54,274 nucleotides of DNA from Chloroherpeton thalassium (lineage in GTDB: Bacteria > Bacteroidota > Ignavibacteria > Kapaibacteriales > UBA2268). Below are positions 1 to 54,274 of this stretch, in pieces. The translations under genes and the position numbers were made by a program. Numbering within the stretch: the stretch's first letter is position 1; each line of letters starts with the position of its first letter. Where the stretch lies: assembly GCA_020722095.1 (NCBI GenBank), contig DYLM01000008.1, forward strand, positions 1-54,274, read 5' to 3'. The notes beneath the pieces were generated by a model that saw only the letters and a list, made by a program, of their open reading frames with translations, was not told the DNA's origin and made no database searches.

Positions 1-2
1 TG

Positions 3-50
3 GAAATGGACAATGAATTTGGCATAACAGGAAAGTCATACACTACCTAA
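3..50 (+). CDS. possible C-terminal tail of a gene cut by the window edge
   Basis: The frame starting at base 3 stays open for 15 codons and ends at TAA (48-50), giving a tail that reads EMDNEFGITGKSYTT. The other two plus frames close earlier. It is too short to identify, and it may be chance. Confidence 0.2.
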   Translation, partial: EMDNEFGITGKSYTT

Positions 51-78
51 TTCCGCGACTATAATTCGGACATCGGTT

Positions 79-124
79 GGTGGAGGAGCGTGAACCCAAA
101 GCCCACCGCAAGAGAGAGATGAAA
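79..124. repeat. 46-bp GC-rich repeat, left copy flanking a TA module
   Basis: This stretch matches 747-792 with 5 mismatches in 46 bases and lies in the same orientation. It is much richer in G+C than its surroundings. The two copies bracket the toxin-antitoxin pair at 150-696. In one frame both copies resemble the charged end of a protein (VEE-E-KAHRKRE-K), so they could be remnants of a duplicated coding end. Confidence 0.7.
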
Positions 125-149
125 AGATTTTTTTTCGTAATTTTGAAAT

Positions 150-491
150 ATGTATAAAGCAAAATTTGCAAAGTATAATGGGAATATTCCGTTTTTAGAT
201 TTTCTCAAATCAATTAGCATTAATGAGAAGGCAGAAGTATTAGCAGCTATTGATAAATTTTTGGAACTAAAAAATAGTAACAATAAAATCCCCATTAAAT
301 TGTCTAAATACCTTGTGGATGGCATTTTTGAAATAAGAGTTAAACACCAAAACAAGATTTCTCGTTCATTATACTTTTATGAGAAAGATAAAGTAATTGT
401 TTTTACTAATGGTTTTACAAAGAAGACCGAAAAAGTTCCATTATCTGAAATCAAAAAAGCAATTAAAATTAAAAAATATCAGGAGGAATAA
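150..491 (+). CDS. HigB/Gp49-like (RelE superfamily) toxin
   Basis: A 113-residue protein with the layout of the phage-derived Gp49-like/HigB family: an N-terminal helical part with FLDFLKSI, the core LSKYLVDGIFEIRVKHQNKI, then the strand SRSLYFYEKDKVIVF and the typical ending NGFTKKTEKVPLSEIKKA. Members of this family are ribosome-dependent mRNA interferases. The gene is followed after one base by a small second gene, the toxin-first order typical of higBA. Length and motifs look intact, so it is probably functional. The assignment is by motif only; the RelE fold is established for the family, the activity here is inferred. Confidence 0.8.
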   Translation: MYKAKFAKYNGNIPFLDFLKSISINEKAEVLAAIDKFLELKNSNNKIPIKLSKYLVDGIFEIRVKHQNKISRSLYFYEKDKVIVFTNGFTKKTEKVPLSEIKKAIKIKKYQEE

Positions 492-492
492 A

Positions 493-696
493 ATGGAAAC
501 TAATTATGAAAAATATAGAAATGAACTTCTAAAAAATCCTGAATTTCAAGTTAAGTATTATTTAGCAAAGGAAAAACTAAATATCGAGTTGATGCTGGAT
601 TCAATTGATGAAGCAATTACCCAAAAAAGTTCGATACTTACAATGAAAAGAAGAGTATCAAAATTAAGGAATTATATTTCGACCTTAAATTTATAA
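493..696 (+). CDS. small putative antitoxin of the HigB-like toxin
   Basis: A 67-residue charged, helical protein. It starts one base after the toxin stop and is preceded by a strong AGGAGG site (481-486) inside the toxin's 3' end, which fixes this ATG over an earlier in-frame ATG at 397. The N-terminal part (ELLKNPEFQVKYYLAKEKLN) resembles the region before the helix-turn-helix of HigA antitoxins, but no helix-turn-helix follows; the protein ends after a basic stretch (MKRRVSKLRNY). It is either a HigA-like protein without its DNA-binding domain or an unrelated antitoxin. Function is inferred from position. Confidence 0.6.
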   Translation: METNYEKYRNELLKNPEFQVKYYLAKEKLNIELMLDSIDEAITQKSSILTMKRRVSKLRNYISTLNL

Positions 697-746
697 ATTT
701 CATTTTTGCTCAAAACCAATTTTGCAAATAATTCAGGCGTAGGCAG

Positions 747-792
747 GGTGGAGGAGCTTGAACGCAAAGCCCACCGCAAGCGCGAGCTGAAA
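747..792. repeat. 46-bp GC-rich repeat, right copy flanking a TA module
   Basis: Direct repeat of 79-124 with 5 mismatches. In one frame it reads VEELERKAHRKRELK and is closed by TAA, like the C-terminus of a coding sequence. It sits directly before the agmatinase gene. Confidence 0.7.
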
Positions 793-844
793 TAAAAAAT
801 ATTACATTTGATACATCGTTAATTTATTTAAACAGGAATAAATT

Positions 845-1741
845 GTGAAAACTTTTGATGAAAGTAGAAATTTTTTAGCAATTGAGGAAAAATATTCAAA
901 TTTTGAGGATTCAAAAATAGCGATTGTATCAGCTCCTTATGAACACACAGTGAGTTATGGTAGTGGTGCAGCTTACGGACCAGAAGCTATTCTTGAAGCC
1001 TCATCTCAAGTAGAATTCTATGACGATGAATTTGATAGTGAGTTGTGTTTTGATTTAGGCATCGCCACACTTGAACCAATTAACTTTGAGGACAAAGTAG
1101 ATGCAGATGCTTTGGATTTAATTTACAATCAAGTGAAAGAATTGCTCGATTTAGGTAAGTTTGTGGTTACTTTGGGTGGCGAACACACCATTTCTACTGC
1201 ACCAATCAAAGCACATTTTGAGAAATATCCAAATATGTCGGTTTTGCAATTTGATGCACATTCCGATTTGCGCCATTCATATCAAGATTCACTCTATTCG
1301 CACGCCTCGATTATGGCAAGAGTTGCCGAATTTGTGCCAAATAAACATATCACGCAAGTTGGGATTCGTGCCCAGTGCATCGAAGAATCACAATTTATCA
1401 AAGAAAATCACATTAATACATTTTATGCTTCTGGTATCCGCAATGGTAAATATGGCGAAAATTGGGTAAAAAGTTTGGTAGATACTTTGCAGAATGAAGT
1501 TTATATTACTTTTGATGTAGATGCTTTTGATCCATCGATTATGCCAACAACAGGAACTCCCGAGCCCGATGGCTTGCTTTATAGTGATGCTTTGAATATA
1601 TTTAAAGAAATTAGGAAGCAAGGCAAGAAGATTGTAGGATTTGATGTAGTGGAATTAGCACCAGTCGAGGGTATTCATCATACTAATTTGACAGTTGCCC
1701 GACTTATTTACAAATTATTGAATTTTACATTTAGTAAGTAA
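845..1741 (+). CDS. speB: agmatinase (ureohydrolase family)
   Basis: A 298-residue cytoplasmic enzyme that hydrolyses agmatine to putrescine and urea (polyamine synthesis). All three signature blocks of the arginase/agmatinase family are visible: GGEHTIS around residue 112, FDAHSDLRHSY around 136 and FDVDAFDPS around 223. The binuclear Mn ligands expected from the family are present: H114, D137, H139, D141, D224 and D226. Translation starts at GTG, with AGGA about 9 bases upstream. Agmatinase is preferred over arginase because of the overall speB-like layout; formiminoglutamase or another ureohydrolase cannot be excluded without alignment. It stands alone on this strand, between a TA module and an AbrB-type gene. 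Confidence 0.88.
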   Translation: MKTFDESRNFLAIEEKYSNFEDSKIAIVSAPYEHTVSYGSGAAYGPEAILEASSQVEFYDDEFDSELCFDLGIATLEPINFEDKVDADALDLIYNQVKELLDLGKFVVTLGGEHTISTAPIKAHFEKYPNMSVLQFDAHSDLRHSYQDSLYSHASIMARVAEFVPNKHITQVGIRAQCIEESQFIKENHINTFYASGIRNGKYGENWVKSLVDTLQNEVYITFDVDAFDPSIMPTTGTPEPDGLLYSDALNIFKEIRKQGKKIVGFDVVELAPVEGIHHTNLTVARLIYKLLNFTFSK

Positions 1742-1838
1742 AAACATTGTGATTTCTTCAAATTTCAAGTTAATTATTTTACAATATCATAATTGAAAAA
1801 AACGTTTTATTCAAATTATTACCATTTATGAGGTTGAT

Positions 1839-2060
1839 ATGGAACAAGTTATTGTGTCGAGTGATTATAGAATAGAAATTCCAGATTCATTGAGAAGTGA
1901 AATGCATATAAAACCTGGTCAAAGTGTTTTTTTAGTGAATGAAAATGGAATAATTAAAATTATAACTAAAAATAATTTCTTGAATTTATTTGGTATTGCA
2001 AAAGGAGTAGACCCAACTTTCATTAGAGATGAGAAGGATAGGGATTTATACCAAAATTAA
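1839..2060 (+). CDS. AbrB/MazE-type (SpoVT-AbrB) DNA-binding protein, orphan antitoxin
   Basis: A 73-residue protein with a swapped-hairpin AbrB domain in its first 45 residues (VSSDYRIEIPDSLRSEMHIK, PGQSVFLV, GIIKII). The tail (DPTFIRDEKDRDLY) resembles antitoxin C-termini that bind PIN-type toxins. No toxin gene follows: the next feature is a terminator and then the convergent rpsU. It is therefore an orphan antitoxin or a stand-alone regulator. Confidence 0.7.
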   Translation: MEQVIVSSDYRIEIPDSLRSEMHIKPGQSVFLVNENGIIKIITKNNFLNLFGIAKGVDPTFIRDEKDRDLYQN

Positions 2061-2092
2061 ATTAGAATTGTCATTCAAAAGTTACTACAAAC

Positions 2093-2125
2093 AAAAAAAC
2101 TGCCCCGATTGAGGCAGTTTTTTTT
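2093..2125. terminator. bidirectional intrinsic terminator between the AbrB-type gene and rpsU
   Basis: An A-rich tract plus ACTGCC (2093-2104), an 8-base loop and GGCAGT plus a T-tract (2113-2125) form a symmetrical hairpin. The A- and T-tracts allow it to work in both directions, which fits the convergent genes on either side. Confidence 0.85.
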
Positions 2126-2147
2126 CGTCTTTTTTATTTAAAAAGGA

Positions 2148-2339
2148 TTAGTTGTGTTCGTTATGGAATCTATAACGGCGTGCAGCTTTAGTTCTGATGA
2201 GTCTGTTTTCTACACTTGGTTTTGTATACGCTGTTCTTTTCTTGAATTCACGCAAAATACCGCTACGTTCATACTTTTTCTTAAAACGTTTTAACGCTCT
2301 GTCAATATTTTCATTTGATTGTAAAGTAACTCCGATCAC
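2148..2339 (-). CDS. rpsU: small ribosomal subunit protein bS21
   Basis: A 63-residue basic protein of the S21 family: GVTLQSNENIDRALKRFKKK at the start, the middle RSGILREFKKRTAYTKPS, and a C-terminal basic run RTKAARRYRFH. It sits on the 30S subunit near the anti-Shine-Dalgarno region. The start is GTG (2337-2339), preceded by AAAGGAGG at good spacing, one of the few strong Shine-Dalgarno sites here. It follows the 135-residue Tudor-like gene with a 53-base gap, probably as an operon, and is ended by the terminator at 2093-2125. Confidence 0.95.
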   Translation of the reverse strand: MIGVTLQSNENIDRALKRFKKKYERSGILREFKKRTAYTKPSVENRLIRTKAARRYRFHNEHN

Positions 2340-2392
2340 TAACTTTCACCTCCTTTTTCTGATCTAATTGATTTTTTTGTCTGATTTCTTGG

Positions 2393-2800
2393 CTATTTTA
2401 AATTTTCTACTAAATGTTTTTCGCTGTTCTTCTCAAAATGTACAATAATTGCTCTTTTCCCATCGCTCAATGTTTCTTTGGATCTAACAACTCCCACATC
2501 GTCCCATACTGCGTGAAAAATAATATCTCCAACTTCGTATTCTAATTGTGGAGAGTATTTTTTGGCATCTTCACGAGATATATGTACAACTGCTTGGGAA
2601 TTATCTACTTGCGATTCGATTGTATCTAAGTTAACAAGTTGAGTGTGGCGACTTTTGGTACATCTTGCCCATTGTTGACGCCCGTTTGGACCTTCAATTG
2701 GTTCACCGATAAGTTCGTGTTTTGTTTCTTTCATAAAGAAAGGTGAATACAAGAGTATATACTTAGCACGTCTTATCTTTTTCTTTTTGCCAACAACCAT
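2393..2800 (-). CDS. small protein with a Tudor-like (PcrA/UvrD C-terminal type) domain
   Basis: A 135-residue protein not recognised by name. The last 50 residues (YEVGDIIFHAVWDDVGVV followed by RAIIVHFEKNSEKHLVE) look like the short beta-barrel at the C-terminus of PcrA/UvrD helicases and in CarD-like RNA-polymerase-interacting proteins. The middle holds a basic segment (QQWARCTKSRHTQLVNLD). The N-terminus is very basic (GKKKKIRRAKY) if the first ATG is used; a second ATG at codon 23 (2734) is possible, and neither has a clear ribosome site. It is followed by rpsU on the same strand. A nucleic-acid or RNA-polymerase contact role is inference from the domain shape. Confidence 0.5.
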   Translation of the reverse strand: MVVGKKKKIRRAKYILLYSPFFMKETKHELIGEPIEGPNGRQQWARCTKSRHTQLVNLDTIESQVDNSQAVVHISREDAKKYSPQLEYEVGDIIFHAVWDDVGVVRSKETLSDGKRAIIVHFEKNSEKHLVENLK

Positions 2801-2995
2801 AATTTCTCTATTTATTTTAATTTAAGAACTGAACTAAATACAAAATTACGAAAATTTCAGAAAATAATTATCAAATTCTATCAGAAAATTATCAGAAAAT
2901 CAATTTTTTTTCTTAATTTGATATTTTTATGTTTTAGTATTTGCAAATTCTTTTTAGAAATTTGCTAATGCTAATAAACTAAATTTTGGTTTAAT

Positions 2996-3799
2996 ATGCA
3001 AATTACTTCTTTTGAAACAATTGAAGGGCGTAAACTCCTCAAACAAATTTACTTTGAATTGAAGTTTCAAAAAACAATTAATAGTTTTAGTATGCTTTTT
3101 ATTATGTGGAGAATTATAGTTAATAAAAACAATCTCCACAAATATTTAGAAATTGATGTTGATATTTCTTATTCTTTAGGTGTGATAAAAGGCACTTTTC
3201 TTTGGATAGAGGAAGTGTTTATTCGCTATTATTTCACTGTTCTCAACGCATTAGTTTATTTTGGAGCGGCGATTCTTTTATTATTAGTTGGGCTTAGGAA
3301 ATTCAGCAATTTAATTAGTGATACAACAGTGATTATGGGCTTTGCTTTGGAAGCCTCGCTATTGATAATGATGTTTATATTTTTATTATTTAGTCCAAAA
3401 GATGACTTGATAGAAGAAATACAAGGTTCTCAATCCACAAGTGCCGATAGCGAAGAATTGATAAATGAAATCGGCGAAATTGCCCGTGATTTTGCAGATG
3501 CTTCATTAAAATTAGGTTATATCAATCAAAATTTAGCAGAAATTCATCAAAGCCAGAAAATGATGATTAATCAATTATCAGAATTAACCAAGAATTTTAG
3601 CAAATTGGCTTCGCCAAATGATGAAATGTTGCAAGTAATGCAATCAACAAACCAGCAATTATCAAGTTTTGAGCAACACATTGAATCATTAAACAAACAA
3701 TTATCAGTAATTCAAAGTTCCAACATTGAATTTGAAGTTAAAAAGCAAGTTCAAGAATTTCTAACAAGTAAACTAATCGATGAAAAAGCCGCAAAATAG
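2996..3799 (+). CDS. GldL/PorL-like inner-membrane motor subunit
   Basis: 267 residues. Two membrane helices lie at about residues 80-101 (ALVYFGAAILLLLVGLRKF) and 111-132. The second contains a buried glutamate (E119, in GFALEASLLIMM) and is followed by FSPKDDL. This is the pattern I recall for GldL/PorL: helix 1 with a GAA motif, helix 2 with LLTEA-type Glu, then a proline/acidic turn, then a long coiled coil (here about residues 150-265). GldL forms the pentameric proton-driven ring that powers type IX secretion and gliding. The N-terminal 78 residues before helix 1 are longer than usual and start-site choice is uncertain (in-frame GTG codons lie downstream). It overlaps the GldM-like gene by 20 bases. 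The assignment is by pattern; no search was run. Confidence 0.6.
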   Translation: MQITSFETIEGRKLLKQIYFELKFQKTINSFSMLFIMWRIIVNKNNLHKYLEIDVDISYSLGVIKGTFLWIEEVFIRYYFTVLNALVYFGAAILLLLVGLRKFSNLISDTTVIMGFALEASLLIMMFIFLLFSPKDDLIEEIQGSQSTSADSEELINEIGEIARDFADASLKLGYINQNLAEIHQSQKMMINQLSELTKNFSKLASPNDEMLQVMQSTNQQLSSFEQHIESLNKQLSVIQSSNIEFEVKKQVQEFLTSKLIDEKAAK

Positions 3800-5252
3800 C
3801 AAAAAAACAATAGAAATTTACTTCATTTTGTATTTGGCTGCCTTGGTGCTGTTGATACCCGATTTGGAACAGAAAAATGTCCAAACTACTGATCAATCCA
3901 GCACAAACTATAATATTTTTAAAATATATCCCGACAAAACAATTTTGAATGCCAAAATCACTTTGGATAGCAGTGGCTCAAAAGTGATGAGTTTGGATTC
4001 GTTAAATTTGATTTATTACACTGGCGATGTTAGTTCGATTGATATTTCATTTCAAATTATAAACAAGAAATTGGGGCAATTTATCAATATTGATAATTCC
4101 GAAAATTCATTTAATTTCATAAAATTCAGAGAAGTTCCCGACATTTCGGCTTTTGCTTTTTGGTGGCATCCACCAATTTTGGATAAGCGAAATTACATTT
4201 TAGATGTAAAAGCCAAAGCCAAAGCATTGGTGCGGGTCAAAGATGGCAATCGCACAAAATTAGTTAATATGGAAGCACAAACGCAATTTAGTTTGATTGT
4301 AAGTTATTATGACCAACAAAGTGGAATGCCTTACTTTGTAGCACTCACAGACACCGCTACAAACAACACTGATTCGATTTTCAATAGTTTATTTGTGCAG
4401 AATTATTCCGATATTTATTTAGATTTTACCGAAAGAAAGGTAAAAAGTCTAACAACCGAAGAATGGGAAAATAAATTAAATGTATTTGGAGTGAATTTAA
4501 ATACGGAATTAAGCCATAAACCTAACATTAGTATTTCTAATTCACCCGAAAATAATCTTGGCAGCGTTTATATTAAATCAATTTCAAATAATTCCATTAC
4601 TCTTGCGGGCAAAACTCCTCAATTTGGTCAATCTAAAGTAAAAGTGAAATTAACTCGAAAGAATGACGGCGCCTCGTACGAAGATGAATTCATTATAAGT
4701 CCAATGCCAATTATGGAGCCAATTTATTCCTCTCAAATTCAACCAAATCAGAAGTATAAAATTGACCCAAATTTTCCTGAGTTGAACAATAAATCTTATT
4801 TTGTTAAGATTTTTGCAGACGAGAAAGTGCTGTATTCATCAAGCAATATTGCTCCGTTCAATTTTTCGGTAGACGAAACATATACCAATAAAACAATTTA
4901 CTTTGAGCGTTATATCAATGGCAAATTATATGGCAAGACCTATAATATTTATGTAAAGCCATTCCCAGTTCCACAAATTGTGAAAATTCAAACTATAAGC
5001 AATAACAAATTAAGAATGGTTGTGAATACTTTTGGTAGCATTAACGGCAGAGAAAATTACGTCAAATCAGTGGAAATAAGTGGCAATGCAAATTACAAAG
5101 AATTGCTCGGACAAGCCTCAAGCAATAAAGATAATTTGATTTATACACAAATATTCGAAATAACGCCCAACGACAGCAACAAAGATTTTAAATTTAAAAT
5201 TAGAGTGCAAGACCAAAAAAAGCAATGGTCAAATTGGACAGAATATCCATAA
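3780..5252 (+). CDS. GldM/PorM-like periplasmic motor subunit
   Basis: 490 residues, close to the usual GldM length. A short basic N-terminus is followed by one membrane helix (about residues 11-27, IYFILYLAALVLLIPD) and a large beta-rich extracytoplasmic part with several repeated Ig-like segments (for example around residues 260-310, 315-400 and 400-490). This matches GldM/PorM, which spans the periplasm and couples the GldL ring to the outer-membrane GldKN ring. Start overlaps the GldL-like gene, indicating translational coupling. gldK and gldN are not next to it: the following gene is an HDOD protein on the other strand. Sequence identity to known GldM is probably low, so this rests on architecture and the partner gene. 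Confidence 0.55.
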   Translation: MKKPQNSKKTIEIYFILYLAALVLLIPDLEQKNVQTTDQSSTNYNIFKIYPDKTILNAKITLDSSGSKVMSLDSLNLIYYTGDVSSIDISFQIINKKLGQFINIDNSENSFNFIKFREVPDISAFAFWWHPPILDKRNYILDVKAKAKALVRVKDGNRTKLVNMEAQTQFSLIVSYYDQQSGMPYFVALTDTATNNTDSIFNSLFVQNYSDIYLDFTERKVKSLTTEEWENKLNVFGVNLNTELSHKPNISISNSPENNLGSVYIKSISNNSITLAGKTPQFGQSKVKVKLTRKNDGASYEDEFIISPMPIMEPIYSSQIQPNQKYKIDPNFPELNNKSYFVKIFADEKVLYSSSNIAPFNFSVDETYTNKTIYFERYINGKLYGKTYNIYVKPFPVPQIVKIQTISNNKLRMVVNTFGSINGRENYVKSVEISGNANYKELLGQASSNKDNLIYTQIFEITPNDSNKDFKFKIRVQDQKKQWSNWTEYP

Positions 5253-5264
5253 GGAAAAAATATT

Positions 5265-6149
5265 CTACGATGAAATCAAATTCAAGAACATTGCGGAATT
5301 TTTGAAGTCTTGTTCCAATTCAAAAGTAAATACTTCCAAATCTAATTCTTTTAATTCCGGCACTTTGCTTGTGAGAATTTCCCAAGGCGTAGACTTCTCT
5401 AAATCCAATATTCTCAATCCCTCGTGGAAACCTGCGTCCCACATTTCTGCTAATAAATCAGCAAATCTAACAGCAGAAATTAATTCATTGTTTTTGGGAG
5501 ACAAATCTGGTGTATGGTGGTAGGCAATAACATCAGTCAATTCGTTGGGCAACTTCCATAATTTTGCAATTGCTTCGCCAACTTGAACGTGCGAGACCTC
5601 GAAAACTTTAATTTCGGCATCAATATCGGCATAGTTTTCGTTATCAATCAAATTGATAACTTCCATATATTTTGCAGAATCATATTGCAACATTGCTAAT
5701 TTGCCGATTTCGTGTAGCAAACCGCCGATAAATTCATATTCTTTGTAGAATCTTTTTATCTTCATTGCAAGCGATTTTGCAACCATTCCAGTGCAAGAAG
5801 AGTGCCACCAGAATCTTTCAATCAATTTTGGAGATAAATTTTTATTTGCAAGTAAAAATTTTGAAAAAATAGAAACACCAAGCACAATATTAGTTAATCT
5901 ATTCAGTCCCAAGTTGATAATTGCTTGGTGAACTGTATTTACTTCACTTCGAGTAGCATATAAAGGAGAATTAGCAACTCTAAGCAATTTCAAAGTTAGA
6001 GATGCATCTGTTTCAATTACGCGTGAAATATCGCGAATATCAATATTTTCATATTCAAGCAAGTGCAGAACCCTCGCCGCTACGGGAGGTAAAGTTGCAA
6101 ATTCTTGCGTTTCTAATAGTCTGTCTAAAACTGCCATCAAAATGCACAA
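5265..6149 (-). CDS. HDOD domain signalling protein
   Basis: 294 residues (290 if the ATG at 6137, giving MAVLDRLLETQ, is used; it fits the family better). The protein is a single HDOD domain: LPPVAARVLHLLE near the start, VIETDASLTLKLLRVANSPL, then the degenerate HD part GLLHEIGKLAML and AYHHTPDLSP. HDOD proteins lack a full catalytic HD pair and act as regulators of stress, chemotaxis or c-di-GMP signalling. No output domain is attached. It lies 50 bases upstream-to-downstream from the TPR gene on the same strand but nearest in position to the GldM-like gene, with which it converges. Confidence 0.85.
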   Translation of the reverse strand: MCILMAVLDRLLETQEFATLPPVAARVLHLLEYENIDIRDISRVIETDASLTLKLLRVANSPLYATRSEVNTVHQAIINLGLNRLTNIVLGVSIFSKFLLANKNLSPKLIERFWWHSSCTGMVAKSLAMKIKRFYKEYEFIGGLLHEIGKLAMLQYDSAKYMEVINLIDNENYADIDAEIKVFEVSHVQVGEAIAKLWKLPNELTDVIAYHHTPDLSPKNNELISAVRFADLLAEMWDAGFHEGLRILDLEKSTPWEILTSKVPELKELDLEVFTFELEQDFKNSAMFLNLISS

Positions 6150-6199
6150 TTATTAAAAAGTAAAAATAAGAATTTTTTTTCAAATAAATGCAATTTTAT

Positions 6200-7384
6200 T
6201 TAAGGTTTATATGCACTTTGTATATATTTTTTTGCAGTTTTGTGAGAATCGTTCCATTCCGAGATGTCAAGAACTTGTTTATAGTACTTTTTTGCTTCAT
6301 TTCTTTTGTTTAAAGCATCATAACAATTGCCCAATTTTAGCAATGTATATACTTGAAAACCCGAAGGTTTCTTGTCGATTTTTCTGGAACCTTCTAAACT
6401 TTTCTTAAAGTAATTTACCGCTTCAGACCATTTTTGTTGATTCATCAAAGCAACACCAATATAATATGTTGCCTCGCGTGCGGTAATTGCATTATAACCC
6501 GGTGCCTTGTTGACATATCCCTTCAACACATTTCTCCAAGTTTTCTCGTAATCTTGAGTCATTCCCAGTCGAACTTGGCAGCGTCCTAAATATCTTTGAA
6601 AATATGTGTTTTGAGGATATTTTGTGGATAATTCTTGAGCAATTTGCAAGGCTTCGTAATTATTATTTTCAAAAGTATAGTAAATTTGCAAAAGTGCTAC
6701 TTTTGCTTCAACAGATGCGTATCGAGAATGTCGGGCTGCTGCTCTCAATTGGAATAAGCCTAATCGTGTATCGCCATTCGGGAGAAAATACATCAAAGGT
6801 TTGATTATTGGATATTCATCGGGCAATTTTTTGGATAGATAATTATACAGCCCCGTGCCAAGCATAATATCGTGATTAAATGGCGCTAATTGTTGGCATT
6901 TCTGCAATATGTCGTAGGCTTCTTTAGCATCTTGTACGGCATTAAACCACTCATCACGAATTGTGTAATACCGAGCACGGTAGCCTATAGCTCCACCTTT
7001 GAAGAATAGTGCATTAATATCAAAATTATTAGTATCTAAAATTTTATCGGAAATTTGCACTACTTTTTCAATTTTCTTTTTGAATAATGCATCATTTGAA
7101 TAGTCTTCGGAATTTAAAGAAATTTTCCACCATTCTATCATCGCATCTAAAAAATAACCTGCGGGATGCACTGGATATTTTCTTTGCACTTCTTGGAATA
7201 ATGCTTCTGCTTTCTCGAATTCCAGATTGTAGATATAGTCCGCTCCCGCTAAAATCAAACTATCAGCATCGCGGTACATTATCGCCCATTGTGCTTTGGT
7301 GTTCACACTTGATAAAAATACAAAACTGATAGTAAGAATTACTAATGTTAGAATATTTATTTTATTTTTTTGCTTGGGGTTCAT
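6200..7384 (-). CDS. exported TPR-repeat protein
   Basis: 394 residues. A basic start followed by a hydrophobic stretch (ILTLVILTISFVFLSSV) ending in NTKAQ is a signal peptide. The rest is helical with tetratricopeptide-type repeats, clearest at about 37-60 (ADYIYNLEFEKAEALFQEV), 315-345 (EATYYIGVALMNQQKWSEAV) and 350-385 (YTLLKLGNCYDALNKRNEAK). It probably works in the periplasm as a protein scaffold. It overlaps the upstream CPBP protease gene by 23 bases, so both are likely made from one message. Partner and exact job are unknown. Confidence 0.75.
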   Translation of the reverse strand: MNPKQKNKINILTLVILTISFVFLSSVNTKAQWAIMYRDADSLILAGADYIYNLEFEKAEALFQEVQRKYPVHPAGYFLDAMIEWWKISLNSEDYSNDALFKKKIEKVVQISDKILDTNNFDINALFFKGGAIGYRARYYTIRDEWFNAVQDAKEAYDILQKCQQLAPFNHDIMLGTGLYNYLSKKLPDEYPIIKPLMYFLPNGDTRLGLFQLRAAARHSRYASVEAKVALLQIYYTFENNNYEALQIAQELSTKYPQNTYFQRYLGRCQVRLGMTQDYEKTWRNVLKGYVNKAPGYNAITAREATYYIGVALMNQQKWSEAVNYFKKSLEGSRKIDKKPSGFQVYTLLKLGNCYDALNKRNEAKKYYKQVLDISEWNDSHKTAKKYIQSAYKP

Positions 7385-8273
7385 TTTTATTTGTTGCTTT
7401 AATCATTTTATTCTTTATTCCATTGTAATAAGACGAATTTTTTGACTTCAATGTTTCATATTTACTAACAGCAAATATTAAAACGAGGAGAATGAAAGTG
7501 CTTACAATAGTGTTTTCAAATCCATAGAAACCGCCAGTAAGATATTTTGGCAAATCCATTTTTTCGTAATTGAACAAAGAAATATTACTTTCAACGCCAC
7601 TTATATTTGAATTTAATAGAAGTGCTTGCCCGAAATTCCAAAAAAAATGAAAGAAAATCGGATACCACAAATTCATTGTCCGTAGATACATTAATCCAAG
7701 CAATATGCCTGCAAGAAATGTGTTGGTTGTGCTTAACATCGATGAAGAAGCATTCCCAAGATGAAGCAGCGAAAATGTAACTGCCGAAATTAGAATGGAA
7801 ATCTTCTCATTGAATTTGAAGTGAAGTGAATTAATTAAAAAACTTCTGAAAAATATTTCTTCTTGAATTGCGATTATCATTAATATGATTGAAGCCAAAA
7901 TTATTGATTTTGAAGATGGCTCGTTAATGATAATATCACTTTTCCCTAACGAATAATAAACTATGGTAATAATTGCAAATGGAATTATTACAAACAACAA
8001 TGATTTGAGAAAGAAAATTGGTGTGCGTGCGGTAAAATCTAAACCAAGAAATTTTATTACTGAATGTTTGCAAAGAAATTCAATAAGAAAAATAGGAGAA
8101 ATAAAAATTACAAAATTGAATAAATATGAGAAGACTTGGGCAAAATCTGATTTTCCATAGAGGCTACTTAATGCAACTGGCGAATAGGTCAAGCCCAAAA
8201 CTAACAAAAATAGGACTGCAAAGTAAATTGCAATCCTATAAAACCAGTGGCACATAACTGACTGAAAGGTCAT
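7362..8273 (-). CDS. CPBP-family (CAAX/Abi-type) intramembrane metalloprotease
   Basis: 303 residues with about eight hydrophobic helices. The three CPBP motifs are present: EEIFFRSF (the catalytic EE-x3-R), FSLLHLG and HFFWN, which provide the glutamate and histidine metal ligands. Family members are membrane endopeptidases related to the CAAX protease Rce1. The gene starts one base after the end of the small HicB-like gene upstream and overlaps the TPR gene downstream, so it belongs to a minus-strand operon. Substrate unknown. Confidence 0.85.
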   Translation of the reverse strand: MTFQSVMCHWFYRIAIYFAVLFLLVLGLTYSPVALSSLYGKSDFAQVFSYLFNFVIFISPIFLIEFLCKHSVIKFLGLDFTARTPIFFLKSLLFVIIPFAIITIVYYSLGKSDIIINEPSSKSIILASIILMIIAIQEEIFFRSFLINSLHFKFNEKISILISAVTFSLLHLGNASSSMLSTTNTFLAGILLGLMYLRTMNLWYPIFFHFFWNFGQALLLNSNISGVESNISLFNYEKMDLPKYLTGGFYGFENTIVSTFILLVLIFAVSKYETLKSKNSSYYNGIKNKMIKATNKNEPQAKK

Positions 8274-8274
8274 A

Positions 8275-8493
8275 CTAATTCAATGAGTTACTTGATTGTA
8301 ATATTAAAATGTGCTCTTCAATTTTCATTGCCATAGCGTTTTCTACTTGTTCGTGTTCGTTACCGTGAAGAATCAAGTTTAATTGAGGACAATAAGAAGC
8401 ATAGTTATCCAATCCCCATTTGCGGATTAAAATATCATAATCCATTGGATTAGTAGATGTGCAAATTTTTATGTCTGTTGCTGTATTTTCCAT
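8275..8493 (-). CDS. small protein, HicB-like fold possible
   Basis: 72 residues from the ATG at 8491-8493, which has AAAAAGGA at proper spacing; an earlier in-frame codon at 8517 would overlap the permease gene. The segment YASYCPQLNLILHGNEHEQV followed by an acidic helix resembles the HicB-type strand-strand-helix, but no HicA toxin lies nearby. I do not recognise a named family. It sits 14 bases after the TauE/SafE gene and 1 base before the CPBP protease gene. Confidence 0.6.
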   Translation of the reverse strand: MENTATDIKICTSTNPMDYDILIRKWGLDNYASYCPQLNLILHGNEHEQVENAMAMKIEEHILILQSSNSLN

Positions 8494-8507
8494 AATTATA
8501 TCCTTTT

Positions 8508-9347
8508 TTATTGCCAAATAAAATCAAAAATATTTGGGAACATCATTTTTATTGAAACTAAAATTAATAAAAAAGAGAAAACGAAAATGAGTTGTTTATC
8601 TTGCATTTTCTTCTTCAAATTTGCGCCCAAATTAGCAAAAAGCATCGAAGAAGGTAGCATAATTAATACACCAAGCCAAAAAACATATCCAATAAAAAAT
8701 GTTTGACTAAAATCGCCACTCCCCGAAAGCAAATAAAACAAAGTGCCGACAATCGATATTGTTAGTGTTAAACCCGAAGAAGTACCCGTAGCCGGTTTTA
8801 TTGGCATAAAGTAATTTGATAAATAGGGCACCGACACAAAACCACCACCCAAACCCGTCAAACCCCCGAGAACACCAATTCCAGCAAACACAAGTTGGTA
8901 AATAAGTGGACGAGAAATAGGCTGGATCTCTGTTATTTTGGATTTTTGATTTATCATATTTTCGATAATCATTTTGATAGCAGTAGCAGCCATAACAATA
9001 CCAAATATCACACTCAATATTTTCTCGTCAATAATTTTGGCAACCAGCAAACCTAAAATAGTACCAAATAATACAGCGGGCATCGCCTTAATGAATGCTT
9101 CCTTATTCACATAATTCAATTTATAATTTGAATAAAATGAAGAAATTGAAACAAAAATCATATTTGTCATCGAACTTGCCATTGCACTTCTGATTGCATC
9201 TCCTAATTCAAAGCCAAATGAAGTAAAAATTATTGTCAGAGAAGGGACGATGATTATACCGCCGCCTATACCAAACATTCCAGCAAATAATCCTGAAACA
9301 GCACCTAAAATTAGGAAAATTAATATATTCACAAGGGATAAGTCCAT
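8508..9347 (-). CDS. TauE/SafE family permease (sulfite/sulfonate exporter type)
   Basis: 279 residues, almost entirely hydrophobic, with about eight membrane helices arranged as two repeats. Each repeat carries the glycine-rich family motif: GMFGIGGGIIIVPSL near the N-terminus and GLTGLGGGFVSVPYL near residue 165. Family members move small sulfur- or carbon-containing anions across the inner membrane; the substrate cannot be told from sequence. First gene of a minus-strand run that continues into the small HicB-like gene, the CPBP protease and the TPR protein. Confidence 0.85.
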   Translation of the reverse strand: MDLSLVNILIFLILGAVSGLFAGMFGIGGGIIIVPSLTIIFTSFGFELGDAIRSAMASSMTNMIFVSISSFYSNYKLNYVNKEAFIKAMPAVLFGTILGLLVAKIIDEKILSVIFGIVMAATAIKMIIENMINQKSKITEIQPISRPLIYQLVFAGIGVLGGLTGLGGGFVSVPYLSNYFMPIKPATGTSSGLTLTISIVGTLFYLLSGSGDFSQTFFIGYVFWLGVLIMLPSSMLFANLGANLKKKMQDKQLIFVFSFLLILVSIKMMFPNIFDFIWQ

Positions 9348-9413
9348 CAGAAAGGAAATGTTAATGTATAATATTTAACAAAATATTATAGAAAATCAAT
9401 TCCATAATATTAG

Positions 9414-9498
9414 CGGAAAGGGAGGGATTCGAACCCTCGGTACCTTGCGGTACACACGCTTTCCAGGCGTGCCAGTTAAACCACTCCTGCACCTGTCC
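9414..9498 (-). tRNA. tRNA-Ser (anticodon GGA)
   Basis: An 85-nt cloverleaf with the long variable arm of class II tRNAs. Read 5' to 3' on the minus strand: acceptor GGACAGG, D-stem CAG/CTG, anticodon arm CACGC-CTGGAAA-GCGTG, variable hairpin GTACC-GCAA-GGTAC, T-arm GAGGG-TTCGAAT-CCCTC, acceptor CCTTTCC and discriminator G. CCA is not encoded. One acceptor pair (4-69) is a C-U mismatch. A TAATTTTG element lies just upstream. Confidence 0.95.
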
Positions 9499-9591
9499 TA
9501 TTTTGGCTTAAAATTTGCATACAAAATTACGAAAAAAAAATGGAATATCGTAATTTGCAGTTTATTGAAATTACATTTCGGGAAAATTAGA

Positions 9592-10698
9592 TTGAAAAGA
9601 AGAGAATTTATAGCAATTAGCACAAGTTTTATGACTGTTCTTACAGCCAAAGGTTTATCTATGCCTTTGGATAGTTTAAAAGCAGATCAAGATACAAACA
9701 ATATATTAAAGCCAATTTTAAATCCACAAATTGAACAAGTTTCTTCACTACAAGTTGATTCCCCAATTTCTTATAAATTTCCTCCACTTCTTGCTCCGGG
9801 AAATAAAGTAGCATTTGCCTCACCATCAAGCACAACAAATCAGTGGGAAGTAAGCAAAGCAACCAAAGTGTTGAAATCATTAGGTTTGGAAGTAGAATAT
9901 GGAAAAATAATTAAGAATCAGCAAAATAAAGCAAGATATTTAGCAGACGAAGACCAAGCGAGAGCCGAAGAATTTATGGAATTAGTTGCTCGCCAGGATA
10001 TTGATGCAATAATTGCTGGGCGTGGTGGATATGGAGCGATGCGTATGGTAGATAAATTGGATTTTGATGTAATTGCTAAAAATCCAAAAATTTATATGGG
10101 TTTTAGCGATTTTACATTTCTATTGAATGCAATTACCGAAAAGGCAAAAATTGTTACTTTTCACGGACCAGTTGGAGTTTCGTCTTTCTCGCAATTTACG
10201 ACAAATATTTTCAGACAAGTAGCATTTGCTAATCATCCTACAAATCTGGAAATTCCACTTCCAAGTTCAGAAATTCTGATTGAAGGAAACGCAAAAGCAC
10301 CAATTGTAGGCGGGAATTTAACAATGCTTGTTGCTTCGCTTGGCACTCCGTATGAAGTTCAAACAGATGGCAAGATCCTATTTTTCGAGGATATTAATGA
10401 GCAATCTTATAAAATTGATAGGATGCTTACTCAATTAAAATTAAGTGGGAAATTTAGCAATTTAAAAGGAATAATTATTGGTCAATTCACGGGCTTGACA
10501 AAACGCAAGGCTTTTTATCCAAATTATGGATATTCACTTTTGGAAGTTTTTGAACAGATTCTGATGCCACTTAATATTCCAATTATGATGAATGTTCCAA
10601 TTGGACATATTTCAGAACAAATCACCGTTCCATTAAATTCAATAATTGAAATGGATACTAAAACCAAAAAGATAGTTTATCACTATACAACAGTTTAA
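9592..10698 (+). CDS. LD-carboxypeptidase, family S66 (LdcA-like), probable Tat substrate
   Basis: 368 residues from a TTG start at 9592. The longer open frame from 9445 runs through the tRNA-Ser gene and is rejected. The N-terminus KRREFIAIS plus a hydrophobic stretch looks like a twin-arginine signal. The catalytic triad of LD-carboxypeptidases is visible: Ser172 in GFSD, Glu266 in FFEDIN and His339 in PIGHISEQ. GRGGYGAMRMVD near residue 143 is the family glycine motif. These enzymes remove the terminal D-Ala from muropeptide tetrapeptides in peptidoglycan recycling. Family members are usually cytoplasmic, so an exported form is unusual. The gene stands alone, and anmK elsewhere in the window serves the same recycling route. 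Confidence 0.85.
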   Translation: MKRREFIAISTSFMTVLTAKGLSMPLDSLKADQDTNNILKPILNPQIEQVSSLQVDSPISYKFPPLLAPGNKVAFASPSSTTNQWEVSKATKVLKSLGLEVEYGKIIKNQQNKARYLADEDQARAEEFMELVARQDIDAIIAGRGGYGAMRMVDKLDFDVIAKNPKIYMGFSDFTFLLNAITEKAKIVTFHGPVGVSSFSQFTTNIFRQVAFANHPTNLEIPLPSSEILIEGNAKAPIVGGNLTMLVASLGTPYEVQTDGKILFFEDINEQSYKIDRMLTQLKLSGKFSNLKGIIIGQFTGLTKRKAFYPNYGYSLLEVFEQILMPLNIPIMMNVPIGHISEQITVPLNSIIEMDTKTKKIVYHYTTV

Positions 10699-10804
10699 TG
10701 AAAATCAACAAATATAATAGTTTATGAAGCAAATAACTTCTAAACTTATCAAAAATAATAAATTGCATACTTCGTTTATTTAATTTCAAAAGACAGAAGT
10801 CAAA

Positions 10805-11446
10805 ATGGAACAAGAAGTACTAACATATCAACAAGTATTAAATTTGATAAAAGAAACTCGTGAAAGTCAGAAAAAAGCCTATGAACTAAACGAGAAATTA
10901 TTTCAAGAAACAGATAGGAAGTTTCAAGAAACAGATAGGAAGTTTCAAGAAACAGATAGAAAATTTCAAGAAACAGCTAGGAGGTTTAAGGAAACTGAAA
11001 AATTAGTAGATAAAGTATCAAGGGACATTGGACATCTGGGAAATAAATTTGGTCGTTTTAACGAGGCACTTGTTATTCCTTCACTTGAAAAGTTATTTAG
11101 AGGAAAATTTAATTGTAAAAAAATAGCACCTAATTTTAAATTTTTTATGAATGGCGATTCTTTTGAAATAGATATGTTTGCAGTTTCCGATGATGCAATT
11201 TATATAATTGAAATCAAAAGTAAATATAGTGGCGATGATATAAGTCAATTGGTTAAACAAATACAAAAGGTTCGTAAATATGATAAAGATTTTCCAAATA
11301 GAGCAATTTATGGGGTAATTGTAGCAACTGATTACGACAAAAAACACATTGAAAAACTCTATGAAAAAGGAATATATTTTATTTCTATTTCTGATGATTT
11401 AGTGAAATTTGATTTGCCCGACAACTTTATTCCAAAGAAATGGTAA
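10805..11446 (+). CDS. coiled-coil protein with PD-(D/E)XK nuclease-like domain (DUF3782 type)
   Basis: 213 residues. Residues 30-65 are a coiled coil built from the heptad QETDRKF, encoded by a 21-bp tandem repeat. The C-terminal half holds a PD-(D/E)XK-like core: E87, FEIDMFAVSDDAIYIIEIKS (Asp then E-x-K at the end of adjacent strands), and a helix followed by VIVATDYDK. Proteins of this kind are common in cyanobacteria and Bacteroidota; their substrate is not known. The core residues look complete, so nuclease activity is possible but inferred. No partner gene is adjacent. Confidence 0.7.
   Translation: MEQEVLTYQQVLNLIKETRESQKKAYELNEKLFQETDRKFQETDRKFQETDRKFQETARRFKETEKLVDKVSRDIGHLGNKFGRFNEALVIPSLEKLFRGKFNCKKIAPNFKFFMNGDSFEIDMFAVSDDAIYIIEIKSKYSGDDISQLVKQIQKVRKYDKDFPNRAIYGVIVATDYDKKHIEKLYEKGIYFISISDDLVKFDLPDNFIPKKW
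10901..10984. repeat. 21-bp coding tandem repeat, four units
   Basis: Units start at 10901, 10922, 10943 and 10964. Units 1 and 2 are identical, unit 3 differs in two bases near its end, and unit 4 differs further. Each encodes one seven-residue coiled-coil turn (FQETDRK), so unit gain or loss keeps the frame and changes coiled-coil length. Confidence 0.9.
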
Positions 11447-11544
11447 TCTTATTTATCCCATATTTGTAGATTACAAAAACCTCCTTGTTGTTTAGGATAA
11501 ATCTTTATAATAGTTATTGTTAGGAAAATATTAGGAAAATAATT

Positions 11545-12324
11545 TTGGAAAATATATTTTTTATTGCAGGGCCCTGTTTAGCTGAATCCCGCGAAATGCT
11601 ACACGAAGTAGCAAGTGAATTAAAGGCAATAAGTTTAGACGCAAATATAAAAGTTATCTTCAAGGCATCTTACCGCAAGGCAAATCGCACAAGTGTAAAT
11701 TCAGTGGAAGGTTTTGGCGACATCAAAGCACTCGAATGGTTAGCAGAAATCAAAGAAAAATATGATATGCCGATTCTTACAGATATTCACTCCCCCGAAG
11801 AAGCAAAAATTGCAGCAAATTATGTTGATTATTTGCAGATTCCTGCATTTCTATGCCGTCAGACAGATATTCTGATTGCAGCGGGAGAAACTGGTAAAAC
11901 TGTGAATATTAAGAAAGGTCAATTTGCTTCGGCTGATGTTATGGTGAAAGCCGCTAAAAAAGTGCAATCCACGGGCAATCAAAATGTTATGCTAACCGAA
12001 AGAGGTACTTTTTTTGGGTATAATGATTTAGTTGTTGATTTCCGTTCCTTAAAAATAATGGCTGATGCTGGATTTCCTGTGATTTACGATGCTACTCATA
12101 GCTTGCAGAAGCCCTCGATTGGTGAGCAATCTGGTGGAAATCCTCAATTTATTCCAGCACTTGCGCGGGCGGCAGTTGCAGTTGGAGTAAATGGTATATT
12201 TTTTGAAACGCATCCCAATCCTAAGCAAGCATTATCAGACCAAGAAACTCAATTACCTTTGCAATTAGCCTCAAGATTTATTAATGATTTGATTTTAATT
12301 GATAAATTCATAAAAAATTTATAA
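11545..12324 (+). CDS. kdsA: 3-deoxy-8-phosphooctulonate (KDO-8-P) synthase, metal-dependent class
   Basis: 259 residues, full length. It condenses phosphoenolpyruvate with arabinose 5-phosphate in the cytoplasm, the first committed step of KDO synthesis for LPS. Signatures: AGPCLAES, FKASYRKANRTS, LTDIHSPEEA, LQIPAFLCRQTDIL, TERGTFFGYNDL, DATHSLQKPS and ETHPNP. Cys11, His185, Glu221 and Asp232 match the metal ligands of the Aquifex-type enzyme (C11, H185, E222, D233), so this is the metal-dependent form, unlike E. coli which has Asn in place of Cys. Start is TTG with AGGAAAAT upstream. First gene of kdsA-lptC-tpiA-pgsA. Confidence 0.96.
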   Translation: MENIFFIAGPCLAESREMLHEVASELKAISLDANIKVIFKASYRKANRTSVNSVEGFGDIKALEWLAEIKEKYDMPILTDIHSPEEAKIAANYVDYLQIPAFLCRQTDILIAAGETGKTVNIKKGQFASADVMVKAAKKVQSTGNQNVMLTERGTFFGYNDLVVDFRSLKIMADAGFPVIYDATHSLQKPSIGEQSGGNPQFIPALARAAVAVGVNGIFFETHPNPKQALSDQETQLPLQLASRFINDLILIDKFIKNL

Positions 12325-12358
12325 ATTTGTAAATATTCAAATAGTAAGCAGGAAATTT

Positions 12359-12898
12359 TTGCTAAAAAGATTAATTCATATCCTTTTTATTTTAGGCTTT
12401 CTTATTTCTGGATGCACTTCCGATTCAATTGAATACGAAAAAGCATTGAAGGAAGAAGCCGAAATGATACCCGACCAAGTTGCAAACAATGTGGAAGTTG
12501 TGTTCTTTGATTCAGTTTGGACCAAAGCAACTTTAAAAGCCTCGCGAGCCGAAATTTCTAACGAAAAAAACACAACAGAGTTAATTGGTAATGTGGAAAT
12601 TGAATATTTTTCCAAACAATCGGGCAAAAGATTAAGTATACTTTATGCTGACATGGCAATAATTTACGACTTAACTAAAAATATGGAAGCCATCGGAAAT
12701 GTGAGAGTTGTGTCGGATAGTGCCAATACCAAACTCGTAACCACATTGCTAAAATGGGACAATGAAAAAAGAATAATTTATACAAAAGAATTTATAACCT
12801 TAACTACTCCAAACGAAATAATAAAAAGTTATGGATTCGAATCTGATTTAAGTTTATCACATTATAAATTTTATAAAGTTAGCGGGATTAAACAATGA
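12359..12898 (+). CDS. lptC: LptC-like LPS export lipoprotein
   Basis: 179 residues from a TTG start preceded by AGGAAA. The N-terminus has a lipoprotein signal peptide with lipobox LISGC (Cys19). The rest has the strand-rich OstA/LptC pattern: SVWTKATLKASRAEISNEKN, TTELIGNVEIEYF, MEAIGNVRVVSDSANTKL and YTKEFITLTTP, each a beta-jellyroll rung. LptC binds LPS at the periplasmic face of the LptBFG transporter. Finding it just after kdsA supports the call. E. coli LptC is membrane-anchored; a lipid-anchored form is common in Bacteroidota. It overlaps tpiA by four bases (ATGA). Confidence 0.8.
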   Translation: MLKRLIHILFILGFLISGCTSDSIEYEKALKEEAEMIPDQVANNVEVVFFDSVWTKATLKASRAEISNEKNTTELIGNVEIEYFSKQSGKRLSILYADMAIIYDLTKNMEAIGNVRVVSDSANTKLVTTLLKWDNEKRIIYTKEFITLTTPNEIIKSYGFESDLSLSHYKFYKVSGIKQ

Positions 12899-13650
12899 AA
12901 AAATATCTTATCGCAGGTAATTGGAAAATGAATTTGTTGCAAAATGATGCACAAATTTTCGGTAATAATTTAAACAATGAACTTCTTAATCGTAATTTAT
13001 CCGATTCAGAAGTGTTGGTTTGTGCTCCTTTTACCAATTTATTTACATTAAAAAACATACAAAATGAAACTTTATGGGCATTGGGTGCTCAGAATATGCA
13101 CTTTGCTGATAGTGGTGCTTACACTGGCGAAGTTTCTCCACTGATGCTCAAAGATGCGGGTTGTGAATATGTAATTTTGGGTCACAGCGAACGCAGGCAA
13201 TATTTTGGTGAAGATAATGAATTGCTTACCAAGAAAATCAATAGTGCTTTGCATCATTCATTAAAGCCAATTTTCTGCATCGGCGAAACAATTGAAGAAC
13301 GAAATAATAATATCACTTTTGATATATTACATCATCAATTGGAAGTGCTTAAAAATGTAGAACCTCACCAAATAAGCAATATCACTATTGCATACGAGCC
13401 TGTTTGGGCAATCGGTACTGGTCTAACGGCAAATTCTAAACAGATTGCAGAAGTACATAGTTGGATAAATAATTATTTGCAAATAAATTTCTCTACTTCA
13501 CTCAAAATCCTTTATGGTGGAAGTATGAACGCTGGGAATTCTGCTGAAATACTTGCTATTGATAATGTTTCGGGTGGATTAATTGGTGGCGCTTCGCTGA
13601 AGTTAGACCAATTTTTGCAAATAGTAGATAATGCAATACAATTAACTTAA
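12895..13650 (+). CDS. tpiA: triose-phosphate isomerase
   Basis: 251 residues, full length. It interconverts glyceraldehyde 3-phosphate and dihydroxyacetone phosphate. All family motifs are present: AGNWKMN with catalytic Lys11, LGHSERR with His97, AYEPVWAIGTG with the catalytic base Glu168, YGGSMN and GGLIGGASL for phosphate binding. Start overlaps the lptC stop (ATGA) and the stop lies three bases before pgsA, so translation is coupled. The dihydroxyacetone phosphate it controls feeds glycerol phosphate used by pgsA. Confidence 0.98.
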   Translation: MKKYLIAGNWKMNLLQNDAQIFGNNLNNELLNRNLSDSEVLVCAPFTNLFTLKNIQNETLWALGAQNMHFADSGAYTGEVSPLMLKDAGCEYVILGHSERRQYFGEDNELLTKKINSALHHSLKPIFCIGETIEERNNNITFDILHHQLEVLKNVEPHQISNITIAYEPVWAIGTGLTANSKQIAEVHSWINNYLQINFSTSLKILYGGSMNAGNSAEILAIDNVSGGLIGGASLKLDQFLQIVDNAIQLT

Positions 13651-13653
13651 TTT

Positions 13654-14223
13654 ATGCCGTTTCACATACCAAATATATTAAGCAGTTTGCGGTTAGCTAT
13701 CTCACCGATATTTTTTTTGATGTTGATTTCTTCCACTCCCATTTTTCAGCAAATATCAGTGGTGCTTTTTATACTTGGTTCTTTCTCGGATTATTTAGAT
13801 GGATATTATGCCCGCAAATACAATTTAAGCAGCAATCTGGGGAAATTTTTAGATCCGTTGGCTGATAAATTTTTAACTACTGCTGCTTTTGTTGGATTTT
13901 TAATTTTAGGAATAATTCCTTTTTGGATGGTTATAATTATCATTGCTCGTGATTTAATTACTACTTTTTTAAGAATGGGAGATAAAGAAAAAATCAAAAC
14001 TTCCAAACTTGCAAAATTTAAAACTTTGTTGCAAATGCTATTTATTGCTTATATATTAGTTCTAATATTTATTAGAAATTTGAATTATGAGACGCATATA
14101 TTCGCAAAATACAATTCTATTATTTTTTCAGAACTTACATATTTTTCGATGCTTGCATTGGTTGTGCTTACTGTAATTACTTTATTTGATTATTTGAAGC
14201 CAATATTCTTAAAAAAAATATAA
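13654..14223 (+). CDS. pgsA: CDP-diacylglycerol-glycerol-3-phosphate 3-phosphatidyltransferase
   Basis: 189 residues with about four to five membrane helices. The CDP-alcohol phosphotransferase signature is complete: SDYLDGYYAR, then KYNLSSNLGKFLDPLADK, matching DG-x2-AR-x8-G-x3-D-x3-D. It makes phosphatidylglycerol phosphate in the inner membrane, the first step to phosphatidylglycerol and cardiolipin. It ends the kdsA-lptC-tpiA-pgsA operon and converges on the histidine-kinase gene with a 22-base gap. Confidence 0.92.
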   Translation: MPFHIPNILSSLRLAISPIFFLMLISSTPIFQQISVVLFILGSFSDYLDGYYARKYNLSSNLGKFLDPLADKFLTTAAFVGFLILGIIPFWMVIIIIARDLITTFLRMGDKEKIKTSKLAKFKTLLQMLFIAYILVLIFIRNLNYETHIFAKYNSIIFSELTYFSMLALVVLTVITLFDYLKPIFLKKI

Positions 14224-14245
14224 ATTTGAAAAAGCTAAATAAAAA

Positions 14246-17005
14246 TTATTCCATTTCGCCTTTGGGATTGCGCGGAACAGAGAAATAAAAAGTAGTTCCA
14301 ATATTTTCTGTGGATTCCACCCAAATTTTGCCACCATTCTTTTCTACAAACTCTTTGCAGAGAATCAGTCCAAGACCCGTTCCCTTTTCTTCGTTTGTTC
14401 CTTTGGTTGATTGCACAAATTCTAATTTGAACAATTTGTCAATTCTATCTTTGGGGATACCTACTCCACTATCCGACACAGAAAACACTGTATAGTCATC
14501 TTTTGGGGTAGCTTGTATTGTTATCTTTCCATTTTGATGAGAATATTTCATCGCATTCGAAACTAAATTACGCAAAACTGTGTACAATAGGTTGGAATCT
14601 ACGTAAACAAATGTCCCATATTCAATTTTATTGTCAATAGCAATATTCTTAATTCTTGCAATATCGGAATTAATTTCAGTTACGTTACGGGCAATATACG
14701 AAGCATCAATAAAATCGGGATTATAGTTAATTCTACCTGTTTGGCTACGAGCCCAATCCAATAGATTGTTTAACAATTGTGATAAAACAACAACTGATTC
14801 TTGTATTTGCAAATTAGAGTTATATATATCATTCAAAGAAAAATTGTTGTAATTACCTAATAAATCATCTAAAAGCGTGCTTAAAGCATTTATTGGATTA
14901 CGCAAATCGTGAGCTATAATATCGAAAAATCTATCTTTTGTTTTTATGGCATCACGCAATAATTTTTGGGATAGACGCAATTCTGAAACATCTAAGCCGA
15001 TTTGAACATAAGCCCAAATTTCGTTATTATCATCAAGAATTGGTTGAGTAATAATAAGCAAGGACAACCCCAAAACTTCATCTTCGTAATCAGTTGTAAG
15101 CCTGACAGATGGTTTGCCAGTTTTTTGCGACATTTTAATTGACTTAATATCAAAAAAAGAATTTTGTGCTGAATCGAACCTAATATCTTGGAGAGAGGCA
15201 ATTTTATCGGGTAAATTAGGCTCCCATCCCAAAGTTGTCCATTGGTTGGAATCAATAATATCCAAGTTTGATTTAATGATATTTACTGGACCAGGTATTG
15301 AATTAATTACGGCGTATAGTCGCTGGTTGGTATTCTCCAAATCGGACAAGTATTTATGCTCTAATGTTTGGTCGATGATAACGTAAAACATTGTTTCAAT
15401 ATTATCAGAATCCAAAGTAAAAACACGATTTTTGCATTCCAAAATTAAATCATCAATCAGAATTGTTTTCTTAATAACATCCTTGTTTTGTTCTTGGAAG
15501 CACTTTCTCAAATTACTTAAACTATCTGGTATTTCATCAATATGTTTATTAATTATTGAAGAATTAAATCCATATTTATCAAGTAAATTACCGTGAATTT
15601 CCTTAATAATTCCCGTTGCGTCAATTTCACAAAATATCATTTGAGAATTATTGATAATACTCTGAATTTTTTCATTATTAAGCATCAATTGCTTTTCGAA
15701 TAAAATTCGTTTGGAAATATCAATTAATATTCCACTAATGATTGCAGGCTTACCCTTTCTATCAAATTTAGTAACTTTGCCTATTGCATTAAGCCACTTA
15801 TTGCCTTGATTCAATTTGAAATCAAAAGTAAAATCGCTGGTTTTATTGCTCTGAATTTGGTTCAGAAATTCTTGAAATTTATGTTTGTCCGTGTCGGGCA
15901 TTAAAGAAATAATGTCGCTCGATTTCACTTTTCCACTAATGGTATTTAATCCGACATACGATAAAAAGCTGTTATTAACACTAACATAATCCGAAGATAA
16001 ATCCCACTCCCAAGTGCCCAGACTTGCTGCATTAACTACTGTTTCTAATTTAGATGTAAGCGATTTTATTTCTTCTTCATTAGCAAGATTAACATAATGA
16101 CTCCCGATAGAATTGGCAAGGAAATTAAGCAGTTTTATTTCATAATCTTTCCATATCCTGTCTTTAATTGTATCCACATAAAGGATAAATCCAATAAATT
16201 TATCCTCGAAAAAAGCTGGTGTTGCCAGTATCGATTTTATATTGAATTTATCAAATACTTTTTTTTCGTAATCAGTAATCTCGCAATCTGTGGTGCAAAA
16301 GTACTTCCCTGACGAAACTCTTTTAGCAATTGAAGGTGTAACTTTGAAAAAATTTATCTTTCGATTTTCCAACTTGGAATGATGAGCAATAAGCGTTTCG
16401 TTCACCCAAGTTATCTCGCTTTCCGAGAAAATTTCATCTCCTTCGTATCGTGTAAGAAATGAATGAATTGAAACGATTCCAAGGTGGCGACCAATTACAT
16501 CAAATAAATTATAAACACTTTCCTTAGGTTCATTATTTTTTATAAGTTCTAATAATGCTTCGTTTATACTTGAAATAAAGTAAGTAGTTTCTACTTTCTC
16601 CTTTTGCTCCTGAGTTGCATCGGTAATATCTTCAATTGTTCCTATGATATACTTTATTTGCCCCTTTTCTATTATCGCAATAGCATTTTCATTTGTAATT
16701 AATGTATCGCCATTTTTTTTCTTATACTCTACATAAAAGTCATTAACCTTGCCTTCATTTTTGAGTATTTCAAGGAATAAATCTCGGTTTTTTATATCTG
16801 AATAAGCATTATTACCAATTTTATAGGTTTCTATAAATTCCTTCTTTGTATCAAATCCAAAAATTTTAACAATATATTTATTGATTAATGTAAATTGTCC
16901 ATCGGGCAAAGTAATATAAATACCAATTGGGATTAAGTCAATAAAGCTTTCCAAATCCTCGTAGTTTGTACTGAGTAGTTTTGCTATTTTTGATAATTTT
17001 TGCAT
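14246..17005 (-). CDS. multi-PAS/GAF sensor histidine kinase
   Basis: 919 residues with no membrane helix, so probably cytoplasmic. Order: PAS (about 15-130), GAF-like (140-310), PAS (315-435), PAS (440-555), PAS (560-685), HisKA with phospho-acceptor His in FFDIIAHDLRNPINAL, then HATPase with N box SNAMKYS, G1 DSGVGIP, and G2 GTGLGL. The GAF-like segment has a Cys pair (FCTTDCE). No receiver domain and no response regulator are attached or nearby, so its target is elsewhere. It starts three bases after the VWA-OmpA-SPOR lipoprotein gene on the same strand, so the two are almost certainly co-expressed; a link to envelope sensing is inference. Confidence 0.9.
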   Translation of the reverse strand: MQKLSKIAKLLSTNYEDLESFIDLIPIGIYITLPDGQFTLINKYIVKIFGFDTKKEFIETYKIGNNAYSDIKNRDLFLEILKNEGKVNDFYVEYKKKNGDTLITNENAIAIIEKGQIKYIIGTIEDITDATQEQKEKVETTYFISSINEALLELIKNNEPKESVYNLFDVIGRHLGIVSIHSFLTRYEGDEIFSESEITWVNETLIAHHSKLENRKINFFKVTPSIAKRVSSGKYFCTTDCEITDYEKKVFDKFNIKSILATPAFFEDKFIGFILYVDTIKDRIWKDYEIKLLNFLANSIGSHYVNLANEEEIKSLTSKLETVVNAASLGTWEWDLSSDYVSVNNSFLSYVGLNTISGKVKSSDIISLMPDTDKHKFQEFLNQIQSNKTSDFTFDFKLNQGNKWLNAIGKVTKFDRKGKPAIISGILIDISKRILFEKQLMLNNEKIQSIINNSQMIFCEIDATGIIKEIHGNLLDKYGFNSSIINKHIDEIPDSLSNLRKCFQEQNKDVIKKTILIDDLILECKNRVFTLDSDNIETMFYVIIDQTLEHKYLSDLENTNQRLYAVINSIPGPVNIIKSNLDIIDSNQWTTLGWEPNLPDKIASLQDIRFDSAQNSFFDIKSIKMSQKTGKPSVRLTTDYEDEVLGLSLLIITQPILDDNNEIWAYVQIGLDVSELRLSQKLLRDAIKTKDRFFDIIAHDLRNPINALSTLLDDLLGNYNNFSLNDIYNSNLQIQESVVVLSQLLNNLLDWARSQTGRINYNPDFIDASYIARNVTEINSDIARIKNIAIDNKIEYGTFVYVDSNLLYTVLRNLVSNAMKYSHQNGKITIQATPKDDYTVFSVSDSGVGIPKDRIDKLFKLEFVQSTKGTNEEKGTGLGLILCKEFVEKNGGKIWVESTENIGTTFYFSVPRNPKGEME

Positions 17006-17008
17006 TAA

Positions 17009-18898
17009 TCACTCCAGCACAAAATTGATATTTTGATATTTGAACGAAAGGACTTTTTGGACATTTTCTGCCTCCCGCTGAGTGCTAAACCCCCAAATCT
17101 TTACTTTGTACTTGGGATCTTGGTCTTTGTTAATCAATCTGTCATAGTAAGCACGATAACCTGCTTTTTCCCATTCATTTACATATTTCATTGCTTCGGA
17201 TTCGGATTCTGCAATTTGTGCAGATAATTCAAAAGGTTCATAAGCTGGGTCTAACCATTTCATTTCCACTCGCCTATTAACTGCAATTTGCCATTCAGAT
17301 TTGGGCAAATAATAAATTGGATTGCTATTACCTTTGGATTTTGTAATAATTTGGTCGGGTTTCACTCCAAAATTTACAAGTTGATTTTTAATTTCAATTG
17401 CTCTGTTTCCAGCTAATTCAATATCTTCGTCTTCTGTCAAATATTCATAATTGGAATAACCCAAAAGTTCAATTTGCATATCAGGATTATCGATTAATAA
17501 ATCGGCTAATTCGCCAATTTTAGGCAAATATTCGCTTTGAACTTGTGTATTTGATAAATTGAATAATGCTAAAATTTGAAATGGAGTATAAATATTTGGC
17601 TCTTTGGTGTAAAAACCAATTTTATCTTCAATTAATTTTTCGCCATTATGATACGACACTTGCAAAGGTATATTTTGAATATTTTGCAAGCTACTTAATA
17701 GGGAAAATTCGGCTTGATAACCAAATTTATTGCTAAAATAAATTTCGTTTAGGGCTTTGGTTAGTGAATTATCTTCGAGCGATACCATCATATATGAACG
17801 AGCACCCGTGCTGTTTGAAAGCGGTTGTAACTGATAAGTTTTTGTGTCCAATCCAATTCCAATTGAGTAAATTGGAATTGACGCAATTCGAGCAATTTCG
17901 GAAATATCAGTTAGGCTATAAGTGATTGAAGAATTATCTCCGCTATAATTTATCGTAACAATAATTGGAATTTCGTTTGGATATTTAGCGGAATTGTCTT
18001 TTATCTTCTGAATAACTGAAAATAAGCCATTTGCATAAGAATTTAATTTCTTTGGCTCAAAGTCGCTTACATTAATTGACATCGAGGCATATTCGGGATT
18101 GGCGTTTGCAATTAATTCTTGCAATTCATTATTGTTTAAAAATAAACTAACTTTATCGTTTTGGTCGTAATACAAGAGTGAATTTCTGAGTTGTCCTATC
18201 ATATTTTCGCGAGACTGCACAACAGCAGAATTTTCTATCAAAAAATATAAATGATAATTTTGATTAGTGTGATATTTTTTTATGCTATTTACTTTTAGTG
18301 GGATTTGAATACTTTCATCAATAAATTGTGCGGCAAGTTCTGATTCATTAAAATTCATACCATCTGCAAAATTACCAAATTTATCTAAAGGTAAAAAATT
18401 TACTTTTAAAGTATTGCCATCTAAGTCAAAACTCATTATTTTGATATTTGAAATTGGTTCTTTGATATTTGCGGGTTTAATTCCCGACATATATTCAGAA
18501 AAATCTAATGAAATTTGGTCAATATTATTTTTAAGGTTTTCCTTGCCTGTTTGAATTGGTAAATTTCTCTCAATAACATTGATTTTAATTGGAAATAACT
18601 TTCTATTTTCATTATTTATTGCATCTAAAGTTATGACTGTTGTGTCCTTAGGGAAGATTTTTATTGCATCAGTATTCTTATAATCATTTGAATTTATATA
18701 TACTTTGGTTGCATTTGGAATATTCCACGAAACAACACAAGAATCGCCTGCATAAACGTTGTATTCTTGCTTTAAATCAATTGGAACTAATTCGCCAGTT
18801 ACTGCGGGTTTTAATAAATCGCAAGATGATAATAATAATATCATCATCAAACTATTAACAAAATATAAATGTAACCTTCTTTTCAGCATAAAAATCAA
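17009..18898 (-). CDS. lipoprotein with VWA-like, OmpA-like and SPOR-like domains
   Basis: 629 residues. The signal peptide ends in lipobox LLLSSC (Cys26). Residues about 200-400 have a von Willebrand A-like layout (YHLYFLIENSAVV, KVSLFLNNNEL, IPIIVTINYSGD, IPIYSIGIGLDT, then GARSYMMVSLED). Residues 445-555 form an OmpA-like peptidoglycan-binding domain (IELLGYSNYEYLTEDED, then NRAIEIKNQLVNFGV and NRRVEMKW). The last 75 residues resemble a SPOR domain (ESEAMKYVNEWEKAGYRAYY and YKVKIWGFSTQREAENVQ). The combination suggests an envelope protein that touches peptidoglycan twice. It is upstream of and coupled to the PAS kinase. The VWA and SPOR calls are less certain than OmpA. Confidence 0.7.
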   Translation of the reverse strand: MIFMLKRRLHLYFVNSLMMILLLSSCDLLKPAVTGELVPIDLKQEYNVYAGDSCVVSWNIPNATKVYINSNDYKNTDAIKIFPKDTTVITLDAINNENRKLFPIKINVIERNLPIQTGKENLKNNIDQISLDFSEYMSGIKPANIKEPISNIKIMSFDLDGNTLKVNFLPLDKFGNFADGMNFNESELAAQFIDESIQIPLKVNSIKKYHTNQNYHLYFLIENSAVVQSRENMIGQLRNSLLYYDQNDKVSLFLNNNELQELIANANPEYASMSINVSDFEPKKLNSYANGLFSVIQKIKDNSAKYPNEIPIIVTINYSGDNSSITYSLTDISEIARIASIPIYSIGIGLDTKTYQLQPLSNSTGARSYMMVSLEDNSLTKALNEIYFSNKFGYQAEFSLLSSLQNIQNIPLQVSYHNGEKLIEDKIGFYTKEPNIYTPFQILALFNLSNTQVQSEYLPKIGELADLLIDNPDMQIELLGYSNYEYLTEDEDIELAGNRAIEIKNQLVNFGVKPDQIITKSKGNSNPIYYLPKSEWQIAVNRRVEMKWLDPAYEPFELSAQIAESESEAMKYVNEWEKAGYRAYYDRLINKDQDPKYKVKIWGFSTQREAENVQKVLSFKYQNINFVLE

Positions 18899-18981
18899 AT
18901 ATTGCTTATTAAGAAAAATATAAATTAAGAAAATATCAGTAAAAAAACAAAATTATTGCAAGAAATTATGAAAAAAACTAA

Positions 18982-19578
18982 TTATTTAACAAACAATTCC
19001 TTGCCTCTGTTTAAGCACTGTATATTAATATCAACAATTTTTTCGCCTTTTCTGCCAAAAAGTGTTCTGATAGCATTTTCCAACATTTGATATTCAATTC
19101 CCAAAAGATGCGAAGCAACTCCAAGCAAAATCATATTTGCCGACTTGGACGAACCCAATTTTCTTGCTTCTTCGTCAGCATCAATAATTAATGAATTAGG
19201 CAACTCCTCAATAGCATTCCAAACTTTTTCCAAATCAGGATAATTTGATATATTATTAAAAGGATTTTTATTAGCAATCACCCAACCATCTTTCTGCAAA
19301 TAATTAACATATCTCAATGCTTCCAAAGGTTCAACAGAGATGATAATATCCGCTGCCCCCATTGGTATTAAATCAGAATAGATTGGCTTATTGGAAATTC
19401 TAAAGTGGGATTGAACATCTCCTCCGCGTTGGCTCATTCCGTGCACTTCACTTTGCTTGAAAAACAACTTGGCTTCGAGCGTGGCAAAACCAATTACAGA
19501 TGCAATCGAAACAATACCTTGCCCACCAACTCCCGAAATAATAATATCCTTTTTGAATTTTTTTGATGCATTTTCCAT
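18982..19578 (-). CDS. iorB: indolepyruvate ferredoxin oxidoreductase, beta subunit
   Basis: 198 residues, typical length. Family motifs: GVGGQGIVSIASVIG at the N-terminus, SEVHGMSQRGGDVQSHFRI, and DIIISVEPLEALRYVNYL. Together with IorA it oxidises aryl pyruvates such as indolepyruvate to aryl-acetyl-CoA and reduces ferredoxin, usually in amino-acid catabolism. Its start codon shares one base with the iorA stop, so the two are translationally coupled. Confidence 0.92.
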   Translation of the reverse strand: MENASKKFKKDIIISGVGGQGIVSIASVIGFATLEAKLFFKQSEVHGMSQRGGDVQSHFRISNKPIYSDLIPMGAADIIISVEPLEALRYVNYLQKDGWVIANKNPFNNISNYPDLEKVWNAIEELPNSLIIDADEEARKLGSSKSANMILLGVASHLLGIEYQMLENAIRTLFGRKGEKIVDINIQCLNRGKELFVK

Positions 19579-21200
19579 TATTTTGTCTCCTCAATTATTT
19601 CGTTTTCTGTTTTGTATTTTTTAATTGCATCTAATGCGACGATACATTCTCGTCTGGCAATAATCACACTTGTTCCCATATATGCCAATTCCTTTTTGAA
19701 AATTTCAACATTTTCTTTGTGATATTTTTTGCGTGGGTCAATTATTTGCAAATGCAATGGATTTAATCCACAACCCAAGATAATACTCTCCAATCTGCCC
19801 ATCGACAGCGACTTTTGCCCACCAGTCATAGCCACAACTTCATTATCTACAATCAGAATAGTGACAGGACTATTGTGTGCAATACAATCAATCAAGCCTG
19901 TAATGCCACTATGAATAAATGTAGAATCACCTATTACACTTACAGCGGGAACTAATCCAGCATCCGCTGCACCTTTTGCCATTGTGATTGATGCTCCCAT
20001 ATCCACACATGAATTTATTGAATTGAAAGGTGGCAATGCTCCTAAAGTGTAGCAACCAATATCGGACATTACTCTGCCCTTACTATATTCTTGCATTGCT
20101 TCATTCAATGCTGTGTAGGAATCGATGTGCGGACAACCTGGACATAATTGCGGAGGACGAGTTGCCAAAAAGTCATAAGTTTTATTTGTATGTTCGTAAT
20201 CAAAACCAAATGCTTCAGCAAGAATATTTGGATTTAATTCACCTTGGCGTGGCAAAGTTCCATCTAATCTACCTTTTACATTTTTTCCAAATCCCATAAA
20301 TCCCCGCAATTGTTCCTCTATGATAGGGGAACCTTCTTCAATAACCATCACTTCGTCAACTGAATTTACAAAATCTTGAATCATCTTTTCAGAAATTGGA
20401 TATTGAGTGATTCTTAAAATAGGATGCGGGAAATTTTTATCTTGGAAATTCTCCATTAAGTAATTATAAGCAATGCCAGAAACAATCACTCCAAGTGATT
20501 TATCGTGGGCATCAATTAACTTATTAAAGCCCGATTCTGCTGATTCCTTTTTAAAATATTCTTGTTTGCCTAATAATAAACTATAACGATTACGAGCCAA
20601 TGCGGGCAATAAAACAAACTGACGCAAATCACCTGGCATTTTCAATTCATTTGGTTGCTTTGGTTCTTGCAAAGTAACGCCTGCACGAGAATGAGCCAAG
20701 CGAGTAGTGATTCTCATCAGTACTGGAGTGCCATATTTTTCGGAAATATCAAAACCATAATGAACCATATCATAAGCTTCCTGTTGGTCGTGTGGTTCCA
20801 AAACTGGTATCATTGCAAACTTACCATAAAAACGAGAATCCTGCTCGTTCTGGGAGGAGTGCATTGATGGATCGTCAGCCGAAACGATAATCATACCACC
20901 ATTTGCACCTGTGATAGCGGAATTCATAAATGGGTCGGCGGCAACATTCAATCCAACATGCTTCATACACGCCATTGTTCTTTTGCCTGCATACGAAACA
21001 CCAATAGCAGTCTCTACCGCCGTTTTCTCATTTGCTGACCAATGAGCAACAATTTTCTGTTCTTTTGCCTGTTTGGATTTTTGCACATACTCGGTAATTT
21101 CGGTAGATGGAGTGCCCGGATAAGCATAAATAGCAGAGATTCCCGCATCTATTGCTGCTTGTGCAATTGCTTCATCTCCCATTAATGGTAATTTTCTCAT
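19578..21200 (-). CDS. iorA: indolepyruvate ferredoxin oxidoreductase, alpha subunit, without ferredoxin domain
   Basis: 540 residues. The N-terminal half is the pyruvate-ferredoxin-type transketolase domain (MGDEAIAQAAIDAG, YPGTPSTEITEY, MKHVGLNVAADP). The C-terminal half binds thiamine diphosphate (LCPGCPHIDSY, DIGCYTLGALPPF, VIGDSTFIHSGITGL, TILIVDNEVVAMTGGQ). The long archaeal-type enzyme ends with two 4Fe-4S motifs; here the chain stops soon after IIARRECIVAL and no cysteine cluster follows. The electron path must then use a separate ferredoxin or other carrier. Start ATG at 21200 has AAAGGA upstream. Confidence 0.92.
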   Translation of the reverse strand: MRKLPLMGDEAIAQAAIDAGISAIYAYPGTPSTEITEYVQKSKQAKEQKIVAHWSANEKTAVETAIGVSYAGKRTMACMKHVGLNVAADPFMNSAITGANGGMIIVSADDPSMHSSQNEQDSRFYGKFAMIPVLEPHDQQEAYDMVHYGFDISEKYGTPVLMRITTRLAHSRAGVTLQEPKQPNELKMPGDLRQFVLLPALARNRYSLLLGKQEYFKKESAESGFNKLIDAHDKSLGVIVSGIAYNYLMENFQDKNFPHPILRITQYPISEKMIQDFVNSVDEVMVIEEGSPIIEEQLRGFMGFGKNVKGRLDGTLPRQGELNPNILAEAFGFDYEHTNKTYDFLATRPPQLCPGCPHIDSYTALNEAMQEYSKGRVMSDIGCYTLGALPPFNSINSCVDMGASITMAKGAADAGLVPAVSVIGDSTFIHSGITGLIDCIAHNSPVTILIVDNEVVAMTGGQKSLSMGRLESIILGCGLNPLHLQIIDPRKKYHKENVEIFKKELAYMGTSVIIARRECIVALDAIKKYKTENEIIEETK

Positions 21201-21250
21201 ATATTTAATTTCCTTTTATTTTATTTTCCTGCTTTAAATTTATTTTTATA

Positions 21251-22201
21251 CTAGTTTGAAATATTTTTCATATTTTTGACAATTGCTTTGGCTTGTTTTA
21301 CATCGCTTTTTATTTGGCGAACAAGATGGTCGGAATCTGCAAACTTAACTTCGCTTCTCAAGTATTGAAGGAAAGTAATATGCAATCTTTCATCATATAA
21401 ATCTCCATCAAAATCCAAAAAATATACTTCTAATTGTGGTTTTGTATCATTAGTCAAAGTGGGACGCACTCCAATATTTGCTAAACCAAAATATTCTTGG
21501 TCTTCGATAATCGAGGAAACAAGATAAACACCGAATTTTGGAAGTAATTTGTGAATATTATCGGGTTTGATGTTGGCAGTTGGAAAGCCAATTTGCGAGC
21601 CAACACCACGACCGAATTGCACCTTGCCTTCAATAAAGTATTTGTAGCCAAGGAAGTCGTTTGCCTCGTCTAATCGCGATTCGTGAAGAGCCTTGCGTAT
21701 GCGGCTGCTCGAAATAATTTGCTCATTTACTTGGAATGGCTCTACTTTTTCCAACTCAAAACCTTTCCCTTTGCTTAATTCACAGAGAGTTTCGAAATTA
21801 CCACTTCTATTTTTACCAAAACTATGGTCGTAGCCAACAAGCAGTTTTTTCATACCAATTTTTTCAAGTAATAATTGAATAAATTCCGAAGATTCTAACT
21901 TGGAAAAATCGTGAGTAAATTCAATAATTAAAACATTTTCAATGCCGCTTTGTCTGAATAGTTCTACTCTTTCGCAAATTGTAGTTAAGAGCGAAATATC
22001 GGGTCTGCCTTCTTTTTTAATGACAATTTGCGGATGAGGTTCGAATGTAATTAATAAGTTGCGTGCATTTCGCTCCAAAGCACATTTTTTTAATCTGTCT
22101 ATTAAAAAACGATGCCCTAAATGAACACCGTCAAATGTTCCCAAAGTAATTACTGTGTTTGCATCATAAGGCACTTCGTCTAAATTATGATAAATATTCA
22201 T
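21251..22201 (-). CDS. ribF: bifunctional riboflavin kinase / FAD synthetase
   Basis: 316 residues, full length. The N-terminal half is the nucleotidyltransferase that makes FAD: ITLGTFDGVHLGHRFLI, LLVGYDHSFGKNRSG and ISSSRIRKAL. The C-terminal half is the riboflavin kinase that makes FMN: FIEGKVQFGRGVGSQIGFPT (with the PTAN motif) and YFGLANIGVRPTL, then LEVYFLDFDGDLY. It lies 50 bases upstream of iorA on the same strand. Its FMN and FAD are used widely, so the neighbours give no extra clue. Confidence 0.96.
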   Translation of the reverse strand: MNIYHNLDEVPYDANTVITLGTFDGVHLGHRFLIDRLKKCALERNARNLLITFEPHPQIVIKKEGRPDISLLTTICERVELFRQSGIENVLIIEFTHDFSKLESSEFIQLLLEKIGMKKLLVGYDHSFGKNRSGNFETLCELSKGKGFELEKVEPFQVNEQIISSSRIRKALHESRLDEANDFLGYKYFIEGKVQFGRGVGSQIGFPTANIKPDNIHKLLPKFGVYLVSSIIEDQEYFGLANIGVRPTLTNDTKPQLEVYFLDFDGDLYDERLHITFLQYLRSEVKFADSDHLVRQIKSDVKQAKAIVKNMKNISN

Positions 22202-22342
22202 AGTTTGGCAAATTAAAAATGTAAAATTACCACTTTTTTAGGTTTTAATTGATATTTTTTCGGGTAGAAATGAAAATATTTTTTCAAATAATTTATTAAT
22301 TATTTTTCATTTATTATAGTTTTTCCAAAAAAAAGAAAAAAT

Positions 22343-23563
22343 TTATTTCAATAATTTTTTGAAGAACGAGTCAAGTTCTTTATATGCTTCTTCGGCATTA
22401 TACAAATTCTCTATTGTTATTCTTGCATTATCAGAGATATAATGAATGCCATCGGGATTGCGGAAAAGATAATCAATACTTTTAATGAAATCATCGGAGG
22501 TCTCGGCAATTATAATATTTTCCATATTTGCAATTTCAATTCCCTCTGCACCAATTGGAGTAGAAATAACTACTCGTCCCAAAGCCATTTGCTCGATAAT
22601 TTTGATACGCATTCCTCCGCCCGCCATCAATGGCACAACAAAAATTGGATGCTCGGTCATAAATTCTTTGGCATTAGGAACTTCTCCAAGAAATTCAACA
22701 TCATAATGCTTTATCTTTTTTATTAACCAATCGGGAGCATTTCTGCCTGCAATGTAAAACTTCAGTCCTTCGTAGTAGCCTTGTATGCGAGACCAAACTT
22801 TATCCAAAAACCAAACCAAACCTTCCTGATTAGGAATCCAATCCAACGCTCCCATATAGGCTAATGAGATTGTTTTCAATGTTAATTCTTGTTTGGGATA
22901 ATCTTCCAAATTTAAAGTAAAGTTCAAAGTGTGGAATTTTGTGTTTGGGGAATATTGTTTGATAAATTTTTCATCGCGGTTTGTTATTGGTAGGATGGCA
23001 TCGTATTGAGCAAAAGTTGCAGTTTCCCACTTTTTAAATCTGGCGGCATTATAGCCATAGAAAAATTTCTTCAGAATATTAGTTTCGTTTTTGGCAGTTC
23101 TTTCCCAAATTTCAAATTCTACATTATGCGACCGCAAAACTATTGGAGTTGATGGAGCATACTTCTTTAGAGTTGGCAAATATAATCCCAAATGACTACC
23201 TTCCAGCATAATAATATCATACTTATTTTTGCTTAATAAATCAATTAACTTTTGGTCGAATTCTTTGTCCAAAAATCGCTCCAAAATATAAGGTAATTTT
23301 GAGAAAAATAAGTTGCGTATAGCATCGATAATTCTGGGATTTGTATCAATCTTATGTTCGATTACATTCAATTTTAATTTTTCAATTATATCTTTGTGGT
23401 CTTTTAATGAAGAAAAATGGCGATGCGGATTCATCATCAGAAATGTGACGTCATAACCCAGAGCAGAAAGATTTTTCAACATATAAAAAGTGGCAATAGA
23501 GCCACCATCAGACAATTTAAAGGGATTTTTTATGGAAATATCCAGAATATTCATAAATTCCAT
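22343..23563 (-). CDS. glycosyltransferase, GT4-like
   Basis: 406 residues, soluble, with two Rossmann-like halves. The C-terminal half carries the nucleotide-sugar-binding motif of GT-B enzymes: FVVPLMAGGGMRIKIIEQMA, then LGRVVISTPIGAEGI. The N-terminal half starts with ILDISIKNPFKLSDGGSIA and has LRSHNVEFEIWER. It likely adds a sugar to an envelope glycan. No donor or acceptor can be named. It is divergent from grpE and lies alone, about 140 bases upstream-side of ribF, which follows on the same strand. Confidence 0.85.
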   Translation of the reverse strand: MEFMNILDISIKNPFKLSDGGSIATFYMLKNLSALGYDVTFLMMNPHRHFSSLKDHKDIIEKLKLNVIEHKIDTNPRIIDAIRNLFFSKLPYILERFLDKEFDQKLIDLLSKNKYDIIMLEGSHLGLYLPTLKKYAPSTPIVLRSHNVEFEIWERTAKNETNILKKFFYGYNAARFKKWETATFAQYDAILPITNRDEKFIKQYSPNTKFHTLNFTLNLEDYPKQELTLKTISLAYMGALDWIPNQEGLVWFLDKVWSRIQGYYEGLKFYIAGRNAPDWLIKKIKHYDVEFLGEVPNAKEFMTEHPIFVVPLMAGGGMRIKIIEQMALGRVVISTPIGAEGIEIANMENIIIAETSDDFIKSIDYLFRNPDGIHYISDNARITIENLYNAEEAYKELDSFFKKLLK

Positions 23564-23691
23564 CTATTCAAACTTCAAAATTACATAAATTTATAGTAAT
23601 TTGATATTAACAATCAAAACATTAATTTCAGTTAGAAGGAAAAATAAAGGAAAAATTGATTTAATTCGTTTTAAAGAAAAAAAAATTTGAA

Positions 23692-24426
23692 ATGTTAAAA
23701 AACACTACTAATATTATCAAAAACTTAAAAAATACTTATAAAAAACAAGAACAACAAACAATTATGAAAGAAGATTCTCAAGTTAATGATGTTCAAAAAG
23801 AAATTCATAATGAAAAAACAGGGGCAAATATGATTGATATAGTTAATGAAAATCCAAACAATAACGACCAAAACGAAGTCAATAATGACCAAAACATTCT
23901 CGCAGAAGATGCAAATTCCATCGATTTGGACATTAAGAAATTTATTGAAGACCATATCCAAATGCAGCAACGAATTGAAGAATTGACCAGAGAACGAGAT
24001 GATTTAAAAGAACAAGTTATGCGTAAAGTTGCCGAGTTGGAAAATTATCGCAAAAGAGTAATAAAAGAAAAAGAAGATTTGTTGGATTTTGCAAATATTG
24101 GATTAATCCGTAAATTTTTGGATTTATTAGATGTATTGGAAAAAGCACACGAAACTACTTTCTCGTCAACCAAGGATGTAGACTCCATTGTAAAAGGTAT
24201 GGAAATGATTTTGGCAAAATTCAAGAAAATGATGGAGGAAGAAGGTGTTACTGAAATTCCAACGAATGTTGGAGATGAATTTGACGTTGAAAATCACGAT
24301 GCAATTATGACTATGGATTCCCAATTGGAAGCAGGAAAAATTGCAGCTGTGTTCCAGAAAGGTTATTCATTTAAAGATAGAATTATCCGTCACGCAAAAG
24401 TAGCAACATCAAAGGAAAAGGAATAA
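23692..24426 (+). CDS. grpE: nucleotide-exchange factor GrpE
   Basis: 244 residues from the first ATG, or 220 from the ATG at 23764; neither has a clear Shine-Dalgarno site. A low-complexity Asn/Asp-rich N-terminus precedes a long coiled coil (about 90-135, RIEELTRERDDLKEQVMRKV, then AELENYRKR) and the C-terminal beta domain with NVGDEFDVENHDAIM and GYSFKDRIIRHAKVAT. GrpE releases ADP from DnaK. It is followed by dnaJ after 16 bases; dnaK is not in the window. No CIRCE operator (TTAGCACTC-type) is seen upstream. Confidence 0.95.
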   Translation: MLKNTTNIIKNLKNTYKKQEQQTIMKEDSQVNDVQKEIHNEKTGANMIDIVNENPNNNDQNEVNNDQNILAEDANSIDLDIKKFIEDHIQMQQRIEELTRERDDLKEQVMRKVAELENYRKRVIKEKEDLLDFANIGLIRKFLDLLDVLEKAHETTFSSTKDVDSIVKGMEMILAKFKKMMEEEGVTEIPTNVGDEFDVENHDAIMTMDSQLEAGKIAAVFQKGYSFKDRIIRHAKVATSKEKE

Positions 24427-24442
24427 GGAAGGGATTAGCATT

Positions 24443-25606
24443 ATGGAAAAGAAGGACTATTACGAGGTGCTTGGTGTAGGCAAAAACGCTACACTTGACG
24501 AAATTAAGTCTGCTTATCGCAGAATGGCAATGAAACATCACCCCGACCGCAATCCTGGGAATGCGGAAGCAGAAGAAATGTTCAAAACAGCAGCAGAAGC
24601 CTACGAAGTCTTGGGCGATCCTGATAAACGTGCTAAATACGACCGATTTGGTTTTGATGGATTGCGTGGTAGTGGTTATAATCCTGGATTTAACGATATT
24701 TCGGATATTTTCTCTCACTTTCAGGATGTTTTTAGCGGTGGAATGTTTGATAGTTTCTTTGGCGGTGGCGGCGGTGGTCGCCGTTCTGGCAGAAGAAGAG
24801 GCGTTGGTGAACCCGGCAGCGATATTAAAATTAAGATGCCTTTAACTTTGGGCGAGATTGCTTTGGGAACGACCAAGAAAGTAAGAATTAGTGCTTACGA
24901 AACTTGCGATGCTTGCAGTGGAACAGGTAGCAAAGATGGCTCTGGTTACCAAATCTGTCCAACTTGTAATGGAGCGGGCGAAATCCGTCAAGTTACTCGT
25001 ACTTTTTTAGGTCAAATTGTAAATATTGCTACTTGCCCGACTTGCGGAGGTAGCGGTCAAATTATCAAGGATAAGTGCTCAAAATGTGGTGGCGAAGGAA
25101 GAATTGATGCCGAGAAGCAAGTGGAAATCGAAATTCCCCCCGGAGTGGAAGAAAACCAATACATTGTGCTCGAAGGCAAGGGACACGCAGGCAAACGCGG
25201 TGGCAGACACGGCGATTTAATTGTAATTTTTGAGGAAAAAAAACATCCATTTTTCCAAAGAAATGGAAATGATATTATTTATCAATTAAAAATTCCATTT
25301 ACATTGGCTGTATTGGGTGGAGAAATTGAAATTCCCACAATTAATAGTAGTAAGGTAATAAATATCGCGTCAGGCACTCAACCAAATGAGCAAATTGTTA
25401 TTGAAAATGAAGGTATACCTTACTTAAATTCAAAGAAAAAAGTAGGCAATTTAATTGTAATTGTCAATGTAATTGTTCCTAAAAAAGTTAATTCGCAAGA
25501 AAAAGAATTATTGAAAGAATTAGCAAATTCAGAGAATTTTACAACCGATGCAAAAAGCAAGAAGTCCAAAGATATTTTCAATAAAGTAAAAGACGCATTA
25601 TTTTAA
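24443..25606 (+). CDS. dnaJ: chaperone protein DnaJ
   Basis: 387 residues, a complete type I J-protein. J domain at 1-70 with HPD in KHHPDRNPGN; Gly/Phe-rich linker at about 75-115 with a run of glycines; zinc domain with four CXXCXGXG repeats (CDACSGTG, CPTCNGAG, CPTCGGSG, CSKCGGEG); then the two C-terminal client-binding domains and dimerisation tail. It stimulates DnaK ATPase and delivers unfolded proteins. ATG at 24443 follows GGAAGGGA, a good ribosome site. Operon with grpE. Confidence 0.98.
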   Translation: MEKKDYYEVLGVGKNATLDEIKSAYRRMAMKHHPDRNPGNAEAEEMFKTAAEAYEVLGDPDKRAKYDRFGFDGLRGSGYNPGFNDISDIFSHFQDVFSGGMFDSFFGGGGGGRRSGRRRGVGEPGSDIKIKMPLTLGEIALGTTKKVRISAYETCDACSGTGSKDGSGYQICPTCNGAGEIRQVTRTFLGQIVNIATCPTCGGSGQIIKDKCSKCGGEGRIDAEKQVEIEIPPGVEENQYIVLEGKGHAGKRGGRHGDLIVIFEEKKHPFFQRNGNDIIYQLKIPFTLAVLGGEIEIPTINSSKVINIASGTQPNEQIVIENEGIPYLNSKKKVGNLIVIVNVIVPKKVNSQEKELLKELANSENFTTDAKSKKSKDIFNKVKDALF

Positions 25607-25614
25607 TAGAGAAG

Positions 25615-25723
25615 AAAAACCTTTTTTTCCCATTCCTTACCTTAATAGAATTGCTTTATTTGCATAACATTCCGAAGGTTTCGAACCTTCGGAAGGTTTA
25701 TTAGTAAAATAAGATTTTTGAAA
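25615..25723. repeat. 109-bp palindrome-bearing repeat, copy A
   Basis: Direct repeat of 27920-28028 with only scattered differences. It starts with an AAAAACCTT...ACCTTAATAGAA stretch related to the ends of the MITE-like elements at 34875 and 50234, and carries the palindrome CCGAAGGTTTCGAACCTTCGG. It lies just after dnaJ, where the hairpin might also serve as a terminator. Confidence 0.85.
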
Positions 25724-25894
25724 TTGTAAATCAACGACTGGGCAACTGAAGCAATTCCAAGGCATATCGAGATACCAGAAATGCTTGCCAAGAATATTAT
25801 AAAAAATCTGACTTCAAAAGATTAAAATATTAAGAAGCCTCTTTATTAATCACCAAAGACTTTATCGGGCGGGAAGTGCTGGATAAGTTTTGAA

Positions 25895-26095
25895 CTAAAC
25901 TGCTTCTAATTGTTGATAAGAAATATCATTCACATTTGCAACACTTTTGGCATGTTCGAAGGTCATACTTACAATATTGCCGTTTTCATCAAGTTCAACA
26001 AGCGAATTGTCATTGATATCTCTTGTTTCATAAATCAGATTATTATTGAAATTAATCACTAATGTATCTGTGTCTTGAAAATATTTGATTTGCAT
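25895..26095 (-). CDS. DUF2283 family protein (putative antitoxin)
   Basis: 66 residues matching the small DUF2283 family: MQIKYFQDTDTLVINF at the start, RDINDNSLVELDENGNIVSM in the middle, and FEHAK near the end. Such proteins often sit next to a small toxin-like gene, as here: its ATG overlaps the upstream gene's stop by one base. The role as antitoxin is inferred from this pairing. Confidence 0.75.
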   Translation of the reverse strand: MQIKYFQDTDTLVINFNNNLIYETRDINDNSLVELDENGNIVSMTFEHAKSVANVNDISYQQLEAV

Positions 26096-26337
26096 TATAA
26101 TTTCTCCTTAAATGAACGATCAAAAAAAGCGTTATGAATAGTTTCGTTATCTTCGAGAATAACAATTCTTAAATACTTATTGTCTGCATCTGGAATTTTC
26201 GCCCATCTCCTTATTCGCCCATCGTTTTGAACAACTTCAAAAACAGGATCGAAAAAAGCTTTGGCAATCCATTCTTCTTTAATCACAGATCTATCTGGTC
26301 TAAGTTTTGTAAATTCAAAATATTTTGTATATTTCAT
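26095..26337 (-). CDS. putative toxin paired with DUF2283 protein
   Basis: 80 residues from the ATG at 26335-26337, chosen because AAGGT lies 7 bases upstream; an earlier TTG at 26358 has no such site. Sequence KYTKYFEFTKLRPDR, then NDGRIRRWAKIPDADNKYLR and ILEDNETIHNAFFDRSFKEK is a recurrent small-protein type found next to DUF2283 genes, with a compact basic strand-helix layout like RelE-fold toxins. Intact. Toxin activity is inferred from the pairing. Confidence 0.6.
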   Translation of the reverse strand: MKYTKYFEFTKLRPDRSVIKEEWIAKAFFDPVFEVVQNDGRIRRWAKIPDADNKYLRIVILEDNETIHNAFFDRSFKEKL

Positions 26338-26494
26338 TTCGTTTACCTTAATCAACAAAACGATTTTGTTTTATCAATATTTTGTAAATGAAACTCATCG
26401 GGGAAAGGGATTGCAACCGAAAATATTCAATTATCTTAAGAATAATTTGAGGAATCTTGTATTACTTTTTATGTATGATTTTTTATAATCTATT

Positions 26495-26767
26495 TCAGAT
26501 ATTTAGCCGAATTTTACCTTCATTATATTTGTGAATTAGCATAGCAATTAATGACTGATATGGAACTCCAGCTTCAATTGCTTTTAGACGCAAATTGCTA
26601 AAATCCTTGTCGGTTAGATTAACTTCTATCTTGTTTTTAAAATCAAAAGTATTAATAGAATATTCCTCATATATCTTTTTGATATCATCGTCAAAATCTG
26701 AAATCCAGGAATCAGAATTCAATGACTCTATTATTTCTTTTTCTTCTTCATCAATGAAATCTATCAT
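26495..26767 (-). CDS. BrnA/CopG-like antitoxin
   Basis: 90 residues. An acidic N-terminus (DEEEKEIIESLNSDSW) and a C-terminal ribbon-helix-helix-like part (KIEVNLTDKDFSNLRLKAIE, then AGVPYQSLIAMLIHKY), the layout of the antitoxins that pair with the small BrnT-related toxin upstream. It overlaps the toxin by 17 bases. The open frame is complete even though the toxin's 5' end is frameshifted. Likely also represses its own promoter. Confidence 0.75.
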   Translation of the reverse strand: MIDFIDEEEKEIIESLNSDSWISDFDDDIKKIYEEYSINTFDFKNKIEVNLTDKDFSNLRLKAIEAGVPYQSLIAMLIHKYNEGKIRLNI

Positions 26768-27042
26768 AATTTTCTCCTAAAAATAATTTAGTTGCTTCTC
26801 TATTTGGATATATCGTTTTAAGAAAGATTTTATTGTTATCTTCTACAAAAGGCACTGTATAAACGTAGTTTTCAAATAAGACTTGAAAAATATATTGGTT
26901 GGGATACTTTTCAGTGTTTGGATGTTTTAATCTATCCAATAATCCACCATTCATAATTGCAAAAGTAATTTGTTCGAAAGATATATTTCTGCTTTGTTTT
27001 AGCAAATCATTTTTTTTCCTGATTCCATTCAAAGTGCTTCAT
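26751..27042 (-). pseudogene. BrnT-related toxin, 5' end frameshifted in an A8 tract
   Basis: The natural N-terminus reads MKHFEWNQEK from the ATG at 27040-27042, but one extra A in a run of eight (27010-27017) brings a TGA into frame. With seven A it would continue as NDLLKQSRNISFEQITFAI and on to KYPNQYIFQVLFENYVYTVP and VEDNNKIFLKTIYPNREATK, a full toxin of the BrnT-related type. The remaining frame is open from a TTG at 27032, so a shortened product missing the first strand is conceivable. It is inactivated, slippage-controlled, or carries a sequencing error. Confidence 0.75.
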
Positions 27043-27124
27043 TACTATTTGTATTTTTTTATTTGCATTTCAGATTAATTATAATAATATCACCGATATT
27101 CTTATAGTAAAATACTCGCAACTC

Positions 27125-27172
27125 TAACTCTTTTGCTGCTAATTTCTTTTGGGCATCGCTTTGATTAAATTC
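27125..27172. repeat. 48-bp perfect direct repeat, copy 1
   Basis: Identical over 48 bases to 28651-28698. Here it covers the last 11 codons of the brnA-like gene (NLIKAMPKRN and stop) and 14 bases beyond it. The two copies enclose brnTA, the 109-bp repeat copy B and the broken hicBA module. Confidence 0.95.
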
Positions 27173-27363
27173 CTCAAGGCATTATTTACCTTTTCTGAAT
27201 TATCAAAAACCTTGAAAACATCTTCGTCAATATGTATCAAACGTTCTTGTCTTTTTAAAATTGGTGCAAATTTATTTGGTCTGGATTGAGAAAAATCCAA
27301 ATCATATTCAGGCAACATCTCAATTTCCTGATCTTTTTTTATTTTATCTGTAAAAGTCTTCAT
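27139..27363 (-). CDS. brnA: BrnA-like antitoxin
   Basis: 74 residues from the ATG at 27361-27363, which follows AAGGAGAG at ideal spacing; the longer frame from 27399 is rejected. Acidic N-terminus (KKDQEIEMLPEYDLDF) and C-terminal DNA-binding helices (ERLIHIDEDVFKVFDNSEKV then NNALRNLIKAMPK). It follows the BrnT toxin gene with a 20-base overlap, the usual brnTA order. BrnA neutralises BrnT and represses the operon. Confidence 0.8.
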   Translation of the reverse strand: MKTFTDKIKKDQEIEMLPEYDLDFSQSRPNKFAPILKRQERLIHIDEDVFKVFDNSEKVNNALRNLIKAMPKRN

Positions 27364-27628
27364 AAAGTTTTCTCTCCTTAGTAGTTGCTTTTCTTGCACT
27401 TATTAATCTAATATAGTTTTTCCTTTCTGTGTATGAGACGATTATTAATCTATTCCTATTTGAGTATCCGATAATCAGTTCTCTTACTTCATTATCTGAG
27501 TGAACACTATCATAAAATATTCTGGCAAAATCATCATAAAATACAGATTTAGCTTCCTCAAAACTGATTTTATGCTTCTTGAGGTTAATTTCTGCCTTAT
27601 TCAAGTCCCAATCAAATTTTATACTCAT
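27344..27628 (-). CDS. brnT: BrnT toxin (ribonuclease)
   Basis: 94 residues with the clear BrnT signature: FDWDLNKAEINLKKHKISFE at the start, EEAKSVFYDDFARIFYD, a central HSDNEVRELIIGYSNRNRL, and RLISARKATTKERKLYE near the end (the I-S-A-R motif). BrnT is a RelE-fold mRNA nuclease. The frame is intact. First gene of brnTA on the minus strand. Confidence 0.88.
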   Translation of the reverse strand: MSIKFDWDLNKAEINLKKHKISFEEAKSVFYDDFARIFYDSVHSDNEVRELIIGYSNRNRLIIVSYTERKNYIRLISARKATTKERKLYEDFYR

Positions 27629-27919
27629 AAATATTCTATTAAAAAATCAAAAGCACTTTTTTCCTATTTCTACACTTGAATCACTTTATATTATAAGCAA
27701 GTTAAAAACATCAAGAATATTTAATTACCTTTTTACAAATACGCATTAATTGTAATTACAAAATAATAAAAAAATATGAAATTACAAAGAATAATTTAAA
27801 TATTCAGTAAGGGTGATACAGAAGTAAGAAACCATAGAGGTGATGTAAAAAAAACGAGTACATTTGTTTCGTTAATATTCTCCTAATTGATATTGGAACA
27901 CACGACACTTTTTATTAAT
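27629..27919. other. AT-rich gap, no gene seen
   Basis: I see no open frame with family features here. It contains the upstream region of brnTA (minus) and runs into repeat copy B. No clear promoter pair or hairpin was found. Confidence 0.6.
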
Positions 27920-28028
27920 AAAAAACCTTGTTTTCCATTCATTACCTTAGTAGAATTGCTTTATTTGCACAACCTTCCGAAGGTTTCGAACCTTCGGAAG
28001 GTTTATTAGCAAAATAAGATTTTTGAAA
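27920..28028. repeat. 109-bp palindrome-bearing repeat, copy B
   Basis: Direct repeat of 25615-25723. The palindrome is more complete here (CCTTCCGAAGG...CCTTCGGAAGG). Copies A and B bracket the DUF2283, CopG-type and BrnTA modules. Confidence 0.85.
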
Positions 28029-28180
28029 AAGAAAATATACAACCAAACAACGACTTCTGCCTTAAAGTACAGCAAGCAAGAATAGTATCCCTATCTTGAA
28101 AAAATTGTTTATTGATAAATTTTAAAACAAAATTTGGTTAAATCGTCAAAACAATTAATACATTATTAATTTGGTACTTT

Positions 28181-28411
28181 ATGAAACCATATTTTACAGC
28201 AATAATTGAAAAAGAAGATGATATGTATGTTGCTTTATGTCCGGAGGTTGATATTGCCAGCCAAGGTTATACAATTGAAGAAGCCAAAAGTAATTTAAGA
28301 GAAGCAGTTGAATTATTTTTGGAATATGCATCTGATAATGAAATCCAAAATCGCTTACATTACGATGTTTATATTTCACCTTTAGAGGTAAACATTGGGC
28401 AAACTGCTTAG
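28181..28411 (+). CDS. hicB: HicB-like antitoxin
   Basis: 76 residues with the HicB N-terminal fold: FTAIIEKEDDMYVALCPEVD, then IASQGYTIEEAKSNLREAVE and LFLEYA. The C-terminal part is short and lacks an obvious DNA-binding domain. The gene is open and overlaps a broken hicA by 17 bases, so an antitoxin remains whose toxin is truncated. Confidence 0.82.
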   Translation: MKPYFTAIIEKEDDMYVALCPEVDIASQGYTIEEAKSNLREAVELFLEYASDNEIQNRLHYDVYISPLEVNIGQTA

Positions 28412-28619
28412 AATATCAGGGAAGCAAGTTTGCAATATTCTTTCAAAAAATGGCTTTCAAGAAATCAGACAAAAAGGAAGCCATATAATTATGCAAAAGA
28501 AGTATAATGACACAACAATTACAATACCTGTCCCTAATCATTCTGATTTATAAATTGGAACATTACAATCCATTATTCGTCAATCTGGACTTTCAAAATC
28601 ATTGTTTTTGACGCAGTAA
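28395..28619 (+). pseudogene. hicA: hicA toxin gene with internal TAA
   Basis: From a TTG at 28395 the frame reads LRISGKQVCNILSKNGFQEI, then RQKGSHIIMQKKYND and ITIPVPNHSDL, the HicA fold with its active-site His in GSHI. TAA at 28551-28553 stops it after 52 codons; the same frame then continues IGTLQSIIRQSGLSKSLF to TAA at 28617. A single A-to-T change of a Lys codon would explain the stop. The last helix of HicA is lost, so the toxin is probably inactive. Confidence 0.85.
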
Positions 28620-28650
28620 TAAATTGCATTTTTTTCAATTCTCACATCTG

Positions 28651-28698
28651 TAACTCTTTTGCTGCTAATTTCTTTTGGGCATCGCTTTGATTAAATTC
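28651..28698. repeat. 48-bp perfect direct repeat, copy 2
   Basis: Identical to 27125-27172. Here it lies in the upstream region of the ComEA-like gene and runs straight into a short match (TTAAATTCGTGGGCTAT) to the interspersed hairpin repeat seen at 34776 and 50524. Confidence 0.95.
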
Positions 28699-28752
28699 GT
28701 GGGCTATTTGAAATTTTCATTTTCAAGTTTATCAAGTTTTAACTTTTTTTAT

Positions 28753-28760
28753 TATTTTTG
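28753..28760 (+). promoter_or_regulatory. TAnnTTTG -7 element, near-leaderless start
   Basis: TATTTTTG lies only four bases before the ATG at 28765. With the Bacteroidota -7 consensus TAnnTTTG, transcription would begin at or next to the start codon. No ribosome site is present, which fits a leaderless message. Confidence 0.4.
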
Positions 28761-28764
28761 TAAT

Positions 28765-29274
28765 ATGCAATTGAAAGAAATAGTAAATAAAATCAAAAGC
28801 ACTTTTTACATTACATCGCAAGAGTTGTACATTATTTCTATTTTATTGATTGGAAGTTTAATAGGTGTATTAATTCAACCTATAAACAATAATGATGACA
28901 TTTTAATAAAAAACGCATTTAATATTGCAGAACAAAACACAGAAAAATCTATTGAAAGCAATACTGGGAAAACAACAGATGCCACTTCCGCCGAACTCAA
29001 TTTAACCGAATCCACAGGCAATATTAATCAAACCCAGCAAGTAAAGAAATTGACAGCAGAAGATGCTTATGCTAACGAAAGCAATAAAATTAATCTAAAT
29101 ACAGCAAATAAGTCCGAATTAATGCGTATCCCCGGTGTTGGCGAAAAAACAGCCGAAAAAATCATCGAATTCCGTAAAACTCAAAAGTTTTCCTCACCAA
29201 GCGACATTATGAAAATAAAGGGAATTGGAACAAAAAAATACGAGAAAATGAAAGAAATTATCATTGTAAAGTAG
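28765..29274 (+). CDS. membrane-anchored helix-hairpin-helix (ComEA-like) protein
   Basis: 169 residues from the ATG at 28765 (the frame is open further upstream to 28675 but that part lies in a repeat). One membrane helix (about 21-40, LYIISILLIGSLIGVLI), a Thr/Glu/Asn-rich linker, then two helix-hairpin-helix motifs: INLNTANKSELMRIPGVGEK, TAEKIIEFRKTQKF and IMKIKGIGTKKYEKMKEI. This is the ComEA layout; ComEA binds incoming DNA at the cell surface or in the periplasm during natural transformation. No other com gene is near, and HhH proteins of this size also occur in other roles. Confidence 0.8.
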   Translation: MQLKEIVNKIKSTFYITSQELYIISILLIGSLIGVLIQPINNNDDILIKNAFNIAEQNTEKSIESNTGKTTDATSAELNLTESTGNINQTQQVKKLTAEDAYANESNKINLNTANKSELMRIPGVGEKTAEKIIEFRKTQKFSSPSDIMKIKGIGTKKYEKMKEIIIVK

Positions 29275-29282
29275 ATTCAACT

Positions 29283-30473
29283 TTAAATCGCCAAAGTTCC
29301 CAAAATTGTTGAGCTTATGGCACCCGTTGCATTCGGAACATTTCCATATTCTTGATTCAAAAACAAATAGCCTAAATATGCAAAGGCAATTGCTTCTTTT
29401 GCATCTGAGTTTATTCCATATTGTTCAATATTCTCAATGACAAATTCTTGGTTTCTTGATATAAGTTCATTCTTTATGGAGTCAATCAAAAAAGTATTAT
29501 TCAAACCACCACCAGAAATAATTAACTTAAACTTATCTATACCTAATTTTTCAATTGAACTTGCAATGCAAATTGCCGAATAATGTGAAAATGTTGCAAC
29601 AATATCATTTTTTGGAATATTTGAATAATTATCATTAAAAATATGCAAAACCTTATCAATAAACTCTTGGTTATAATGTTCTCGTCCAGTGGATTTTGGA
29701 AAGGGCAACTCACAATAGTTATCATAATCCCGAATTATATCCAAAAGCATTGAATTTACTTTGCCTGATTTAGCAATTTCCCCATTATTGTCATAAGTTA
29801 AATTAAAGTATTTCTCTGCAAGTAAATTGATTAGGATATTCCCGGGTCCGCAATCAAATGCAATAATATCGCTTATTTTGTCGGTTTCGGGAATTAATGT
29901 CAAATTGGAAATACCTCCGATATTTAATACAATAAAATTTGAATTGTATCTCGCAAACAAAGCAAAATCAAAAATTGGCACAAGTGGTGCTCCATTCCCA
30001 CCCAAAGCAATATCGCCTGCTCGGAAATCACCAACAACGGGGAGAGCAATTAATTTTGAAAGAGCACTTAAATTTATTGCTTGATAAGTAGATGCTATCG
30101 ATTTATTCAAAAATGCAGTTTTATTTGGTTGATGCCAAATTGTTTGACCGTGAACAGCAACAAAATCAATTTTATCGGAAAAATTGAATTCATTCATAAA
30201 TTTACTTATTGCATCGGCATACAATTGAGATATATAATAATTGAATTGAGAAATTTCAGAAATACTTGAATTATTTGAATTTACAGTATTAATAAATTCA
30301 TTAACTTCTTTTGGATAATCAAAAGTTTTGTATTTTAAAATAGTGAATTTTGAAAATTCTTCTTCTGAAAATTCAACTGCTGCAATGTCAATTCCATCGC
30401 AAGATGTCCCCGTCATTACTCCCAAACCGATGCGTGTTTTCCAATTAAATTGGAATTTTTTATCTAAATTCAT
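29283..30473 (-). CDS. anmK: anhydro-N-acetylmuramic acid kinase
   Basis: 396 residues, slightly longer than the usual 370. Motifs: GVMTGTSCDGIDIAAVEF at the N-terminus, VAVHGQTIWHQP, NIGGISNLTLIP, AFDCGPGN and VISGGGLNN-type (LIISGGGLNN) near the C-terminus. It opens and phosphorylates the 1,6-anhydro ring of MurNAc released from peptidoglycan turnover. Together with the LD-carboxypeptidase at 9.6 kb it supports a wall-recycling route. It converges on the ComEA-like gene with 8 bases between stops. Confidence 0.95.
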   Translation of the reverse strand: MNLDKKFQFNWKTRIGLGVMTGTSCDGIDIAAVEFSEEEFSKFTILKYKTFDYPKEVNEFINTVNSNNSSISEISQFNYYISQLYADAISKFMNEFNFSDKIDFVAVHGQTIWHQPNKTAFLNKSIASTYQAINLSALSKLIALPVVGDFRAGDIALGGNGAPLVPIFDFALFARYNSNFIVLNIGGISNLTLIPETDKISDIIAFDCGPGNILINLLAEKYFNLTYDNNGEIAKSGKVNSMLLDIIRDYDNYCELPFPKSTGREHYNQEFIDKVLHIFNDNYSNIPKNDIVATFSHYSAICIASSIEKLGIDKFKLIISGGGLNNTFLIDSIKNELISRNQEFVIENIEQYGINSDAKEAIAFAYLGYLFLNQEYGNVPNATGAISSTILGTLAI

Positions 30474-30629
30474 ACTAAATTATTTGTAATTCCTGAAAAA
30501 TTTTCTTCAAAATTAACTTAAATTCATAAAAAATTGTTAATTTGTAGTTTAATTTTTTAAACAAGTGGAATTTTATTCACAGGAAGTGGTATTTTAAAAA
30601 TTGTTTATTAAACATAACCGCGAGAATAA

Positions 30630-31346
30630 ATGATTATTGCTTTACTTGTAGGAACCATCATTGGATACTTTTTGGCTATTCCACCCGGACCAGTTAGTGT
30701 ATCGGCTATCAAACTGGCGATGTCTCCTGCACCTCGAAACGCATATTACCTTGCTTCTGCAACAGCAATGATGGACTTTATTTATGCCTTGCTTGCGATG
30801 TTTGCGGCAAGTGCTGCAAATCGCACGCTTGAAGCATTTGCAAACGACCATCAAACATTGCTGTATTTAGTCCAAATTATCATTGTAATTGGCTTTATAA
30901 TTTATGGCATTGATAGTTTACGAAAAAGCAAAGAAATGAATAATCAGCAATTTGCAGACAATACCGAAATTAGCAGGTTTAAAAGCCTATCTCTCAAAGG
31001 ACCTTTTTTCTTGGGCATAGTTGTATCGGTTTCCAATGTTGCAAATCCAACATTTTTGCCTTCTCTAACTTATCTATCAATTCAAATCCAGCACCTAACT
31101 TTTTTCGACCCAAATTTAATGAACAAGTTCATTTATGCAGTTGGATTTGGTTTTGGAAATTTCCTTTGGCTTCTCACTTTGTCGGGAATAATTAACACAC
31201 ATAAGCATCGAATGAGCAACTCATTCCAAAAAAGAATACAGCAATTTGCTGGAATTACATTCATAAGCTTTGGCACACTATTGGGTTATAGGATATTCCA
31301 AATAATCCACTGGCAAGAAATATTAAGATTTTTCCTTGTATTTTAA
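30630..31346 (+). CDS. LysE/RhtB-type exporter
   Basis: 238 residues with about six membrane helices. The family start motif is clear: GYFLAIPPGPVSVSAIKLAM, followed by RNAYYLASATAMMDFIYALL. LysE-type proteins export amino acids or other small molecules; the substrate cannot be inferred. It is divergent from anmK, with 156 bases between the two starts, and converges on the phosphorylase gene. Confidence 0.8.
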   Translation: MIIALLVGTIIGYFLAIPPGPVSVSAIKLAMSPAPRNAYYLASATAMMDFIYALLAMFAASAANRTLEAFANDHQTLLYLVQIIIVIGFIIYGIDSLRKSKEMNNQQFADNTEISRFKSLSLKGPFFLGIVVSVSNVANPTFLPSLTYLSIQIQHLTFFDPNLMNKFIYAVGFGFGNFLWLLTLSGIINTHKHRMSNSFQKRIQQFAGITFISFGTLLGYRIFQIIHWQEILRFFLVF

Positions 31347-31372
31347 GCAATTTTTCCAAATTTCCCCGATTT

Positions 31373-32191
31373 CTATATCTTTTCAATCATTTTGACAAAT
31401 AAATGAGTCATATTTGGCTCTGTATGATTGGCGGCGTCTATAATATCTTGCAATTCAACTGGTTTTAGATTATCAGGATAACATTCATCGGTGATTATAG
31501 ACAAACCAAAGACTTCCATTCCCAAATAATTTGCCACTATGTTTTCGGGAACAGTACTCATTCCAACTACATCTGCGCCAATAACTTGCAGCATACGATA
31601 TTCGGCTCGTGTTTCTAAATTCGGTCCCGACAAAGAAGCATAAACACCTTTGTGGATTTTGATTTTTTCTTCGATAGCAATTTCTTCTGCCATTTTTATA
31701 AGTCGGTGAGAATAAGGTTCGCTCATATCGGGAAAGCGTGGTCCTAATTCATCAAAGTTCTTGCCAATCAATGGATTAGATCCAAGCAAATTAATATGGT
31801 CAGTAATTACCATCAAGCTTTTCAGTGGAATATTGGAATTAACCGTACCGCAAGCATTCGAAATAAATAGGGTCTTCACTCCCATTTTTTTCATTACATA
31901 TATTGGGAAAGTTGCCTCCTGCAAACTATATCCCTCGTAATAATGCATCCTACCTTGCATTATCACAACCTGTTTGTCCGCAATTTTCCCAAATACCAAA
32001 TGCCCCAAATGGCTTTCTACAGTTGATATTGGGAAATTTGGAATTTCGGAATAATTTAGAGTTGTGTCAATTTGGATATGATCAACCAATCCGCTCAAAC
32101 CTGTTCCAAGAATGATGCCGATTGTTGGCTGGGAATTAGTTTTTGTTTTAATAAAATCGTAAGATTCTTGTATTTTTTCTAAAAGATTCAT
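31373..32191 (-). CDS. punA: purine nucleoside phosphorylase (trimeric, PunA type)
   Basis: 272 residues, the length of the trimeric class. Motifs: IILGTGLSGLVDHI (phosphate loop), GHLVFGKI, MQGRMHYYEGYSLQEATFPI, LFISNACGTVN, and VVGMSTVPENIVA with GLSIITDEC. It splits purine nucleosides with phosphate into base and ribose 1-phosphate. It lies 51 bases downstream of yggS and is probably co-transcribed with it. Confidence 0.94.
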   Translation of the reverse strand: MNLLEKIQESYDFIKTKTNSQPTIGIILGTGLSGLVDHIQIDTTLNYSEIPNFPISTVESHLGHLVFGKIADKQVVIMQGRMHYYEGYSLQEATFPIYVMKKMGVKTLFISNACGTVNSNIPLKSLMVITDHINLLGSNPLIGKNFDELGPRFPDMSEPYSHRLIKMAEEIAIEEKIKIHKGVYASLSGPNLETRAEYRMLQVIGADVVGMSTVPENIVANYLGMEVFGLSIITDECYPDNLKPVELQDIIDAANHTEPNMTHLFVKMIEKI

Positions 32192-32242
32192 ATTTTTTTA
32201 ATTTTATATTTTATTAATTTAATATTTTTTTTATTTGTTTTA

Positions 32243-32971
32243 TTATTTGTTATAGTTTCTATTTCCAAAAATTGCAGTGCCAATACGCACAATAGTTGCC
32301 CCTTCTTCTATTGCAATCTCGAAGTCGTGGCTCATTCCCATTGAAAGCTCCCGTAATTTATCAATTCCAAGTGTTTGATTAAGTTCATTTTTCAGATTTC
32401 GCAACATAGAAAATTCCTTGCGGCTAATTCTTTCATCATCAGAAAAAGTGCCGATAGTCATTAGTCCAATTAGATTTAAATTTGGGAATTGCAACAATTC
32501 TTTTGCTAAATTTTGAGCTTTTTCGGGTTCCACCCCCGACTTGCTTTCCTCGCCACTTGTATTTACTTGCATCAAAATATTCTGCACTTTATTATGCGAA
32601 ATAGCGCGTTTATTGATTTCTTCAGCCAATTCAACACTATCAACAGAATGGATTAGCCGAATATGTGGCATTAGATATTTAACTTTATTGCTTTGCAAAT
32701 GTCCGATAAAGTGCCACTCAATTCTATTTGATTTATCGGCAAAAAATTGCAATTTGTCGCGTAATTCTTGAGCGTAATTCTCACCAAAAATGAAAATTCC
32801 TAAATCGTTAGCGGCTTTAACTACTTCGGGCGAAAAGGTTTTGGATACAGCAACAATTCTAATTTCACCGTGATTACGGTATTCCGCTTCGGCTTTATTC
32901 CGAACTCTCTGGCGAATTTGATTAAAATTGTCAATTATATATTTATATTGATTTAATTCTTCCATAATCAT
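32243..32971 (-). CDS. yggS: YggS-family pyridoxal phosphate homeostasis protein
   Basis: 242 residues, a single PLP-binding barrel. The PLP lysine is Lys44 in [11 protein letters not shown]. Other marks: [64 protein letters not shown] and [18 protein letters not shown]. It has no known catalytic activity and keeps free PLP and amino-acid pools in balance. The second ATG (codon 3) is an equally good start. It follows rsmH on the same strand after 85 bases. Confidence 0.94.
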
Positions 32972-33056
32972 AAAGATTTAATTTACAAAAATAATTATTT
33001 CAAATTGATAAATCGTAATAAAAGTATTTGAAACTTCATAAACTTTACAAACTATC

Positions 33057-34004
33057 TTATACCGTTCTTTCGGCTACTCGCATTTTAGCACTACGCGACC
33101 GTGAGTTTATGGCTTGTTCATTTTTTGAAGGAATTATTGGATTTTTTGTAAGAATTCTCAAACTTGGCACTGAATTTGATGTGGAATTCTCATATCTATA
33201 TTTATTGATATGTTGTTTTGGTTCTGAATGTTCTTTGAAAAGATTTTTTACAATCCTATCTTCCAATGAGTGGTATGATATTACAACTATCCTACCGCCA
33301 ATTGCAAGAGCAGGGATTATTTTTTTGATAGCTGTTTCTAATTCTGATAATTCATTATTTATCACAATTCTAATAGCTTGAAAAACACGGGAAAGGGTAT
33401 CATAAGGGTTGATTGGTGGCAAAGCCGAAATTACTGCATCGCGCAAGTCGTAAGTAGTTTGTAGAGCCTTGCCCCGGCGAACTGAATAAATTCGCCGGGC
33501 AATTTTTCGAGAAAATTTTTCTTCACCATAAATTCTGAATATTCTCTCGAGCTCTTCTTCTGTAGCTGAATTAATTAACTCTTCTGCAGTTTTCCCTTCG
33601 GGAAAAAATCGCATATCTAAATGCGAATTAGTTCGATAACTAAATCCCCCAGATTCGTTATCAAAATGTTTGGAGGAAACCCCCAAATCGAGCAGAAAGC
33701 CGTTAATGAGTCCCCACTCTTCAGCTACGCTGCATGCCTTGGAGAAACTTTCGTTTCTCGGTACAAATTTATGAACACTCGGCGCCATATATTTAGCCAA
33801 TTTTTTAGAGCAATGATTAATTGCATCTATGTCTTTATCAAAGGAAATTAACTTTCCATCATCTGATAAAGCCTCGAGAATTTTTTGGCTATGTCCCCCA
33901 CCGCCAAGCGTTCCGTCTACATAAATTCCGTTTTTGTCAGTTATCAAATAACTTATTGCTTCCGAGAGCAATACTGGTAAATGATATTCATAATTTTGTT
34001 CCAT
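33057..34004 (-). CDS. rsmH: 16S rRNA (cytosine-1402-N4)-methyltransferase
   Basis: 315 residues, full length. AdoMet-binding loop DGTLGGGGHSQKIL; later GFLLDLGVSSKHFDNESGGF, SYRTNSHLDMRF, RIYGEEKFSRKIAR, and VISYHSLEDRIVKNLF near the C-terminus are all RsmH signatures. It methylates C1402 of 16S rRNA at the decoding centre. It begins 12 bases after mraZ, the normal start of the division and cell-wall cluster, but ftsL, ftsI and mur genes do not follow: the next gene is yggS. Confidence 0.96.
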   Translation of the reverse strand: MEQNYEYHLPVLLSEAISYLITDKNGIYVDGTLGGGGHSQKILEALSDDGKLISFDKDIDAINHCSKKLAKYMAPSVHKFVPRNESFSKACSVAEEWGLINGFLLDLGVSSKHFDNESGGFSYRTNSHLDMRFFPEGKTAEELINSATEEELERIFRIYGEEKFSRKIARRIYSVRRGKALQTTYDLRDAVISALPPINPYDTLSRVFQAIRIVINNELSELETAIKKIIPALAIGGRIVVISYHSLEDRIVKNLFKEHSEPKQHINKYRYENSTSNSVPSLRILTKNPIIPSKNEQAINSRSRSAKMRVAERTV

Positions 34005-34016
34005 CGCTTTTTATTT

Positions 34017-34478
34017 TTAGCGTGTCATTACTTCTTCGCTGATTTTATCGTAATCGGCATCATACTTCGCTAAATATTCATCGAATCTTTGGGGATTCCA
34101 AAATTCAATACGATCGATAACTCCCACAATTGTTATTTCTTCATTTATCTGTGCATAATCTGCTAATTTTTTGGGAAGAATTAGACGCTTTTGTGGATCC
34201 AAAGTAATTTCCTCGCTAAACATTAAAAAGTGGCGAACAAAATAACGATTTTTTTCTTCAAATTGATTGAGGGAACGAATCTTCCGTTCCACCTCTTTCC
34301 ATTCATTGGCTGGATATGCAAAAATACATCCGTCCTGACCACGTGTCAGCACAAATGTTTCTTCGCCTTCATTCTCTAATTGACGCAAAATCCGAGCTGG
34401 TATCTTCACTCTTCCTTTACTATCAATCGAATGTTTTTCTCCACCCATTAAACTGGACATAATTTGGGTATTCTCCAA
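34017..34478 (-). CDS. mraZ: MraZ transcriptional regulator
   Basis: 153 residues with two AbrB-like swapped hairpins: GGEHSIDSKGRVKIPARIL type (GGEKHSIDSKGRVKIPARIL) at the N-terminus and LDPQKRLILPKKLADYA in the second half. MraZ forms rings that bind tandem boxes before its own gene and represses the operon. Two AAAGTGG boxes are seen upstream at 34517-34536. Followed by rsmH after 12 bases. Confidence 0.95.
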   Translation of the reverse strand: MENTQIMSSLMGGEKHSIDSKGRVKIPARILRQLENEGEETFVLTRGQDGCIFAYPANEWKEVERKIRSLNQFEEKNRYFVRHFLMFSEEITLDPQKRLILPKKLADYAQINEEITIVGVIDRIEFWNPQRFDEYLAKYDADYDKISEEVMTR

Positions 34479-34516
34479 TCAACTTTCTACAAAATTAAAA
34501 AATATTTTGGGATTAA

Positions 34517-34536
34517 CAACCACTTTCTCCCACTTT
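34517..34536 (-). promoter_or_regulatory. MraZ operator: two AAAGTGG boxes at 10-bp spacing
   Basis: On the minus strand this reads AAAGTGGGAG then AAAGTGGTTG, two direct boxes one helical turn apart, about 40 bases before the mraZ start. MraZ operators described in other bacteria are tandem GTG(G/T)-containing boxes at about 10-bp period, so autoregulation is likely. Confidence 0.65.
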
Positions 34537-34654
34537 TGTGGAAAAATAATTTAAATTTTTGATTTTTTTTATTTTTTTTGGGAAAATCAGGAGAAATTAA
34601 GGAAAAATGTAAGTTAAAGCTTTCTCATAATTATTGCTGTCTCATATCTCCTCG

Positions 34655-34706
34655 AGTCTGTCTAATAAGTCAGCTTTGCTGTCATTCCCACGAAAGTGGA
34701 AATCCA
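34655..34706. repeat. half copy of the 35157-35270 palindromic repeat
   Basis: GTCTGTCTAATAAGTCAG followed by CTTTGCTGTCATTCCC is shared with the left arm of the element at 35157, but no right arm follows. It lies in the gene-free block upstream of mraZ. Confidence 0.75.
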
Positions 34707-34713
34707 ATGTTAA

Positions 34714-34737
34714 TTTGAAAATTTGAAAATTTGAAAA
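34714..34737. repeat. 8-bp tandem repeat, three units
   Basis: TTTGAAAA repeated three times in a row with no mismatch. It lies between two interspersed repeats in a non-coding block. Confidence 0.85.
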
Positions 34738-34760
34738 TGTTTTATGGGCGTTGGGAGTTG

Positions 34761-34847
34761 GGAGAATAATCATAGCCCACGAATTTATTTGTGGGAAAAG
34801 GAAATTTCCACATTCATCCGATCACTCGCAGTAATCGGATGAATATC
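34761..34847. repeat. 87-bp interspersed repeat with two hairpins (plus orientation)
   Basis: Matches the reverse complement of 50472-50558. It contains the hairpin CCCACGAATTTATTTGTGGG (34776-34795) and a second hairpin with arms ATTCATCCGAT and ATCGGATGAAT around an 11-base loop CACTCGCAGTA. The loop is flipped relative to the other copy when flanks are aligned. Confidence 0.85.
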
Positions 34848-34874
34848 GTGCCTCTTCCTGTCGGTTTATATTTT

Positions 34875-35032
34875 AAAACCTTATTTTTCCCAAATAAACC
34901 TTAGTAGAAAAAAATGAAGCAAACCAAACATAATAACCTTATTCCCTTATTTGGAGATAATCTATTGAAATAAGGTTTGTTGATGGGAATTGTAAATCAA
35001 TCTACTAAGGTTAATAATAATGATAAGGTTTT
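34875..35032. repeat. 158-bp MITE-like element with terminal inverted repeats
   Basis: Left end 34875-34908 (AAAACCTTATTTT...ACCTTAGTAGA) is an imperfect inverted copy of the right end 35001-35032 (TCTACTAAGGTT...GATAAGGTTTT). Inside is a second, smaller inverted pair (AACCTTATT / AAATAAGGTT). No protein is encoded. A similar element lies at 50234-50393. These features suggest a non-autonomous mobile element. Confidence 0.75.
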
Positions 35033-35040
35033 TTGATTTC

Positions 35041-35156
35041 TTATAATTCACAACCAGCCTTCTCTTTTATCCTGCTTAGTGTCCTTTGTGCCATTTTCTT
35101 TGCGTCCTTTGTGGTTAAAACATATTCCGATTGCTTCATTCAGATAAATTAGGAGT
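35041..35156. other. gene-free stretch with a degenerate coding-like fragment
   Basis: On the minus strand about 35050-35120 reads LTTKDAKKMAQRTLSRIKEK with no start and no continuation. Such Thr/Lys-rich scraps recur in many bacterial intergenic regions; here I treat it as a remnant or repeat. It belongs to the gene-free block of about 1 kb between mraZ (34478) and the membrane protein at 35544. Confidence 0.35.
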
Positions 35157-35270
35157 CTGTCTAATAAGTCAGATTTGCTGTCATTCCCGTGCAAACGGGA
35201 ATCCACTGCCAGAGCGAGTTTATGGATTCCTACTTTCGTGGGAATGACAGCAAGGCTGACTTATGAGACA
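35157..35270. repeat. 114-bp palindromic repeat element
   Basis: Left arm 35157-35205 (TCTAATAAGTCAG, then TTTGCTGTCATTCCC) is inverted in the right arm 35223-35270 (GGGAATGACAGCAA, then CTGACTTATGAGA). A left half copy is at 34655 and the sequence following the right arm (TTATGAGACA-CC-CATCTG) recurs near 50430. It has the shape of a MITE or large REP unit. Confidence 0.75.
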
Positions 35271-35524
35271 ACCTCATCTGGAAAAGCCTCTCTATTCCTT
35301 CACAAATTTTGCAAATTTATACCCAATTTTAACAAAATACAAATCAGCGAGCAATTGCGAAATATCAATTCGAATATTCTCCTTCTGTGAAGGGTTAAGG
35401 GGTAGTTTATTATAAAAATGTCTCATCGTCATCTTGGTTGTCACGTGTATCAGTTGGTCTGACTGACTTGTCAGAAATATTAGCAAAAAAGAACCAAATT
35501 GTACATTATTAATTACTTTTGTGT

Positions 35525-35532
35525 TAAATTTG
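35525..35532 (+). promoter_or_regulatory. TAnnTTTG -7 element
   Basis: TAAATTTG lies 11 bases before the ATG of the small membrane protein at 35544. It fits the Bacteroidota -7 consensus; no convincing -33 TTTG partner was fixed. Confidence 0.4.
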
Positions 35533-35543
35533 TTTTTTTGAAT

Positions 35544-35843
35544 ATGCAAAAATTTATGATGAAAGAAATTCAAATATTAATAGCAAGTTATCTGCTTCTT
35601 TTGTTTTATCTTGCAACTTCAAAATATTACAAGATAACTGCAGCACGTTTTTATGAAATTAAGTTTAGCTTCCTATACTTCAAAAATTTATTTTTTATTT
35701 ATATTCCCTTCTTTTTTTCAATTTCTTTCTTTGTAAAGGCAATATCAAATATATTTCATCTCAATTTTTGGTTGCAAGTTGTACTCTTCGCAATAATTAC
35801 ATTTATTATCAATAAAATTGAAACAATTAAGCCAAAACAATAA
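35544..35843 (+). CDS. small membrane protein of unknown function
   Basis: 99 residues from the ATG at 35544, which lies just after a TAAATTTG promoter element; the frame is open to 35499 but that start would precede the promoter. Three hydrophobic segments are visible (IQILIASYLLLLFYLA, YFKNLFFIYIPFFFSISFFV and LNFWLQVVLFAIITFII). No family recognised. It stands alone and converges on the lipoprotein gene at 35862. Confidence 0.5.
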   Translation: MQKFMMKEIQILIASYLLLLFYLATSKYYKITAARFYEIKFSFLYFKNLFFIYIPFFFSISFFVKAISNIFHLNFWLQVVLFAIITFIINKIETIKPKQ

Positions 35844-35861
35844 ATTACTTCAAAAATATAT

Positions 35862-36527
35862 TTACAATTTCACAGTTAGCCTGATTACTAAATCACTCCG
35901 AACATTCATAAGGGGGAAATATACTGTATCTTGTGTTTGTCCCTGATACTTAGAATACCCAGTAACGATATAAAAAGCTGGGTTTGATTTCAAAATATCC
36001 GAAATCTTCTTTGCCTCCAATTCATCTACCAACATAATATTCTTTGGTGTTCTGTAATAATCAGTTACTTTCACATTTTTCTTGTCTGCAATTACAAATT
36101 CAGGATAATCAGGATTAACCTCAAAATCATTTGGATCTTGCGATTCAATTAGAAATGGAGATTTTGGCTTCAGAAATATGATAGTATATTTAACATAATC
36201 AAAAATCATCTCGTCAGTTGCTGGATTGAACGGCAACTTTGTTTCGGGATGCACCAATGAATCTATCCAGTAGGTAAATTGATAAATCTCTGCTAAATCA
36301 ATTCTGTCCTTATTGTCCTTGTATTCAGCATATTCGTATAAATTAGTGAAGTCTTTCGTAAAACTCGGAGCTTTTCGATTATTTGAATAATCGTAGAAAT
36401 ATATTGGAATTTGCACTGTAAATTTACTAAAACTATCCACAGTATCGGTATAGCACGATGTAATAAACAATAAAACAAACAAAATTGCTACTTTTGAACT
36501 AATTTTTAATAAAATATTATTTTTCAT
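35862..36527 (-). CDS. lipoprotein of unknown function
   Basis: 221 residues. Signal peptide ends in lipobox LFITSC (Cys25), so it is a lipid-anchored envelope protein. The mature part is rich in aromatic and charged residues and mostly predicted beta (FTVQIPIYFYDYSNN, FDYVKYTIIFLKPKSPF, DLVIRLTVKL). No family recognised. It starts 8 bases after the tandem-OmpA gene on the same strand, so the two probably act together at the outer membrane. Confidence 0.75.
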   Translation of the reverse strand: MKNNILLKISSKVAILFVLLFITSCYTDTVDSFSKFTVQIPIYFYDYSNNRKAPSFTKDFTNLYEYAEYKDNKDRIDLAEIYQFTYWIDSLVHPETKLPFNPATDEMIFDYVKYTIIFLKPKSPFLIESQDPNDFEVNPDYPEFVIADKKNVKVTDYYRTPKNIMLVDELEAKKISDILKSNPAFYIVTGYSKYQGQTQDTVYFPLMNVRSDLVIRLTVKL

Positions 36528-36535
36528 TTTTTCTC

Positions 36536-38824
36536 CTATTTATTTTTTTGTTGAACTTGAACTTGCACTGTTCTGCAATAAAATCTGCCTTCTGGTGAGG
36601 CATTATCATATAGTAACTCATTTTCACCCACACCAACTGCTTCTATGTTCTTGGCTTTTAGCGACTTGCTTGTGGAATTTGCACGATTAGTTGATAATTT
36701 AGCATTATGGTCGGCTTCGCCGATTCTATCGGTATATCCAATCACCTTCACTTGTGCATCAGGCTCTAAATCATTATTAATAAACTCCGCAATTTTGGAA
36801 TTTGCTTTGCCAAGCTCGGAACTATTGAAATCAAACAAAATCAAATTGTATAAATTAAGGCTAATATCTTTTTCAATAACTTCGATTGGTATTTTATTTA
36901 CAGGTGTGATTACATATTCATCTTCATTTTCCAATTCTACATAAGCCTTTAGAGTATCATTTACATTGTGCATTTTGTTTAGGTCAATGTGAATTTTCAC
37001 TTCATCGCTCTCGGGAACTGCAACATCTATACCGCTTAAATTACCTTGCGAAGTAGTTGCATTAAACTTGTAATTTTTAATTGGTTTAGGAGATTTTATA
37101 GTTTGTTTCACAGTAATGTCGCCCGGATTGATTTTCTTAACAACATCTTCAATCATAATTGGTTCAAGGATTTCCCAAGTGTCCGATGATATTTCTACGC
37201 GTTGATTTTCGGCAATTCCATCAGGATCTTTGGGGTTGGAGAATTTTTCTGGTAAATTTCTGCCGATAGTCTTAATCTTATCGGGCGATATTTGCCAAAC
37301 ATTTACAAGATAGTTTTTGAGGGTTTCGGCTCTTTGATTAGATAATTTTTTATTATTTTTTTCTTTGCCTTGATTATTATTGCAACCTGTTAAGGTAATT
37401 GTGGCTTCGGGATGTTCCTTTAGCCTTTTACCGATAACATTTAAAATATGATAATATGTTTCTAATGAATTTTTTCCAAGCAATTCATTATAGTTGAAAT
37501 TACTTGCTTGTGCTTGATTAATTTGAATATATTTTGCTTGCATATCTGATGAATTTTCATCAAAAAATATGAATGGCAATAAAGCCCGCAACTGACGTGA
37601 GCGATAAATTTCCATTGTAATTTTTGTTAAACTATCTCCACCGGGTCCGAATACTGCAATATTTGCTTCGATTGGGATGATCTGTCTGTACAAATGATTT
37701 GCCTTGAAAGTTGGTTGCTTAATTGGAAAAGTACGAGCAATCACAGGAACTGTATCAATCAAATATGGAATTTGAATTGGGTCAAATACTTCAATATCTT
37801 CTTTTGTATCAATAAAGTACAAGGATAAACCAGCTGTTACCATTGGTTGAGTTGCCCAAGCAAAGTCAGCATTCAATTCCATAATTCCATAACGATAATT
37901 CACTCCTGCAAGAGCCTTGAATTTTGTAAAAGTTTCGAAATCAACTATCAATGGAAGTCCATTGCGTACTTCTGAATATGGATTATTGATAATTTCATTT
38001 GCATCGGTTGCCTTTCGTTGAGCTGTAATTGTACCGTTCATATCTTCTAATTGCAATGCTGTGTAGAAACCAAGACCATTTTTGAAATTACCTCCAAAAT
38101 TCAAAGCAGCAGTCCAGCCCGAAATGTCAATTCCAGGCGAGCGAGAAATTGATTGATAAGAACCACCAATACCAAACGAAAAAGGACTTTCTTTGTCGAA
38201 AACTTTTATGTAATTTGATAAATTTTGGTTTACTGCAAGAGCATACCAAGTTAATGGTGCATTATTGATACTAAATCCAAAGTATTTGAATCGAAATTGA
38301 GTGTGCGTTGGAATACCAAAAAACAATTGAAAGGCTGGAATGCCAGCAATTGTTGAAATATTATTTCCTTCCATATAACTCACTGATTTATAAAATGAGT
38401 CGGGAGCAAATTGATTCTGTGGACTTGCAAATATTGGAGTGGAAATTCCACCATAGATTGTTGGCTGCGATATGTACCCTTTTTGATTTTGGTACATTAC
38501 CCCATTTTTGTAATAAGCAGTCTCAACAACAGCAGTATTACCATATAAATCTGGTGTTTCTGCACTATAAGTGGTTTGGCTACTGGGAATAAACATTTGC
38601 GATGCGGATATATTTAAACCAAAACTCCACCCACCAGAATAATTCATAGTTGTGTAAAAACCAGAATTCAAACTCTGACTTAAAGATGTTGTAAGTGGTT
38701 TTAAGTATCCGCTTAGATTATGCGAAGTAAATAATCCAAATTCTCTATCTACTTCAAATTCATTTTGCGAGCAAAGAGCTGAAAAAGAAGCAATAAAGCA
38801 AAAAATGAGGAAAATTTTTTTCAT
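36536..38824 (-). CDS. outer-membrane protein with two OmpA-like domains
   Basis: 762 residues with a signal peptide (IFLIFCFIASFSALCSQ). Residues about 20-360 look like a beta-rich, possibly barrel-forming domain with many Gly/Tyr/Ser strands. A first OmpA-like domain spans about 430-545 (ATITLTGCNNNQGKEKNN, SNQRAETLKNYL, ENQRVEI). A beta linker follows. A second OmpA-like domain closes the protein at about 655-760 (ILFDFNSSELGKANSKIAEF, VKVIGYTDRIGEADHN, STNRANSTSKSL). The second has the canonical peptidoglycan-binding residues; the first is more divergent. It likely ties outer membrane to cell wall. Co-transcribed with the lipoprotein at 35862. Confidence 0.85.
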   Translation of the reverse strand: MKKIFLIFCFIASFSALCSQNEFEVDREFGLFTSHNLSGYLKPLTTSLSQSLNSGFYTTMNYSGGWSFGLNISASQMFIPSSQTTYSAETPDLYGNTAVVETAYYKNGVMYQNQKGYISQPTIYGGISTPIFASPQNQFAPDSFYKSVSYMEGNNISTIAGIPAFQLFFGIPTHTQFRFKYFGFSINNAPLTWYALAVNQNLSNYIKVFDKESPFSFGIGGSYQSISRSPGIDISGWTAALNFGGNFKNGLGFYTALQLEDMNGTITAQRKATDANEIINNPYSEVRNGLPLIVDFETFTKFKALAGVNYRYGIMELNADFAWATQPMVTAGLSLYFIDTKEDIEVFDPIQIPYLIDTVPVIARTFPIKQPTFKANHLYRQIIPIEANIAVFGPGGDSLTKITMEIYRSRQLRALLPFIFFDENSSDMQAKYIQINQAQASNFNYNELLGKNSLETYYHILNVIGKRLKEHPEATITLTGCNNNQGKEKNNKKLSNQRAETLKNYLVNVWQISPDKIKTIGRNLPEKFSNPKDPDGIAENQRVEISSDTWEILEPIMIEDVVKKINPGDITVKQTIKSPKPIKNYKFNATTSQGNLSGIDVAVPESDEVKIHIDLNKMHNVNDTLKAYVELENEDEYVITPVNKIPIEVIEKDISLNLYNLILFDFNSSELGKANSKIAEFINNDLEPDAQVKVIGYTDRIGEADHNAKLSTNRANSTSKSLKAKNIEAVGVGENELLYDNASPEGRFYCRTVQVQVQQKNK

Positions 38825-38994
38825 AATTTTTCCTTTTAAAATTTACATAATTACTAAAATGCAATATAAAAAAATTATTTGCAATTATAATAAATAAGAT
38901 AAAAAAATAATGAAGTTTAATATGATATATTAAGCATAAGTTAAAATTATGATTAATTTTTCAGTGCAGTTTTTTTATTTAAACAATAATTGTT

Positions 38995-39002
38995 TAAGTT
39001 TG
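38995..39002 (+). promoter_or_regulatory. TAnnTTTG -7 element
   Basis: TAAGTTTG lies 21 bases before the ATG at 39024, a likely promoter for the sugar-nucleotide, glycosyltransferase run. Confidence 0.4.
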
Positions 39003-39023
39003 TAAATTAATTTAGAATACAAA

Positions 39024-40304
39024 ATGAATAATCTTATGAACTTGGACAATATTCTGATATACGAGCCGATGGATACCAATCCATTCTACCCATTTTCCAT
39101 AATGCATCCTATTTGGGAATTACGCATAGGTGCTTTCAAAATTTACGAAAGATTCTTAAACTATTTTCCCGAAACTAATCTTTCATTTTACGGGAGAAAA
39201 GAGCATAAGCAGGCATTTTTCGCTAAAAATAATTTGATTGAAGCTGGGTTGCGACAGGGCAATTTGCTTGTAATAGATTCCCGCTACATTTTAGAGACTA
39301 ATTTATTTGAACAATTATCCAAAATTTTTACGAAAAAAGTTAAAAAGTCTTTCATCCTTCAATACAAAAATGAAAGTTTTGGAATTTTTTTGAATGAAAC
39401 TGACTTTACGAAAAGCGAAGAATTTCAAAGACCCGAATTATTAGTTCAACAGCATCTTGAAATATTCAACAAATTACCCAGAATTGAATTTGAAAATTTG
39501 TTTAAACTCAATTATCTTTATGATATTCTTGATATTGTCGGTGATTTAATTAACGAGGATTACGAATATATTAAGGCAAATTATCCCCCAACATTTGTGA
39601 TGGGAGACGAAGGGGTGAATATTTTAAATTATGATAATATATGGCGAGAAAGAGATACTAATGTTATGCCGGGAGTTGTGATTGATTCTACAAACGGAGC
39701 GGTTATTATTGATAAAGGTGCTATTATTATGCCCCAAGCAACAATCATTGGACCAGTATATATTGGCAAACATTCCATAATTAAAGTAGGTGCAAAAATC
39801 TACCCCAACACTGCTATTGGCGATTACTGCAAAGTTGGCGGCGAAGTTGAAGATTCTGTTATTCAGGATTTTTCTAACAAGCAACACGAAGGTTTTTTAG
39901 GACATTCTTTTCTTGGCGAATGGGTGAATCTGGGTGCTGATACCAATACAAGTGATTTAAAAAATACTTATTCAAGTATTAAAATCAGAATGGAAAAGAC
40001 TGAAATTGATACAGGTCGCATTTTCTTGGGATTACTTTGCGGAGATCATACCAAATCGGGCATAAACACAATGTTTACAACAGGCAGTGTGGCTGGTATT
40101 TGTGGAATTTTAGTCAATGAGTGGTTTTTGCCAAACTTTATTCCATCATTTTCGTGGGGTGGGGGCAAGAATGCACCAATTTATAAGGTAGAAAAAGCCA
40201 TCGAAACAGCCAAAATTGTTATGAAACGAAGAAAAAAAGAATTACTGCCCGAGCAAGAATTGCTTATGAAAATGGAATATGAACGAATAAAATCGATGAG
40301 GTAA
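39024..40304 (+). CDS. putative sugar-1-phosphate nucleotidyltransferase, GlmU-like
   Basis: 426 residues. The C-terminal half has left-handed beta-helix hexapeptide repeats (PGVVIDSTNGAVIIDKGAII, MPQATIIGPVYIGKHSII, KVGAKIYPNTAIGDYCKVGG). The N-terminal half has a Rossmann-like layout with IMHPIWELRIGAFKIYERF and EPMDTNPFYPF, but lacks the standard GXGTR nucleotide loop of GlmU. This matches the group annotated as putative sugar nucleotidyltransferases in Bacteroidota. It may supply activated sugars to the following glycosyltransferase. Start may be the ATG at codon 5. Confidence 0.75.
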   Translation: MNNLMNLDNILIYEPMDTNPFYPFSIMHPIWELRIGAFKIYERFLNYFPETNLSFYGRKEHKQAFFAKNNLIEAGLRQGNLLVIDSRYILETNLFEQLSKIFTKKVKKSFILQYKNESFGIFLNETDFTKSEEFQRPELLVQQHLEIFNKLPRIEFENLFKLNYLYDILDIVGDLINEDYEYIKANYPPTFVMGDEGVNILNYDNIWRERDTNVMPGVVIDSTNGAVIIDKGAIIMPQATIIGPVYIGKHSIIKVGAKIYPNTAIGDYCKVGGEVEDSVIQDFSNKQHEGFLGHSFLGEWVNLGADTNTSDLKNTYSSIKIRMEKTEIDTGRIFLGLLCGDHTKSGINTMFTTGSVAGICGILVNEWFLPNFIPSFSWGGGKNAPIYKVEKAIETAKIVMKRRKKELLPEQELLMKMEYERIKSMR

Positions 40305-40307
40305 TTA

Positions 40308-40712
40308 GTGGAATTGCTTGTAAATTTGATTGGCAACGCCGGGGAAATGATAAAAAATACCAATTTGAATAATCAAAATATTAAAATTATCAAAATTGAC
40401 GAAAAGGACTTGGCAAAGCCAAAAAAAATAATAAAATTATTGAAATCTGGCGATTATTCAAATGTGTACTTCGGAACGATTGATTTGCGATTTCTACGAT
40501 TTGAATTTTTTATGAAATTATATATGTTATTATCATTCCATTGGAATGGAGCAATAATTGACGAAAAAGGCAATAAAATCAACTTCTCATTAATAAAATT
40601 CTTATTAATTGACATACCAAAAATAATCGTAGAAGTAATTGCAAGTGTTTGGCAAATAATTTTCCACCATTTAAAAGTCTTTATAATATTATGGAAATAC
40701 AAGAAAAAATAA
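40308..40712 (+). CDS. unknown membrane-associated protein in glycan cluster
   Basis: 134 residues from a GTG start three bases after the nucleotidyltransferase stop. The second half is hydrophobic and basic (FFMKLYMLLSFHWNG, IKFLLIDIPKIIVEVIASVW, HHLKVFIILWKYKKK). No family recognised. It overlaps the glycosyltransferase start by 22 bases, so all three are translated as one unit. It may anchor or assist the glycosyltransferase; that is inference. Confidence 0.65.
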   Translation: MELLVNLIGNAGEMIKNTNLNNQNIKIIKIDEKDLAKPKKIIKLLKSGDYSNVYFGTIDLRFLRFEFFMKLYMLLSFHWNGAIIDEKGNKINFSLIKFLLIDIPKIIVEVIASVWQIIFHHLKVFIILWKYKKK

Positions 40713-41893
40713 ATATACTTTTTTGGCGTACTGGATTTTACGGAGCATTAACAGTTGGTGGATTTGGAACTCTTTATCAGTCAATCACTAATGAATTCCT
40801 CAAAAGAAATCATAAAGTGCATTTTGCTTCGGGAGGACTAATGGATTTACACCCAGATGTTGATTTTCATTTAATTGAATATAGCAAACTACTTAGAAAC
40901 TTCCCAGAAGTATTGAATTTTCCATATAATCAAAAATCTTCCAAAGAAATTTTAAAGTTGATAAATAAACATAATATTGATTTATTATATTTGCAACATC
41001 ACGATTTCCATTATGGATTAGATCTACTAAAGAAGAAAACAAATATTCCACTTATATTACAAATTGACTCTATCGAGCAATGGGTTAAGCAAAATTGGGG
41101 AGGAAAGTTGTATTTTAAAAATATGATAAATTGGTGTGAAGAAATTGAGGTGCAATCCGCCGATGCTATCTTAGTAATATCTGAAACAGTAAAAAATCAA
41201 TTAACTGAATTATATGATGTTGACCAAAACAAAATATTTATATCTCCAAGCGGAGTGGATACTGATAAGTTTAACCCCTCAATTAAAGGTGAAGATATAA
41301 GAGCTAAATATGGTTTAATAGGAACTGATTATGTGATTGGTTATTCTGGTTTGTTTAATCTTTATCATGGAATTGATACATTGGTTAAATCAATTCCTGC
41401 AATTGTAAACGAAATAAAAAATGTAAAATTCTTGTTAATTGGCGATGGTCAATTAAGACCCGAAATTGATGATTTTGTTGAAAAACATCATTTAGAACAT
41501 CTTGTTACTATTACTGGTTTAGTGCCTTACAAAGATGTGCCTCAACATTTAGCAGCCTGCGATATTTTAGTAAGTCCATTTAATAGTTCTGCGAATACTA
41601 CTTTCTTTAATAGTCCAATTAAAACATTTGAGTATATGGCAATGGGTAAGCCGATTGTTACAACTAATATAGGTGAATTGAAATCAATTTGTATTGATTC
41701 AGAAAATTCAGTTGTAATGGATGAAGGCAGTTTTGATTCACTTGCACAAAGCATATTAAGGCTTAAACAAAATGATGAATTAAGGACTAAAATTAGCAAA
41801 AATGCAAGAGATTTTGTTGTTAAGAATTTTTCTTGGTCAAACAAGTACAACTTGATAATGGAAGTATATAATAATTTGAAGCATAAAAAATAA
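40691..41893 (+). CDS. glycosyltransferase family 4
   Basis: 400 residues from the ATG at 40691 (an upstream ATG at 40649 lies inside the previous gene and is not needed). GT-B fold: N-terminal acceptor half with TGFYGALTVGGFGTLYQSI, a linker LVISETVKNQL, ISPSGVDTDKFNPS, then the donor half VIGYSGLFNLYHGIDTLV, LLIGDGQLRPEI, FEYMAMGKPIVTTNIGEL. The E-x7-E motif region (IKTFEYMAMGKPIV) is present. Retaining enzyme, likely for envelope polysaccharide or lipid-linked glycan. Confidence 0.92.
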   Translation: MEIQEKINILFWRTGFYGALTVGGFGTLYQSITNEFLKRNHKVHFASGGLMDLHPDVDFHLIEYSKLLRNFPEVLNFPYNQKSSKEILKLINKHNIDLLYLQHHDFHYGLDLLKKKTNIPLILQIDSIEQWVKQNWGGKLYFKNMINWCEEIEVQSADAILVISETVKNQLTELYDVDQNKIFISPSGVDTDKFNPSIKGEDIRAKYGLIGTDYVIGYSGLFNLYHGIDTLVKSIPAIVNEIKNVKFLLIGDGQLRPEIDDFVEKHHLEHLVTITGLVPYKDVPQHLAACDILVSPFNSSANTTFFNSPIKTFEYMAMGKPIVTTNIGELKSICIDSENSVVMDEGSFDSLAQSILRLKQNDELRTKISKNARDFVVKNFSWSNKYNLIMEVYNNLKHKK

Positions 41894-41988
41894 GAAAATT
41901 AGACAGATTTCTAATATTTTATATAAATTTGTGTTTTATGTTATTGTAATTAGACTAAATCAATTAGTTTATCAAAAAAGGCGATTTT

Positions 41989-43611
41989 ATGAAAAGTGCA
42001 ATAGTTGTTGTCCTTGCATTTTATTTTTCGACATTTAATTTGTTATCTCAAGATTATAATAAATATTTAAAATTATACTATAATTTTAATAATGAAAATT
42101 GCTATGATGTTTCTGGTAATGGGCTTAATGGCACACCAGTTAACAATCCAACTTACATTGATGATGGAATAGAAGGTAAAGCAATTAGTTTTCAAGGTAA
42201 AGGTTATTATATAGATTTAGGCTCGGACGTTTCTGCAATTGGTTCTCATGTATTAATTCCATCTATTAACTTTCATGAATGTGGTGAATTTACCCTAAGT
42301 CTTTGGGTTCGTTACAGAGAATTATCTCATATTGCAGGTGAAACTTTTATTTCTTTTGGAAATCATTCTTATGGTTGGTTGGGCATTTTCAACAGTTCAA
42401 TTATAGATTATCAAGAAAATAAGCAACTAATATTTACTGCAGGCGGACATTTTTGGGATAATGTTTTTTACACTGATTTTGATCGAGTTAAAGAATTTAA
42501 TAAATGGAATCATTACGTATTAACATACAAAAATGAAGTTTTAAAAATATACATAAATGGAAATTTTATCGGTTCTTCAATTCATAAATTAGATGTCTAT
42601 GAAAATACCGCAGCACTTGCAAGGCATTGGTGGTATTATGATACTGATAGAACTTCTGCTCGCTTCACTGGCGATATGGACGAAGTGATGATTTTTTGTA
42701 AGGCATTGACAGATGATGAAGTTAAAGATTTATTCCATCCTTGCCAAAAGCCAGATGCCGAAATACTTTCATCTGATAATTATATTTGTGAGGGAGATAC
42801 TGTAACTTTGAGGCTATCCAAAAACTTTAAAAATATACTTTGGAGCACAGGCGAAACAAGTGATTCAATAAAAGTGACTCAATCTGGAAATTATTCTGTT
42901 CGCTATTATGACGAATCAAATTGTGTAGGCTATGATATCATTAATGTGCAGTACAACGGTGAAAACTATTTCTCCTACTCAATTTCAGAAAATAAAAAAG
43001 ATGTGCAATTTGATTCAGTTGGATACTCGCAAATGAAGTGTTTGCCAATAACAATTACCAATATTAGCGATAAAGAAAGAGTATTAGATTATGCTCATTT
43101 GCTTTTTAATTTAGAGTTCTCGTTGCCACCAAGCCAATTACCAATCACAATTCCACCAAAAAGTAATGTTGAAATATTAGTTTGCTTAACTCCAAACAGA
43201 TTAGGTTTAATTCGGGATACTTTGATTTTGGAAGATAATTGTAGTAGCCACCGAATACCACTCGAAGGCATAGGCAGTCCAAACCACTATCAAGCATCGT
43301 CAAATTGCCAAGTAATATTAACGAGCGAAACAATTGATATTGTGAATGGAGGATATTTGGGGATTGCACCATATTATGATGAACGAATGGAGCAATTGCA
43401 ATTGGTGTTTTCGGGCAAAAGTGCATCAAATTCACAATTACAAGTAAGTATTATTGATAATTTGGGGCAGTTGATAAAGTCAGACCAAATTGCGAGTAAT
43501 TCAATATCTGGAAATTATACCATTGAATTAAATGATTTACAAAGTGGAATGTATATTGCCAAAATTGAATATCTGAACAATATTCTAATTTATAAATTTA
43601 TGAAATTTTAG
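41989..43611 (+). CDS. secreted LamG-domain protein with type IX sorting domain
   Basis: 540 residues. Signal peptide MKSAIVVVLAFYFSTFNLLS. LamG/concanavalin-like domain at about 20-250 (YYNFNNENCYDVSGNGLNGT, DGIEGKAISFQGKGYYIDLG, FTLSLWVRY, WNHYVLTYKNEVLKIYINGN, DEVMIFCKALTDDEV). An Ig/PKD-like domain at 255-330 (ICEGDTVTLRL, ILWSTGETSDSIKVTQSGNY). A beta domain, then a T9SS type A sorting domain in the last 75 residues (LQVSIIDNLGQLIKSDQ, LQSGMYIAKIEY). It should be exported by Sec, passed through the outer membrane by T9SS and anchored at the surface or released. Binding target unknown. Confidence 0.88.
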   Translation: MKSAIVVVLAFYFSTFNLLSQDYNKYLKLYYNFNNENCYDVSGNGLNGTPVNNPTYIDDGIEGKAISFQGKGYYIDLGSDVSAIGSHVLIPSINFHECGEFTLSLWVRYRELSHIAGETFISFGNHSYGWLGIFNSSIIDYQENKQLIFTAGGHFWDNVFYTDFDRVKEFNKWNHYVLTYKNEVLKIYINGNFIGSSIHKLDVYENTAALARHWWYYDTDRTSARFTGDMDEVMIFCKALTDDEVKDLFHPCQKPDAEILSSDNYICEGDTVTLRLSKNFKNILWSTGETSDSIKVTQSGNYSVRYYDESNCVGYDIINVQYNGENYFSYSISENKKDVQFDSVGYSQMKCLPITITNISDKERVLDYAHLLFNLEFSLPPSQLPITIPPKSNVEILVCLTPNRLGLIRDTLILEDNCSSHRIPLEGIGSPNHYQASSNCQVILTSETIDIVNGGYLGIAPYYDERMEQLQLVFSGKSASNSQLQVSIIDNLGQLIKSDQIASNSISGNYTIELNDLQSGMYIAKIEYLNNILIYKFMKF

Positions 43612-43623
43612 GAAAAAGAAATA

Positions 43624-44484
43624 TTATTGTTTTTCACTTTTTTTAAAAACAAGAAAATTTGTAGATGCAAAAGATGGGAAAAGCCAATTAAAAAGAAAAG
43701 TGAATTTAGTAGATCCAAACCCACGATTATAGTGAATAATCTCGTAATTCTTTTGCTTAAAGAACTTTTTAATTGAAAGTGGCTGACATAGATGTACTGC
43801 ATCGTCATCGCTTCTTTCAAAGTTAATTTTGCCATCTTTCATTTTAGGATATATCATAATAAATTTTGGTTTTGAACTTACAAGATTTTCTAAATACCAA
43901 AAAATACTTCTAAATAAACCCGAGATTGCTTCAATTGGTTTATAAATTTGCCAAAATCTATCTTTTTTAAATAATGTAGTAATTAATCCCGTTATCATTG
44001 GAAGAGGACTTGACCAATTTGGGCAACTAATAATAAGATGACCTCCGGGCTTTAAAACTCGGTCTACTTCATTGAAAAATTCATTTACATAAATTATGTG
44101 CTCAACCACACATAATGAACTAATAACATCAAAGGAGTTGCTTTGAAATGGAATATTGCTATCCTGATAAGATACTAATCTTGCATTTTTATTCTGAATT
44201 TGCTTTGAGTATTCCTGCAATTTTTTAGGAGAAAAATAATCTAAACCAACAACTTCAGGATAGCCATATTTTGCAATTTCATCAGGGATTCTCCAAGAAC
44301 CCGAACCAATATCCAAAACTGACGAAGTTTTTTTTGCAATTTTATTAATATTTTTTGCATATTCTTCGTAAACTGCTTGCGATCTTTCAAGTAACCCATA
44401 TTCGTCTGGTCTAATATTGTAAAAATTTATCAATGCTTGTTGAACTGAGTGATAATCACTCTCTGGTAATCTTTTTGGATTCAT
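43624..44484 (-). CDS. class I SAM-dependent methyltransferase
   Basis: 286 residues. AdoMet-binding motif I VLDIGSGSWRIPDEIAKYGY, motif II VVGLDYFSPKKL, IPFQSNSFDVISSLCVVEHI and LKPGGHLIISCPNW give the usual Rossmann methyltransferase order. The C-terminal third has hydrophobic parts (FTFLFNWLFPSF). It is probably a glycan or lipid methylase given the neighbours, but substrate is not known. It converges on the T9SS cargo gene. Confidence 0.88.
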   Translation of the reverse strand: MNPKRLPESDYHSVQQALINFYNIRPDEYGLLERSQAVYEEYAKNINKIAKKTSSVLDIGSGSWRIPDEIAKYGYPEVVGLDYFSPKKLQEYSKQIQNKNARLVSYQDSNIPFQSNSFDVISSLCVVEHIIYVNEFFNEVDRVLKPGGHLIISCPNWSSPLPMITGLITTLFKKDRFWQIYKPIEAISGLFRSIFWYLENLVSSKPKFIMIYPKMKDGKINFERSDDDAVHLCQPLSIKKFFKQKNYEIIHYNRGFGSTKFTFLFNWLFPSFASTNFLVFKKSEKQ

Positions 44485-44701
44485 TTTTTGGGAAATTGGA
44501 TATTAAAAAAAAAGCAATTTAACGAAAATTATCAAATTATTATTGTATTTAACATAATTTTGCCTAAAATTTGGTATATAAATATGACTAAAATTTTGCA
44601 GTAATATTCTTTTTAATATCCACATTTTTCTGTTGTTCTAAAAATTATTTTTAAATTGCATTTTCTTTTTGTTTGCAAATAAAAAAAGTTATAAACCCTC
44701 G

Positions 44702-46327
44702 ATGGATAAATCAAAAAAATTAACCCGTTACATTTTTATTACTGGTGGAGTGCTTTCTTCACTTGGCAAAGGCATCGCCTCGGCTTCGATTGGATTATTA
44801 TTGAAACAAAGCGGTTTTTCGGTTACATTAATGAAATTAGACCCATACATTAATGTTGATCCTGGCACAATGAACCCATTTCAGCACGGTGAAGTATATG
44901 TAACTGATGATGGCGCCGAAACCGACTTGGACTTAGGTCATTATGAGCGATTTTTAGGTGAATCGCTTAGCAAGAAAAACAATCACACTACCGGTCAAGT
45001 TTATTTGGAAGTAATAGAACGTGAACGTCGTGGTGAATATCTGGGCAAAACCGTGCAGGTAATTCCCCACATTACCGACACCATCAAGTCTAAAATGAAA
45101 TTATTTGACGGGAAAAAAGATTTTGTGATTATTGAAATTGGGGGAACTGTTGGCGACATCGAGTCCCTTCCTTTTCTTGAAGCACAAAGACAAATGTATA
45201 TTGACTTAGGTCGTAAAAGAGTTTTGAATATCCATTTAACTTACGTACCATACATAAAATCATCTGGAGAGTTGAAAACTAAACCAACTCAACACTCTGT
45301 AAAATCATTGATGGAATATGGAATTCGTCCTGATATTCTTCTTGCCCGTAGCGAAAATAAGTTTAGTAAGGACATTAAACAAAAAATATCACTTTTCTGT
45401 AATGTTGAGGAAAAATCAGTAATTGATGTTCCCGATGCAACTCATACTATTTATGAAGTCCCACTTTCGCTAAAACAGCAAGGTTTGAATAATATAATTT
45501 TAGATAAGTTTGAGATGGAACAAGTCGAGCCCGAGTTAGATGAATTCAAGAAATTTGTCGATAGAATCAAACGTCCAGCAAATGAAGTTACTGTTGGTTT
45601 AGTTGGAAAATACACTCAATATCGTGATTCATATAAGTCGATTTTGGAGGCATTTATCCACGCAGGCTCGATAAATAATACGCGAGTGAATGTTGAAATG
45701 ATTGATAGCGAGCAGATAACGACCGAAAATGTTGCCGATAAAGTCGGACATCTTGATGGAGTGCTAATTGGACCGGGCTTTGGTCATCGTGGAATTGAAG
45801 GAAAAATTAATGCAATAAAATATATTCGTGAGAATAATATCCCATTTTTTGGCATTTGCTTAGGCTTGCAAGTTGCAACAATTGAATACGCTAGGAATGT
45901 TTGTGGATTAACCCGAGCAAATTCTGCAGAATTTGAAATAAACGACCAAAATGTAATTGATTTGATGGAATCACAGAAAAATGTGAAAGAAAAAGGCGGC
46001 ACAATGCGTCTTGGAGCATATCCTGCAATTTTATCTAAGGATTCGTTGGCATATCAAGCATATAAAACTACCGAAATTTCAGAACGACATCGTCATCGTT
46101 TCGAAGTAAATAATTCTTTTCGTGATATTTTAGTTCAGAATGGCTTGAAATTGTCCGCTACTTCCCCCGATGGCAATTTAGTGGAAATTATTGAATTGCC
46201 CAATCATCCTTGGTATGTGGGAGTGCAATTCCACCCCGAATTGAAGTCGCGAGTAATCATTGGTCATCCTTTATTCATTGGATTTATCAAAGCTGCTTTG
46301 AAAGAACATAAAAGAAAAGAAAAATAA
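44702..46327 (+). CDS. pyrG: CTP synthase
   Basis: 541 residues from the ATG at 44702; an upstream TTG is rejected because CTP synthases begin right before the KYIFVTGG-type motif ([16 protein letters not shown]). N-terminal amidoligase: [39 protein letters not shown] and [13 protein letters not shown]-terminal class I glutaminase with catalytic Cys in FFGICLGLQ, then His and Glu in FHPELKS. It makes CTP from UTP and glutamine. Full length, highly conserved. Confidence 0.97.
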
Positions 46328-46362
46328 ATTTTTTAAGTTAATTCAAAAAATTAATTATCTTT

Positions 46363-47418
46363 TCAATAATCCAAATCTATTATTACATCATCACTTTCGG
46401 GAAAGGCACGGCAAGTGAGAATGTAATTATTCTTTATGTCGCTTTCGGAAAGTCCATCGTGCATATCCATATACACTTTGCCACTAATCAATTTGGCACG
46501 GCAAGTAGTGCAAGCTCCAATCTGGCAACTATAAGGTAAAATCAAATTTTGCTTTATACCAGCAGCAACAATCGTATCGCCTTTTGCAACTTGCAAATTA
46601 TGTGTTTTGCCATATACACGTACTTGCACATTTCTATCAATAAGTTCGGGTCTATTATCATTATTCAAACTATCTAAATCTGCTGTAAAGGATTCACGAT
46701 GAATTCGATTCTTTGGAAATTCCAGAATTGCCAATGCATTTTGGATATTGCTCATATATTCGCGGGGACCACAAAGGTAGAAATCTTGCTTTTTTTTAGG
46801 ATTTTCCTGATTTTTCAGAATATTTCCAATTTGTTTGTAATTAATACGACCTCGATAATATTGCCAATTTTCATCATATTTTGTTAGAAAATGGTGCACT
46901 TTCAATCGTTTGGGATATTTTTCTTCCAATTCTTTTAATTCTGCAGCAAAAATAATTTCATTTTCATATCTATTTGAATAAAACAAATCAACTTTGCTCA
47001 TTGGTTCAAAGAGTAAAATAGATTTTAGAATTGAAAAAAGCGGCGTAATTCCACTTCCTGCAGCAAAAAGTGAATAGTTCTGGGAGCGAGTAAAATCAGG
47101 AATAAATGTGAAATTTCCCATCGGTGGCATTACTTCGGCATAGTCGCCCTGCTTGATATTATGTGGGAAATATACAGATACTTTGCCACCTTCCAAAGAC
47201 TTAATAGTAATTTTAATATCTTTATCAACTTTGGGGACGCTCGAAATTGAATAGGCTCTTCGTTCTTCCTGTCCATCAATATCAACTTTTAGTGTTAGAT
47301 ATTGTCCTGCTTGGTAGTTAAATACATCTTTTAAGTCATCGGGAATGGAAAAACATATTGAGACAGCGTCATTAGTTTCTCGTATGATTTGCGAGCATTG
47401 TAATTTATAAAAATTCAT
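46363..47418 (-). CDS. PaaE-like ferredoxin-type oxidoreductase (FAD, NAD, 2Fe-2S)
   Basis: 351 residues. FAD-binding domain with RRAYSISSVPKVD; NAD(P) domain with FAAGSGITPLFSILKSIL, LFYSNRYENEIIF and YLCGPREYM; C-terminal plant-type 2Fe-2S domain with PYSCQIGACTTCRAKL and a distal Cys in ILTCRAFPES. This is the order of PaaE/PaaK and related oxygenase reductases, which pass electrons from NAD(P)H to a partner. No oxygenase is adjacent, so the acceptor is unknown. Confidence 0.88.
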   Translation of the reverse strand: MNFYKLQCSQIIRETNDAVSICFSIPDDLKDVFNYQAGQYLTLKVDIDGQEERRAYSISSVPKVDKDIKITIKSLEGGKVSVYFPHNIKQGDYAEVMPPMGNFTFIPDFTRSQNYSLFAAGSGITPLFSILKSILLFEPMSKVDLFYSNRYENEIIFAAELKELEEKYPKRLKVHHFLTKYDENWQYYRGRINYKQIGNILKNQENPKKKQDFYLCGPREYMSNIQNALAILEFPKNRIHRESFTADLDSLNNDNRPELIDRNVQVRVYGKTHNLQVAKGDTIVAAGIKQNLILPYSCQIGACTTCRAKLISGKVYMDMHDGLSESDIKNNYILTCRAFPESDDVIIDLDY

Positions 47419-47524
47419 TTTTTGGAATATTCTTTTTGTCTAAAATTAATTTTAGTTAAGACGAAAAAGAGGGGAATTATTTTTAATGAATATTTTCCCT
47501 TTCCTTTTTTCCTTTTAACTTTCT

Positions 47525-47860
47525 TCAACCTTTGTGGCGATACTTTAATATTGTGGCTTTTTCAATTGTTATTAAGCCTTCTTGGACAACTTCGTCTAAA
47601 TATGGCATCAACTTACTGATATTTTCCTCGCTGTCTACTATTTCCACAATAATAGGTAAATCTTCGCTTAGTCGAAGGACTTTAGTGGAATGCAAACGGC
47701 TACTTAACCCAAAACCCATTATCCCACGCAAGACAGTCGCTCCGGCTAAGTTTAGTTCACGTGCTTTCAACACAATTTGTTCATAAAGTGGCTTCCCATT
47801 TATTTTATCGAATTCTCCAATAAATATACGTAGTAATACTCCATTTTCGGGAATTTTCAT
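47525..47860 (-). CDS. DUF190 (GlnB-like) protein, fluoride-export associated
   Basis: 111 residues, a single DUF190 domain: LLRIFIGEFDKINGKPLYEQ, VLKARELNLAGATVLRGIMG and LPIIVEIVDSEENISKLMPY. The fold is related to PII proteins. It follows crcB by 8 bases, a known common pairing, and may regulate fluoride export. Confidence 0.88.
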   Translation of the reverse strand: MKIPENGVLLRIFIGEFDKINGKPLYEQIVLKARELNLAGATVLRGIMGFGLSSRLHSTKVLRLSEDLPIIVEIVDSEENISKLMPYLDEVVQEGLITIEKATILKYRHKG

Positions 47861-47868
47861 AATTCACC

Positions 47869-48261
47869 TCAACCAAATTTAATATTTTGTAAAAGCCAAC
47901 GAGTGGCTAAAAATGCAATAATTGTTCCAATAATCGAGAAAGCATTGTTAAGTAAGACAAATATTGCAAAATTGTAATATTCTCCATCGCGTAGTAAATT
48001 CATCGACTCTAACGAAAATGTTGAAAATGTGGTGAAGCCACCCAGAAATCCAGTGATTGCCAAAAAACGCATTTCTCTTGGTAAGTTCAGCATTTCTACA
48101 AATGCCCACAAAATACCAATGAATATTCCACCAAGAGTATTGACGCCTAATGTGCCAATTGGAAATAAAGAAGTTGCAAATTTTTGGATATAATTTGAAA
48201 GCAAATAGCGACTTACAGAACCAAGCCCGCCACCTACTAAAATATAAAACAATGTTGACAT
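47869..48261 (-). CDS. crcB: fluoride ion channel CrcB/Fluc
   Basis: 130 residues with four membrane helices. Motifs: GGGLGSVSRYLLSN, GTLGVNTLGGIFIGIL and ITGFLGGFTTFSTFSLE, all typical of Fluc channels, including the Asn in the pore-lining GT-x-x-VN segment and the Phe-box. Fluc works as a dual-topology dimer and lets fluoride leave the cell. No fluoride riboswitch (crcB motif) is visible upstream. Confidence 0.95.
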   Translation of the reverse strand: MSTLFYILVGGGLGSVSRYLLSNYIQKFATSLFPIGTLGVNTLGGIFIGILWAFVEMLNLPREMRFLAITGFLGGFTTFSTFSLESMNLLRDGEYYNFAIFVLLNNAFSIIGTIIAFLATRWLLQNIKFG

Positions 48262-48458
48262 TTATTTAAAGTGCATTTTTACAATAAAGCAAAAATAAAG
48301 AAATTTAAAAAACTCATCAATAAAGTAACAAAAAATAATTAAACAAGATAATTGCAATAAATAATAAATAATTGTATAGATTAATTAATTATTTTTGATT
48401 AAACAAACTTTTTTATATCAAATCATTTTCTAATTCACACAATTATAACTTTTTAATT

Positions 48459-48493
48459 TTTGCTTTAACTTTCAAAAATTATTGTTAAATTTG
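48459..48493 (+). promoter_or_regulatory. Bacteroidota-type promoter TTTG-N23-TAAATTTG
   Basis: TTTG at 48459-48462 and TAAATTTG at 48486-48493 are spaced 23 bases, within the range for the -33/-7 consensus. It lies 26 bases before the ATG at 48520. Confidence 0.5.
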
Positions 48494-48519
48494 CTTATTT
48501 GGAATTTGTAAATTACAAA

Positions 48520-49095
48520 ATGAACAAACTATTATTTACTATTTTTTTGCTATTTCTATCCTATAATTTTTCCTTAGGACAATTTTCAATTTATGAAGAA
48601 AAATATAATGCTTTAAAAGAAATTCAACAAATTCCCGATAGTATGACATACTACGAATTTCTAAAAATCCAACGAACTGTAGATTGGTCTAAAATTGTGA
48701 TTAGTGCAGTTGTGCCCGGATTCTTGCATTTTTATGCAGATAAACCTGTGAAAGGGTGGATAGTGGCAACGACTCGGCTAATTGGCTATGGTTTCGTCAC
48801 CTATGCTGCAGTAGATCAATATAAATTGCTGAATAACTCAGAGTTTAGTACAAGTTTTGGATTGACTGAGCGGCAAGATCGAATGAATAGAAATAATGCG
48901 TACTTTGCCATTGGGGCTTTGATAAACTTTGCTGCATTTTTCTACGACTGGGCAGATGCAACAATAACGATTGAGTCGGAACGGAATGAAGTTTATTTCA
49001 AATATGGATTAGACGAGAAGAGACGAAAAAAGTTAGGAATTTCGTTCAACCAAGCCGATAAATCATTAAGAATTAATTATGAATACAAATTTTAA
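48520..49095 (+). CDS. exported protein of unknown function, DUF5683-like
   Basis: 191 residues from the ATG at 48520; an in-frame TTG at 48499 adds a non-signal leader and is rejected. Signal peptide KLLFTIFLLFLSYNFSLGQ. A central hydrophobic part IVISAVVPGFLHFYADKPVK followed by GWIVATTRLIGYG resembles small envelope proteins with DUF5683. Ends in beta-like segments (LGISFNQADKSLRINYEYKF). Followed by the thioesterase gene after 36 bases. Confidence 0.65.
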   Translation: MNKLLFTIFLLFLSYNFSLGQFSIYEEKYNALKEIQQIPDSMTYYEFLKIQRTVDWSKIVISAVVPGFLHFYADKPVKGWIVATTRLIGYGFVTYAAVDQYKLLNNSEFSTSFGLTERQDRMNRNNAYFAIGALINFAAFFYDWADATITIESERNEVYFKYGLDEKRRKKLGISFNQADKSLRINYEYKF

Positions 49096-49131
49096 TATCA
49101 TAAATTTTCTAATTTTCAAACCAAAAAAACT

Positions 49132-49611
49132 ATGGCACATATTTTAACAAAAGCAATACAAGATTATTATCCCGAAGATTTAAGTTATTGTTATGGTTGT
49201 GGTCGGCTAAATCCACACGGACATCACTTGCGTAGTGCTTGGGACGGCGAAGAAACAGTTGCCTACTTCACTCCATCAGAGCATCATATTGCCATTCCTG
49301 GATTTGTATATGGAGGCTTATTAGCCTCGCTTGTGGATTGCCACGGCACAGGTAGCGCTGCTCTTGCCGCATACAAGCAAGCCGGACGAGAATGGGAAAC
49401 TTTGCCCGCATTTAGATTTGTGACAGCTTCGCTTCAAGTGAATTATTTGAAGCCAACGCCTTTGGGAGTAGAATTAGAAATTCGAGGCAAAATTGTAGAA
49501 ATCAAAGGTCGGAAAGTTATTACAGACATAACAATATCGGCAAATGGCGATGTTACAGTTAAAGGACAAGTGATAGCAGTGCAAGTGCCCGAGAATATGC
49601 TGGGGAAATAA
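49132..49611 (+). CDS. PaaI/YbgC-type hotdog thioesterase
   Basis: 159 residues, hotdog fold. Key segments: YCYGCGRLNPHGHHL, the central helix GFVYGGLLASLVDCHGTGSA (with the catalytic Asp or Glu position in LVDCH), FVTASLQVNYLKPTPLGVEL and GRKVITDITISANGD. It should hydrolyse an acyl-CoA. The CYGCG start is typical of the PaaI-like group. Substrate unknown. Confidence 0.88.
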   Translation: MAHILTKAIQDYYPEDLSYCYGCGRLNPHGHHLRSAWDGEETVAYFTPSEHHIAIPGFVYGGLLASLVDCHGTGSAALAAYKQAGREWETLPAFRFVTASLQVNYLKPTPLGVELEIRGKIVEIKGRKVITDITISANGDVTVKGQVIAVQVPENMLGK

Positions 49612-49632
49612 GGAGTAAAAGGCAAAAAAACA

Positions 49633-49853
49633 TTAGATAGAATCAAACTGAGTCTCAGAAATATTTGCCTGTTTTAAAATACTTTTTAAAGTACCAATAG
49701 TGATTTCATTATGATTGGGAACTATAGTAGTGATTGTCCCTTCTGGTATTCTTTTAACAAATTTGATATGACTGCCTTTTTGAGTTGTAATAGAAAAGCC
49801 AGCAGTTCCAATTTTCTTTTGACAACTCTGAAGGGTAAAGGATTAGTAGGCAT
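49633..49853 (-). pseudogene. hicA: hicA toxin gene with frameshift
   Basis: From ATG at 49851-49853 the frame reads MPTNPLPFRVVKRKLELL; then about base 49802 the HicA frame moves by one, and continues GFSITTQKGSHIKFVKRI, then ITTIVPNHNEITIGTLKSIL to TAA (49633-49635). One deleted base explains it. The active-site His (GSHI) is thus out of frame with the start. It overlaps the intact hicB by 11 bases. A sequencing error is possible but the second hicA in the window is also broken. Confidence 0.8.
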
Positions 49854-50049
49854 ATATATTAGCTTCAAAACTTAATATTTCGGGTAAAACAGTTGCTGTT
49901 GGCTCTTCGTAATGTAATTCAATTGCTTCTTTCAGGTTTTCTAATGCTTCAATTTTAGTTAAACCTTGGCTTGCAATTTCAATTTCATTGCAATGAGCAA
50001 CATACCATACATCTTCTTGCCAAACAGATGCAGTGAATTTTCTTAACAT
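49843..50049 (-). CDS. hicB: HicB-like antitoxin
   Basis: 68 residues with the HicB core: FTASVWQEDVWYVAHCNEIE, then IASQGLTKIEALENLKEAIE and LHYEE. Open frame intact, with a short C-terminus lacking a clear DNA-binding domain. First gene of the pair on the minus strand; the partner hicA is frameshifted. It is about 35% alike by eye to the hicB at 28181, so the two are not recent duplicates. Confidence 0.82.
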   Translation of the reverse strand: MLRKFTASVWQEDVWYVAHCNEIEIASQGLTKIEALENLKEAIELHYEEPTATVLPEILSFEANIYAY

Positions 50050-50233
50050 AAATTCTCCGATATGTTAATGGATGTTTTTTATAATCTGTGGAAATTAACG
50101 AAGCAATTTAATAAATATTATTTAATAATTTTGAAATAATAATAAATTTTTCGTTTAAAATGATAAATAAAAAATCCATAGGCCACGAATTTAATCCTGG
50201 GTGTTAGGCGCTGGGAGTGAATTACATAAAATT

Positions 50234-50393
50234 AAAAACCTTATTTTCATTATCAACCTTAGTAGAGAAATATTTTCCATTTTGACACCCCGAACCTTAT
50301 AACCTTATTTGATTCAAAAAATCCAGAAATAAGGTTTTTATGTTTGGTTTAGTTCATTTTCTCTACTAAGGTTATTAGGTTAAATAAGGCTTT
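50234..50393. repeat. 160-bp MITE-like element with terminal inverted repeats
   Basis: Second copy of the element at 34875. Left end 50234-50270 (AAAAACCTTATTTT, CAACCTTAGTAGAGAAA) pairs with right end 50357-50393 (TTTTCTCTACTAAGGTT, AAATAAGGCTTT). The interior has its own hairpin (ATAACCTTATTT / AAATAAGGTTTTTAT). No open frame of note. It stands in a gene-free region between hicB and ppiD. Confidence 0.75.
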
Positions 50394-50471
50394 AAATTAG
50401 ATTTTTTAATTATTTCCAAATAATCAACTTATGAGACAGCCACATCTGAAAAAGCATTTCTATTGATGTTA

Positions 50472-50558
50472 GATATTCATCCGATCACTCGCAGTCATCG
50501 GATGAATGTGGAAATTTCCTTTTCCCACGAATAAATTCGTGGGCTATGATTATTCTCC
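50472..50558. repeat. 87-bp interspersed repeat with two hairpins (minus orientation)
   Basis: Inverted copy of 34761-34847. Flanks and arms match after reverse complement with very few changes, but the 11-base loop between ATTCATCCGAT and ATCGGATGAAT is in the opposite sense. Confidence 0.85.
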
Positions 50559-50563
50559 TAACG

Positions 50564-50587
50564 CCCAACACCCAATACCCAACACCC
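50564..50587 (-). other. G-quadruplex motif (minus strand)
   Basis: Four CCC runs separated by exactly four bases each (AACA, AATA, AACA), so the minus strand has GGG-N4 four times over 24 bases. This meets the standard quadruplex pattern. It lies about 110 bases before ppiD. Related G-run sequences with three runs occur near 34745 and 52942. Confidence 0.7.
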
Positions 50588-50628
50588 AAACAACATTTTC
50601 AAATTAACCCGATTATTTTGCTAATTAT

Positions 50629-50659
50629 TTTGCTAAATTATCAATCTTTGTTAAATTTG
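50629..50659 (+). promoter_or_regulatory. promoter TTTG-N19-TAAATTTG for ppiD
   Basis: TTTG at 50629-50632 and TAAATTTG at 50652-50659 are exactly 19 bases apart, the best match to the Bacteroidota -33/-7 consensus in the window. The ATG of ppiD is at 50699. A second -7-like TATTTTTG lies at 50667-50674. Confidence 0.6.
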
Positions 50660-50698
50660 TAGTTTGTATTTTTGTAAATTATAATATTATTAGAAAAG

Positions 50699-52882
50699 AT
50701 GGGAACACTCACTAACTTTAGGAAAATATCACCTTATGCTTTAGGGCTATTTGTTATTGTATTTGTTGGCTTTATGGTGCTTAGCGACTCAGATATAAGC
50801 TCTTTAATCAAGAAAGGACAGACGATGCAAAATGCTGTATTAGGCAAAGTAAATGGTGAAGAAATCACCTACAAAGAGTATGAAGAGAAATTTTCAGCTC
50901 AAGTAGAACAAGAGAGAGCACAATCACAGAATCCAGACGCTGAAATCGACCAAGTGAGGATTCATCAACAAATTTGGAATCAATTGGTGGATAACATATT
51001 GATTAACCAACAAGCAAAAAAAATGGGCATAAAAGTTACGCCTGAAGAAATTCGCGATGAATTAATAGAAAATCCACCTGATTACCTTAAAAAATCATTC
51101 ACAGATTCAGCTGGCAACTTTATGAGAGAAGTTTATCTTGAATTAGTTACTAACCCCGAATCTTATGTGAAGTATTTAGGTGCAGACCCAAGTAAGATGT
51201 CCGAAGAAGAAAAGCAAGAAGCAGTTAACCGTTTGCGTAAAGATTTGATGGAAATCGAAGATTATATTGTAAAATCCAAAGTTTTACAAAATGTTCAAAG
51301 AGCTGTAGGCGTTGTTAATTCATTTGTGTCGCCAAATTATGCTACACAAAAATTAATTTTAGAAAATTCATTTTATGATTTAAAGATCATTGCTTTCCGT
51401 CCTACATTGATTAAAAAAGAGGACATCAAAGTTAGCAACGAGGAAATCAAAAAATATTACGATGAACACAAGCAATATTACGAGCAAAAAGCTCAAGCCA
51501 AGTTGAAATATGTGATCTTCCCAATTCAGCCATCTTCGGACGATTCGGCTCGTGCTGCTCGCAATTTAAAGGATATTACTGATGCTTTGATGCTTGCAAC
51601 TACTCCAGAAGCACGCGATTCAGTATTTGAAATTAAATTTAGCGAATATGGAGGCGAGACTAAAGACTATACTCCCATAAATCAAGTGGATTCCAAAGCA
51701 TTAGAATTATTCAAAGGTATGCCAGATAAATCCGTAATCGGTCCTATACCAATGTCAAATTCACAAGTTTTATACCGTTTGAATGGTCGTAGAAGTGGCG
51801 TGGAAGCGGTTGTGAAAGCTAGCCACATATTAATCAAAATAGATAATAACAAAGATAGTGCACTTGCAATTGCCAATAGCATTTTAAAACAAGCAAAAAG
51901 CGGTTCGGACTTTGCAGAATTAGCAAAACTGAATAGCCAAGACCCAGGCTCGGCAATGAATGGTGGAGATTTGGGATACTTTGGGAAAGGTCAGATGGTT
52001 GCTCCATTCGAGGAAGCTGCATTTGCAGCAAATGCGGGCGATATTGTTGGACCAATCGAAACACAATTTGGTTATCATATCATCAAAGTTGTTGATAAAG
52101 TCACAGAGGAATTATCTTATTCCACAATTACAATTTCAACAACTATTTCGAATACTACTAAAAATCAAATTTTGCGTGATGCGTATTCAATTATGAAGCA
52201 AGCTGAATCAGGCGAAAACTTTGACACTTTGGTTGCAAGAATCAAGAAAACTGCCACAGAGACAACTTACTTTACTAAAGAAAGACCAATTTTCAATTCT
52301 TGGTACTTAACAAATGCTGCTTTTGGTGGCGAAGTTGGTCAAATTATTGAACCATTAGAATTGAAATATTACGGTGTAATTCTTGCTCAAATAACAGGTA
52401 TCAAACAAGCTGGCATTGCTCCATTGGAAGACAAAAAGGAAGAAATTACTCAAATTCTAATCAAACATAAGCAATTACAAATGCTCAAGAATCAAGTAAA
52501 TTCATTCTATCAAAAATTGCAAGGTATGACCGATTTGGAACAAGCTCGTGCGATGGATTCAAGCATTCAAGTAATCGTTGCTAATCAAGTTGCAGCAAAC
52601 GCAACTATTCCTGGTTTGACTAAAGATCCAGTATTGATGGCAAAATTACTTAAAGCAAATAATGGAATTAATGCTCCAATTCTTGGTGAAAATGGATATT
52701 ACATTGTGCAAGTTTCCAATAAAAATATAGCAAATGCAAAATCAGTTAAGCCAAAGTTGAAAGATATGTTAAAACAATTATCAAATACTGATTCTCAAAA
52801 TGCTTTTTACCAATGGTATCAAAAAGTGAAAGAAGATGCCGATATCGAAGATTTAAGAAATAAATTTTATAAAGAATATTAA
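50699..52882 (+). CDS. PpiD-like membrane-anchored peptidyl-prolyl isomerase
   Basis: 727 residues. N-terminal membrane anchor (YALGLFVIVFVGFMVLSD), a SurA_N-type chaperone part (GKVNGEEITYKEYEEKF, INQQAKKMGIKVTPEEIRDE), and a parvulin domain at about 371-465: VKASHILIK, DFAELAKLNSQDPGSAMNGG, DLGYFGKGQMVAPFEEAAF and QFGYHIIKVVDK. After it come further helical chaperone regions. It helps outer-membrane and secreted proteins fold in the periplasm. It has its own promoter at 50629 and ends in a terminator, so it is a single-gene unit. Confidence 0.9.
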   Translation: MGTLTNFRKISPYALGLFVIVFVGFMVLSDSDISSLIKKGQTMQNAVLGKVNGEEITYKEYEEKFSAQVEQERAQSQNPDAEIDQVRIHQQIWNQLVDNILINQQAKKMGIKVTPEEIRDELIENPPDYLKKSFTDSAGNFMREVYLELVTNPESYVKYLGADPSKMSEEEKQEAVNRLRKDLMEIEDYIVKSKVLQNVQRAVGVVNSFVSPNYATQKLILENSFYDLKIIAFRPTLIKKEDIKVSNEEIKKYYDEHKQYYEQKAQAKLKYVIFPIQPSSDDSARAARNLKDITDALMLATTPEARDSVFEIKFSEYGGETKDYTPINQVDSKALELFKGMPDKSVIGPIPMSNSQVLYRLNGRRSGVEAVVKASHILIKIDNNKDSALAIANSILKQAKSGSDFAELAKLNSQDPGSAMNGGDLGYFGKGQMVAPFEEAAFAANAGDIVGPIETQFGYHIIKVVDKVTEELSYSTITISTTISNTTKNQILRDAYSIMKQAESGENFDTLVARIKKTATETTYFTKERPIFNSWYLTNAAFGGEVGQIIEPLELKYYGVILAQITGIKQAGIAPLEDKKEEITQILIKHKQLQMLKNQVNSFYQKLQGMTDLEQARAMDSSIQVIVANQVAANATIPGLTKDPVLMAKLLKANNGINAPILGENGYYIVQVSNKNIANAKSVKPKLKDMLKQLSNTDSQNAFYQWYQKVKEDADIEDLRNKFYKEY

Positions 52883-52903
52883 AAACATTTTTTTAAGTTA
52901 GTC

Positions 52904-52941
52904 AAAAGGGATTGCAGAGTTAAATTTGCAATCCTTTTTTT
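52904..52941 (+). terminator. intrinsic terminator of ppiD
   Basis: Arms AAAAGGGATTGCA (52904-52916) and TGCAATCC plus a T-tract (52927-52941) around a loop of ten bases. It begins 22 bases after the ppiD stop. Confidence 0.9.
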
Positions 52942-53094
52942 GGGGTATTGGGAGCTGGGCGTTAGTCGTTAGGAAAATTTCACTATTCCAACATTATCTT
53001 ATTGAATTATAGAGCGGCCATAAGAACTACAAATAGCCGTTAGCAAGTTTTTAAAATACTACAAATAAATCTACGTCATAAATACTTAAATAAA

Positions 53095-53128
53095 TTGAAT
53101 TCTCAAAATCAAATTTATTATATTTTTG
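53095..53128 (+). promoter_or_regulatory. promoter TTG-N23-TATTTTTG for the UPF0175/DUF3368 pair
   Basis: TTG at 53095-53097 and TATTTTTG at 53121-53128 fit the -33/-7 pattern. The ATG at 53161 lies 33 bases downstream. The rest of the 52942-53160 gap holds a short G-rich repeat scrap and nothing else recognised. Confidence 0.45.
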
Positions 53129-53160
53129 TAGATTTCTTAATTTTTTAAAAAAGTTTAAAA

Positions 53161-53418
53161 ATGGATCAAGTTATAAATGTTGCATATCCCAAACAACTTG
53201 CATTTTCTTTAAAAATGCAAGACAATGAATTTATAATAGAAATGCAAAAACTTTCAATCATAAAATTATATGAATTAGGGAAAATTTCTTCAACTATAGC
53301 CGCAAAGACCTTAAATTTAACAAGAGTTGAATTTATAGAATTAATCAATAAATACCAAGTTTCTTATTTTTCGAATCTAACAGAAGAAGATCTACTTAAC
53401 GATTTTAGAAATGCGTAA
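53161..53418 (+). CDS. UPF0175 family antitoxin
   Basis: 85 residues matching UPF0175: INVAYPKQLAFSLKMQDNEF, KLYELGKISSTIAAKTLNLT, EFIELINKYQVSYF and EEDLLNDFRNA. Proteins of this family carry a helix-turn-helix and pair with DUF3368 PIN toxins, as here with an 8-base overlap. Confidence 0.85.
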   Translation: MDQVINVAYPKQLAFSLKMQDNEFIIEMQKLSIIKLYELGKISSTIAAKTLNLTRVEFIELINKYQVSYFSNLTEEDLLNDFRNA

Positions 53419-53890
53419 AATAATCTCGAATACAACACCAATAATAACTTTGTTAAAGATTTCTAAATTAGAATTGCTACAACAAATTTACGGACATATT
53501 ATCATTCCTAAAGCAGTGTATGATGAAATAGAACAAGGAAAAGAAAAATCATTTTACACAGACTTAACTAAATTTAGTTGGATTACAATTAAGGCAATTA
53601 AAGGTAAAAAATCTACCGAGTATTTACGAGATTTGGATAAAGGGGAAGCAGAAGTAATCATTTTAGCAAATGAATTAAACGCTGATTTGGTGATAATTGA
53701 TGAAAAGTTGGGAAGAGAATTTGCTGAATATTTTAATCTAAAAATTACAGGAACAATCGGAATAATACTAAAAGCAAAAGAATTAGGATTAATACAAGAA
53801 GTAAAACCACTGATAAATAAAATGCTTGAAAACGGAATTTGGTTAAATAAAAAATTGGTAGAAAGTATTCTTCAATTAGCTGGAGAATAA
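53411..53890 (+). CDS. DUF3368 PIN-domain-like toxin
   Basis: 159 residues. SNTTPIITLLKISKLELLQQ at the N-terminus, IIIPKAVYDEIEQGKE, LDKGEAEVIILANELNADLV, IIDEKLGREFAEYFNL and GTIGIILKAKELGLI are the successive PIN-like motifs. The acidic residues (Glu in EAE, Asp-Glu in IDEK) are kept; the first motif has Asn (SNTTP), as often seen in DUF3368. PIN toxins are RNA nucleases. It ends the TA pair, and the frame is intact. Confidence 0.85.
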   Translation: MRKIISNTTPIITLLKISKLELLQQIYGHIIIPKAVYDEIEQGKEKSFYTDLTKFSWITIKAIKGKKSTEYLRDLDKGEAEVIILANELNADLVIIDEKLGREFAEYFNLKITGTIGIILKAKELGLIQEVKPLINKMLENGIWLNKKLVESILQLAGE

Positions 53891-54144
53891 ACAACATTGC
53901 AAACATTGCATTCTACTGCTAAATGCCAATAAACAAAGAGGATAGTCAATATTGTGTAAATAGCGATTTTGAATTTGCAAATACAACTATGTTATAAACC
54001 AGAATTTATTTTCCGCAAAATCACATTCATTCATTCCAATTCTCCTTTTGTTCTAACTTATTTTAAAATATTTTGGGCAAAATATTGCTAAAAATTGTTA
54101 CTTCTATCAGAAATATGGAAAATTATTGCTAATTTTGTATTTAT

Positions 54145-54217
54145 GCATCCGTAGGTCAATGGATAGACTATCAGATTTCGGCTCTGAGGGTTGGGGGTTC
54201 GAGTCCCTCCGGGTGTG
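54145..54217 (+). tRNA. tRNA-Arg (anticodon TCG)
   Basis: A 73-nt cloverleaf: acceptor GCATCCG / CGGGTGT, D-arm GGTC-AATGGATA-GACT type, anticodon arm TCAGA-TTTCGGC-TCTGA with TCG at positions 34-36, T-arm GGGGG-TTCGAGT-CCCTC type, discriminator G. CCA is not encoded. A TAATTTTG element at 54130-54137 is a likely promoter -7 box. Confidence 0.93.
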
Positions 54218-54274
54218 CAAAATTGTCCTATATAAGTAGAACTTAAGAAAAATAGCACCAATAATCAATTCAAT

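Follow-up and report, generated by a model that had tools for sequence, protein, structure and literature searches.

Descriptions of the type 9 secretion system (T9SS) come almost entirely from Bacteroidia, where the system has a single GldLM motor and a ring of GldK and GldN. The window (the whole 54,274-nucleotide stretch of DNA analyzed here) comes from a genome that belongs to Candidatus Kapabacteria, and near its start lie two overlapping genes that an earlier note, made from the sequence alone, read as a GldL/GldM-like motor pair standing apart from any gldKLMN locus. Is this pair, here called L and M, a GldLM motor, and if so, is it the only one that the cell has? The reading to which we give a probability of roughly two-thirds (0.68) is that L-M is a GldLM-class proton motor, the second and stand-alone one in Kapabacteria, beside a paralogous L'/M' motor.

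The L-M gene pair and its predicted anatomy

The open reading frames are those that had been noted (2996-3799 and 3780-5252, both +, encoding 267 and 490 residues and sharing 20 bases). The features of the pair are as follows.

2996..3799, + strand: L, putative GldL-like ring subunit, 267 aa (ORF; 52/54 family genomes; hhalign to canonical GldL)
3780..5252, + strand: M, putative GldM-like axle subunit, 490 aa (ORF; 51/54 family genomes; hhalign to canonical GldM D2-D3)
3780..3799, + strand: overlap of the L and M genes, 20 bp (ORF coordinates; overlap usual among relatives)
2996..3229, + strand: L residues 1-78, N-terminal region not in canonical GldL, predicted helical (invariant residues; model helices 9-25 and 30-42)
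3239..3307, + strand: L transmembrane (TM) helix 1, about residues 82-104 (Y88, G90 and A91 do not vary; R101/K102 lie close to where GldL has K27)
3320..3388, + strand: L TM helix 2, residues 109-131 (AlphaFold model)
3350..3352, + strand: codon of L Glu119, at the aligned position of E49, which is essential in GldL (invariant in 58/58, and also across L, L' and canonical GldL)
3437..3793, + strand: L C-terminal helical/coiled-coil part, residues 148-266 (model; hhalign places it against the coiled coil of GldL)
3813..3860, + strand: M TM segment (EIYFILYLAALVLLIP), residues 12-27 (invariant residues; model helix 13-24)
3921..4313, + strand: M periplasmic domain 1, residues ~48-178, predicted beta (AlphaFold model)
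4416..5249, + strand: M periplasmic beta domains 2-4, residues ~213-308, ~320-398 and ~399-490 (model; domains 2-3 align with GldM D2-D3)

AlphaFold models, built from alignments of 58 homologues for L and 56 for M, agree with the anatomy that the earlier note had proposed: for L, two helices with a glutamate in the second, a P-x-DD turn and a coiled coil; for M, one N-terminal helix and a large beta-rich part. In the model of L, helices 62-103 and 109-131 contain the two TM segments, of which the second carries Glu119; TM2 is followed by S-P-K-D-D (133-137) and then by long helices at 148-205 and 209-266. M is predicted to have a single N-terminal helix (13-24), with the rest folded almost entirely into domains of beta strands (mean pLDDT 85); the limits of domains 2-4 and the number of domains were judged from the strand pattern. 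Conservation is strict at key positions: Glu119 is invariant in all 58 sequences of L, and Y14, F15, L17 and Y18 of the M TM segment are invariant in the 56 homologues. The extra 78-residue N-terminal region of L, which had also been noted, is real. G11, R12, G62, G66 and E73 are invariant in the 58 homologues, ruling out a mis-chosen start as the source of the extension, and the region is conserved like the TM part. It presumably lies on the cytoplasmic side of the membrane.

Kinship with canonical GldL and GldM

Canonical GldL and GldM alignments were taken from the loci of 30 Bacteroidota genomes. L aligns with GldL at an hhalign score of 43.9 over 152 columns (reversed, 22.2; best of 30 column shuffles, 21.3), and M aligns with GldM at 37.4 over about 164 colinear columns in GldM D2-D3 (reversed, 19.6; best of 30 shuffles, 20.8). 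The pairwise E-values are moderate (5e-6 for L-GldL, 4e-4 for M-GldM), and both signals are retained in random subsets of 7-8 sequences. A chain of matches also runs through sister families, on the L side (L-L_f48, 2e-30; L-L_f7, 2e-10; L_f7-GldL, 1e-4) and on the M side (M-M_f10, 2e-44; M-M_f48, 1.5e-11; M_f48-M'_f48, 3e-28). When L, L' and canonical GldL are aligned together, full invariance is confined to two columns, the glycine of TM1 (G90) and the glutamate of TM2 (E119). The proposed GldLM kinship is thus upheld by profile-profile matches of both partners, by the invariant TM2 Glu, and by the sister-family chain.

Like the GldL/GldM (PorL/PorM) motor of T9SS and gliding in Bacteroidia, L is a predicted two-TM ring protein with a TM2 Glu and a coiled coil, M is a single-TM partner with about four periplasmic domains, and the two genes are adjacent. 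There are also differences. Canonical GldL lacks the 78-residue N-terminal region. In GldL of F. johnsoniae, E49 is an essential residue, whereas E59 is required for gliding alone (PMC8986121); the position equivalent to E59 is Ser or Thr in 54 of 58 L sequences, but the alignment has a 4-residue length difference, so the register there is uncertain. The D1 domain of F. johnsoniae GldM is helical (PMC5790014), whereas domain 1 of M is predicted to be beta. Finally, L-M has no gldK or gldN neighbors, its genome has a second GldLM-like motor, and the curated GldL model TIGR03513 does not detect it. That model matches neither L nor any other protein of its genome or order, although 61 genomes elsewhere in the phylum draw do match it.

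Other searches gave little. No Pfam or NCBIfam family model names L or M, and a PDB sequence search returned only coiled-coil noise for L (GldL 7sau among it, E 5.9) and nothing for M. The GldN model PF19841 matched in 0 of the 54 family genomes, a weaker absence, as no control genome matched that model either. With Foldseek, the GldLM chain 7sax_D ranks fourth for the L monomer (47 columns, 2.2 A, E 4.5, not significant), and M matches generic multi-Ig strings, with no GldM among the matches listed. The predicted structures thus lend weak support to the kinship, and the case for GldLM rests on profiles, anatomy and gene order. By analogy, the two-component layout also recalls the 5:2 proton motors ExbB/ExbD, TolQ/TolR and MotA/MotB; L-M differs from these in having no match to their families in the Pfam or NCBIfam scans and in carrying its acidic residue in the ring protein, as GldL does. 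Judged by sequence and anatomy, L-M is a putative GldLM-class motor.

Distribution and gene neighborhood of L-M

Within the family of the window, L is present in 52 and M in 51 of 54 genomes. M is also found in 20/20 genomes of the order and in one further genome of the class, and nowhere else in the phylum draw; L reaches the same-class families f10, f48 and f54 as well. A tblastn search found no homologues of M in phages. After clustering, 53 of 65 loci have an M-type gene immediately after L; counted more loosely, the gene downstream of L overlaps it in 52 of 71 cases. This layout is far beyond chance. No other gene is kept beside L-M as regularly as L and M are kept beside each other, and no gldK- or gldN-like genes adjoin them; the pair is a two-gene unit across the order, stand-alone as had been proposed.

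In 26 of the 65 loci, the gene immediately before L encodes an LptF/LptG-type permease; the window lacks this neighbor. By eye, this neighbor is seen in several families of the order (e.g. at locus L244, 14297-15376, -), and one case was checked with Pfam. At 150-696, two small ORFs of the window (113 and 99 aa) overlap each other and resemble a toxin-antitoxin pair by eye.

A second GldLM-like system

L profiles also match two longer proteins of about 330 and 454 aa in most genomes of the order, and the number of L-type matches per genome is mostly three. These L' proteins share the two-TM core (pooled L' vs L, 5e-13). Those of the window's own genome are encoded at L051 (8762-9745, -) and L257 (7695-9065, +), on contigs C25 and C206, and have extra N-terminal TM segments; by eye, the two (~330 and ~456 aa) have a MotA-like four-TM layout.

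A candidate partner family became apparent from the sister families f48 and f54, in which the genes form an operon L-M-L'-M'-X-Y; M and M' of f48 are homologous. In a wider draw of 70 genomes from the order, a profile of the sister-family M' matches a protein of ~720-780 aa in 68, and an improved M' profile detects M' in all 20 of the order genomes in which M had been found; both systems thus occur in each of those 20 genomes. The match between Kapabacterial M' and sister-family M' lies largely in the TM segment. M' is wider in the class than M, being present also in f6, f7, f11 and f12, where M was not found. The matches in f6, f7 and f11 fall in short open frames (~190-320 aa), which suggests that splitting may be common; one GldM-like protein of f11 appears to be divided between a TM part (205 aa) and a periplasmic part that is exported on its own (357 aa; L229, 7818-10178, -).

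In Kapabacteria, the M' gene heads an operon M'-X-Y-Z, in which Z is a VWA + OmpA protein. The operon of the window's own genome lies on contig C97 (L262, G000:C97, 3860-10788, -) and encodes an M' of 763 aa. Its X and Y have no Pfam matches, although X and Y of Kapabacteria match X and Y of the sister families. X, Y and Z gave no match when set against canonical GldN and GldK.

L'-M', for which no description was found, belongs to the same superfamily as L-M, with GAA...G.R in TM1 and the TM2 Glu in L', and a YFxLYL TM segment in M'. It differs in the extra N-terminal TM segments of L', in the length of M' (~750 aa), and in its operon partners X, Y (barrel-like by eye) and Z. A Glu inside the M' TM segment is invariant in 11 homologues. 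L' may pair with M'; with three L-type proteins to two M-type ones, this pairing is tentative.

The idea that L-M is the sole GldLM pair of its genome was dropped once M' was found, and the genomes seem to have two GldLM-class motors, of which the window pair is one. The earlier note had suggested a second motor and a genome search for another gldLM. That search found M' and the extra GldL-like proteins, together with sprA in 52/54 family genomes; the suggestion stands, with the correction that no usual gldKLMN locus encodes the other motor. The note had also called the window pair divergent from such a locus. The pair is a very divergent GldL/GldM relative, but the M'-X-Y-Z system is more divergent still. 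At matched sample sizes, median scores against canonical GldLM are 46 and 36 for L-M, vs 19-27 for L' and 25 for M'; by sequence, L-M is the nearer relative.

The probable link to T9SS

The cell has a T9SS cargo in the window, as the earlier note had claimed:

41989..43611, + strand: T9SS cargo with a C-terminal sorting domain (PF18962, Por_Secre_tail, 28.0 bits, cut-off 27)

Across the own genome, a search for sorting domains gives 84 matches at E <= 0.001. In genome G027 the M'-X-Y-Z operon follows SprA, and three families (f3, f45 and f47) have a PorU-type C25 peptidase next to L'. These ties concern L' and M' more than L-M, which is tied to the T9SS through a run in f45 (LptFG-L-M-L'-PorU) and through the f48/f54 operon. 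No order genome was found that keeps the T9SS yet clearly lacks L-M, so the tie of L-M to the T9SS rests on gene neighborhood. From this context, L-M most likely serves the T9SS.

In the phylum draw, SprA is present in 190 of 247 genomes and the canonical GldL model matches in only 61; TIGR03513 therefore passes over most lineages that have a T9SS but lie outside its home group. Searches of the open-licence literature turned up no account of GldLM in Kapabacteria.

Weighing the explanations

In the two-motor reading, a ring of L, with its two TM helices and a proton-carrying Glu119, would surround the TM helices of an M dimer, and the string of about four beta domains of M would carry force across the periplasm. 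The second motor would consist of L' proteins and M', and both motors would serve T9SS or cell-surface machinery. Here we infer a 5:2 assembly and the use of protons. Could L and M instead belong to an unrelated membrane family and only resemble GldLM, L as a coiled-coil protein with two TM helices and M as a string of Ig domains? The missing HMM family match, the spurious matches that a coiled coil yields and the non-significant monomer Foldseek result would fit; nevertheless, both partners independently match the GldL and GldM profiles, in the same gene order and with the Glu at the homologous place, and shuffled or reversed controls score about half. We regard this as very improbable.

Another explanation makes L-M a diverged GldLM orthologue and the T9SS motor of Kapabacteria, with L'-M' driving something else. 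L-M is indeed closer to canonical GldLM than L' and M' are, M has about the size and domain number of GldM, and canonical GldL was not found in the order. However, L-M is mostly alone, whereas L' adjoins PorU in three families and M' adjoins SprA in one genome; in addition, M' is wider in the class than M, in genomes with SprA. This makes the orthologue explanation unlikely, if still a serious one. Repurposing, in which L-M has left the T9SS to power another envelope process such as LPS export or surface transport, appears improbable: the frequent LptF/LptG-type neighbor and the failure to find gldK or gldN speak for it, but that neighbor is not universal and is missing in the window, the f45 run goes on into L' and PorU, and f48/f54 have L-M in the same operon as L'-M'. 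The two-motor reading can be extended to a broader picture, held tentatively and at somewhat less than even odds, in which Kapabacteria and some sister families have one T9SS/surface machine with two GldLM-class proton motors and no recognizable GldK/GldN ring, X/Y/Z being in its place.

Implications

Here a whole order has SprA and many T9SS cargos but no recognizable GldL or GldN, and seems to have two diverged GldLM-type motors instead. Two such motors would account for the failure of model-based surveys to detect the motor beyond Bacteroidia. Their natural variants (the N-terminal region of L, the beta-rich first axle domain, and the Glu in the M' TM segment) may serve as probes of what holds the ring in place and of how force is transmitted. 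They also raise a testable question: are there separate motors for secretion and for surface movement?
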